Origin: Thermoplasmata archaeon | GTDB taxonomy: Archaea; Thermoplasmatota; Thermoplasmata; Lutacidiplasmatales; UBA184 | Direction of reading: 5' to 3' | Assembly (NCBI GenBank): GCA_027315455.1 | Contig: DAHUXZ010000024.1 | Coordinates: 1 to 34,054 of the forward strand | DNA: 34,054 nt | In this document: positions 1-34,054 of the stretch, one piece after another | Numbering within the stretch: position 1 is the stretch's first letter | Layout: each line of letters opens with the position of its first letter | Notes under the pieces: generated by a model | The model's input: only the letters and a program-made list of their open reading frames with translations | Told to the model about the DNA's origin: nothing | Database searches by the model: none | Position numbers and translations under genes: made by a program

Positions 1-2
1 CG

Positions 3-446
3 CTCGCGCTCGCGACCTTCTGGCGTCCCCTCCTGGGCGGCGCCTCGGTCAGCTGGGTCCTCATCATCATCGCCCAGACGCTCCTCGCCCTCCCCTTCGC
101 GCTGGAGGGCCTCTCCGTCGCCCTCGCCCGCGTCCCGCGGGGCTATCGGGAGGGCGCGCAGGCGCTCGGCGCCCGCCCGTTCTCGGCGTACCTCGACGCC
201 GAGCTTCCCCTCGTGCGGCCGGCCCTCGTGACGGCGGCGCTGTTCGCCTTCGCCCTCGGCCTCGGTGAGTTCACCGCCACCTACTTCCTCGCGACGCCCG
301 CGACGACGACCCTCACGGTGGCCCTCTACCGGCTCTCCGCCCTGCGCAGCCCGGGGCCGGCCGACGCCGCCGCGGCGCTGCTCGTCCTGTTCAGCCTCGC
401 CGTCTTCCTGCTGATCGAGCTGGGGGGTCGCCGTGTCGAGCTCTGA
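3..446 (+). CDS. ABC transporter permease, C-terminal part
   Basis: This is the end of an inner-membrane permease of a binding-protein-dependent ABC importer; the frame is open back to base 3, so the start lies outside the window. The visible 147 residues hold hydrophobic helices and the cytoplasmic coupling loop typical of these permeases (YREGAQALGARPFSAYLDAE, the EAA-G motif), which docks on the ATPase. The following GLGEFTATYFLA helix resembles permeases of the sulfate/thiamine/iron group (CysW, ThiP, SfuB), but the substrate cannot be read from this piece. The stop overlaps the next gene, the ATPase, by 14 bases, so the two are surely one operon. A binding protein would be expected upstream, off the window. 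Function class is firm; substrate is unknown. Confidence 0.85.
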   Translation, partial: LALATFWRPLLGGASVSWVLIIIAQTLLALPFALEGLSVALARVPRGYREGAQALGARPFSAYLDAELPLVRPALVTAALFAFALGLGEFTATYFLATPATTTLTVALYRLSALRSPGPADAAAALLVLFSLAVFLLIELGGRRVEL

Positions 447-1428
447 GCTGCTCCGGGTCGCGGGGCTCGGCGTCGCCTGGCAGGGCCGCCCGGTCCTCGA
501 GGAGGTCGGGTTCACGGTGGAGCGCGGGGAGTACGTCGTCCTCATGGGCCCGAACGGGAGCGGGAAGACGACGCTCCTCCGCCAGATCGCCGGGCTCGAC
601 CCTCCCGGGAAGGGGACGATCACCTTCGAGGGCCGACGGGTCGACCGGCTGCCGCCGCACCGCCGGGGGATCGGCCTGCTCGCCCAGGAGGTCCTGCTCC
701 TTTCGGGCCGGACCGTGCGCGAGAACATCGCCTATGGGCCCGAGGTCGCCGGCTGGCCGCCGGCGGAGGTCGACCGCACCGTCGACGGGCTCCTCGACCT
801 CCTGAGGCTGAAGGGGCTCGGGGACCGGCGCCCGACGGAGCTCTCCGGCGGGGAGCGCCAGCGGGCCGCCCTCGCGCGCACCCTCGCGCCGCGGCCCGCG
901 CTGGTCCTCCTGGACGAGCCGCTGACGGCCGTCGACCCCGAGCTCCGGGGGGAGCTGAGGGGGGAGCTGCGGCGGGTCTTCCGCCGTCTCGGCGTGGCCG
1001 CGATCCATGTGACCCACGACCGCGAGGAGGGGCTGTGGCTGGGGGATCGGGTCCTTCTCCTCCTCGGCGGCCGGATCGCCCGGGCGGGGCCGCCCGGCGA
1101 GGTCTTCGCCGCCCCCCGCTCCGTCCGCGCGGCGCGGTTTCTCGGCTACAACGTGCTCGCCTCCCCGACCGGCCCGTTCGCGGTGCATCCGCGGGAGGTG
1201 CGGGTCGGGCCGGAGGGGACCGGCACCGGCGGGCAGGTCGTGTCGAGCGGGCCCATCGGCGGCGAGTGGCTGGCCGAGGTCGAGACCGCGGGCGGGGAGC
1301 GGGTCGAGGTCCGCGGTGCGGGCGAGACGCCACCGGCGGTGGGGACGCGGGTCGGCCTCGCGTGGGAGCGCGAGGTGCCGCTGTCGCCCGGCGACGACAG
1401 CGCGCCGGACCCCGCCGAAGGCGGTTAA
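433..1428 (+). CDS. ABC transporter ATP-binding protein with C-terminal TOBE-like region
   Basis: This 331-residue protein powers the importer whose permease precedes it. All nucleotide-binding motifs are intact: Walker A GPNGSGKT at 39-46, the Q-loop near 77, signature LSGGERQ at 137-143, Walker B LVLLDEP at 157-163 and the switch histidine in HVTHD at about 195. Residues from about 250 form a beta-rich tail (VHPREVRVG, then GGEWLAEVETAGG) like the TOBE domain of sugar, spermidine, molybdate and iron importers. The start is a GTG inside the end of the permease, a translational-coupling arrangement. Substrate options are an anion, iron or thiamine; the sequence does not decide. Confidence 0.9.
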   Translation: MSSSELLRVAGLGVAWQGRPVLEEVGFTVERGEYVVLMGPNGSGKTTLLRQIAGLDPPGKGTITFEGRRVDRLPPHRRGIGLLAQEVLLLSGRTVRENIAYGPEVAGWPPAEVDRTVDGLLDLLRLKGLGDRRPTELSGGERQRAALARTLAPRPALVLLDEPLTAVDPELRGELRGELRRVFRRLGVAAIHVTHDREEGLWLGDRVLLLLGGRIARAGPPGEVFAAPRSVRAARFLGYNVLASPTGPFAVHPREVRVGPEGTGTGGQVVSSGPIGGEWLAEVETAGGERVEVRGAGETPPAVGTRVGLAWEREVPLSPGDDSAPDPAEGG

Positions 1429-1457
1429 GCCCGCCGAGGCATCCGCGGGGCGTCACG

Positions 1458-2267
1458 ATGACCCACGGAAGGCAACGCGGCCTCAGCGCCGTGAGTGGGA
1501 TCTCCCTCGCCGTGGCGGCTGTGTTCCTCCTCGCGGCCCTCGCGCCCACCGTCTTGGGCCGGACGGTGGCGCCCGCGGCGGGCCCCGCGAGCGTGCCCCG
1601 GGTCATCGCGAACATCAGCGCGACCCCCGGCTCCGGGCCGATACCCCTCACCGTCGACTTCGTCGGGAACGGCAGCGGGAGCTTCCCGCCCTACAGCTAC
1701 GCCTGGTCGTTCGGGGACGGCAGTCCGGGGGCGACCGGCAGCGCCGTCTCCCACACCTACCGCTGGACCGGGTCGTTCGTCGTCAACCTCACCGTGACGG
1801 ACCTCTACGGCGCGATGGGAGCGGCGTCGATCACCGTCCGCGCCGGCCCCCCGGTCCTGTCGGCGAGCCTCGGCGCCGTCCCCGCCCGCGTGAGCGTCGG
1901 CGAGCGGACCGTCCTCACGGTCAACGTGAGCGGCGGCGTGCCGCCGTACGCGTTCGCCTGGAGCGGCCTCCCCCAGGGCTGCCCCACGCTCGACGTCGAC
2001 GTGCTCTCCTGCCAGCCCGTTAAGAGCGGCACGTTCCAGGTCTCCGTGACGGTGACCGACTCCGCCGGCACGGCGGTCCCGACCGGGACGAGCCTCACGG
2101 TCGCCGGGAACGTCCCCCCGCCGCCGCCTCCGGTCCCCCAGGGCGGGGGCGGCCTCCCTCTCGTCGTGGCGGTCGCGCTCGTCGCGGGGGCGCTCGGTGC
2201 CGGGGGGGCGGCGGGTCTATACTGGCGGCACCGCCGCGGCCGCGCCCCGCGAACGCCCGGTGCCTAG
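1458..2267 (+). CDS. Secreted, membrane-anchored PKD-domain protein
   Basis: A 269-residue cell-surface protein. A basic N-terminus and a hydrophobic stretch (about residues 9-34) look like a signal peptide. A PKD domain follows (about 48-130), with its hallmark WSFGDGS at 83-89 and HTYRWTGSF at about 99-107. A second Ig-like domain, again with a PPYAFAW strand, runs to about 215. A run of prolines and glycines and a single C-terminal transmembrane helix, ending in a basic RHRRGR stop-transfer segment, anchor it with the domains outside. PKD domains mediate protein or sugar contacts. The ATG at 1458 was chosen because it begins the signal peptide; the frame is open further upstream only as an artefact of high GC. 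It starts 29 bases after the ABC ATPase and may be co-transcribed. Its partner is unknown. Confidence 0.75.
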   Translation: MTHGRQRGLSAVSGISLAVAAVFLLAALAPTVLGRTVAPAAGPASVPRVIANISATPGSGPIPLTVDFVGNGSGSFPPYSYAWSFGDGSPGATGSAVSHTYRWTGSFVVNLTVTDLYGAMGAASITVRAGPPVLSASLGAVPARVSVGERTVLTVNVSGGVPPYAFAWSGLPQGCPTLDVDVLSCQPVKSGTFQVSVTVTDSAGTAVPTGTSLTVAGNVPPPPPPVPQGGGGLPLVVAVALVAGALGAGGAAGLYWRHRRGRAPRTPGA

Positions 2268-2971
2268 AGCCCCGGGGTCACGTTGATCAGGTGGCCGATC
2301 AGGTAGCCGGCGAACCCGCCCGCGAGCCCGATGATCGCCATCTGGAGGCCGTTGCGCCACCAGACCCCGGCGGTGGTGCGCGCCTCGTACCAGCCGACGG
2401 CGAAGAGCGCCACCGCGCTCAGGAGGACCGAGCTGAACGCCCCGACCATGACGTCGCCGGCCACGAAGAAGAACGGCAAGAGCGGGATCAGGTGGCCGAG
2501 GGTGGTCGCCCCCCCGACGATCCCCGCGCTCGTCCGCGGAGCGGACTCCTCCACCGGGGCCAGGTTGAGCTCGAAGGCCATCATGAACTCGAGCATCGCC
2601 GTCGGGTTGGCGCAGATGCCGTTCAGCATCGTGTCGAGCTCGGGACCGGTGTAGCCCCAGCGGACGAGGACCTCGCGGACCTCCCCGCGCTCGATCTCGG
2701 GGACGTCGCGCATCTCGGCCCGCTCGCGCAGGACCTCGGAGAGGTAGAGCCGGCGGCGGGAGAGGGTCGACGAGTAGGCGACGGCCGCCATCGCGATCGA
2801 CTCCGCGCCGAGGGCGGCGAGGGCGGCGATGAGGATGATCTTCGTGCCCTGGCCGGCCGCCGCCAGGCCGAGGATGATGCCGAGGACGTTGACGATCCCG
2901 TCCTGGCTCCCGAGGATGAAGTCCGATAGCAGGGTCGCCTTCGGGTGCGGTTCGGGGCCGGGAGCGGGCAC
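2264..2971 (-). CDS. VIT/CCC1-family divalent metal (Fe2+/Mn2+) transporter
   Basis: A 235-residue membrane protein of the VIT1/CCC1 family, which moves ferrous iron or manganese across membranes, usually with proton exchange. The family's first helix signature is visible as DFILGSQDGIVNVLGIILG near residues 16-34, followed by a helix with conserved Gly/Ala/Glu (LGAESIAMAAVAY), a charged cytoplasmic section (about 75-140: SRRRLYL, RERAEM, PEIERGEVREVL) that in the family binds metal, and three C-terminal helices. Family proteins are about 230-250 residues, so it looks complete. It lies 53 bases downstream of a P-type cation ATPase on the same strand, suggesting a shared metal-homeostasis operon. 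Its stop overlaps that of the convergent PKD gene at a CTAG. The GTG start has no clear ribosome-binding site. Confidence 0.88.
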   Translation of the reverse strand: MPAPGPEPHPKATLLSDFILGSQDGIVNVLGIILGLAAAGQGTKIILIAALAALGAESIAMAAVAYSSTLSRRRLYLSEVLRERAEMRDVPEIERGEVREVLVRWGYTGPELDTMLNGICANPTAMLEFMMAFELNLAPVEESAPRTSAGIVGGATTLGHLIPLLPFFFVAGDVMVGAFSSVLLSAVALFAVGWYEARTTAGVWWRNGLQMAIIGLAGGFAGYLIGHLINVTPGL

Positions 2972-3024
2972 GGTCGCCGGGAACGACGGGGGATGAAAGG
3001 GATTGCGCCCGCGCGCCTACCCGT

Positions 3025-5616
3025 TCAGCCGGCCGCGGAACGCCGGGACGCGGGCTGCGGCCCGTCGGGTCCCCGCAGGAGCCGGCGCAGCGGCTCGAAA
3101 CCGAGGGCTCCCGCCGCCCCGACCCCCAATGCGAGGAGGAGCTCCGCCGCGGGGAGCGGCGCGAAGCGGAAGATCGGCTGGAGCCAGGGCAGATAGACCG
3201 CCGCGAGGAGGAGTCCGAACCCCGCCGCGACCACCGCGGCGAGGATGCGGTTCGGGATCCCCAGGGAACGGGGGAACGGCACGGAGTGGGAGCGGTTCGT
3301 CAGGATGAGGAAGAGGTTGCCGCTCACGAGCGCCGAGAAGGCGAGCGTACGGGCGGTGGCCGCGGCCACGCCGAGCTCGAGCGAGCCGCCGTAGAGGGCG
3401 TAGGTCGCGGCGAGGACCAGGACGCCCTGCCCGACGGCGAGGGCGAGCCCACGGCGGTCGACGAGGGGGGCGTCGGGACGACGGGGGGGGCGCGCCATCG
3501 TGTCCGGGTCGAGCGGCTCGGCCTCGAAGCCGAGCGCGCTCGTCGGGTCGATGACGAACTCGAGGAAGACGATCTCGACCGGATACAGGACGAGCGGGGC
3601 CCCCATGAGGACGGGCAGGACGGCCATCCCGGCGACGGCGACATGGATCGCGAGGAGGTAGGCGATCGCCTTGCGCATGTTGGCGAAGATCCCGCGACCC
3701 TCCCGGATCGCGTCGACCATCGTCGGGAAGGCGTCGTCGAGGAGGACGATCTGCGCGGCCTCCCGGGCGACGTCGGTGCCGCGCCGGCCCATCGCGACGC
3801 CGACGTGCGCGGCCCGAAGCGCCGGCGCGTCATTGACCCCGTCGCCGGTCATCGCGACGATCTCGCCGTCCTCCTTGAGCGCCTCGACGAGCTCGAGCTT
3901 CGCCTCCGGCGCGAACCGGGCATAGACGTTCACCGAGCGGGTCCGCGCGGCGCGCGTCGCGGGGTCGAGGCGGTCGAGCTCGGAGCCGGTCACGACCTTT
4001 TCCGAGCCGGGGAGCCCCACCTTCCGGGCGATCGCCCGCGCCGTCGACGGGTGGTCGCCGGTGATCATCACGACCCGGACGCCGGCGGCGTGGCACGCGG
4101 CGATCGCCTCCACGACCCCGGGCCGCAGCGGGTCGGCGAGGCCGACCAGGCCGAGGAACTGAAGGGGAAACTGCCGCGGGTCGTCCGGCAGCTCGACGGC
4201 GGAGGGGCCGTCCGGGGGGAGGCGGACCTCGGCGACCCCGAGGACCCGGAGGCCGTCGTCCCCCATCGACGTGACCGCCGCCTGCCAGCGGGCTCGCTCC
4301 TCTCCCGCGATCCCGCAGACCTCGAGCAGGGCCTCGGGCGCCCCCTTCGCGCTGACGACCCACTCGCCGGGGCGCTCCCCCGACCAGACCTGGGTCACCG
4401 CGAGGAAGGCGGGCGAGAGGGGGTAGCGGCGCACCCGCCGCTCATCGTCCGCGCGCGGCAGCGCCACCCTCGCCGCGAGCCCCGCCTCCCGTATCGCCAC
4501 CTCCGTCGGGTCGACCGGGTCGAGGTCGCTCGCGAAGACCGCCACCCGAAGGAGATCGCGCACCGCGGGGCCCGCCCCGGGGAGGTCGCCCCCGATGACG
4601 ATCCGGTCCGCCGGGTCGACCGCCGTCGCCTCCACGGCCATGCGGTTCTCCGTGAGGGTCCCGGTCTTGTCGGTGCAGAGGACGGTCACCGCGCCGAGGG
4701 TCGGGATGGCGCCGAACCTCCGGGCCAGGGTCCGCTTCCGGGCCATCCGCCGCGCGCCGAGGGCCGTGTAGACGCTCAGGACGACCGGGATCTCCTCCGG
4801 CAGCAGGGAGATCGCGGCCGCGAGCCCGGCGAGCAGGCCGAGAAGCCACTCCCCGTCGCGGACGCCGAGGATGAGGACGACCGCAAGGCTCGCGATGATG
4901 GCGAGCGCGCTCACCGACAGGAGGAGCCCGCGCGTCTGCCGGACGAGGACCGGGGTCTCGGTCTCCACGGAGGCGAGGGCGCTCGCGATGCGGCTGACCT
5001 CGGTGCGAGTGCCCGTCGCGCGGACCTCGGCGTGCCCGTGGCCGGCGACCACCAGGGTCTGGGCGTAGACGAACGGGGACTCCTCCCCTCCCGGACGACG
5101 CCACGGCGCGGCGCCGTCCCACTCGAGCTTGTCCACGGGGACCGACTCCCCGGTGAGGAGGGACTCGTCGACCCGCAGGTCGATCCCGTCCAGGATCGCC
5201 GCATCCGCGGCGACCCGGGTGCCTTCGCTCAGGACGATGACGTCGCCCCGCACGAGCTCCCGGCGGGGGACGCGGCGGCGGGTTCCGCCGCGGACGACCT
5301 CGATCTCGGGGTCGGCCATCTCGCGGAGGGCCTCGAGCGCCTCCTCGGCGTGCCGGCCCTGGTAGAGGTCGAGGCCGATGATCACGACGACGGAGCCGGC
5401 GAGGAGGATCGCGTCGCGCAGTTCCCCGAAGAAGAAGTAGACGATAGCGCCCCCGAGCAGGAGCGCGATGATCGGCTCGCGGATGATCTCCCAGAGGATG
5501 GCGAGCGCGCTGCGTCGATGCCCCCGGGGGAGCTCGTTCGGGCCCTCTTCGCGAAGCCGTCGGGCGGCCTCGGTCTCCGACAGCCCGGCCGGACCGGCGA
5601 GGAGCGGTGCAGGCAC
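3025..5616 (-). CDS. P-type cation-transporting ATPase (PEEIP group, probably Ca2+ or Mn2+)
   Basis: An 863-residue P-type ATPase that exports a cation at the expense of ATP. Motifs in order (numbering from the GTG at 5616): actuator loop TGES at 155-158, membrane motif PEEIP before the phosphorylation site, DKTGT with the phosphorylated Asp at 316, nucleotide-binding KGAPE, and the hinge TGDGVNDAP at 590-598. The PEEIP sequence and the sixth-helix motif VIDPTSALGFEAEP place it with archaeal/bacterial ATPases related to Ca2+ pumps rather than with heavy-metal CPx pumps; no N-terminal metal-binding domain is present. The frame is open to 5790, but that would run into the divergent gene at 5774. 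GTG at 5616 (or TTG at 5652) gives a normal N-terminus; the start is uncertain. The VIT-family transporter follows. Confidence 0.9.
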   Translation of the reverse strand: MPAPLLAGPAGLSETEAARRLREEGPNELPRGHRRSALAILWEIIREPIIALLLGGAIVYFFFGELRDAILLAGSVVVIIGLDLYQGRHAEEALEALREMADPEIEVVRGGTRRRVPRRELVRGDVIVLSEGTRVAADAAILDGIDLRVDESLLTGESVPVDKLEWDGAAPWRRPGGEESPFVYAQTLVVAGHGHAEVRATGTRTEVSRIASALASVETETPVLVRQTRGLLLSVSALAIIASLAVVLILGVRDGEWLLGLLAGLAAAISLLPEEIPVVLSVYTALGARRMARKRTLARRFGAIPTLGAVTVLCTDKTGTLTENRMAVEATAVDPADRIVIGGDLPGAGPAVRDLLRVAVFASDLDPVDPTEVAIREAGLAARVALPRADDERRVRRYPLSPAFLAVTQVWSGERPGEWVVSAKGAPEALLEVCGIAGEERARWQAAVTSMGDDGLRVLGVAEVRLPPDGPSAVELPDDPRQFPLQFLGLVGLADPLRPGVVEAIAACHAAGVRVVMITGDHPSTARAIARKVGLPGSEKVVTGSELDRLDPATRAARTRSVNVYARFAPEAKLELVEALKEDGEIVAMTGDGVNDAPALRAAHVGVAMGRRGTDVAREAAQIVLLDDAFPTMVDAIREGRGIFANMRKAIAYLLAIHVAVAGMAVLPVLMGAPLVLYPVEIVFLEFVIDPTSALGFEAEPLDPDTMARPPRRPDAPLVDRRGLALAVGQGVLVLAATYALYGGSLELGVAAATARTLAFSALVSGNLFLILTNRSHSVPFPRSLGIPNRILAAVVAAGFGLLLAAVYLPWLQPIFRFAPLPAAELLLALGVGAAGALGFEPLRRLLRGPDGPQPASRRSAAG

Positions 5617-5736
5617 CCGGGACGCAACGGCCTCCTTCCCCTTATCTTGCAAGGTCCGTGCGCATGACCTCGGGCGGTTCCGCCGAGGACGGGCTTCGGC
5701 GCCGGGGCCGCCGCTCCCGGCGGCACGCTCCGCCAC

Positions 5737-5746
5737 CAAACGCTTT
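5737..5746. promoter_or_regulatory. Possible core promoter between P-type ATPase and small membrane protein
   Basis: The sequence CAAACGCTTT is the only AT-rich element in the divergent intergenic region and has near two-fold symmetry (AAACGCTTT). It lies about 30 bases ahead of the ATG at 5774 and could position transcription of that gene. It is a weak match to an archaeal TATA box. Confidence 0.25.
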
Positions 5747-5773
5747 CCCCCGACCGCGGCTCCGGCGGAGAGG

Positions 5774-6184
5774 ATGAACGGCCGGCCCACGCTGCGCCGC
5801 TACGGCCTGTCCGTGCTCGCGCTCACCGCCCTCGTCGTGGCCGCCGGGTTCGCGGCGGCGGTCGTCGCGGTCCCCGGCGATCCGCTCGCACTGCACGAGA
5901 CGGCCGGTGCCGTGCTCCTCGGGCTCCTCGCGGCCCTGGTCGGGCGGAGCGCGCAGTGGCGCCACGAACGCCCCTCCCTTCTCCCTCGGGCGATCGCCGC
6001 GCTCGCGGCGCTGATCGCCATGGGAGCGCTCGGCGCCCTCCTCGCCCTCGGTAGCCTGCCCCCGGCGCTCGCCGGACTGCCGCTGGTCCCCCTCGCGGTG
6101 ATGCTCGCGATCCTCGCCGAGTTCGCCTGGGCGAGCCGTCCGCTCGAACCCCGCTCCCCCCGCGCCGCAGCGTCTCCGCCCTGA
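5774..6184 (+). CDS. Small multi-pass membrane protein, unknown function
   Basis: A 136-residue hydrophobic protein with about four predicted membrane helices (roughly residues 12-33, 43-59, 72-95 and 97-121) joined by short loops, with arginines (RSAQWRHER) in the middle loop and a Pro/Arg/Ala-rich tail. The arrangement resembles small four-helix proteins of unclear role. The ATG is preceded by GGCGGAGAGG, a usable ribosome-binding site although close to the start. It is divergent from the P-type ATPase, so a link with cation transport is possible but unsupported. I do not recognise the family. Confidence 0.6.
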   Translation: MNGRPTLRRYGLSVLALTALVVAAGFAAAVVAVPGDPLALHETAGAVLLGLLAALVGRSAQWRHERPSLLPRAIAALAALIAMGALGALLALGSLPPALAGLPLVPLAVMLAILAEFAWASRPLEPRSPRAAASPP

Positions 6185-6584
6185 ACTCGCCCCGGGCCTC
6201 GTTGGAACCCCTGGCATCTTCATCGGAAGTCGGGGCGATTCCGCCCCGAGACGGGTGCACCATCGCCGCCGTAAAGAAGCCCGCACGAGGCGCAGACGCG
6301 GGCCGTTGCTCCCGCGGAGCCCGATACCCGCCCGCAGGGAATGTGCACGATGCCCGCACCCGGCGGCTGGGCATGCGCTCGATACCCCCTCGGTAGGCTA
6401 CGTGCCCGGAACGCGACAGAAGGCAGCCATCGTGTGCAGGCTGTGCACCCGGCACGACGGCAAGGGAAAGCGGCTCGAGTGTCGGAAGGTCCCCGGCTGA
6501 TCCTCGGGGAGCGATCCCTGAGAGCCGGCGCACGCGGGGGAGCCGGTGCCACGGGTAAAGCCGTCCCTGGGGCGAGCCGAGACA
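6185..6584. other. 400-bp stretch without a convincing gene
   Basis: Short frames exist on both strands, some with scattered Cys-X2-Cys pairs (for example VCRLC on the plus strand near 6435 and VCASC on the minus strand near 6290), but none has a good start, ribosome-binding site or recognisable domain. Codon-position bias is not evident. It may be decayed coding sequence or spacer. Confidence 0.4.
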
Positions 6585-7355
6585 CTACGGCACGTCGACT
6601 CGGCCCCGAGCGCGCTTCGCCATCCCGGCGATGGCGAGCGAGGCCCCCACGAGACACACCGCGCCGAGCACCACGATGACCCCCCCGAGGATGGACTGCC
6701 ACTCGCCACTCGGTCGGACAAGGGAGTCGGTCACCAATGCGACGATGATCAGCCCTCCTCCGAGTAGCATGAGCGACTGGCCGCGTCGGAAGATCCCGAC
6801 GCCGAACGGGTCCGAGAGTAAAGTGGATGTGCCCCCACTTGGCGGTACCCGTCGCCGCAGGGTCTCGGGCTCCAGCCCCAGAGGTCCGAGCAGAGAGGCA
6901 TCGACGACTATCCACTCCGAGAACAAGCGGCTCGGAGCGTCGCGGGATGGGCCGACTCGTCCCGTACCCACGACCATCGCGTCGGGTCCGACCACGCCTA
7001 CCTGCCGGATGTCGGCGAGCCGGAGGCTGACCTCGGACGAGGAGAGGTAGCCGCCCGCGACCCGATGCGCCCGAAACACGATTTCGTCACCCGCCCGCCA
7101 GACCTGCCTGGGCGCACGGCCGACGATGAGCGCCGACGCGTAGGCCAGCACCACAGATTCGACCACGAAGAGGGCGAGAGCCAATCGAAGCGCTGCGGCC
7201 GCCCCGTGTGAACTCCAGTCCGCGACGACAACGAGGCCGAGGATGACGGCCACCCCGACGAGCAGCGGCACGATGATGCGAGTGATGCGGCGGCGTCTCG
7301 ACGGGTTCGGGTAGACCGGGGACCGTCCTTCGCCAACGGCTTCCGGCACATACAT
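6585..7355 (-). CDS. Membrane protein with a central soluble domain, unknown function
   Basis: A 256-residue protein with two N-terminal helices (about residues 27-45 and 53-75), a soluble beta-rich domain of about 110 residues (from RAPRQVWRAGDEIVF to about FRRG), and two C-terminal helices (about 193-212 and 221-245). The layout resembles bacterial PH-domain membrane proteins in which a small beta domain sits between helix pairs, but no motif proves this. The frame is open to 7535; the ATG at 7355 (MYVPEAV) is preferred because the basic PSRRRRITR segment and first helix follow at a normal distance and the upstream translation has no protein-like character. Codon use is less GC3-biased than that of flanking housekeeping genes, hinting at later acquisition. 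Confidence 0.6.
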   Translation of the reverse strand: MYVPEAVGEGRSPVYPNPSRRRRITRIIVPLLVGVAVILGLVVVADWSSHGAAAALRLALALFVVESVVLAYASALIVGRAPRQVWRAGDEIVFRAHRVAGGYLSSSEVSLRLADIRQVGVVGPDAMVVGTGRVGPSRDAPSRLFSEWIVVDASLLGPLGLEPETLRRRVPPSGGTSTLLSDPFGVGIFRRGQSLMLLGGGLIIVALVTDSLVRPSGEWQSILGGVIVVLGAVCLVGASLAIAGMAKRARGRVDVP

Positions 7356-7589
7356 GCTGGAATGAGCAGGAAACGGCCAGCCAAAGGCTTGCGCTTCGCG
7401 GGGTCCCGCCCGCGTCGACCGAGAGAGTGGGCCTCCCGGCTCGTGGGCCACCCACAGCGCCCAGGGGCAGCGCTCCGCGAACCGGAACGGAACGGGGGCT
7501 GGCCAGATTCCCGAGGACGTGGCCAGATGGGTCAACGTTGATGCCCTCGCATGCCGTTCTTTAGGTGTCGCCGCTTCGTCGAAGGAACC

Positions 7590-7796
7590 ATGGACCCCTT
7601 CGCGTGGATTCGGCTCGGTTGGCTTCTCATGTTCGCCTCGGCGGCGGCGATCGGCGCGCCCTTCGTAGCATTGGGCTACACGGCGTTCTACGGGGGAACG
7701 GTCGGACTTTGGGTCCTGGCCTTCCTCCCCGTCGCCCTGGGCCTTGCCTACGGGGCGTCACGGGCTACGAGGCGCGGACTCGGGCGCCTCTCGTGA
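7590..7796 (+). CDS. Small two-helix membrane protein
   Basis: A 68-residue protein starting at MDPFAWIRLGW, with two hydrophobic helices (about residues 7-30 and 35-55) and an arginine-rich C-terminus (SRATRRGLGR). The ATG at 7590 follows GAAGGAACC, an acceptable ribosome-binding site; an upstream in-frame ATG at 7551 gives a less plausible Cys/Arg-rich N-terminus. It is divergent from the gene at 6585-7355. No family recognised, and its short length keeps confidence modest. Confidence 0.5.
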   Translation: MDPFAWIRLGWLLMFASAAAIGAPFVALGYTAFYGGTVGLWVLAFLPVALGLAYGASRATRRGLGRLS

Positions 7797-8013
7797 TCTC
7801 CGGAACCGCATCCCCCGAGTGGGTTCGTTGGGGGGCCAACGAGCGGCATTCGACCGCCGATGGGCCCCGGATCCCCTCCGCGAGGAGGAGGGAACGATCG
7901 GGAACTGCCTACTCGGCCGTCGCCTCTTCGACCCGAGAGACGGCGTGGCGGGTCGCCGGCCAGCGCCCCCGTGGGACGAGGCGGGGACAAGCATTCGCTC
8001 CCCCGGGGGGGGA

Positions 8014-8121
8014 CGCCCGCGCTGGGATTCGAACCCAGGTCTGAGGCTCCGCAGGCCTCTAGGATAATCCATTGCAGCGGGGACGGAGAGGTTCCGCACC
8101 CCGTAGCTACCCCACGCGGGC
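8014..8121 (-). tRNA. tRNA-Arg (anticodon GCG) with an insertion of about 30 nt in the D-loop
   Basis: Read on the minus strand, the acceptor stem is GCCCGCG (8121-8115) pairing perfectly with CGCGGGC (8021-8015), followed by discriminator G at 8014. U8, A14 and G15 are in place. The anticodon arm is GAGGC-CTGCGGA-GCCTC, reading anticodon GCG for arginine CGN codons with G37. The variable loop is AGAC and the T-arm is CTGGG-TTCGAAT-CCCAG. CCA is not encoded. The total of 108 nt is some 30 too long: the excess lies in the D-loop between AGC (14-16) and TGGATTA (17a-21), and folds into a hairpin (GTAGC/GCTGC, three-base bulge TAC, GGGG/CCCC, GCGGA/TCCGT). This looks like a non-canonical intron; exact splice points are not determined. 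Confidence 0.85.
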
Positions 8122-8163
8122 ACCCGGTCGGTACCGTGACCGGGCGCGGCGAGGAGGGGCGTG

Positions 8164-8170
8164 TATAAAA
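8164..8170 (-). promoter_or_regulatory. TATA box, probably for tRNA-Arg
   Basis: TTTTATA on the minus strand is centred about 46 bases ahead of the mature tRNA 5' end. Transcription would begin near 8141, leaving a leader of about 20 nt for RNase P to remove. Confidence 0.5.
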
Positions 8171-8215
8171 GCCCGCTCGCGCGCGCGCCCGGTGTCGGAG
8201 GCCCGTCGCCCATAC

Positions 8216-8221
8216 TTTATA
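8216..8221 (+). promoter_or_regulatory. TATA box of the gatD operon
   Basis: TTTATA in a very GC-rich context. A start of transcription about 26 bases downstream (near 8244) gives a leader of about 17 nt with GGAG at 8254-8257 ahead of the ATG at 8262, which supports that ATG over the upstream in-frame GTG at 8232. Confidence 0.6.
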
Positions 8222-8261
8222 GCGCCGGACGGTGAGACCTTGCGCCGGCCCGCCGGAGCTC

Positions 8262-9590
8262 ATGTCCGCACCGACCGAAGGGGACCCCTGGAAGCGGCTC
8301 CGGGGCCTCCCGATGGGCCAGCGGATCGAGCTGACCGCGGCGGACGGCCGCACGTGGCGGGGAACGATCGTCCCTGCGCACGAGCTCTCGGGGGACCGGG
8401 TCATCCAGGTCAAGCTCGAGAGCGGCTACAACGTGGGCGTCCACGTCGCGCCGGACGACCGGCTCACGGTCTTCGACCCGCCGGTCCCCGCCTCCGAGGC
8501 CAGCGGCCCCGCCCCCGCGCATCCCGCGCCGGCCCGTGCGGGCGTAGGGACCGCGCCGGCCGTCGCGCTCCTTCTGACCGGCGGAACGATCGCCTCGCGG
8601 GTCGACTACCGGACGGGAGGGGTGCGTCCCGTCGAGGAGGAGTCGGAGATCCTGTCGTTCTACCCTGACCTCGACCGGGACGGCCCGGTCCGCGTCGTGC
8701 CGGTGCTCGACCGCCTGAGCGAGGACATCGCGCCGGAGGACTGGCAGCTTCTGGCCCGCCGGATCGCGAGCGCCTTCGAAGAGGGCGCCCGGGGGGTCGT
8801 CGTCGCCCACGGGACCGACACGCTCGCCTACACGGCGGCGGCGCTGTCGTTCCTGCTCGAGGAGCTGCCCGGCCCGGTGGTCCTGGTCGGGGCCCAGCGC
8901 TCGCCCGACCGGCCCTCCTCGGACGGGTTCACCAACCTGACGGCCGCCGTGCGGGTCGCCCGGACGGCCGCCGTGGGCGAGGTGCTCGTCCTCATGCATG
9001 CGGGGCTCTCCGATGACCGGTTCGCGATCCACCGGGGGACCCGGGTGCGCAAGATGCACACCTCCCGCCGCGACGCCTTCCGGACGCTGAACGGGCGGCC
9101 CGTGGGCGAGGTCGTGGGCGACACGGTCACGTTCCAGGCCGAGATGCGCGCGCCGAGCGGGCGGGGAGTGCGGCTCGACGACCGTCTCGACGGCGGCGCG
9201 GCCCTCCTCTGGTTCCAGCCGGGGCTCGAGCCGGCCCGCGCGGAGGCGTTCGTTAAGGGGCTGCGGGGAATCGTCCTTGCCGGGACCGGCCTCGGCCACG
9301 TCGCGGCGGTCCACCTGCCGTGGATCCGGCAGGCGATCTCCCGCGGGCTCGTCGTCATCATGACGAGCCAGTGCCTCGAGGGGGCCGTCGACCCCTATGT
9401 CTACGCGACGGGTCGCGAGCTGCTGCGCGCGGGGGTCCTCTACGCCGGCGACATGACCCCCGAGACCGCCTACGTGAAGCTGCTCTGGGCCCTCGCGCGG
9501 GCGCCCGACCCCGCCGGCGCCCGTGCCCTGTTCCTCGAGGACCGGGCCGGCGAGATCGCCACGCGGCGGGAGTATCCGGGGGCGGCGTGA
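8262..9590 (+). CDS. gatD: Glutamyl-tRNA(Gln) amidotransferase subunit D
   Basis: GatD is the asparaginase-like subunit of the archaea-specific GatDE enzyme; it releases ammonia from a glutamine or asparagine donor so that GatE can convert Glu-tRNA(Gln) to Gln-tRNA(Gln). The 442-residue protein has the usual small N-terminal barrel domain (about 1-80) followed by a type I asparaginase fold. The catalytic threonine motifs are intact: LLTGGTIAS at 104-112 and HGTDT at 183-187. The motif GAQRSPDRPSSDGF follows, and the C-terminal asparaginase half ends in a helical segment. The ATG at 8262 was chosen from the promoter and GGAG spacing. The last bases GTGA overlap the start of gatE, so the two subunits are translationally coupled. 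Confidence 0.96.
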   Translation: MSAPTEGDPWKRLRGLPMGQRIELTAADGRTWRGTIVPAHELSGDRVIQVKLESGYNVGVHVAPDDRLTVFDPPVPASEASGPAPAHPAPARAGVGTAPAVALLLTGGTIASRVDYRTGGVRPVEEESEILSFYPDLDRDGPVRVVPVLDRLSEDIAPEDWQLLARRIASAFEEGARGVVVAHGTDTLAYTAAALSFLLEELPGPVVLVGAQRSPDRPSSDGFTNLTAAVRVARTAAVGEVLVLMHAGLSDDRFAIHRGTRVRKMHTSRRDAFRTLNGRPVGEVVGDTVTFQAEMRAPSGRGVRLDDRLDGGAALLWFQPGLEPARAEAFVKGLRGIVLAGTGLGHVAAVHLPWIRQAISRGLVVIMTSQCLEGAVDPYVYATGRELLRAGVLYAGDMTPETAYVKLLWALARAPDPAGARALFLEDRAGEIATRREYPGAA

Positions 9591-11461
9591 AGGCCGGGCT
9601 CGAGATCCACCAGCAGCTCGCGACGGGCAAGCTCTTCTGCGACTGCCCGACGGACCTCACCGATACGGTCTCGGGGAGCGTCGTCCGCCGCCTTCGGGCG
9701 ACCGGCGGGGAGAACCACCTGGTCGACCGCGCGGCGGCGTTCCAGGCGGCCCGCGAGCTCGCCTTCCGCTACGAGGCCGGGCCCTCGAGCTGCCTCGTCG
9801 AGCTGGACGAAGAGCCCCCGCACCCGCTCAATGCCGAGGCGCTCGACCTCGCCCTGATCGTCGCGCTCCTGTTGGACGCCCGACCGCTGGACGAGGTCGT
9901 CGTCATGCGCAAGATCGTCGTCGATGGCTCGAACACCGCGGGCTTCCAGCGCACCGCGCTCGTCGCCGTCGACGGTCAGCTCACGGTCGGCGGAAAGCGC
10001 GTCTCGATCGCCTCGGTCTGCCTCGAGGAGGACGCGGCCCGCAAGGTCGGCGAGGTCGACCACGAGGTCCGCTATCGCCTGGACCGGCTCGGGATCCCGC
10101 TCATCGAGATCGTGACGGGCCCGGAGATCACCTCGGGCGCGGAGGCACGGGAGGTCGCGGCGGAGATCGGCGCGCTGCTGCGCGCCACGCAGCGCGTCCG
10201 GCGGGGGATCGGGACGATCCGTGAGGACCTCAACGTGTCGATCCCCGGCGGCGCGCGCGTCGAGCTCAAGGGGATCCAGGAGCTGCGGCTCTTGCCCCGG
10301 TACGCCGAGAGCGAGGAGGCGCGCCAGCGCACCCTGCTCGCGGTGCGGGACCAGCTCGTCGCGCGGGGGGCCCGGGTCCCCGACCGCCGCCGTGTGGACG
10401 TGACGGCCCTCATCCCCGGCGCCGGGGGCGGGGCGCTTTCGGAGATCGTCCGGCGCGGCGGCACCGTGCGCGCCCTCGCACTTTTCGGTTTCGCCGGCCT
10501 CCTGCGCAGCCCGGAGGGGGAGACCGAGCGCCTCGGCCGCGAGCTCGCCGATTACGCCCGGGCCGCCGGCGTCCGGGGGCTCTTCCATTCCGACGAGGTC
10601 CCGCTGGGGCCGCTCGACGCGGCGTTCGCCGCCCGCGTGCGCTCCGAGCTCGCCCTCGGCGAGGCCGATGCGTTCGTGCTCGTCGGAGCGCGGGACGGCG
10701 CGGTCGCCGAGCGGGCCCTCGAGCTCGTGCGCGAGCGCGCCGCGATGGCCCTCGAGGGGATCCCCCACGAGACGCGCGACCCGCTGCCCGACGGCCGCTC
10801 CCGGTACTCCCGTCCGCTCCCGGGGCGCGACCGGATGTACCCGGAAACGGACGTCCCCCCGGTCCCGGTCCGCCCGGCCCACCTCGAGCGCCTGCGGGCG
10901 GGCCTTCCCGAGCGCCCCGAGGTCGCTAGGGCGCGGATCGCCCGGCAGCACCGCCTCCCCGAGCCGATCGTGCGGCAGCTGCAGCAGGCCGGGGACCTCG
11001 AGGCGTTCGAGGCGCTCGCCGCCCGCGGCCGTTCGGCGACGGGCATCGCCCGCCTATTGACCCAGGACCTCCCGGCCGCCGCGGCCGGCGAGGCCGGTAC
11101 CATCGAGCTCCCCCTCGAGACCCTCGACGCCGTCCTCGCGGCGGTCGAGGCCGGCCGCTTTGCGAAGGAGGGGATCCCCCCCGTGCTCGCCCAGCTGCTG
11201 CAGGGGGCCCACGATCTTCCCGAGGCGGTATCCCGCGCGGGCCTCGCCTCCGCGGGCGCACCGGCCGATCTCGACACCCTCGCCGAGTCCGTGGTCGCCC
11301 GGAACGAAGCGATGGTGCGGGAACGGGGGGCGGAGGCGTTCTCTCCCCTCATGGGGGACCTCATGCGCGAGGTGCGGGGCCGTCGCGACGGGAAGGAGGT
11401 CGCCGCGGCGCTGCGCCGCGCGCTCGACCGCCACCGGGCGCCGACGGGGCCGGCCACGTGA
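9587..11461 (+). CDS. gatE: Glutamyl-tRNA(Gln) amidotransferase subunit E
   Basis: GatE binds Glu-tRNA(Gln), phosphorylates the glutamate and transfers ammonia supplied by GatD. The 624-residue product starts at a GTG overlapping the gatD stop and opens with the GatB/GatE signature GLEIHQQLATGKLFCDCP (4-21). The catalytic cradle continues through LVELDEEPPHPLN, KIVVDGSNTAGFQR, IEIVTGPEI and TIREDLNVSI. A GAD-type insertion related to bacterial AspRS (about 265-400) follows, distinguishing GatE from GatB, then SRPLPGRDRMYPETD and a long helical C-terminal tail of the YqeY type that contacts tRNA. Length matches known GatE proteins. Presence of gatDE implies that this organism makes Gln-tRNA indirectly. 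The stop overlaps the next gene by GTGA. Confidence 0.96.
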   Translation: MKAGLEIHQQLATGKLFCDCPTDLTDTVSGSVVRRLRATGGENHLVDRAAAFQAARELAFRYEAGPSSCLVELDEEPPHPLNAEALDLALIVALLLDARPLDEVVVMRKIVVDGSNTAGFQRTALVAVDGQLTVGGKRVSIASVCLEEDAARKVGEVDHEVRYRLDRLGIPLIEIVTGPEITSGAEAREVAAEIGALLRATQRVRRGIGTIREDLNVSIPGGARVELKGIQELRLLPRYAESEEARQRTLLAVRDQLVARGARVPDRRRVDVTALIPGAGGGALSEIVRRGGTVRALALFGFAGLLRSPEGETERLGRELADYARAAGVRGLFHSDEVPLGPLDAAFAARVRSELALGEADAFVLVGARDGAVAERALELVRERAAMALEGIPHETRDPLPDGRSRYSRPLPGRDRMYPETDVPPVPVRPAHLERLRAGLPERPEVARARIARQHRLPEPIVRQLQQAGDLEAFEALAARGRSATGIARLLTQDLPAAAAGEAGTIELPLETLDAVLAAVEAGRFAKEGIPPVLAQLLQGAHDLPEAVSRAGLASAGAPADLDTLAESVVARNEAMVRERGAEAFSPLMGDLMREVRGRRDGKEVAAALRRALDRHRAPTGPAT

Positions 11462-12216
11462 CGCGAACGGGGCCCCGGACGGGCCGGGGTCGGGCCGTAA
11501 AGCGGTCCCCGCCCCGTCCGGTCCGTCCGCGGGCCGTCATCACCGACATCGACGGGACGCTCACCGATGCCCACCGGCGCCTCGACCCGGAGGCGCTGCG
11601 GGCCGTCCGCCGCCTGGAGGGCCGAGGGATCCGGGTGATCCTGGCGACGGGGAACGTCCTTCCCATCGCGCTCGCCCTTTACCGCTCCCTCGGGCTGAGC
11701 GGGCCGATCGTCGCCGAGAACGGCGGCATGCTCTACTTCGAGGAGAACGGGACGCCTCGCGTGCGGCGGCTCTGCCGCCGGGGCCCGGCCCTCGCGGCGT
11801 ACCGCCTGCTCCGGCGCCGCGGCTTCGACCTCCGACCCCTCTTCACCGACCGGTGGCGGGAGAGCGAGGTCGCCGTCGAGGCGACGCTGCCGGTCGAGGT
11901 GCTCCAGCCGCACGTCGCCCACCTCGGGATCCGCGTCGAGGGGACCGGCTACGCGGTCCACCTCATGGAGCGCCACGCGGGAAAGCTACCGGCCCTTCGC
12001 CGCGCCCTCGCCCCCCTCGGCCTTCGGCTCTCGGACTGTCTCAGCGCCGGGGACGGGGACAACGATGCCGAGATGCTGCGCGCGACGGGCTGGTCGGTGA
12101 GCTTCCGGTCGGGGAGCGAGCGGGCCCGGGCGGCCGCGCGCTTCGTCGCGCGCCGCTCCTACGCCGCCGGCTTCGTCGAAGCGCTTAAGGCGAGCGGCGT
12201 TCTCGCCGCGTCGTAA
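11458..12216 (+). CDS. Phosphoglycolate phosphatase, archaeal HAD type
   Basis: A HAD-superfamily phosphatase of the archaeal PGP type, which removes phosphate from 2-phosphoglycolate. Motif I is DIDGTL (Asp30 nucleophile, Asp32 acid), motif II is ATGNVLPIA, the conserved AENGG follows, the lysine of motif III is in HAGKLPAL, and motif IV is GDGDND. The cap domain with FTDRWRESE resembles the Thermoplasma enzyme. The 252-residue product is about 25 residues longer than relatives because of an Arg/Pro-rich N-terminus; no better start exists between 11458 and motif I, and the GTGA overlap with gatE supports this GTG. The closely related sucrose-phosphatase or phosphomannomutase-like HAD groups are less likely. 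Confidence 0.88.
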   Translation: MTRTGPRTGRGRAVKRSPPRPVRPRAVITDIDGTLTDAHRRLDPEALRAVRRLEGRGIRVILATGNVLPIALALYRSLGLSGPIVAENGGMLYFEENGTPRVRRLCRRGPALAAYRLLRRRGFDLRPLFTDRWRESEVAVEATLPVEVLQPHVAHLGIRVEGTGYAVHLMERHAGKLPALRRALAPLGLRLSDCLSAGDGDNDAEMLRATGWSVSFRSGSERARAAARFVARRSYAAGFVEALKASGVLAAS

Positions 12217-12234
12217 CGCCACCGGGGCGACGGG

Positions 12235-12429
12235 ATGCTCGTAGGTTCGTGCGCGCTCTGTGGCTCACCGGCGACCCTGCGCTGCGCCCTCTGCGCCCGG
12301 ACGCTGTGCCGCGTCCACCTCGACTCGGACGAGCGGCTCTGCCCGGAGTGCCTCAAGATCCACAAGCGCCAGAAGGGGCTGACGGGCGTGCCGCTCCCCC
12401 CGTCCCGACGGACGATCCGCGGGCCCTGA
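12235..12429 (+). CDS. Small treble-clef/HIT-like zinc-finger protein
   Basis: A 64-residue protein dominated by metal ligands: CALC (6-9), CALC (17-20), CRVH (25-28) and CPEC (36-39) followed by HK. This spacing of eight ligands in under 40 residues fits a cross-brace finger of the HIT or B-box style binding two zinc ions. A basic tail ends the protein. It starts 18 bases after the phosphatase stop and is probably the last gene of the gatDE operon. Such small fingers usually bind protein or RNA; no specific role can be assigned. The ATG has GGGGCGACGGG upstream, a weak ribosome-binding site. Confidence 0.75.
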   Translation: MLVGSCALCGSPATLRCALCARTLCRVHLDSDERLCPECLKIHKRQKGLTGVPLPPSRRTIRGP

Positions 12430-12472
12430 AGCCCCGGGTGCGCGCCCGCCCGCTCCCCCGGTGCCGCCCGGT

Positions 12473-12790
12473 TCAGTAGGCGAAACCGGGCAGCACGAGC
12501 GGCCCTTTCGGGCTCGACCGGGCGATCCAGAGGATCGCGATCCCGAGAAGACCCGTCACCGCACCGAAGAGGAGGAGCGCCATCGCGTACGGGCCGAGCG
12601 CCGGGAACAGGACGTACGGCCCGATCCGGCGCCCGGCGGCCGGGGCGGTCCAGTGGAGCACCAGGTTGAGGAAGACCCCCACGCCCCACCCCAACAGGAC
12701 GAGCAGGCTCCCCGCGGCATGGAAACCGATCCGCTCGTCGCCGCCGGGGTCCATCGGCGGGACGGCCGGGGTCTCCTGTAGGTCCGTCAC
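12473..12790 (-). CDS. Small membrane protein, unknown function
   Basis: A 105-residue protein with an acidic N-terminus (residues 1-22), a helix at about 24-46, an Arg/Pro-containing loop (APAAGRRIGPYV) and one or two further helices at about 57-90, ending with a short tail rich in Pro and Gly. No family recognised. It follows the HxlR regulator by 46 bases on the same strand and may be under its control; it faces the end of the gatDE operon. Confidence 0.6.
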   Translation of the reverse strand: MTDLQETPAVPPMDPGGDERIGFHAAGSLLVLLGWGVGVFLNLVLHWTAPAAGRRIGPYVLFPALGPYAMALLLFGAVTGLLGIAILWIARSSPKGPLVLPGFAY

Positions 12791-12836
12791 GGCGCCCCGG
12801 ACCCTTTCCCGGGTTTAACCCTTGCCGGGGCCGCCG

Positions 12837-13160
12837 TCAGCTCTCCCGGAGCCAGTCGGCGAGCGGCAGCAGGCTGCGGTAGAGCGCCCTCCCCCTCGCG
12901 GTGAGCGCGTAGCCGCGGACCGGTGACTCCGGCCCGGCCGGGGTGCGGTGGACGAGCCGCTCGTGCTCGAGGGCCCGAAGGGTGGTCGTGAGGGTCGCGG
13001 GGCTCACGTGCGGCAGCGCCCGCTGGATCGGGCCGAACCGGGCGACGCCGTGGCGGCCGAGGAGCGTCACGACGCACATCGCCCACTTCCTGCCGACGAC
13101 GTCGATGAGCCCGACGGGAGGGCAGGGGCACTCGAGGGGGGCCGGAACCGTACGGGCCAC
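12837..13160 (-). CDS. HxlR-family winged-helix regulator, candidate arsenic or redox sensor
   Basis: A 107-residue MarR-like regulator of the HxlR family. The family start is clear: CPCPPVGLIDVVGRKWAMCV corresponds to the usual CP-x-DVIGGKW pattern, followed by RFGPIQRALPHVSPATLTTTLRALE (recognition helix), HERLVHR and the wing ending in YALTARGRALY. It therefore binds DNA as a dimer. Cysteines at about 11, 13 and 29 sit in the N-terminal helix region that senses thiol-reactive signals in relatives. It is divergent from an ArsC-like phosphatase and ACR3 exporter, where ArsR would normally be found, so it probably governs that operon. The GTG start lies about 25 bases from CATAAGC, compatible with a leaderless transcript. 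Confidence 0.88.
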   Translation of the reverse strand: MARTVPAPLECPCPPVGLIDVVGRKWAMCVVTLLGRHGVARFGPIQRALPHVSPATLTTTLRALEHERLVHRTPAGPESPVRGYALTARGRALYRSLLPLADWLRES

Positions 13161-13180
13161 TTCGCGGGTACGTAGCGGGC

Positions 13181-13208
13181 GCTTATGAGCACTTCAATAT
13201 TCAAAGCG
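13181..13208. promoter_or_regulatory. AT-rich divergent promoter/operator of the arsenic cluster
   Basis: This is the only AT-rich island between the HxlR gene and the ArsC-like gene. Rightward, TCAATATTC (13193-13201) lies about 24 bases before an ATG at 13221. Leftward, CATAAGC lies about 25 bases before the regulator GTG. The regulator probably binds here, but no convincing inverted repeat was seen. Confidence 0.45.
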
Positions 13209-13220
13209 GAACGAGGAGCG

Positions 13221-13316
13221 ATGCCGGCGGGGAAGCGGCGGGGGGACGCCGGGCCGACGCCGGACGGCAGCGCCGGCGCGGGCGACGGGGCCGGCCGGGA
13301 CCCCGCGGGGGCGTGA
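13221..13316 (+). CDS. Possible 31-codon leader ORF ahead of the ArsC-like gene
   Basis: A short frame starts at ATG 13221, just after GAGGAGCG and at the position expected for a leaderless start from the TATA-like element at 13193. It encodes a Gly/Ala/Asp/Pro-rich peptide with no cysteine. Its TGA overlaps the GTG of the next gene as GTGA, the same coupling used between the next two genes. It may be a real coupled leader or only a by-product of GC-rich sequence. Confidence 0.25.
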   Translation: MPAGKRRGDAGPTPDGSAGAGDGAGRDPAGA

Positions 13317-13768
13317 GGTCGGTGCCGACGGTCCTCTTCGTCTGCGTCGAGAACGCGGCCCGGTCGCTGATGGCCGAGGCGCTGTTCAACCGGGAGGCGC
13401 CGGCGGGCTGGCGGGCGGTGTCGGCGGGTACCCGTCCGGCCGCGGCGCCGAACCCCCGGACCGCTCCCATGCTCCGCGAGCTCGGCCTCCGGCTCCCCGA
13501 CCATCCCCCGCAGGAGCTCACGGAGGCCGTGATCGCATCGGCCCGGATCCGCGTCACGATGGGGTGTCTCGACGATGCGAGCTGCCCCGCGCGCCTGCGC
13601 TCGGCTCCCCTGCGGGACTGGGGCCTCGCCGACCCGGCGCGGCTCGACGAGGACGGCTTCCGCGCGGTCCGCGACGAGATCGCCCGGCGGGTGAGCGCCC
13701 TCCGGCGCGAGATCGCGGGCGCGGACCCGGGCACCGCGGACCCGGCGGGCGAGTTGGGCGGACGGTGA
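13313..13768 (+). CDS. ArsC-like low-molecular-weight protein phosphatase / arsenate reductase
   Basis: A 151-residue member of the LMW protein tyrosine phosphatase/arsenate reductase superfamily. The catalytic P-loop is CVENAARS (CX5R-S) near residues 11-18, followed by LMAEALFN and SAGTRP, as in ArsC of the thioredoxin-dependent class. The late region has TMGC near 83 and LRDWGLADPA, the DP loop with the general-acid Asp. The extra cysteines at 86 and 92 could serve as the resolving pair for arsenate reduction. The P-loop contains Glu-Asn-Ala-Ala instead of the common Gly-Asn-Ser-Cys. Its position directly before ACR3 argues for arsenate reductase. GTG at 13322 is an alternative start. It is coupled to the exporter by GTGA. 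Confidence 0.85.
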   Translation: MRSVPTVLFVCVENAARSLMAEALFNREAPAGWRAVSAGTRPAAAPNPRTAPMLRELGLRLPDHPPQELTEAVIASARIRVTMGCLDDASCPARLRSAPLRDWGLADPARLDEDGFRAVRDEIARRVSALRREIAGADPGTADPAGELGGR

Positions 13769-14892
13769 CGGTGGCCGACCCGGCCGCGCGCGCTGCCCCG
13801 GCCGCGCCGTCCGGGCGGCTCTCCTTCCTCGACCGGTACCTCACGCTGTGGATCTTCCTCGCGATGGGGGCCGGCCTCGTCCTCGGCGAGGCGGTCCCCG
13901 GGATCTCGAACGCCCTCGACCGTCTGACCGTCGGGACGACGAGCCTCCCGATCGCGGCCGGGCTCATGCTGATGATGTACCCGCCGCTCGCGCGGGTCCG
14001 CTACGGGCGGATGCGCTCGGTGTTCGTCGACGCGCGCCTCCTCGGGCTGTCGATGCTCGAGAACTGGCTCATCGGGCCGCTGCTCATGTTCGGTCTCGCC
14101 GTCGTCTTCCTGCGGTCGGCGCCCGGGCTCATGGCCGGGGTCATCCTCATCGGCCTCGCCCGCTGCATCGCGATGGTCCTCGTCTGGAACGACCTCGCCT
14201 GCGGCGACCGGGAGTACGCGGCGGCGCTCGTCGCCCTCAACTCGGTCTTCCAGATCCTCACCTTCTCCGCCTACGCCTTCCTCTTCCTCACGGTCCTTCC
14301 GCCGTACCTCGGCCTCGGCGCCACGACCGTCGAGGTCACCTTCGCTTCCGTCGCGGTGAGCGTCGGCCTCTACCTCGGCGTTCCGTTCGTCGCCGGGCTC
14401 GTCTCGAGCGTGGGGCTGCGGCGCCGACGGGGGGACGCCTGGTACGAGACGCGCTTCGCCCCGCGCCTCGGCCCGATCACCCTCGCGGCGCTTCTGTTCA
14501 CCATCGTCGTGATGTTCGCCCTCCAGGGCGGCCGCATCCTCGCGAACCCCCTCGGGGTGCTCGAGGTCGCGCTCCCCCTCGCGCTCTACTTCGTCCTGAT
14601 GTTCTTCGGCGCCTTCGCCCTCGGGCGGAAGGCGCGGGCCGGCTACGAGCGGAGCACCACGCTCGCGTTCACGGCGGCGAGCAACAACTTCGAGCTCGCG
14701 ATCGCCGTCGCGGTCTCGGTCTTCGGGCTCGCCTCCCCGGAGGCGTTCGCGACGGCGATCGGGCCGCTGATCGAGGTGCCGGTCCTCCTCGCGCTCGTCC
14801 GGGTCGCCGTGCGGCTGCGCGACCGCTGGGCCTTCACCGGGCCGGCGGCGGCCGGGGCCGCGGCGCGTGTGGTCCGTGGGCCGGAAAGATAG
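13765..14892 (+). CDS. acr3: ACR3-family arsenite efflux transporter
   Basis: A 375-residue, ten-helix membrane carrier that exports arsenite. After a short Ala/Pro-rich tail the protein begins with LDRYLTLWIFLAMGAGLVLG, the ACR3 first helix, then LPIAAGLMLMMYPPLA. The helix 4 motif GLARCIAMVLVWNDLA contains the conserved cysteine needed for As(III) transport, and helix 9 has AASNNFELAIAVA, with the conserved Glu. Length fits the family. The GTG at 13765 overlaps the stop of the ArsC-like gene; GTG at 13771 is also possible. With the reductase upstream and the HxlR-type regulator divergent, this is an arsenic-resistance cluster. Confidence 0.93.
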   Translation: MTVADPAARAAPAAPSGRLSFLDRYLTLWIFLAMGAGLVLGEAVPGISNALDRLTVGTTSLPIAAGLMLMMYPPLARVRYGRMRSVFVDARLLGLSMLENWLIGPLLMFGLAVVFLRSAPGLMAGVILIGLARCIAMVLVWNDLACGDREYAAALVALNSVFQILTFSAYAFLFLTVLPPYLGLGATTVEVTFASVAVSVGLYLGVPFVAGLVSSVGLRRRRGDAWYETRFAPRLGPITLAALLFTIVVMFALQGGRILANPLGVLEVALPLALYFVLMFFGAFALGRKARAGYERSTTLAFTAASNNFELAIAVAVSVFGLASPEAFATAIGPLIEVPVLLALVRVAVRLRDRWAFTGPAAAGAAARVVRGPER

Positions 14893-14901
14893 TTATATAT
14901 A
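14892..14901 (+). promoter_or_regulatory. BRE/TATA promoter of hsp20
   Basis: GTTATATATA, preceded by the purine-rich GGAAAGAT (14883-14890) as a BRE candidate, is the strongest TATA-like element in the window. It predicts a transcription start near 14921-14923, some 22-24 bases before the hsp20 ATG. Confidence 0.7.
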
Positions 14902-14905
14902 GAAC

Positions 14906-14924
14906 CGCTAGCATACTCCTAGCG
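14906..14924. promoter_or_regulatory. Operator-like inverted repeat CGCTAG-N7-CTAGCG
   Basis: A perfect six-base inverted repeat with a seven-base spacer lies between the TATA box and the predicted start site of hsp20, where a bound repressor would block transcription. Placement and CTAG-containing form recall palindromic sites of archaeal heat-shock regulators such as HSR1 of Archaeoglobus (CTAAC-N5-GTTAG). The cognate protein is not in the window. Confidence 0.55.
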
Positions 14925-14925
14925 T

Positions 14926-14939
14926 CCTCCCAGAGGAGG
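14926..14939 (+). promoter_or_regulatory. Hairpin masking the hsp20 Shine-Dalgarno (candidate RNA thermometer)
   Basis: CCTCC (14926-14930), loop CAGA, and GGAGG (14935-14939) form a five-base-pair hairpin, extendable by a U-G pair. The 3' arm is the Shine-Dalgarno sequence, five bases before the ATG at 14945. With a transcript starting near 14921 the whole leader is this hairpin. Melting on heating would free the site. Confidence 0.5.
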
Positions 14940-14944
14940 GAAGC

Positions 14945-15448
14945 ATGACGAAGAGCACGATGGAGACCCAGATCGCCGCCCCCGAGACGACCGACCCCTG
15001 GAGCGAGTTCGACCGCCTTTTTGACGACCTGCGCCTGCGGGTCTACGGCTCCTTCGGCGTCACCCCCTGGAGCCTCTCCGGGGTCCCGTCGCCCGAGGCC
15101 GAGCCCGTCCGGCTACGCGCCGCCCCGGCCGACATCGTCGACCTCGGCGGAGCCTACCGCATCGTCGCCGAGCTGCCCGGCATCCCGAAGGAGGCGCTCG
15201 AGGTGACGATCCGCGGCCCCACCGTCGAGATCAAGGGCGAGCACGCGCCGGAGAAGGAGGGGGCCCCGGCGGGCGAGGTCCTCCACCGCGAGCGGACCTA
15301 CCGGGGGTTCTACCGCTCCTTCGAGCTGCCCGAGCCCGTCGTCGCGAAGGACGCGACGGCGAAGCTCGTGAACGGCCTTCTCGAGCTCGACCTGCCCAAG
15401 GAGCACCCGACGGCGGGCCCGGGCGAGATCATGGTCCCGGTCCAGTAG
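14945..15448 (+). CDS. hsp20: Hsp20/alpha-crystallin small heat-shock protein
   Basis: A 167-residue ATP-independent holdase chaperone that forms oligomers and binds unfolding proteins. The N-terminal arm (1-55) contains WSEFDRLFDDLRLRVYGSF, the amphipathic helix typical of archaeal Hsp20. The alpha-crystallin domain spans about 57-158, with DIVDLGGAYRIVAELPGI (beta 2-3), VEIKGEH, RTYRGFYRSFELPEPV and the hallmark NGLLELDLPK. The C-terminal tail ends in IMVPVQ, close to the usual I-X-I/V anchor. The ATG has a strong GGAGG at five bases, folded into a hairpin. It follows acr3 by 52 bases but has its own promoter. It faces a convergent gene across a terminator. Confidence 0.95.
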   Translation: MTKSTMETQIAAPETTDPWSEFDRLFDDLRLRVYGSFGVTPWSLSGVPSPEAEPVRLRAAPADIVDLGGAYRIVAELPGIPKEALEVTIRGPTVEIKGEHAPEKEGAPAGEVLHRERTYRGFYRSFELPEPVVAKDATAKLVNGLLELDLPKEHPTAGPGEIMVPVQ

Positions 15449-15460
15449 CGAGAACCCCTT

Positions 15461-15496
15461 CGACCCCCGGCCCGGCCGGGGGTCGACCCCCGTTTT
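15461..15496. terminator. Hairpin plus T-tract between convergent genes
   Basis: CGACCCCCGG (15461-15470) pairs with CCGGGGGTCG (15476-15485), followed by a short T-run at 15493-15496. It lies in the 55-base gap between hsp20 and the convergent gene ending at 15504 and could stop transcription from the left; a second, smaller CCCCG/CGGGG repeat surrounds the T-run. Confidence 0.45.
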
Positions 15497-15503
15497 AGCG
15501 GGG

Positions 15504-15800
15504 TCAGGCGAAGCCGGGGAGCGCCTTCGTGTCCTTGTCCCCCGGCTTCGGGGCGGACTTCCGCAGCTCCTTCGGGTAGTCCAGGAGCCGGACCATCGGC
15601 GCGGACTGGACGACGTAGAACGGGACGCCGGTGACGGGGTCGTTGCCGGCGCGCAGGATGTTCATGATGATCAGCTTGACCTCGATCGTCGAGCCGTCCT
15701 TGAGCTTCAGGCGGACGGCGGGCTCGCCGTCGACCACCGTGTAGTCGACGAGCTCGGCCTTGGTCAGGTCAGGGGGCGGGCCCCCCGGCGCGCCCATCAT
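15504..15800 (-). CDS. Small conserved-looking protein in the rpl11 operon, unknown function
   Basis: A 98-residue soluble protein. It opens with a Gly/Pro-rich stretch, then has a compact predicted beta domain (about 15-75) with alternating hydrophobic strands (YTVVDGEPAVRLKLKDGST, IEVKLIIMNILRA, VPFYVVQSAPMVRLLD) and ends with a Lys/Pro tail. No cysteines, signal peptide or membrane helix. Its ATG overlaps the rpl11 stop by ATGA, so it is the last gene of ftsZ-secE-spt5-rpl11, taking the position where rpl1, rpl10 and the stalk protein usually follow. The location suggests a translation- or transcription-linked role, but the fold is not one I recognise. Confidence 0.75.
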   Translation of the reverse strand: MMGAPGGPPPDLTKAELVDYTVVDGEPAVRLKLKDGSTIEVKLIIMNILRAGNDPVTGVPFYVVQSAPMVRLLDYPKELRKSAPKPGDKDTKALPGFA

Positions 15801-16264
15801 CGGCGGCCCCGGGCGGCGAGGCGCTCCTTGAGGAGGATCCGGGGGTCGGCGCCCCCGACGGTGATCCCCATCGACACGGCGGTGCCGATCACCTGGTTCA
15901 TCTTCTCCTCGATCGTCCGCCCGAAGAGCTCCGAGCCCTTCGCCTCGGCGATCCCGCGGACCGCGTCGAGGCTGACGTCGCCGACGGACTCGCTCTTCGC
16001 CTTCCCCGAGCCCTTCTCCTTGCCGGACTCCTTGAGGAGGAGCGCCGCCACCGAGGGCCGGCCGACGGTGAGGGTGAAGGCGCGCGTCGCGGGGTCGACG
16101 CGGATCGTGACCGGGACGCGCATCCCGGCGAACCCCTTCGTCTCCTCGTTGATCCTCTGGACGACCTGGACGACATTGACGCCGAGCGGACCCAGCGCCG
16201 GCCCGAGGGGATTCCCCGGGGTCGCCTTGCCGCCTTCGACGAGCACGCTCACCTCATCCGCCAC
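15797..16264 (-). CDS. rpl11: 50S ribosomal protein uL11
   Basis: A 155-residue uL11, which binds the GTPase-associated region of 23S rRNA with its C-terminal domain and supports stalk function. The N-terminal domain has the family signature GNPLGPALGPLGVNV (18-32), and the C-terminal RNA-binding domain continues to IGTAVSMGITVGGADPR. A Lys/Ser/Gly-rich insert (about 79-95) between the two is longer than in many homologues. The GTG at 16264 is 11 bases inside the end of spt5 and follows GGGAGGCGGG, a strong ribosome-binding site. Length is close to other archaeal uL11 proteins. The following gene is coupled by ATGA. Confidence 0.96.
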   Translation of the reverse strand: MADEVSVLVEGGKATPGNPLGPALGPLGVNVVQVVQRINEETKGFAGMRVPVTIRVDPATRAFTLTVGRPSVAALLLKESGKEKGSGKAKSESVGDVSLDAVRGIAEAKGSELFGRTIEEKMNQVIGTAVSMGITVGGADPRILLKERLAARGRR

Positions 16265-17243
16265 TCTTCCCGCCTCCCTTCTCCAGCATCCGGACGTGGT
16301 CGCCCCGTACCGTCACGGGGATCGGGACCACCGCCTCGATGAGCTCCACGGTGATCTCCTCTTTCGCCTGGTCGATCTTCTTGACCCGGGCCTTCTCGCC
16401 CTTGAACGGCCCGGCGATGAGCTCGACGATCGCTCCCTCGACGAAGCCCTCGACGGTGATCTTCGCGACGAGGAGCGGCTCGACCTCCTTCAGGGTCGTC
16501 TCGCCGGCGACCAGCCCGCGGGCCTTGCGGATGCCCTTGAGCATCTCGCGCACTCCCTCGAAGCTCATCCCCTCGGCGAAGACGTAGCCGCGGAGCGCGG
16601 CGGGCACGAGGAGGGCGAAGACGACATCGCGCTTCTCCTCGGCGCGGGCGAGGAGGGTGTCGGCGACCTCCCGCTCGTAGTTGCGCGAGGTCTTGATCGC
16701 GAGGACCGCCTGCCGCGCCACGCAGGCGAGGGTGAGCTTCGTCGCGCGGCTCTCCTCCTCCCACTGGGCACTGAGCTGGATCTCGACCCGGTCCCCGTAG
16801 CGGACCCCGACCGGCGCCTTGACCGAGAAGGAGAACTTGACGGGTTTGTTCGGCTCGAGCGGGACGGCGATCCGCTCCTTGCGCGCGACGAGCTCGATCA
16901 TCGAGCGCTTCCCGGGCGGGTGCCACGAGACCGGCCACTCCGCGCCCTCGCCGGGGTAGGTCGAGGTGTAGGTGATCTCGACGCCGACGCGCGCCGTCCC
17001 CGGCGCGGGGTGCGCGCTCGTGAGGACCACATCGAGGGTCGCGTCGGTGCCGGCGGTCAGGTCGCGCGCGCCCTCGTCGGCGGCCCGGAGCGTGAGGAGA
17101 CCCGGGACCTCGGGCCGGGGGGCGGGCGGGGGGGGCGTCGGAGCGGCCGGGATCCCGGGCGCCGGCTTCGCCGGCGCGACCGGGGCCGCGGGCTCCTCGC
17201 CCGTGAGCAGACCGATGCCTTCCTCGGGGGGTTGATCGGACAT
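16254..17243 (-). CDS. spt5: Transcription elongation factor Spt5 (NusG) with extra N-terminal beta domain
   Basis: Spt5 binds the RNA polymerase clamp through its NGN domain and promotes processivity, while its KOW domain contacts ribosome or other factors. Here the NGN domain (about 180-258: LAIKTSRNYEREVADTLLAR, FALLVPAALRGYVFAE) and KOW domain (about 262-325: VEGFVEGAIVELIAGPFKGEKA) occupy only the C-terminal half. Residues 15-46 are a Pro/Ala linker and 46-176 form an additional predicted beta-sandwich (VGVEITYTSTYPGE, VKFSFSVKAPVGVRYGDRVE), like CARDB or Ig-like modules. Typical archaeal Spt5 is about 150 residues; this one is 329. The ATG at 17243 is 21 bases after the secE stop. It is unclear what the added domain binds. 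Confidence 0.92.
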   Translation of the reverse strand: MSDQPPEEGIGLLTGEEPAAPVAPAKPAPGIPAAPTPPPPAPRPEVPGLLTLRAADEGARDLTAGTDATLDVVLTSAHPAPGTARVGVEITYTSTYPGEGAEWPVSWHPPGKRSMIELVARKERIAVPLEPNKPVKFSFSVKAPVGVRYGDRVEIQLSAQWEEESRATKLTLACVARQAVLAIKTSRNYEREVADTLLARAEEKRDVVFALLVPAALRGYVFAEGMSFEGVREMLKGIRKARGLVAGETTLKEVEPLLVAKITVEGFVEGAIVELIAGPFKGEKARVKKIDQAKEEITVELIEAVVPIPVTVRGDHVRMLEKGGGKSGG

Positions 17244-17264
17244 GACGGGGAACCTCCGGGCGCC

Positions 17265-17516
17265 TCAGAGGTGCAGCTGGGAGAAGAGGTTGGTCCACAG
17301 CCACGGCCCGGCCTGGGTGAAGAAGATGTAGATCATGAACCCGACCATGCCGATGAGGACGGCGCCGAGCCACGTCACCTCGAGGACGCGGACGTACTCG
17401 TCGACGTCCGGCCGCCGGGCCATCCTGAGGATGCGCCCGTACTTGCCGTGGCCGACGTTCTTGAGCCGGCCGTCGAAGTTCTCCTGGACGCGTCGCGCCC
17501 GATCGAGGAATGCCAT
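17265..17516 (-). CDS. secE: Preprotein translocase subunit SecE (Sec61 gamma)
   Basis: An 83-residue single-spanning subunit that clamps SecY in the protein-conducting channel. The N-terminal amphipathic segment (MAFLDRARRVQENFDGRLKN) carries the basic pattern seen in archaeal Sec61 gamma, followed by RPDVDEYVRVLEVTWLG and one membrane helix (about 48-68). A short C-terminal segment faces outside. The gene lies six bases after ftsZ and 21 bases before spt5, the order common in euryarchaea. Confidence 0.9.
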   Translation of the reverse strand: MAFLDRARRVQENFDGRLKNVGHGKYGRILRMARRPDVDEYVRVLEVTWLGAVLIGMVGFMIYIFFTQAGPWLWTNLFSQLHL

Positions 17517-17522
17517 GGGGAC

Positions 17523-18647
17523 CTACCGGACGACGTCCAGGTCCGGGCCCGTGCGGTGGGCCGGACCCGGGGCACCCGGGCCCGAGCCGAAAATCTGGGG
17601 GGATTTAACTCCGGTGACCACCAGCATCACCCGGATCGTGCTCTGCATGGTGGGGTCGACGGCCGCCCCCCAGATGATGCGGGCGGTCGGCGAGATCGTC
17701 TTCTGGACGACCTCGGCGGCCTTCTGGGCCTCGCTCACGGTCATGTCGGGGCCGCCCGTGACGTTGATGAGGGCCCCCGTCGCCCCGGCGATGTCGACGC
17801 GCAGGAGCGGGGAGTGGATCGCCTCGAGGACCGCGTCCTCGGCGCGGTTCTCGCTCTCGGACTCGCCGATGCCGATGAGGGCGACGCCGCCGCCCTTCAT
17901 GATCGTGCGGAGGTCGTTGAAGTCGAGGTTGACGAGCCCCGGACGGGTGATGATCTCCGTGATCCCGCGGATCGCGCGCGCGAGGACCGAGTCGGCGACC
18001 TTGAACGCCGTCTGGATCGGCAGGCGGGGGACGAGCTCGAGGAGGCGGTCGTTGGGGATCGTGATGACGGTGTCGATCGTCGCGCGCAGGCGCTCGAGCC
18101 CCCACATCGCGTTCTCCGTCCGCACGAGCCCCTCGCTCGTGAACGGGAGGGTGCAGACCGCGATCGTCAAGGGCGCGCCGCCGCCGGAGTCCTTCGCGAG
18201 CTGGGCGACGACCGGCGCCGAGCCGGTGCCCGTCCCGCCGCCGAGCCCGAGCGTCACGAAGACCATGTCGGAGTCCTTGAGGGCCTTCTTGATCTCGTCC
18301 TCGGCCTCGTGGGCCGCCTGCTCCCCCACCTGGGGGAGAGCGCCGGCGCCGAGGCCGCGGGTGAGGCGCCGCCCGAGGAGGATCTTCTTCGGCGCGTGGA
18401 TCGCGAGCAGGTGCTGCGCATCCGTGTTGCACGCGATCATCTCGGCGTCGGTGAGCCCCTCCTCCGCGAGACGGTTGATCGTGTTGCAGCCGCCGCCGCC
18501 GCACCCGACGACCTTGATGTTCGTCTTGAGCGAGGCGAGGACCGCCTCGAGCTCCTGATCGTCGTTCGACGGCGCGGGGGCCCCTTCGGGGGCGCGTCGA
18601 GCTTCTCCCGGAAGGTGCGCGAGAATCTCCTGGGCGAGCGGTCGCAT
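17523..18647 (-). CDS. ftsZ: Cell division GTPase FtsZ
   Basis: A 374-residue tubulin-like GTPase that polymerises into the division ring. GTP-binding features are present: [15 protein letters not shown] (45-59), the tubulin signature GGGTGTG at 136-142, and the synergy (T7) loop NLDFNDL at 240-246, which completes catalysis in the next subunit. Residues 1-38 are a variable helical extension, and the last 20 residues ([14 protein letters not shown]) are a flexible tail. The ATG at 18647 is chosen over 18680 because the TATA box at 18685-18692 predicts transcription beginning near 18662. This leaves a 15-nt leader with GAGGA. It leads the secE-spt5-rpl11 operon. Confidence 0.96.
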
Positions 18648-18684
18648 CGGTCGGTGTCCTCGGTGGCGGGAGAGCAGCACCCTG

Positions 18685-18692
18685 TTTATAAA
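18685..18692. promoter_or_regulatory. Palindromic TATA box shared by ftsZ and mptE
   Basis: TTTATAAA is a perfect eight-base palindrome in the 74-bp gap between two divergent genes. At about 26 bases it predicts start sites near 18662 (ftsZ) and 18715 (mptE), both sensible, and no second TATA-like element is present. Confidence 0.65.
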
Positions 18693-18721
18693 GCGTACTT
18701 CGGTAGTGCCGCGGGGAGACC

Positions 18722-19468
18722 GTGGAGTACGCCCGGTGGGCGCCCCAGTACGCCCGGATCCTGAGCGACTTCGGCTTCCGGTTCGAGCGGGAGGAGGCGG
18801 CCGCCGCCCTCCTGCGCCGCCGGTTGCCCCCGGGAGCGCGGGACGACCCCCTCGGCCGCATCTCGGCGCGGCTGGGGGGGCGCCCCGCCGTCGTGGTCGG
18901 CCTCGCCCCGCGCGCGGGCGCCCCGCCGCTCTGGCGCCTTCCCCCGACGGTCGGCCGCCCGTCGATCGTCGCGGCGGACGGGGCGGCCGAACGGTGCCTC
19001 AGCGCGGGGCTCGTCCCCGACATCCTCGTCACCGACCTCGACGGGCCCGTCCCGTCGGAGATCAGCGCGAACGCCCGGGGGGCCCTCGCGGTCCTCCACG
19101 CCCACGGAGACAACCTCGCGGCCGTGGACGAGTGGGTCCCCCAGTTCACCGGCGAGCTCGCCGGCTCCTGGGCCGGTCCTCCCGGGGACGGGCTCCTCGA
19201 TGTGGGGGGGTTCACCGACGGCGATCGCGGGGCGTTCCTGGCCGAGCACACCGGGGCGAGCCGGGTCCTCCTCTGGGGGTTCGACTTCGCCCGGGTCGAC
19301 GAGGGGTCGGGGCCGGCGGGCGACGTCAAGCGGCGCAAGCTCGGTTGGGCCGCTTTACTGATCGAGATGCTCGCGCGCTCGACCGACGTCCCGATCGAGC
19401 TGTGGCGGGCCGACGGGACGCTCGTCCCCTATCCGACGCTCGCCGGCAGCGGGAAGACCACCCAGTAG
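18722..19468 (+). CDS. mptE: 6-hydroxymethyl-7,8-dihydropterin pyrophosphokinase, MptE type (DUF115)
   Basis: A 248-residue DUF115 protein, the archaeal enzyme that transfers pyrophosphate from ATP to 6-hydroxymethyl-dihydropterin in folate or methanopterin synthesis. It matches the family throughout: the N-terminal [14 protein letters not shown] segment with RDD near 41, [35 protein letters not shown] (94-117), HAHGDN (132-137), GGFTDGDR and the late WGFDFARVD followed by KRRKLGWA. The GTG at 18722 is seven bases from the predicted transcription start. Its 3' end overlaps the convergent membrane protein gene by 40 bases. Confidence 0.92.
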
Positions 19469-21159
19469 ACGGCCGCGGCCCCGTTCTCGTAGAGCGGGAC
19501 GAACGGCGGGCCGGCGAACCAGGCGATCGCCGCCGGGCTCATCGGCTGGGCGAGCTGCCCCGGGTCGAGCGCCGTGCCCGAGCGCATGACCGAGTCGACG
19601 GCGACCGCGTTGATGGCGTGGAAGTAGCTGTGCGGCGCGCGGCTCGAGCTGAGCTCCCCGGCCGCCGCGCTCCAGTTCGACCCCCAGAACAGCCCCGGGG
19701 TCGAGTCCCAGGTCGCGTTGTTGCCGTCGAACCCGAACACCATCGAGCTCAGGCGATGGTCGCTGCCGACGGTCAGGTTCCCGGGGATCCCGATCCCGAT
19801 CCACATCCACAGGGCGGCGTCCCCGTAGGTGAGGCCCTCGTTGAACCCCCCGAGGTCGGCGGGCGGCGGATAGACGATCGCGGCGTTCGCCGCGATCAGG
19901 ACGACCGCGGCCACGGCCCCGGCCCACATCGCCCTGCGGCCCCGCGCGGCCCCGAGCCGTCCGATGAGCCAGCCGAGCGTGAGCGCGACCAGGAAGGAGA
20001 GCGGGATGAGGAGGTATTCGGCGTGGCGGGCCGGGAGAAGGACCGCGCTCTGGGTGGCGATGCCGACGAGGGCGGAGGCCCCGACCGCGCCGAGCCAGGT
20101 GATCGCGAACGGCGCCGTCCGCGCCATCGTGACGAGCCGGCGGGAACCGGCCGCGAACGGGATGAGGAGGAAGAGCGGGAGGAAGAACAGCACCGCGCCG
20201 ACGGTCGTTCTCTGCTGGGTCCCCGGCAGCGCGACGCTGACGAGGAGGAGCGCTCCCCCGAGGCCGGCGACCAGGAGGAGGACGAAGTCCCTTAGGGCGC
20301 TGCGGTCGGACGGGAGGCGCACCGAGGGGCGGCGTCGGCGCGGACGGGCCCGGCGCACCCGCACGAGGAGGCCGGCGAGGACGATCCCGCCGACCGCCGC
20401 CGCCGAAAGACCCGCGAACCCGGGGGCGATGCCGAATATCCCCTCCTCGAGGATCGCACCGAACTGGTGCGCGTAGTCGAACCAGAACGCGATCAGGCCG
20501 ACGGCGAACGCGCCCAGGAAGAGCAGCTCGCGCAGGGGGAACCGCCGGCTCCACGCCCCGGGACGCCACAGCTCCATGAGCAGGAGCCCGCCGAGCGCGC
20601 TCACGAGGAAGAAGTAGCTCGAGAGGTGGTGGGTCACGACGAGCGCCGCCGCGGTGAGGCTGAGCGGCAGGTAGAACCGGGGATCGGTCCGCCCCTCGAG
20701 GAACATCCAGAGCGCCGCGACGACGAAGAGGTCGCCGAGGGCGAGGGGGGCCGGATGGGCGATCGAGAAGGCGCGGGGCATGGCGACGGTCGCGAGCGCG
20801 GCGCCGAGCAGGGCGACGCGGTCGTTCGGAAAGAGCCGCCGGAACAGGAGGAAGAGGGGGACGATGGAGAGCGCCGCGAGGACGGGGATCACCGTCTCGA
20901 GCGCGGCGAGGGGGTCGACGCCGAGCGCGCCGGCCGCGCCGGCGGAGAGAAGGAAGATCCCGGGGAAGTCCTGGTAGGCGAAGCCCCACCCCCCGTAGGA
21001 GGCGAGCGGGTCGTGGCCGGTCGCGAGGAGCGCCGCGGTGAGACGGTAGTACTCCCCCGTGTCCGAGCCGAAGATCGCGTAGGTGGCGAGCGGCTCGAGC
21101 AGCAGCGCGACCGAAAGGATCGCGGCCCCCAGCAGGAGGAGACCCGTCGCGCGGTTCAT
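19429..21159 (-). CDS. Multi-pass membrane glycosyltransferase-like protein
   Basis: A 576-residue membrane protein with about 12 helices up to about residue 435 and a C-terminal extracellular part. The first loop after helix 1 holds FGSDTGEYYRLTAALLATG; the acidic pair in this loop is where GT-C glycosyltransferases (PMT, ArnT, AglB and DUF2206-type) keep their catalytic Asp/Glu. DFPGIFLLSAG and FRRLFPNDRVALLGA agree with this fold. The outer C-terminal region (YPPPADLGGFNEG, WDSTPGLFWGSNW) is Trp/Gly-rich. The ATG at 21159 is supported by GAGGAG six bases upstream. It probably transfers a lipid-linked sugar outside the membrane; acceptor unknown. Confidence 0.75.
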   Translation of the reverse strand: MNRATGLLLLGAAILSVALLLEPLATYAIFGSDTGEYYRLTAALLATGHDPLASYGGWGFAYQDFPGIFLLSAGAAGALGVDPLAALETVIPVLAALSIVPLFLLFRRLFPNDRVALLGAALATVAMPRAFSIAHPAPLALGDLFVVAALWMFLEGRTDPRFYLPLSLTAAALVVTHHLSSYFFLVSALGGLLLMELWRPGAWSRRFPLRELLFLGAFAVGLIAFWFDYAHQFGAILEEGIFGIAPGFAGLSAAAVGGIVLAGLLVRVRRARPRRRRPSVRLPSDRSALRDFVLLLVAGLGGALLLVSVALPGTQQRTTVGAVLFFLPLFLLIPFAAGSRRLVTMARTAPFAITWLGAVGASALVGIATQSAVLLPARHAEYLLIPLSFLVALTLGWLIGRLGAARGRRAMWAGAVAAVVLIAANAAIVYPPPADLGGFNEGLTYGDAALWMWIGIGIPGNLTVGSDHRLSSMVFGFDGNNATWDSTPGLFWGSNWSAAAGELSSSRAPHSYFHAINAVAVDSVMRSGTALDPGQLAQPMSPAAIAWFAGPPFVPLYENGAAAVYWVVFPLPASVG

Positions 21160-21294
21160 CCGGGCTCCTCGGCCCCGCGCCGGCCGGCCGACGTCCTCGG
21201 GGCCCCCCGCACGGTCCGGGAAGACCCTCGCCGGGCAAAAGGCGATTGGTTCCATCCGTCTCGCGCGGGCCCCCCCGGGTGGCCGCGTCCCAAT

Positions 21295-21304
21295 CTCTAA
21301 ATAG
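21295..21304 (+). promoter_or_regulatory. TATA box of the basic protein gene
   Basis: CTCTAAATAG lies about 40 bases ahead of the GTG at 21340 and predicts transcription from about 21325. A GCGAGG ribosome-binding site (21326-21331) falls inside the short leader. Confidence 0.55.
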
Positions 21305-21339
21305 GGGGCCTCGGTGGGGGCCGAAGCGAGGTTCTCCCA

Positions 21340-21693
21340 GTGCCTTCCCGCGCGAAGCCGGCGCGCCCGTCCCGACGGGCCACGGCCCCGAAGCGTCCCG
21401 CCGCGAAGTCGGCGAAGCCGACGGCGAAAGCGCGGCCGCCGGCGAAGAGCCCGCCGCACCCCGCGGCCCATCGCCCGGCGCCCAAGCACGCGGCCCCTCC
21501 CGAGGCGGCCGCCCCGCCGGCGCCCCGTCCGCTCGGCCGGCAGCATTTGCTGTCGCTGTCGTTCCTCCGGGACGGGGACGAGTTCCTCGCCCGCATCGAG
21601 AGCGACAGCGGCCAGATCACCGAGCTCAAGAACCGCGTGCTCGACCAGCTGCTCACGCTGGTCGCGGGCGAGCTCGAGGACCTCCTGGAATAG
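21340..21693 (+). CDS. Small basic protein: Lys/Ala/Pro-rich tail plus compact C-terminal domain
   Basis: A 117-residue protein in two parts. Residues 1-65 are low-complexity Ala/Pro/Lys/Arg with repeated (A)KP, PAKS and PKH units, much like histone H1 tails or the basic tails of bacterial HU-like proteins. Residues 66-117 are quite different: LLSLSFLRDGDEFLARIESD followed by QITELKNRVLDQLLTLVAGELEDLLE, predicted beta strands plus a long acidic amphipathic helix, which may dimerise. The combination suggests a nucleic-acid-binding tail on an oligomerising module. No family recognised. It has its own TATA box and a ribosome-binding site, so it is likely expressed. Confidence 0.7.
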   Translation: MPSRAKPARPSRRATAPKRPAAKSAKPTAKARPPAKSPPHPAAHRPAPKHAAPPEAAAPPAPRPLGRQHLLSLSFLRDGDEFLARIESDSGQITELKNRVLDQLLTLVAGELEDLLE

Positions 21694-21705
21694 CGGCCCG
21701 CTGGC

Positions 21706-22242
21706 TCAGGCGCCGGGAGCGTCCGCTCCGCCCTCGAGCAGACCGGCTTCCACGAGGTAGGTGCGCCGGCCCTCCGGCCCCCTCAGCTCGACGAGCTCCG
21801 TGGGCCGCGGAGAGAGGAAGCCCTCCCCGTAGTGCTGGAGGACGACCCGGCGGTCGCCCGCGGAGAGGTCGAACCGGCGCACGCGCCCCGGGCGCTCCTC
21901 GACGAGCAGGTGGCCGGCCGCGACCCGGGCCGCGCGGGGGACGCGGCCGAGGGTAAGGGTCCAGCCCCAGACGGCGAGCGCCGCGGCGACGGCCGTGAAG
22001 AGCCCCCACGTCACCGGGTTCTCCCGCGCCCCGGGCGTCGTGGCGGAGAGGGCGAGGGCGGCGAACGCGAGGTAGATCACGACGAGGATCCCGAGGAACC
22101 CCGCGAAGAGCCGGGAGCCCCGCGCGCGGCCGCCGACGTTCGGGCGGAACTCGGCGTCCCGGGCGGTCCGCGTGGGGTGGATCGGGTCCGTGGCGGCGCG
22201 GGCCGGCACGCGCACGATGCGGACCGGCCGCGGGCTCGCCAC
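21706..22242 (-). CDS. Two-helix membrane protein with C-terminal soluble domain
   Basis: A 178-residue protein: a basic, Arg/Pro-rich N-terminal segment of about 40 residues, two helices (about 45-65 and 77-95) and a beta-rich C-terminal domain with [20 protein letters not shown] and [19 protein letters not shown]. No family recognised. The frame is open to 22323, but that crosses the divergent YjbQ gene. The GTG at 22242 follows GAGGGGGAAGACG, a good ribosome-binding site, and lies 15 bases from the transcription start predicted by the TTAAA element at 22281. Confidence 0.65.
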
Positions 22243-22278
22243 CGTCTTCCCCCTCGACGTACGACCGGGGGCGCGAAG

Positions 22279-22287
22279 GCTTAAACC
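22279..22287. promoter_or_regulatory. Shared TATA-like element of divergent genes
   Basis: GCTTAAACC is the only AT-rich element in this gap. Rightward, it predicts transcription starting at or next to the yjbQ ATG at 22310 (leaderless). Leftward, it predicts a start near 22257, 15 bases before the GTG at 22242, which has a ribosome-binding site. Confidence 0.55.
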
Positions 22288-22309
22288 TGATGGGAACGCG
22301 TGCGGGCGC

Positions 22310-22720
22310 ATGCGCGTCGCCACCGACTACCTTTGGTTCGAGACCCCCAGCCCCCGGGCGTTCCTCAACATCACCGAGAAGGTCCGGGCGGTGGTCCGGG
22401 GGAGCGGGGTCCGGGAGGGGTTCGTCCTCGTCTCCGCGATGCACATCACGTCGGCGGTCTACGTCAACGACGATGAGCCCGGCCTCCTTTCCGATATCGA
22501 ATCCTGGGCCGACCGCCTCGCCCCGCCGGCGGACTACCGCCATCACCGCTCGGGGGAGACGAACGGCGATGCCCACCTGAAGAACCTTCTCCTCGGCCAC
22601 CAGGTGATCCTGCCGGTGACCGCGGGCGACCTCGACCTCGGGCCCTGGGAGGCCGTCTTCTACGCCGAGTTCGACGGCCAGCGGCGCAAGCGGGTCGTCG
22701 TGAAGGTCCTCGGCGAGTGA
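22310..22720 (+). CDS. yjbQ: YjbQ/UPF0047 family protein
   Basis: A 136-residue single-domain protein of the widespread YjbQ (UPF0047) family, with trimeric beta-rich structures; some members show weak thiamine-phosphate synthase activity, but the physiological role is unsettled. Family hallmarks present are the strand [20 protein letters not shown] with its conserved His and Asn, the helix [35 protein letters not shown] (conserved His, Asn, Asp-Ala-His) and [16 protein letters not shown]. Length is typical. The ATG sits where transcription should start, so the mRNA is probably leaderless. It converges with the dehydrogenase gene with a gap of five bases. Confidence 0.93.
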
Positions 22721-22725
22721 CCCGG

Positions 22726-23841
22726 TCAGCCCTCGAGGTTCCGGTCGAGGCCGCTACCGCCCGCGGCGGTCCTTCGCGGGGCCGGGCGCGGGGCCGCGAG
22801 ATCGACGAGCGGCACCTTACGGGCGATCTCGCGCGCCATCGCCGAGCAGCTCGAGGGGGGCACGGGACGGGAGGTGTACCCCGGAAGCGCGAGGTCGTAG
22901 GTCACGACCTTCTTCTCCGCGATCGTCTCCCACACCGCGCGCCAGACGCGCTCGGCCGCCTCCGTCTCCCCGAGGTGGCGCAGGAGGAGCTCGAGGGAGA
23001 GGATCTCCGCGACCGGGTTCGCCTTGTCCTGGCCGGCGTACTTGGGCGCCGAGCCATGGACCGGCTCGAACACCGCGATCCCCTCGCCGTAGAGCGCGCC
23101 CGGGGCGATCCCGAGCCCGCCGGCGAGGCCGGCGCAGAGGTCGGAGAGGATGTCGCCGAAGAGGTTCGTCGTCACGATGACGTCGTACTCCTCCGGCTTC
23201 TTCGCGAGCTGCATGCACATGTTGTCGATGAGGCGCTCATCGGAAGCGATGTCCGGGTACTGGGCCGCCATCTCGCGGAACGCCGTCTGGAACAGCGCCC
23301 CCGTCGTCTTCATGATGTTCGCCTTGTGGACCGCCGTCACCTTGCGGCGCGCTTCGCGCCGGGCGAGCTCGAAGGCGAACCGGACGATGCGGTCGGAGGC
23401 CTTGCGGGTGATCACGTTGACCGTCTCGGCGGCCGTGTGGTCGCGGTCGACCCAGTGCTCGACGCCCGCGTAGAGCCCCTCCGTCGCCTCCCGGACGACG
23501 ATGAGGTCGGTCTCGGGAAAGCGCGTGCCCTCGCCCGCGATCGCCCGGGCGGGTCGGACCGACGCGTAGAGGTCGAGCTGCTGGCGGAGGGCGACGTTGA
23601 CCGAGCGGAAACCGCTGCCGATCGGGGTCGTGATCGGTCCCTTGAGCGCCACCCGGTGGCGGCGGACCGATTCGAGGACCGTCTCGGGTAGCGGGCTCCC
23701 CGACGTGCGGATCGCCGCCTCCCCGGCCTCGACGACGTCCCAGTCGAAGCCGACCCCCGTCGCCTCGGCGACCCGTCGGGCCGCGTCCGTCACCTCAGGT
23801 CCGATCCCGTCTCCCGGGATGAGCGTCACTCGGTGGCCCAT
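22726..23841 (-). CDS. Isocitrate/isopropylmalate dehydrogenase family enzyme, probably isocitrate dehydrogenase
   Basis: A 371-residue beta-decarboxylating dehydrogenase. Substrate residues are visible: S80, N82 and R86 in [11 protein letters not shown]96, R117 in VVREATEG, Y124, K173 in HKANIM, and metal ligands D206, D230, D234. The S-x-N-x-x-x-R pattern and [15 protein letters not shown] are those of isocitrate rather than isopropylmalate dehydrogenases (which have VVRELTGGIYFG). In the cofactor loop, [15 protein letters not shown] (262-276) has the Lys-Tyr pair that in Escherichia coli Icd contacts the 2'-phosphate of NADP. NADP-dependent isocitrate dehydrogenase is therefore the best guess; homoisocitrate dehydrogenase is a possible alternative. 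The last 25 residues are a Pro/Arg-rich extension. It follows mscS by 32 bases. Confidence 0.85.
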
Positions 23842-23873
23842 GCACTATCCCCGGCCCCGGGAAGGGCCCTCGC

Positions 23874-24812
23874 CTATAGCGTTTCACGCGGCCCGGCCGC
23901 ACGCGCAACGGAGGGAGGGGCCGGGGGGACGAGCCGGGGAAGCACCTCGGCGAGGACGGTGGAGCGGACCCGGTCCTCGTCGGTCTCCCGGCTCCACAGG
24001 ACGATCACGGCGTCCCAGCTCTGGGGGCCGACGTCCGCGACCAGCACGACCGGGGCGGGCGACCCCGGCGCCGTGATCGGCGCGCCGGCGAGCGCGCGCG
24101 CCGCCTCGTGGATCACCGTCGTGGGGACCGAGAGCGCCAGCGTGAAACGCACCCGGTGCGAGCGCGGCCGCGCCGGCTCGAGGTCGACGATGAGCGCGGT
24201 CAGGGCCACCGAGTTGGGGATCTTCGCCCAGCGTCCGTCGTCGAGCTCGAGGTCCGTGTAGAACAGCGAGATGTCGCGGACGGTGCCGGTGTACGTCGGA
24301 AGCGTGAGCTCGTGCGGGTACGTCGGCCAGACCACCGGGTAGCTCGAGGAGACCATGCTGATCCGCCCCCCCGGCCGGAACGGCTGGGCGGTGACGATCA
24401 GGAAGCCCGCGAAGAGGTTCGCGAGCACCGTCTGGCTCGCGAGACCGAGAACGACGGCCGCGAACGCGCTTCCGAGGAAGACGCTGTCGGGCGGAACGTG
24501 GAAGACGAGGAGGACGGCGAGGACCACCCCGAGCCCGATGAGCGTGTTGATGAACAGCGCGACGCTCGGGGCGTGCCGCGCGAGGCGACCGGTGCGCAGG
24601 AAGCGGCGGGCCGCCGACGTGAACGCCCGGGCGACGAGGTAGCCGACCAGGGCGACGGCGGCGGCCTCGAGAAGCATCAGCTCGAGCGGGGTGACGCTCG
24701 GGACGTAGGTGCTCCCGACGTACAGCGCGACGGTGAGGCCGATCGCGCCCAGGAGCGCGAGACCGAGGTCGCGCGCCAGGTGGCTGGGGGACGGTCCGTT
24801 CGGGCTCGACAC
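23874..24812 (-). CDS. mscS: Small-conductance mechanosensitive channel, MscS family
   Basis: A 312-residue channel that opens under membrane tension to release osmolytes. Helices lie at about 16-34, 44-66 and 84-106, followed by the pore helix GSAFAAVVLGLASQTVLANLFAGFLIVTAQPF (114-145) in the MscS pattern of Gly/Ala packing, with small residues facing the pore. The beta domain follows (PGGRISM, then YTGTVRDISLFYTDLELDDG, where the usual GxVxxIxLRxT motif is seen, and KIPNSV, the PN-S/N motif), and a C-terminal alpha-beta domain ends near 300. It precedes the isocitrate dehydrogenase family gene on the same strand; the ATG is followed by a short polar segment. Confidence 0.92.
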   Translation of the reverse strand: MSSPNGPSPSHLARDLGLALLGAIGLTVALYVGSTYVPSVTPLELMLLEAAAVALVGYLVARAFTSAARRFLRTGRLARHAPSVALFINTLIGLGVVLAVLLVFHVPPDSVFLGSAFAAVVLGLASQTVLANLFAGFLIVTAQPFRPGGRISMVSSSYPVVWPTYPHELTLPTYTGTVRDISLFYTDLELDDGRWAKIPNSVALTALIVDLEPARPRSHRVRFTLALSVPTTVIHEAARALAGAPITAPGSPAPVVLVADVGPQSWDAVIVLWSRETDEDRVRSTVLAEVLPRLVPPAPPSVARAAGPRETL

Positions 24813-24887
24813 GCCCCGCCGAGGCGGGAACGGTACATTACGTCCGGGGCCGGCCGGGGGGCCGCCGTGAACGATGCGAATCTAAGA

Positions 24888-24898
24888 TTTCTTATATT
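24888..24898 (+). promoter_or_regulatory. TATA region of the Cdc6-like gene
   Basis: CTTATATTACG, within a markedly AT-rich island (24877-24906), is about 26 bases from the ATG at 24919 and predicts a leaderless mRNA. No ORB-type origin repeat was recognised here. Confidence 0.55.
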
Positions 24899-24918
24899 AC
24901 GAAGAAAGTCGGGTTCTC

Positions 24919-26148
24919 ATGCTGTCCGTCCCCCACCCCGAGGTGCTCGCCCCCGACTTCGTCCCACCGGTCGCCCTGGGACGCAATGCGGAGCTCGCCC
25001 GGCTCTCCGAGCTCCTCGGCGCCGGAGGTCCCGCGGAGTGGACAGCCCGGTTCGCCGAGGTCGTCGGGCCGGCCGGCGCCGGGACCTCCGCCGTCGCCCG
25101 GCTCGCGGCCCGCCGGCTCCTCGAGGGGATCCGGCGGCTCGGGGCGCCGACACCCCCCCTCCTCGCGGCCGTGAGGGTCCGTCGCTGCCGGGGGACGGTC
25201 GGGGTCGCCGCCGCCCTCGTCCAGACGTTCGATGAGGGGTTCGACGGCCACGGCTTCCCGGCCGCCGAGGTCCTCGCCGGGTTCTTCCGGCGGCTACGGC
25301 GCGACGGGCGCCCCGCCGTGGTGGTCCTGGACGACCTCGGGCCGTCCTCGCCCGACCTCGAGCTGATCCTGAGGGGATTTTCCCAGCCGGACCGGTTCCT
25401 CCCCGAGGGGGAGAGCGGCCTCCCGCCGATCTGGCTTCTCCTCGCCGGCGTAGATGAGGCCAAGGGCGCCTGGCTCGCCGCGCGCCGGGCGGGGCTTCCC
25501 GAGCGAGCCCGGGTGACCCTTCGGCCGTACTCCCACCTCACGCTGGAGGCGATCGTCGAGGATCGGCTCGTCCGTGCCCTGGGCCGGCCGGCCCCGCCGG
25601 GGATGGCGGCGGAGATCGCCGAGCGTGCCCACGGAGAGTCCCCGAGCGCCTCCCGGGCCCTCGACATCCTGCGGCGGGCGCTCTTCGAACCCGGCGGCGT
25701 CCCGCGGTTCGCCCCGCCGGCCGTCGGCCGGGACCGGCTCTCGGTCGAGCCGAGGGTCCTCGAGGCGCTCCATCGCGCCCTCGCGGCCGGTCCCGTGACC
25801 CTCGGCGAGCTCAAGCGGTGGGAGGCGCGCCTCGCGGACCTCGACGGGGTCCGTCCGCTCCCCGCGACCACCCTGTGGCGCCGGCTCGTCCGGCTGGAGG
25901 CCGAGGGCTTCCTTCGGCGCGCCGTCCGGATGGGCGGGGAGGGCGGGACCCGCTGTGTCCTCGAGCTCGCGCGACCGTTCACCGAGTGGTCGGTCCGTCC
26001 GGCTCCGTCGGGAAGTCGTCCAGTCGCCGCGCACGTCGGCGCCCCCGCTCCGCGGTCGCTGGCGCTCCCCGGGCCGATGCGGGGTCCGATCCCGAATGCG
26101 TGGGCGCCCGCGCCTCGGCGGCCGCCCGCGGGTGGCGTACGTCTCTGA
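24919..26148 (+). CDS. Orc1/Cdc6-like AAA+ protein lacking the Walker A lysine
   Basis: A 409-residue protein with the Orc1/Cdc6 layout: LGRNAELARLSELL (20-33), Walker A region, Walker B VVVLDDLG (134-141), the RPYSHLTLEAIVEDRL segment that matches the sensor-2 lead of Cdc6, then ERAHGESPSASRALDILRR (in place of GDARRALDLLR), and a C-terminal winged helix (about 280-355, TTLWRRLVRLEAEGFLRR). The P-loop is GPAGAGTS at 50-57, with Thr56 where the ATP-binding lysine should be, so nucleotide binding is doubtful. It may be an inactive paralogue that binds DNA or regulates an active Orc1. Residues from about 358 are a low-complexity tail encoded opposite the end of Hel308. Confidence 0.75.
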   Translation: MLSVPHPEVLAPDFVPPVALGRNAELARLSELLGAGGPAEWTARFAEVVGPAGAGTSAVARLAARRLLEGIRRLGAPTPPLLAAVRVRRCRGTVGVAAALVQTFDEGFDGHGFPAAEVLAGFFRRLRRDGRPAVVVLDDLGPSSPDLELILRGFSQPDRFLPEGESGLPPIWLLLAGVDEAKGAWLAARRAGLPERARVTLRPYSHLTLEAIVEDRLVRALGRPAPPGMAAEIAERAHGESPSASRALDILRRALFEPGGVPRFAPPAVGRDRLSVEPRVLEALHRALAAGPVTLGELKRWEARLADLDGVRPLPATTLWRRLVRLEAEGFLRRAVRMGGEGGTRCVLELARPFTEWSVRPAPSGSRPVAAHVGAPAPRSLALPGPMRGPIPNAWAPAPRRPPAGGVRL

Positions 26149-28321
26149 GGATCATCTCCGCGAGCTTCGGTGAGCGCAGCGCCTGGGCGACGCGGTCCGG
26201 GCTCGCGCCGACCAGGGCATCGCGGTCGGCAAAGCCGGCGTCGAAGAGGGCACGGGCGCGTACCCGCCCGATCCCCCGCAGGCGGACCAGGTCGAGGAGC
26301 TCCTCCTTGACCCCGTAGCGGACGCGCAGCGACACCGCGTCGATCGCCCGGGCCGCGGTCCGGTGGAACCGGGCGGCCATGCGGGAGGCGCCGAAGAGCA
26401 GCCAGTCGGCGTCCTCGACCTTCGAGCGCAGGTCCCCGGCGCCGATGCCGTAGCGCTCGGTGAGCGCGGCGATCGGGGTCTCGTCGATCCACGCCTCGAG
26501 GACCTCGGCGGTCTTGAGCGAGGAGAGGAACGTCTCGAGGTCCGGAGTGAGGCCGTCCTCCTCGGGCTTGACGAGGAGCTCCGGTTCCTCGTCGACGAAC
26601 CGGGCCATGAGGTCGGCCTCCTCGCCCCGCCGCAGGAACAGCGGGGGGAGGTCGGGGGTCGCCGCCACGGCCGCGAGCAGCGCGAACGGGCGGACCCCGA
26701 TCGGGACCCGCTCGAGGGCCCGGCGGAGGATCACGGCGCTCATCGGGTCGAGGTAGAGCTCGCTCGTGAGCTCGCCGAACGGGCTCGCGGCGAGCCCGCC
26801 GCCCCGCTTAAGGAGCCCGTGCTCCTCGAGGAACTCCCGGGCGCGGCCGACGATCGTCCCGATCTCCGAGAGCGGGAGCGTGTGGCCGAAGAAGGTGCCG
26901 CGCAGGAACGTCTCAAGCTCCTCGTCGGAGCGGACCACGCCGCTCGCGACGAGCGCGAGCAGGTGCATCCTCAGCGCGGGCTCGGCCGCGAGGCGGGAGC
27001 GGACCTCCTCGGGCGAAGAGGAGAGGTAGCGGTCGAGGAGGCGGTCCTCGTCCTCGGGGGACCGGGCGATCAGCACCGCCTCCCCCTCGGTGTCGAAGCG
27101 GGGACGGCCGGCCCGGCCCAGCATCTGCTGGACCTCCATCGTCGGGATCGGGGCCTGCATGCCGAGCCGGTCGTCGTAGCGGCTCGTGTCCCGGACGATC
27201 ACCCGCCGCGCCGGTAGGTTCACCCCGGCCGCGAGCGTCGGGGTCGCGACGAGGGCCTTCAGGCGGCGGTCGCGGAACGCGCGCTCGACCACACGCCGCT
27301 CGGGGTTCGTGAGCGAGGCGTTGTGGAAGGCGACCCCGCGCGGGACGAGGCTGGTGAGCCGGCGCATCCCCTCGGTGTCCTCCTCGCCGACCGAACCGAG
27401 CTCCTCGGCGATGCGCGCCGCGGCGGCCCGCTCCTCGGGGGCGAGGAGGGCGTAGACCGTCGGCGCGAGCATCTGGGCGACCTGCTCGCTCGCGCGGCGG
27501 GAGTTGACGAAGACGATCGCCTGGCCCCCGTCGCGCAGGACGGAGCTCACGAGGCGGGGCACCGGCTCGCCCCCGCCCGCGATCGGGCGCAGCGAGAGAT
27601 CGGTGAAGACGATGCGGCCGTCCCGGTAGACCCCCGAGCGCAGCGGCACCGGGCGGAAGTCGCTCGCCACGTGGCGGGCGCCGAGCCAGGCCGCGAGCTC
27701 CTCGGAGTTGCCGACCGTCGCGGAGAGGGCGAGGACCTGCAGGTCCGGGTGGGCGGCGCGCAGCCGCGTCAGGGTGACCTCGAGGGTCGGGCCCCGGTCG
27801 GGGTCGCGCAGGAGATGGACCTCGTCCGCCACCACGCAGCCCAGGCGGTCCAGCCAGGGACTGCCCTTGCGGAGGAGCGCGTCCGCCTTCTCGCTCGTCG
27901 CCACGAGGAGGTCGAGCTTCTCGAGCGTCGCGGGCGGCAGGTCGAAGTCGCCGATCGAGATCCCGACCCGGACGCCGAGGGAGGCGAACGCGCCCAGCTC
28001 CTCGAACTTCTCCTGGGCGAGGGCGCGCAGCGGAACGAGGTAGAGGCCCGTCCGCCCGGCCCGCGCGGCCCGCAAAAGGCCGAGGTAGGCGACGAGCGAC
28101 TTCCCGCTCGCCGTCGGGCAGGCGAGCAGCACGCTCTTCCCGCCCAGCACCGGGCCGAGGGCCTCGGCCTGGGGAGGGTAGAGGGTCCGGATCCCCTGGG
28201 CGGCGAGGATCTCCCGGATCTCGGGCGCGATCGGCAGATCGCTCACGGGGATGTAGGTCGCCGGGTCGGGGACGACGCCCCCCGGTGCCGTCGAGCCCCC
28301 GCGCGTCACGCTGAGGGACAC
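25979..28321 (-). CDS. hel308: Hel308-type superfamily 2 DNA helicase
   Basis: A 780-residue 3'-to-5' helicase acting on stalled forks and recombination intermediates, related to PolQ/HelQ. The motifs are complete: upstream Gln51 in YPPQAEAL, motif I PTASGKS (69-75), motif II DEVH (166-169, Hel308 normally shows DExH), motif III SAT (200-202), VATPTLAAGVNLPA (358-371), and motif VI QMLGRAGR (399-406). A winged helix, ratchet and helix-loop-helix domain follow (LRMHLLALVASGV, then GIGRVRARALFDAGFADRDAL near 700). The final 45 residues (AEARAPTHSG, GRRRARRLDDFP) are low complexity and encoded opposite the end of the Cdc6-like gene. The GTG at 28321 is used. It follows the acyl-CoA dehydrogenase by 33 bases. 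Confidence 0.95.
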   Translation of the reverse strand: MSLSVTRGGSTAPGGVVPDPATYIPVSDLPIAPEIREILAAQGIRTLYPPQAEALGPVLGGKSVLLACPTASGKSLVAYLGLLRAARAGRTGLYLVPLRALAQEKFEELGAFASLGVRVGISIGDFDLPPATLEKLDLLVATSEKADALLRKGSPWLDRLGCVVADEVHLLRDPDRGPTLEVTLTRLRAAHPDLQVLALSATVGNSEELAAWLGARHVASDFRPVPLRSGVYRDGRIVFTDLSLRPIAGGGEPVPRLVSSVLRDGGQAIVFVNSRRASEQVAQMLAPTVYALLAPEERAAAARIAEELGSVGEEDTEGMRRLTSLVPRGVAFHNASLTNPERRVVERAFRDRRLKALVATPTLAAGVNLPARRVIVRDTSRYDDRLGMQAPIPTMEVQQMLGRAGRPRFDTEGEAVLIARSPEDEDRLLDRYLSSSPEEVRSRLAAEPALRMHLLALVASGVVRSDEELETFLRGTFFGHTLPLSEIGTIVGRAREFLEEHGLLKRGGGLAASPFGELTSELYLDPMSAVILRRALERVPIGVRPFALLAAVAATPDLPPLFLRRGEEADLMARFVDEEPELLVKPEEDGLTPDLETFLSSLKTAEVLEAWIDETPIAALTERYGIGAGDLRSKVEDADWLLFGASRMAARFHRTAARAIDAVSLRVRYGVKEELLDLVRLRGIGRVRARALFDAGFADRDALVGASPDRVAQALRSPKLAEMILRDVRHPRAAAEARAPTHSGSDPASARGAPATAERGRRRARRLDDFPTEPDGPTTR

Positions 28322-28354
28322 CGGGCCGGCAAGATAGCCTTTCGTCGCCGGGGG

Positions 28355-29497
28355 TCAGCGCCCGAGGAGCGCGCGGCCGAGGATGAGCTGCTGGATCTCG
28401 GTCGTCCCCTCGACGATCGGGAAGACGCGCGCGTCGCGGAGCAGCCGCTCGGCACGGGAGCCGGTCCGCAGGCCCGCCCATCCCACGAGGTCCGCGGCGC
28501 GGTAGGCGGTGCGGACGGCGGTCTCGCTGGCGAAGAGCTTCGCGGCGCTCGCCGCGGCGACGAACTCCGCTCCCGCATCCTTGAGCCGGGCCGCCTCGGC
28601 GACGAGCGCCCGGGCCGCGCTCACCTCGGTGAACGCGCGGGCGACCGCGACCTGCTTCCAGTCCTCGGGCGGCGTCCGGGCCGCTTCGGCGAGCGTGTCG
28701 AACGCGGCCTGGGCGACGCCGAGGGCGCACGCGGCGATCCCGACGCGTCCCCCCGTGAGCGCGCCGAGGGCGATGGCAAGCCCCTCGCCCTCGCTTCCGA
28801 GGAGCGCTCCCGGGGAGAGCCCCAGGTCGGAGAAGACGAGCTCGCACGTCTCGCTGCCGCGCAGTCCGAGCTTAGCGAGCGGGGGGGACGTCGTGAAGCC
28901 GGCGGTGCCCTTGGGGACGAGGAACGCCGAGATCCCGCGGTGGCCGAGCGCGGGATCGCGGGTCGCGAACGCCACGACGAGGTCCGCCCGGGCCCCGTTG
29001 GTGATGAACATCTTGCTGCCCGTGAGCCGGAATCCCTCCCCGTCGCGTCGGTAGCGGCAGGTCAGGTGCGCCGCATCGGAGCCGACGCCCGGTTCCGTGA
29101 GCGCGAACGCCCCGAGCGCGCGGCCCTCGGCCAGCGGACGCAGGTGCGCCTCCTTCTGGGCGTCGGTCCCCCGCGCGAGGATCGGCGCCGCCGCGACGGA
29201 GAGGTGGACCGAAAGGAGGGTCGCGGTCGCCGCGCTCTCCCGTGCGAGCTCCTCGAGGACCGCGGCGACGTCGGCGGCCGTGCCCCCCGACCCGCCCCAC
29301 CGCGCGGGGACCCCCAGTCCGAAGAAGCCGCCGGCCCGCAGGGCGTCGAGGACCGTGGGCGGCGTCTGGCCCGATCGTTCCTCCTCCCCCACGTGCGGCG
29401 CGACAATCCCGCGGGCGAGCGAGCGCGCCCTCTCCCGCCAGCTGCCGGGCGGGTGGGAGGCGGCAGCCGTCGCCGTCACGCGCGCGGGCAGTTCCAC
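28355..29497 (-). CDS. Acyl-CoA dehydrogenase
   Basis: A 380-residue FAD enzyme that introduces a double bond into acyl-CoA in fatty-acid or branched-chain amino-acid breakdown. Visible motifs are the N-terminal helical domain with VPARWGGSGG, FAD-binding ALTEPGVGSD (132-141), FITNGARADLVVAFA, RGSETCELVF, and the C-terminal VEGTTEIQQLILGR. The glutamate at about 363 aligns with the catalytic base of short/medium-chain enzymes. Substrate chain length is not readable; family length is 380-390. Start GTG at 29497 is nine bases from the divergent NFACT start; GTG at 29479 is an alternative. Electron transfer partners (ETF) are not in the window. Confidence 0.92.
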   Translation of the reverse strand: MELPARVTATAAASHPPGSWRERARSLARGIVAPHVGEEERSGQTPPTVLDALRAGGFFGLGVPARWGGSGGTAADVAAVLEELARESAATATLLSVHLSVAAAPILARGTDAQKEAHLRPLAEGRALGAFALTEPGVGSDAAHLTCRYRRDGEGFRLTGSKMFITNGARADLVVAFATRDPALGHRGISAFLVPKGTAGFTTSPPLAKLGLRGSETCELVFSDLGLSPGALLGSEGEGLAIALGALTGGRVGIAACALGVAQAAFDTLAEAARTPPEDWKQVAVARAFTEVSAARALVAEAARLKDAGAEFVAAASAAKLFASETAVRTAYRAADLVGWAGLRTGSRAERLLRDARVFPIVEGTTEIQQLILGRALLGR

Positions 29498-29506
29498 GAA
29501 GGCTTA

Positions 29507-31456
29507 ATGGATGCCGCCCCGTCCGTGGCCCCGCCGATGGATCGGGTCCAGGCGCCCGCCGGGAAGGACCGCCTGACCTCCCTCGATACCCTGGCCGTGA
29601 GCCGGGAGGTCCGTGCGCTCACCGGGGGCCATCTCGACAAGGCGTTCGATCTGCCGGGCGGGGGGGTGAGCCTCGTCTTCCGCTCGGCCGCGAGGGGCCG
29701 CTCGGAGCTCGTGCTCGTCCCCGGCCGCTACGCGGCGCTGCTCGCCGAGCGCCCCGACCACGCCGAGGAGCTCTCGCCGATCGCGCGCGAGCTCCGTCGG
29801 CTCCTGAGCGGGGCCCGGCTCACCGAGGTGCCGGACCCCGCCGGAGAACGCCAGCTCGTGCTGCGATTCGCCCGAGGCGATGTGCCGGAGCCGCTCGCGC
29901 TGGTCGTCGAACTGTTCGGGACGGGCAACCTCCTCGTCGTCCGCGGCGACCGGCTCGTCGCGGTCGCGAGCCCGAAGACCTGGGCCCACCGGGCGGTGCG
30001 CGTCGGCGCCGAGTACCGGCCGCCGCCGTCGCGCGGCAATCCGTTCCTGCTCTCGGCGAGCGAGGTCGCGGCCGCGCTGCTCGCCTCCCGGACCGACCGG
30101 ACCAGCACGCTCGCCGCCCGCCTCTCGCTCGGCGGGCCGGTCGCCGAGGAGCTCCTCGCGCGGGCCGGTCTCGAGGGCCCGGTCGCCGCGCCGACCGATG
30201 CGGCCGAGGCCGGCCGGCGCCTGCGCTCGGCGCTCGACCAGCTGCTGGTCGAGGTGGGGGAGGTCCCGCGGGGATTCCTCTACCGGCGCGACGGGGTCCT
30301 CGTGGACGTCGAGCCGTACCCCTCCGAGCGCTGGCGCGCGACGCCCGGGGTCGTGGAGGAGTCCACGGCGACCTTCTCCGAGGGGGCCGCCCGCTTCTTC
30401 GCGGAGGTCGGCGCCGTGGCGCCGCCGCCGCGGGCCGAGGACACGGCGCGCCAGGAGCTCGAGCGGCAGCTCGCCCGCCAGCGGGTCGCGGTCTCCGCGC
30501 TCGAGGAGGAGGCGGCGCGGCTGCTCCAGAAGGGGCACGCCATCTACGTCCACTACGCGGCGGCCGAGGAGGCGGTCGAGCGCGCCCGGCGGGAGGGGAC
30601 CGCGCCCGACGGGGTCGTCGAGGCGACGCTCGGCGAGGACGTCGTGCCGCTCCGCGTCGACGCGAGCCTGACCGCCAACGCGCAGTCGCTCTACGATCTC
30701 GCAAAGCGCGCCCAGGCCAAGCTCGCCGGGGCCCGGACGGCCGCCGCGGAGACGGAGGCCCGCCTGACGACCTCGCGGCCCCCTCCGGCCGCTGCGACGG
30801 CGTCCACCTCAGGTCCTTCCTCCCCGTCCGAGCGCCGCCGACGGGCCCCGCAGTGGTTCGAGCGGTACCGCTGGTTCCTCTCCTCCGAGGGCATTCTGGT
30901 CATCGGGGGCCGGGACGCCGCGACGAACGACCTCGTCGTGCGGCGGTACCTCAAGCCGAAGGACCTCTACGTCCACGCCGAGATCCACGGCGCGCCGAGC
31001 GTCATCGTCAAGCACCCGCCCGAGGCCGACCGTCCGATCGGCGAGGCGACGATGCGGGAGGCGGCCGCCTGGGGGGTCTGCTTCTCGAAGGCGTGGCGCG
31101 CGGGACTCGCGTCGGCCGACGCCTTCTGGGTCACGGCGGACCAGGTCTCGAAAGCCGGGGCGAGCGGGGAGTTCGTCGCCCGCGGGGCGTGGGTGATCCA
31201 CGGGACGAAGCACCTCTTCCGCGACCTCCCGACGGAGCTCGCCGTCGGAACGATCGACGTTCAGGGCGAGGAGAAGTGGATGGTCGCGCCGCCGTCGGCC
31301 TGGCGCGAGCCGGCCCGGGTGCGCGTCGTCCTCACGCCGGCGGACGAGCGCGACCGACCCGCGCGCGAGACGGAGCTCGCGCGGGAGCTCGGGGTCTCCC
31401 GCTCGCTCCTCCAGTCGATCCTGCCCGCGGGCGGCATCGCGGTCCGACGGGCGTAG
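29507..31456 (+). CDS. NFACT-family protein, Rqc2/RqcH homologue
   Basis: A 649-residue NFACT protein. Relatives (Rqc2/NEMF, bacterial RqcH) bind large ribosomal subunits carrying stalled peptidyl-tRNA and recruit tRNA to extend the nascent chain. The N-terminal NFACT-N domain (about 12-170) is seen as SLDTLAVSREVRALTGGHLDKAF and VVELFGTGNLLVV. A helical middle and coiled coil (about 320-430, ending EAVERARREG and LAKRAQAKLA), a Pro/Ser linker and the NFACT-R domain follow: WFERYRWFLSSEG at 450, IGGRDAATNDLVVRRYLKPKDLYVHAE. The ATG at 29507 was used; 29537 is possible. Its 3' end overlaps the convergent zinc protein gene by 196 bases. Confidence 0.9.
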   Translation: MDAAPSVAPPMDRVQAPAGKDRLTSLDTLAVSREVRALTGGHLDKAFDLPGGGVSLVFRSAARGRSELVLVPGRYAALLAERPDHAEELSPIARELRRLLSGARLTEVPDPAGERQLVLRFARGDVPEPLALVVELFGTGNLLVVRGDRLVAVASPKTWAHRAVRVGAEYRPPPSRGNPFLLSASEVAAALLASRTDRTSTLAARLSLGGPVAEELLARAGLEGPVAAPTDAAEAGRRLRSALDQLLVEVGEVPRGFLYRRDGVLVDVEPYPSERWRATPGVVEESTATFSEGAARFFAEVGAVAPPPRAEDTARQELERQLARQRVAVSALEEEAARLLQKGHAIYVHYAAAEEAVERARREGTAPDGVVEATLGEDVVPLRVDASLTANAQSLYDLAKRAQAKLAGARTAAAETEARLTTSRPPPAAATASTSGPSSPSERRRRAPQWFERYRWFLSSEGILVIGGRDAATNDLVVRRYLKPKDLYVHAEIHGAPSVIVKHPPEADRPIGEATMREAAAWGVCFSKAWRAGLASADAFWVTADQVSKAGASGEFVARGAWVIHGTKHLFRDLPTELAVGTIDVQGEEKWMVAPPSAWREPARVRVVLTPADERDRPARETELARELGVSRSLLQSILPAGGIAVRRA

Positions 31457-32070
31457 ACCCGCTGGACCTCGCCGGCCGGGAACCGGTCGCCGATGCGCCG
31501 CCAGGTGTGTCCGCGGGCGCGCACGCCGGCGACCCAGAGCGGCCGACCCTCGACCTCGATCTCGCCCCCGACCTCGATCGTGGTTTCGGGCGGCAGGGCC
31601 AGCTTGACGGTGCGGGTCCGCCGCCCCTCCACGATCGAGACGGGCACGCGGGCGCCGACGTCGGGGGTGAGCCAGAGCGTGGCGATCTCGTCGGCCTTCG
31701 CGGCGGAGACCGCGGCGCGGTCCTTCCGCTCGATCTTGCGGACCGTGACGGGCGGGTCGGATCCGTTTAGGCGCTCTCCCGTGCGGACCGTGAGGTCGCG
31801 GGGAAGGATCGTCGCGCCCGCCTGCGAGCGCCCGCCCTCCGAGAGGACCGTCCTCACCTCGACCGGTCGTGCGCCTTCGGACCGGAAGCGATGGACGAGT
31901 CGGCAGACGCCGCAGCGGGCGAGGCCGCTGACCCGCTCCCGGGCTTCGTGCGCCCGGGCGGGGTCGAGGCGCAGGATGCGGTGGAGCGTCTCCGTCCCGC
32001 ACACCTCGCAGAGCAGGAGCGCGGCGTGCACCCCCGGCCGTCGAGCCTCCCGCGTCGGACCGGCGTCCAT
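31261..32070 (-). CDS. HVO_0476-type zinc-finger protein with S1/OB-like region
   Basis: A 269-residue protein like the archaeal HVO_0476 zinc-finger family. A two-CxxC finger, CEVCGTETLHRILRL and ARCGVCRLVHRF, starts it, then a conserved domain with the segments TVLSEGGRSQAGATILPRD, VGERLNG-like and TTIEVGGEIEVEGRPLWVAG, ending around EVQRVYARRT (about 205). Family members stop near there; here about 65 further residues of Arg/Ser-rich sequence are encoded opposite the end of the NFACT gene. The ATG at 32070 is about 26 bases from a TTTTG element at 32096, consistent with leaderless transcription; the frame is open to 32118. Its exact function is unknown; nucleic-acid binding is likely. Confidence 0.75.
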   Translation of the reverse strand: MDAGPTREARRPGVHAALLLCEVCGTETLHRILRLDPARAHEARERVSGLARCGVCRLVHRFRSEGARPVEVRTVLSEGGRSQAGATILPRDLTVRTGERLNGSDPPVTVRKIERKDRAAVSAAKADEIATLWLTPDVGARVPVSIVEGRRTRTVKLALPPETTIEVGGEIEVEGRPLWVAGVRARGHTWRRIGDRFPAGEVQRVYARRTAMPPAGRIDWRSERETPSSRASSVSRAGRSRSSAGVRTTRTRAGSRQADGGATIHFSSP

Positions 32071-32268
32071 CGCACACCGCGGAACGCTCCGGCAAAAGAG
32101 GTTTCCGCTCGCGGCCATGACCCGCCCGACCGCGACCGCGCCGGCCCGTGGGCGCCCACCGCGGAACCCGACGCGACCCCCCCGCGTGCGAGGAGCGGTG
32201 CCAGGAGAAAGGGGGCTATACTGGGCTAAGGAACGGGTTCGTGCGCCACTGACGGGTGCCGTGCGCGC

Positions 32269-32835
32269 CTACGAGACGACGACCGACCCGATGTTCGGGG
32301 TGAACACGACGCCCGCTCCCCCGACCCCGCCGCTGAGGTGCAGGCTGGAGGCGAGGTCGATGTCGATCGAGACGGTGGTCGTCGACCCGCTCGCGAGGCT
32401 GAACGCGCCGTTGACGTCGACGGTGGAGTTCGGGATCTGTGCGGTCGCGCTCGTCCCTCCCACGAAGTCGACCAGCACCTTCGTCACGCTGAGCCGGATC
32501 TGTTCGTAGTGTCCCGCCGGGAGCGAGAGCACTCCGATGACCTTCGCCATGGCCGTTCCGTTCAGGGCGGCGAGGTCGATCGTCGTTCCGGTCACGTTGA
32601 GGGTCGTCCAGCCGCTGCCGCTCGAGTTCGACTCGTGGACGGCGACCGAGGTGAAAGTGACCCAGACGTGCGAGCAGTCACTGCACGGCGCGTCGTGGAC
32701 CGCCACCGCCAGGCTACCGGTCCCGCTGGGCCTCGCTCCAAGGTAGAGGAACGTTCCCATCGCGACGGAGCTCACGACGATCAGCGTCAGGGCGATCTTC
32801 CAAAGTCTAATCGGCACTCGATTCAACCCCTGCAC
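32269..32835 (-). CDS. DUF4382 surface protein
   Basis: A 188-residue protein with an N-terminal membrane helix (about 10-32) that could be a signal anchor, followed by one DUF4382 domain. The family pattern is visible: GSLAVAVHDAPCSDCSHVWVTFTSVAVHE, then WTTLNVTGTTIDLAALNG, VLSLPAGHYEQIRLSVTKV, and a C-terminal strand rich in Ser, Thr and Gly. A Cys-X2-Cys pair in the first strand is an unusual detail and may form a disulfide or bind metal. DUF4382 domains occur in extracellular proteins of many archaea; the ligand is unknown. The GTG start at 32835 is followed by an alternative GTG at 32817. Confidence 0.85.
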   Translation of the reverse strand: MQGLNRVPIRLWKIALTLIVVSSVAMGTFLYLGARPSGTGSLAVAVHDAPCSDCSHVWVTFTSVAVHESNSSGSGWTTLNVTGTTIDLAALNGTAMAKVIGVLSLPAGHYEQIRLSVTKVLVDFVGGTSATAQIPNSTVDVNGAFSLASGSTTTVSIDIDLASSLHLSGGVGGAGVVFTPNIGSVVVS

Positions 32836-32858
32836 GTCCCCCGGGAAGGCAACCGGCG

Positions 32859-32880
32859 CGGTCCGCCCTCCGGCGGACCG
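32859..32880 (-). repeat. Hairpin in the DUF4382 leader
   Basis: CGGTCCGCC (32859-32867), loop CTCC, and GGCGGACCG (32872-32880) form a perfect nine-base-pair stem 24 bases ahead of the DUF4382 start. It could be part of the mRNA leader or a terminator of upstream transcription; there is no T-tract. Confidence 0.45.
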
Positions 32881-32954
32881 TCCCGTTCCCTTCGCTCGTA
32901 CGACCCGAGGCCCCCATGCGGTCCTCCCGTTCGGCTCATCGGATATGAAGGTGT

Positions 32955-32982
32955 GTCCCGTCCTGGACGCGTCGGACGGGAC
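32955..32982. repeat. 28-bp inverted repeat with palindromic centre
   Basis: GTCCCGTCC (32955-32963) and GGACGGGAC (32974-32982) flank a ten-base centre that contains the palindrome GACGCGTC. It lies 120-150 bases ahead of the DUF4382 gene in sequence without a convincing gene, and may be a protein-binding site or a transcript-end hairpin. Confidence 0.4.
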
Positions 32983-33284
32983 GGGGTCGGCGGGTCAAGG
33001 GATGGGGCGTAACCCTCACTACTCTGGCGAAACCCTGACTCGGTCGATGAGAGTCTGCTGCGACCCCCGCCTCCAGGCACTTCACGTCAAGGGCGTGCCG
33101 TTGCGCTCGCTCGGTCCATGGTCGCGCGATCGCCGAGACGGTGACCCGCCTTGGTGGTAGGCGCTATCCACTCGGCGTAGTCGCGAGGTCGGCACGCGCT
33201 GCTTGTGGCGGCCGTCGCGAAACCGGCACCGAGGTCCGAATCAAGAACACCTGACCTGCGGGAGCTATCGAGTAGGTCTTCAGG
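32983..33284. other. Spacer without a recognised gene
   Basis: Only short frames without ribosome-binding sites or domain character are present. Composition is less extreme in GC than that of the core genes. No RNA gene was recognised. Confidence 0.4.
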
Positions 33285-33917
33285 ATGGAACTCCGGGCCG
33301 CGATGCGGGCGGAGCGGAACCGACGAACGGCCGGGGACCTGCCGAACTTGGCCGACGGGGAAGTGGTCGAGGTGCAGCGGGCAATCGTGGAAGCCGGGGG
33401 GCGGTTCGTCCTCTACGGAGAGTGGGCGGAGGCGATCTGGGCGAAGGTGGCGAGTCGGTTCGAGGCGCACCGACCGTATCTGTGGGTAGTCGTCCTCGAG
33501 CTCCAGCAGGTGGTGCGGAGCACGGTGGCGCTCGAGCGGGCGCATCGGGAGGATCGGCGAGGGGTGCGGCATCGGACGGGGCAGTCGGCGACAGGCGCGG
33601 AGATGGGACGGCTGGGCGCGCTGCTCGCCTTCTGGTCGAACGCGCGGTGCGGATGGTTCGTGGAGGAGGGATTGGTCGGGGTGAACCTGCGGGAGGCATT
33701 CGCCCGCCAGGATCCGAAGGAAGTGGCCCGACGCCTGCGAGCGCTTCCTCGGGACGGGCATCGGCCGAGAGTGGCGGTGGCGACCGGGAAGCGACAGGAA
33801 CGACTGGAGGCACTGGTCCAGTTGCTCAGTGGGACGACTCCGCTGGAGCCCGGACTGTCGGCGTGGGCCGCCTCGGTGGGGCTGGCAGCCCCTACTCAAC
33901 CGGCCGAATGTCCATGA
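33285..33917 (+). CDS. Orphan protein, unknown function
   Basis: A 210-residue soluble, predicted mainly helical protein rich in Arg, Ala and Glu. Notable segments are AIVEAGGRFVLYGEWAEAIW, VVVLELQQVVRSTVALERAH, a basic stretch REDRRGVRHRTG and RLGALLAFWSNARCGWFVEE. No signal peptide, membrane helix or catalytic motif was seen, and I do not recognise the family. Codons end in G far more often than in C (gcg, ggg, cgg, gtg), unlike neighbouring core genes that favour C, which fits a foreign or poorly expressed gene. The ATG follows CTTCAGG, a weak site. The opposite strand is also open (33087-33899), but its translation is low in protein-like character. Confidence 0.5.
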   Translation: MELRAAMRAERNRRTAGDLPNLADGEVVEVQRAIVEAGGRFVLYGEWAEAIWAKVASRFEAHRPYLWVVVLELQQVVRSTVALERAHREDRRGVRHRTGQSATGAEMGRLGALLAFWSNARCGWFVEEGLVGVNLREAFARQDPKEVARRLRALPRDGHRPRVAVATGKRQERLEALVQLLSGTTPLEPGLSAWAASVGLAAPTQPAECP

Positions 33918-33957
33918 CCGTTATTGGATACCGTAGCCGTTTTGGGGTTCCGAGGGG

Positions 33958-33963
33958 TTATAG
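33958..33963 (+). promoter_or_regulatory. TATA box of the last gene
   Basis: TTATAG is centred about 26 bases before the ATG at 33986 and predicts a leaderless transcript. Confidence 0.5.
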
Positions 33964-33985
33964 CGGGGACCGAACTGAACGCGGC

Positions 33986-34054
33986 ATGTCCCCCGCCGAC
34001 GCCGCCGCGCCCCCGGCCCACGAGACGGACCGCCATGTCCACGTGCGTCTCACC
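33986..34054 (+). CDS. Start of a gene cut by the window end
   Basis: Twenty-three codons are visible from ATG 33986 to the end of the window, reading in frame with no stop. The N-terminus is Ala/Pro-rich and polar (MSPADAAAPPAHETD, then RHVHVRLT). A TATA box at the leaderless distance supports the start. Too little is present to name a product. Confidence 0.5.
   Translation, partial: MSPADAAAPPAHETDRHVHVRLT

Follow-up and report, generated by a model that had tools for sequence, protein, structure and literature searches.

A conserved heat-shock promoter element and a leader hairpin upstream of hsp20 in Thermoplasmata: a putative repressor site and a possible modulator of translation or mRNA stability

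Introduction

How an archaeal cell might couple the expression of a small heat-shock gene to temperature, at the promoter, in the messenger RNA or at both levels, is the question raised by a short sequence upstream of hsp20 in a Thermoplasmata archaeon. The gene lies in the window (the whole stretch of DNA that was analysed, 34,054 nucleotides), which belongs to an assembly of 1.98 Mb in 87 contigs and has a G+C content of 69-76% per 2 kb. Upstream of hsp20, TTATATATAG sits in the promoter at 14893-14902 and is followed by CGCTAG (14906-14911), CATACTC and CTAGCG (14919-14924); the leader then reads CCTCC (14926-14930), CAGA, GGAGG (14935-14939), GAAGC and the ATG at 14945. In the original prediction these letters were interpreted as a TATA box, an operator-like palindrome and a hairpin that hides the ribosome-binding site until heat melts it, and a re-read of the window letters confirmed the position of every sequence feature on which that interpretation was built. 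The features are compiled in Table 1.

Two repressors of archaeal heat-shock genes, Phr and HSR1, are described in a review (PMC9133787), and they are the only archaeal heat-shock regulators named in the text available from it. We compared the promoter and the leader of hsp20 with those of relatives and of other heat-shock genes, and computed the temperature response of the hairpin.

Table 1. Features of the hsp20 upstream region and gene, in window coordinates
Feature	Position	Strand	Basis
Conserved block of the heat-shock promoter, spanning the TATA box and the predicted start	14895..14924	+	Gap-free in 68/82 hsp20 loci; also before dnaK and thermosome genes
TATA box of the block	14895-14902	+	Part of the conserved block
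Perfect inverted repeat CGCTAG-N7-CTAGCG	14906..14924	.	Intact in the window only; axis shared with the HSR1-like CTAAC-N5-GTTAG dyad
Element core GCTAGCATACT	14907-14917	+	Part of the conserved block
Predicted transcription start G	14924	+	Inferred from TATA spacing
Predicted 5' leader, 21 nt	14924..14944	+	Follows from the predicted start
Hairpin CCTCC-CAGA-GGAGG plus T-G closing pair, -8.3 kcal/mol at 37 °C	14925..14940	+	Folding
Alternative register TCCTC-CCA-GAGGA, -5.1 kcal/mol in the window	14925..14937	+	Folding; gap-free alignment, by eye
Shine-Dalgarno AGGAGG, five bases before the ATG	14934..14939	+	Sequence read and leader fold
hsp20, small heat-shock protein, 167 aa	14945..15448	+	Open reading frame with HSP20 Pfam match (PF00011, 1.8e-16)

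Results

A promoter block shared by hsp20, dnaK and thermosome genes

Upstream regions of hsp20 were compared within the genus, within the order and beyond. A gap-free block of 30 nt with the consensus TTWTATAGWAnnGCWAACWTACTnnTnnnG precedes 68 of 82 hsp20 homologs (block called at a score > 20; 26 of the 68 sites served as the training set of the matrix). Downstream of the TATA box, conservation covers position -20, the stretch from -17 to -7 (GCWAACWTACT), position -4 (T) and the predicted start itself (G); all 26 dnaK promoters share this G, as do 23 of 26 in the first hsp20 set. The block is missing from 14 loci (score <=20), eight of which are second paralogs. Four loci with too little upstream or N-terminal sequence (L020, L026, L027, L028) stand outside the 82, as do L032 and L033, whose promoters are identical to those of L003 and L035; in the first hsp20 set, used for the promoter block and the leader shuffles, L033 stood in for L035. 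Two of these loci provide the Hsp20 relatives found in named records, with 75% identity in a Thermoplasmata MAG (L032) and 54% in SubAcS15-120 (L033). Promoter and leader of L035 (genome G075, from the genus of the window) are identical to those of L033. According to the available part of its source, SubAcS15-120 is placed in the Lutacidiplasmatales and derives from an acidic grassland soil in Scotland (PMC9287336). Through the genus that it shares with L035, the window would belong to that order as well.

A sequence-only model of the hsp20 site, run on 26 genomes, also located the element before dnaK (source genome, G001 and G007) and before a thermosome gene (G102). Of 30 dnaK loci fetched, four did not match the N-terminal pattern and were left unread; in all 26 readable loci the element is the top-scoring site, and for four of these the assigned start lies a few bases too early, which makes their leaders slightly short. 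Within the order, 106 genomes were then searched with a second profile, derived from 43 sites of hsp20 and dnaK; the filters applied can miss weak matches. At E <=0.5 the profile matched 137 places in 90 of the 106 genomes, one to three per genome with matches. Of these, 58 lie before hsp20, 70 before dnaK and nine before thermosome genes, with none before any other gene. The training set may account for as many as 43 of the hsp20 and dnaK matches, and for none of the nine thermosome sites. The source genome has matches before hsp20 and dnaK only. Judged by this sequence distribution, the block is a heat-shock element, specific to heat-shock genes within the order (137/137).

Beyond the order, a class-wide scan of 400 evenly drawn genomes (E <=0.02; 92 with matches) gave 29 places, located before genes for the thermosome (nine), Cdc48 (seven), Hsp20 (three) and LonB (one). 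The remainder comprises eight genes for CCA-adding enzyme and one broken gene with Hsp20-like and Cdc48-like remnants. A Pfam scan of nine proteins from outside the order identified eight as named and gave no match for the broken one; the other genes outside the order were named by N-terminal likeness.

The CCA-adding enzyme is encoded by no classic heat-shock gene, and its presence at eight of the 29 places counts against the explanation favoured below. At these eight places a hairpin lies between the element and the gene.

The CTAG palindrome and a possible resemblance to the HSR1 operator

The original prediction located its operator in the inverted repeat CGCTAG-N7-CTAGCG. The repeat is indeed present at 14906-14924, and a regulatory element between TATA box and start is borne out by the order-wide matches, all 137 of which precede heat-shock genes, but the palindrome itself does not qualify as the operator. 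All six of its pairs are intact in only one of 68 hsp20 promoters, that of the window, and in none of 26 dnaK promoters; CTAG occupies the left place in three and the right place in one of the 68. These 68 hsp20 and 26 dnaK promoters rule out CTAG half-sites as a conserved signal, and the nearest relative carries CGCAAACATACTACTGCCG at the palindrome. The window contains 323 perfect inverted repeats of 6 bp with spacers of 3-10, or 9.5 per kb (34 with a spacer of 7), so that the palindrome by itself is unremarkable. Its letters are less common: CTAG is strongly avoided in the window, with five occurrences versus about 80 expected from base composition, and two of the five are in the palindrome; the genome has a single CGCTAG-N(5-9)-CTAGCG, compared with 19 places for the reversed pattern as a control.

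The same axis emerges from a comparison with the operator of HSR1 from Archaeoglobus fulgidus, given as CTAAC-N5-GTTAG in the accessible text of PMC9133787. This motif fits the block best at offset 14, with a mean of 5.69/10 letters in the 68 hsp20 sites and 7/10 letters in the window; the axis of that fit is the axis of the palindrome, and CTAAC scores top of 30 half-site letter orders at the hsp20 sites. Dyad pairs of the hsp20 promoters exceed shuffles at this axis (p=0.016; 0.049 without the window), the sole one of seven axes tried with p <0.05. The dnaK promoters match the HSR1 motif at 4.50 (offset 14) and 4.46 (offset 8) and have no dyad excess at the palindrome axis, with p values of 0.01-0.015 at axes 20 and 22. 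A GTAA/TTAC dyad inside the core (axis 17.5) was rejected, being no better than column composition predicts. Judged from these alignments, dyad covariation in the element is weak and a clear palindrome is lacking. The element may be akin to the HSR1 operator: both precede heat-shock genes including hsp20, and the HSR1 motif fits best on the axis of the window palindrome, but its right half-site is poorly kept in the block, in a comparison made by motif (PMC9133787, in part).

Phr of Pyrococcus furiosus offers a second parallel, since it represses hsp20 and an AAA+ ATPase gene at their start region; its motifs as described in the available text, TTTA at -10, TGGTAA at the start and AAAA at +10, are nevertheless different (PMC9133787, PMC10746257).

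Candidate regulators

None of the 106 genomes has a match to the Phr model NF053602 over its cut-off (320 bits). The matches listed at E <=1e-4 for the family of the window are confined to the N-terminal portion of that model; near full-length sub-threshold matches are present in G037, G038 and G039. The source genome has 17 HTH_20 matches; 11 loci were read, representing 10 distinct genes, and the element is absent from the 120 nt upstream of these 10. Three HTH_20-type proteins were compared with solved structures. One of the candidates, L244, matches PDB 2p4w (2.9e-5), which we take to be Phr, but SufR is closest by NCBIfam. The HTH_20-type candidates of the source genome thus include no convincing regulator.

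The leader hairpin and its conservation

With transcription starting at the predicted G, the leader would consist mostly of the hairpin, in agreement with the original prediction, and the predicted fold pairs five of the six Shine-Dalgarno bases. Considered alone, the hairpin is not significant: an equally long stem overlapping the Shine-Dalgarno sequence forms in 6% of shuffles that keep the Shine-Dalgarno bases fixed. The nearest relative, G007, differs from the window leader in a gap-free alignment by five changes, at 14928, 14930, 14931, 14934 and 14943. Among them is one compensatory change in the arms, T-A to G-C at 14928/14934; it maintains the alternative register, as TCCGC-TTA-GCGGA, whereas in G007 the CCTCC/GGAGG register would have one mismatch (G-A) and one T-G pair. 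Because the window favours the CCTCC/GGAGG register and G007 keeps the other, what is kept is a hairpin pairing three bases of the site.

For the analysis of further leaders, a start codon at least 13 nt past the predicted start is absent in four of the 68 hsp20 loci; the leaders were cut to 55 and then to 48 by dropping four genomes outside the family and Shine-Dalgarno matches of fewer than three bases, with a length floor of 15 or 17 nt in these two sets. With their own 3' parts the 48 leaders, among which five pairs are at least 80% identical, have a folding energy of -191.5, compared with -156.5 (sd 9.5) after swapping parts between leaders (p=0.0001); shuffles of the 5' part gave -139.0 (sd 12.0), with none of 400 as low. 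A swap test specific to the Shine-Dalgarno sequence gave p=0.010 for 55 leaders, and 23 leaders compared with shuffles gave p=0.010 for stem length and p=0.037 for energy; stems of at least 4 bp occur in six of the 23 versus 2.9 expected (p=0.051). At least three Shine-Dalgarno bases are paired in 21 of the 48 leaders, and two of the 48 are unfolded. The 26 dnaK leaders have an energy of -570, compared with -435 (sd 16) when swapped (0 of 20000), and a mean z of -1.7 versus -0.1 in 163 control genes; seven of them mask at least three Shine-Dalgarno bases.

Proper leadered control genes, with a TATA-like box, a Shine-Dalgarno sequence and an open frame, number only 13, three of which are hsp20; crude gene calls and shuffles were used as controls because such genes are too few. 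The crude scan that counted them covered the window and 20 further stretches of 20 kb each, 21 sources in all. The mean rank of leaders among their own shuffles is 0.287 for the 55 hsp20 leaders and 0.521 for 163 crude control genes; it is 0.445 for 35 better control genes. In absolute terms the hsp20 leaders are no lower in energy (mean -3.65) than the controls (-3.59 for the 163 and -4.63 for the 35). Statistically, these sequence tests show that hsp20 and dnaK leaders are under structural constraint. Since the dnaK leaders fold strongly and mask in only seven of 26, the common feature is a hairpin near the ribosome-binding site and not a mask as such.

Computed temperature response

In the bacterial ROSE and fourU RNA thermometers, a hairpin covers the Shine-Dalgarno sequence in front of a heat-shock gene. 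Unlike theirs, the stem in the window is short, G+C-rich and mostly Watson-Crick, and is predicted to stay closed through 60 °C; the region 14860-15010 has no match to an Rfam family at E <=5. Calculated with ViennaRNA parameters for the bare RNA, without ribosome, salt or RNA-binding proteins, the cost of opening GGAGG in the window leader is 10.1, 9.2, 8.0, 7.1 and 5.0 kcal/mol at 15, 25, 37, 45 and 60 °C. The computed open fraction is 1.9e-7 at 25 °C, 6.7e-6 at 42 °C, 4.9e-4 at 60 °C and 5.2e-3 at 70 °C, an approximately 35-fold rise between 25 and 42 °C. Over the same interval it rises about 440-fold in G007, 17-fold in G030 and 4-fold in G011, does not rise in G009, and increases about 6-fold in G013, which has no leader hairpin. 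The unpaired fraction of the Shine-Dalgarno sequence in the window is 0.21 at both 37 and 60 °C. Hence, of the proposed heat-melted hairpin, the masking of the Shine-Dalgarno sequence and a rise in open fraction are reproduced by the calculation, but melting is not, with 5.0 kcal/mol still required at 60 °C, and a heat-melted thermometer at this locus is doubtful on this model.

These values do not predict a switch-like thermometer at moderate temperature. If translation follows the open fraction, the 35-fold and 440-fold rises would permit a steep graded response, and the hairpin may act in the model as a graded brake, or as a switch in a hot-living organism. A 16S rRNA gene, sought as a gauge of growth temperature, was not found in the source assembly, and four tRNAs in 22 sources are too few to use for this purpose. 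According to the accessible text of PMC9287336, 16S sequences related to the Lutacidiplasmatales come from strongly acidic sites, hot springs among them, with temperatures of 10-78 °C; as they reach 78 °C, a warm habitat is possible for the organism of the window.

Discussion

The explanation that we consider reasonably probable combines a repressor site with a leader hairpin that damps translation or protects the mRNA, in a heat-shock regulon of Thermoplasmata comprising hsp20, dnaK and the thermosome. In the genomes compared, the conservation, the spacing and the specificity of the element are evident at the level of sequence; heat induction, the repressor, the start site and the effect of the hairpin are what we infer from them. 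The putative regulatory site, a DNA element about 11 bp long located at -17 to -7, stands at a fixed distance from both TATA box and predicted start; it is found before hsp20 and dnaK and, in some genera, before thermosome genes. By analogy with Phr and HSR1, a repressor would bind the element at normal temperature and block the promoter complex, and would let go of it upon heat shock. The mRNA would then begin at about 14924, and its 21-nt leader would form a small hairpin overlapping the ribosome-binding site, which may lower translation or shield the 5' end; temperature would have at most a graded effect on it, with no melting switch.

Other readings differ mainly in what they assign to the hairpin. 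That it is a 5'-terminal stability element against 5'-to-3' decay, overlapping the Shine-Dalgarno sequence of hsp20 merely as a consequence of a short leader, is somewhat unlikely: the dnaK leaders of about 41-57 nt fold strongly with fewer than three Shine-Dalgarno bases paired in 19 of 26, and some longer hsp20 leaders (24-28 nt; G120, G109, G084) also leave the site mostly free, but the window and in total 21 of 48 leaders pair at least three bases of it. We regard it as quite unlikely that the hairpin of the window arose as a side effect of base composition, with a leader rich in C opposite a Shine-Dalgarno sequence rich in G. The single-leader value (p=0.06), the borderline excess of stems of at least 4 bp (6/23 versus 2.9, p=0.051), energies no lower than in control genes and the two unfolded leaders of 48 would fit such an origin, while the composition-keeping swap and shuffle tests and the compensatory change in G007 argue against it. 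The two-layer scheme of the original prediction, in which a repressor occupies the operator and heat shock unfolds a true RNA thermometer, making the Shine-Dalgarno sequence accessible, appears distinctly improbable. It can draw on the masked site in the window, the partial masking and compensatory change in the nearest relative, the 35-fold and 440-fold (G007) rises and the habitat range of related 16S sequences (10 to 78 °C, PMC9287336, in part), which would allow a warm habitat. It is at odds with an open fraction in the window of just 6.7e-6 at 42 °C and 4.9e-4 at 60 °C, the constant unpaired fraction of 0.21, responses that differ among relatives and reach about 6-fold in G013 without any hairpin, and masking of at least three bases in just 21 of 48 hsp20 and 7 of 26 dnaK leaders.

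At the DNA level, the element could instead be read by the basal machinery, through a special TFB or TBP or during strand opening, with no repressor involved. The fixed spacing to TATA box and start, the asymmetric core without a clear dyad and the lack of a Phr match over the cut-off are compatible with this view. It is nonetheless unlikely, given that genomes of the order with matches have only one to three sites, all before heat-shock genes, and that the core resembles an HSR1 half-site, with CTAAC top of 30 letter orders. A broader form of two-layer control in Thermoplasmata would be highly improbable in our assessment; in it, a new DNA element, shared by the genes for Hsp20, DnaK and the thermosome and, in other families, by those for Cdc48 and LonB, would be combined with hsp20 and dnaK leaders acting as graded, temperature-dependent translation brakes.

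Archaeal hsp20 leaders that bury the ribosome-binding site are already known from Methanolobus psychrophilus, where, as in the window, the burying is predicted (PMC5378194, available text). There, an upstream start gives a 65-nt leader at 8 °C versus a 12-nt leader at 18 °C, and control is exerted by the choice of start site, melting not being the shown cause in that text (PMC5378194). A thermometer in an archaeon has also been described for Methanosarcina mazei, in this case by design: a 26-nt element from a bacterial dnaJ leader was engineered and called the first used in an archaeon, according to the accessible portion (PMC11549558). Two further sources mention thermometers in general terms only, in the text available (PMC4983044, PMC2636863). 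The literature matches listed, seen in part and mostly outside subscription papers, include neither a demonstrated natural archaeal RNA thermometer nor a prior description of the Thermoplasmata heat-shock element.

Conclusions

The favoured reading, a repressor site joined to a leader hairpin, directs attention to both the DNA and the RNA level. If the reading with graded brakes were true, hsp20 and dnaK leaders would be natural RNA thermometers in archaea. The structured leaders offer a concrete starting point in the search for RNA-level heat control in archaea. The presence of the element across the order, and beyond it mostly before chaperone- and protease-related genes, makes the idea of a third archaeal heat-shock system, or of a distant HSR1-like one, directly testable, and the sequence of the element may serve as bait for the missing regulator.

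Genomic Surroundings of hsp20

In the window, the tetranucleotide CTAG is depleted about 16-fold (5 copies observed against 80 expected from composition), and two of the five copies lie inside the hsp20 promoter. The TATA box of this promoter directly adjoins the stop codon of the SBF-family transporter frame, which perhaps forms an arsenic-resistance-like cluster with the HxlR-type regulator and the phosphatase family protein.

Positions of the second hsp20 paralog and of the genes upstream of hsp20
Feature	Location	Strand	Remark
Second hsp20 paralog, own genome (L081)	G000:C44:92624-92968	minus	
HxlR-type regulator	within 12837-14892	minus	upstream of hsp20
Low-molecular-weight phosphatase family protein	within 12837-14892		upstream of hsp20
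SBF-family transporter	within 12837-14892		upstream of hsp20; stop codon 14890-14892

The heat-shock promoter element is absent from the second hsp20 paralog and from its counterpart in the nearest relative (L082, genome G007). At L217, a locus outside the window's order, the reading frame downstream of the element is broken and contains Hsp20-like and Cdc48-like remnants. Leadered genes that have both a TATA-like box and a Shine-Dalgarno sequence seem to be rare in the window's genus: a crude scan, which covered the window in addition to the 20 control stretches (L147-L166), returned 13, three of them hsp20.

The Phr model gave near full-length, sub-threshold matches in two sister families (L254 in genome G038, L255 in G039 and L256 in G037), which are possible distant relatives of heat-shock repressors.

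Leaders of dnaK and the Hairpin Upstream of the CCA-Adding-Enzyme Gene

The dnaK leaders of about 41-57 nt (L117, L118 and 24 more loci) form long G+C-rich hairpins that mostly end a few bases from the Shine-Dalgarno sequence and, despite their common folding, vary in their letters from species to species. Comparing folding energies of leaders with their own and with swapped parts yielded a strong signal for dnaK.

In other Thermoplasmata families, a hairpin of about 65 nt lies between the promoter element and the gene for the CCA-adding enzyme (L211, L213, L214, L222, L223, L224, L229, L231). Within the first about 70 nt downstream of the element, examined at these eight loci, a run of at least four T follows the hairpin in five, and six of the eight hairpin regions contain GAATCCCC, which we take to resemble a tRNA T-arm. 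An Rfam search with the hairpin returned no match, and it is possibly an unannotated small RNA.
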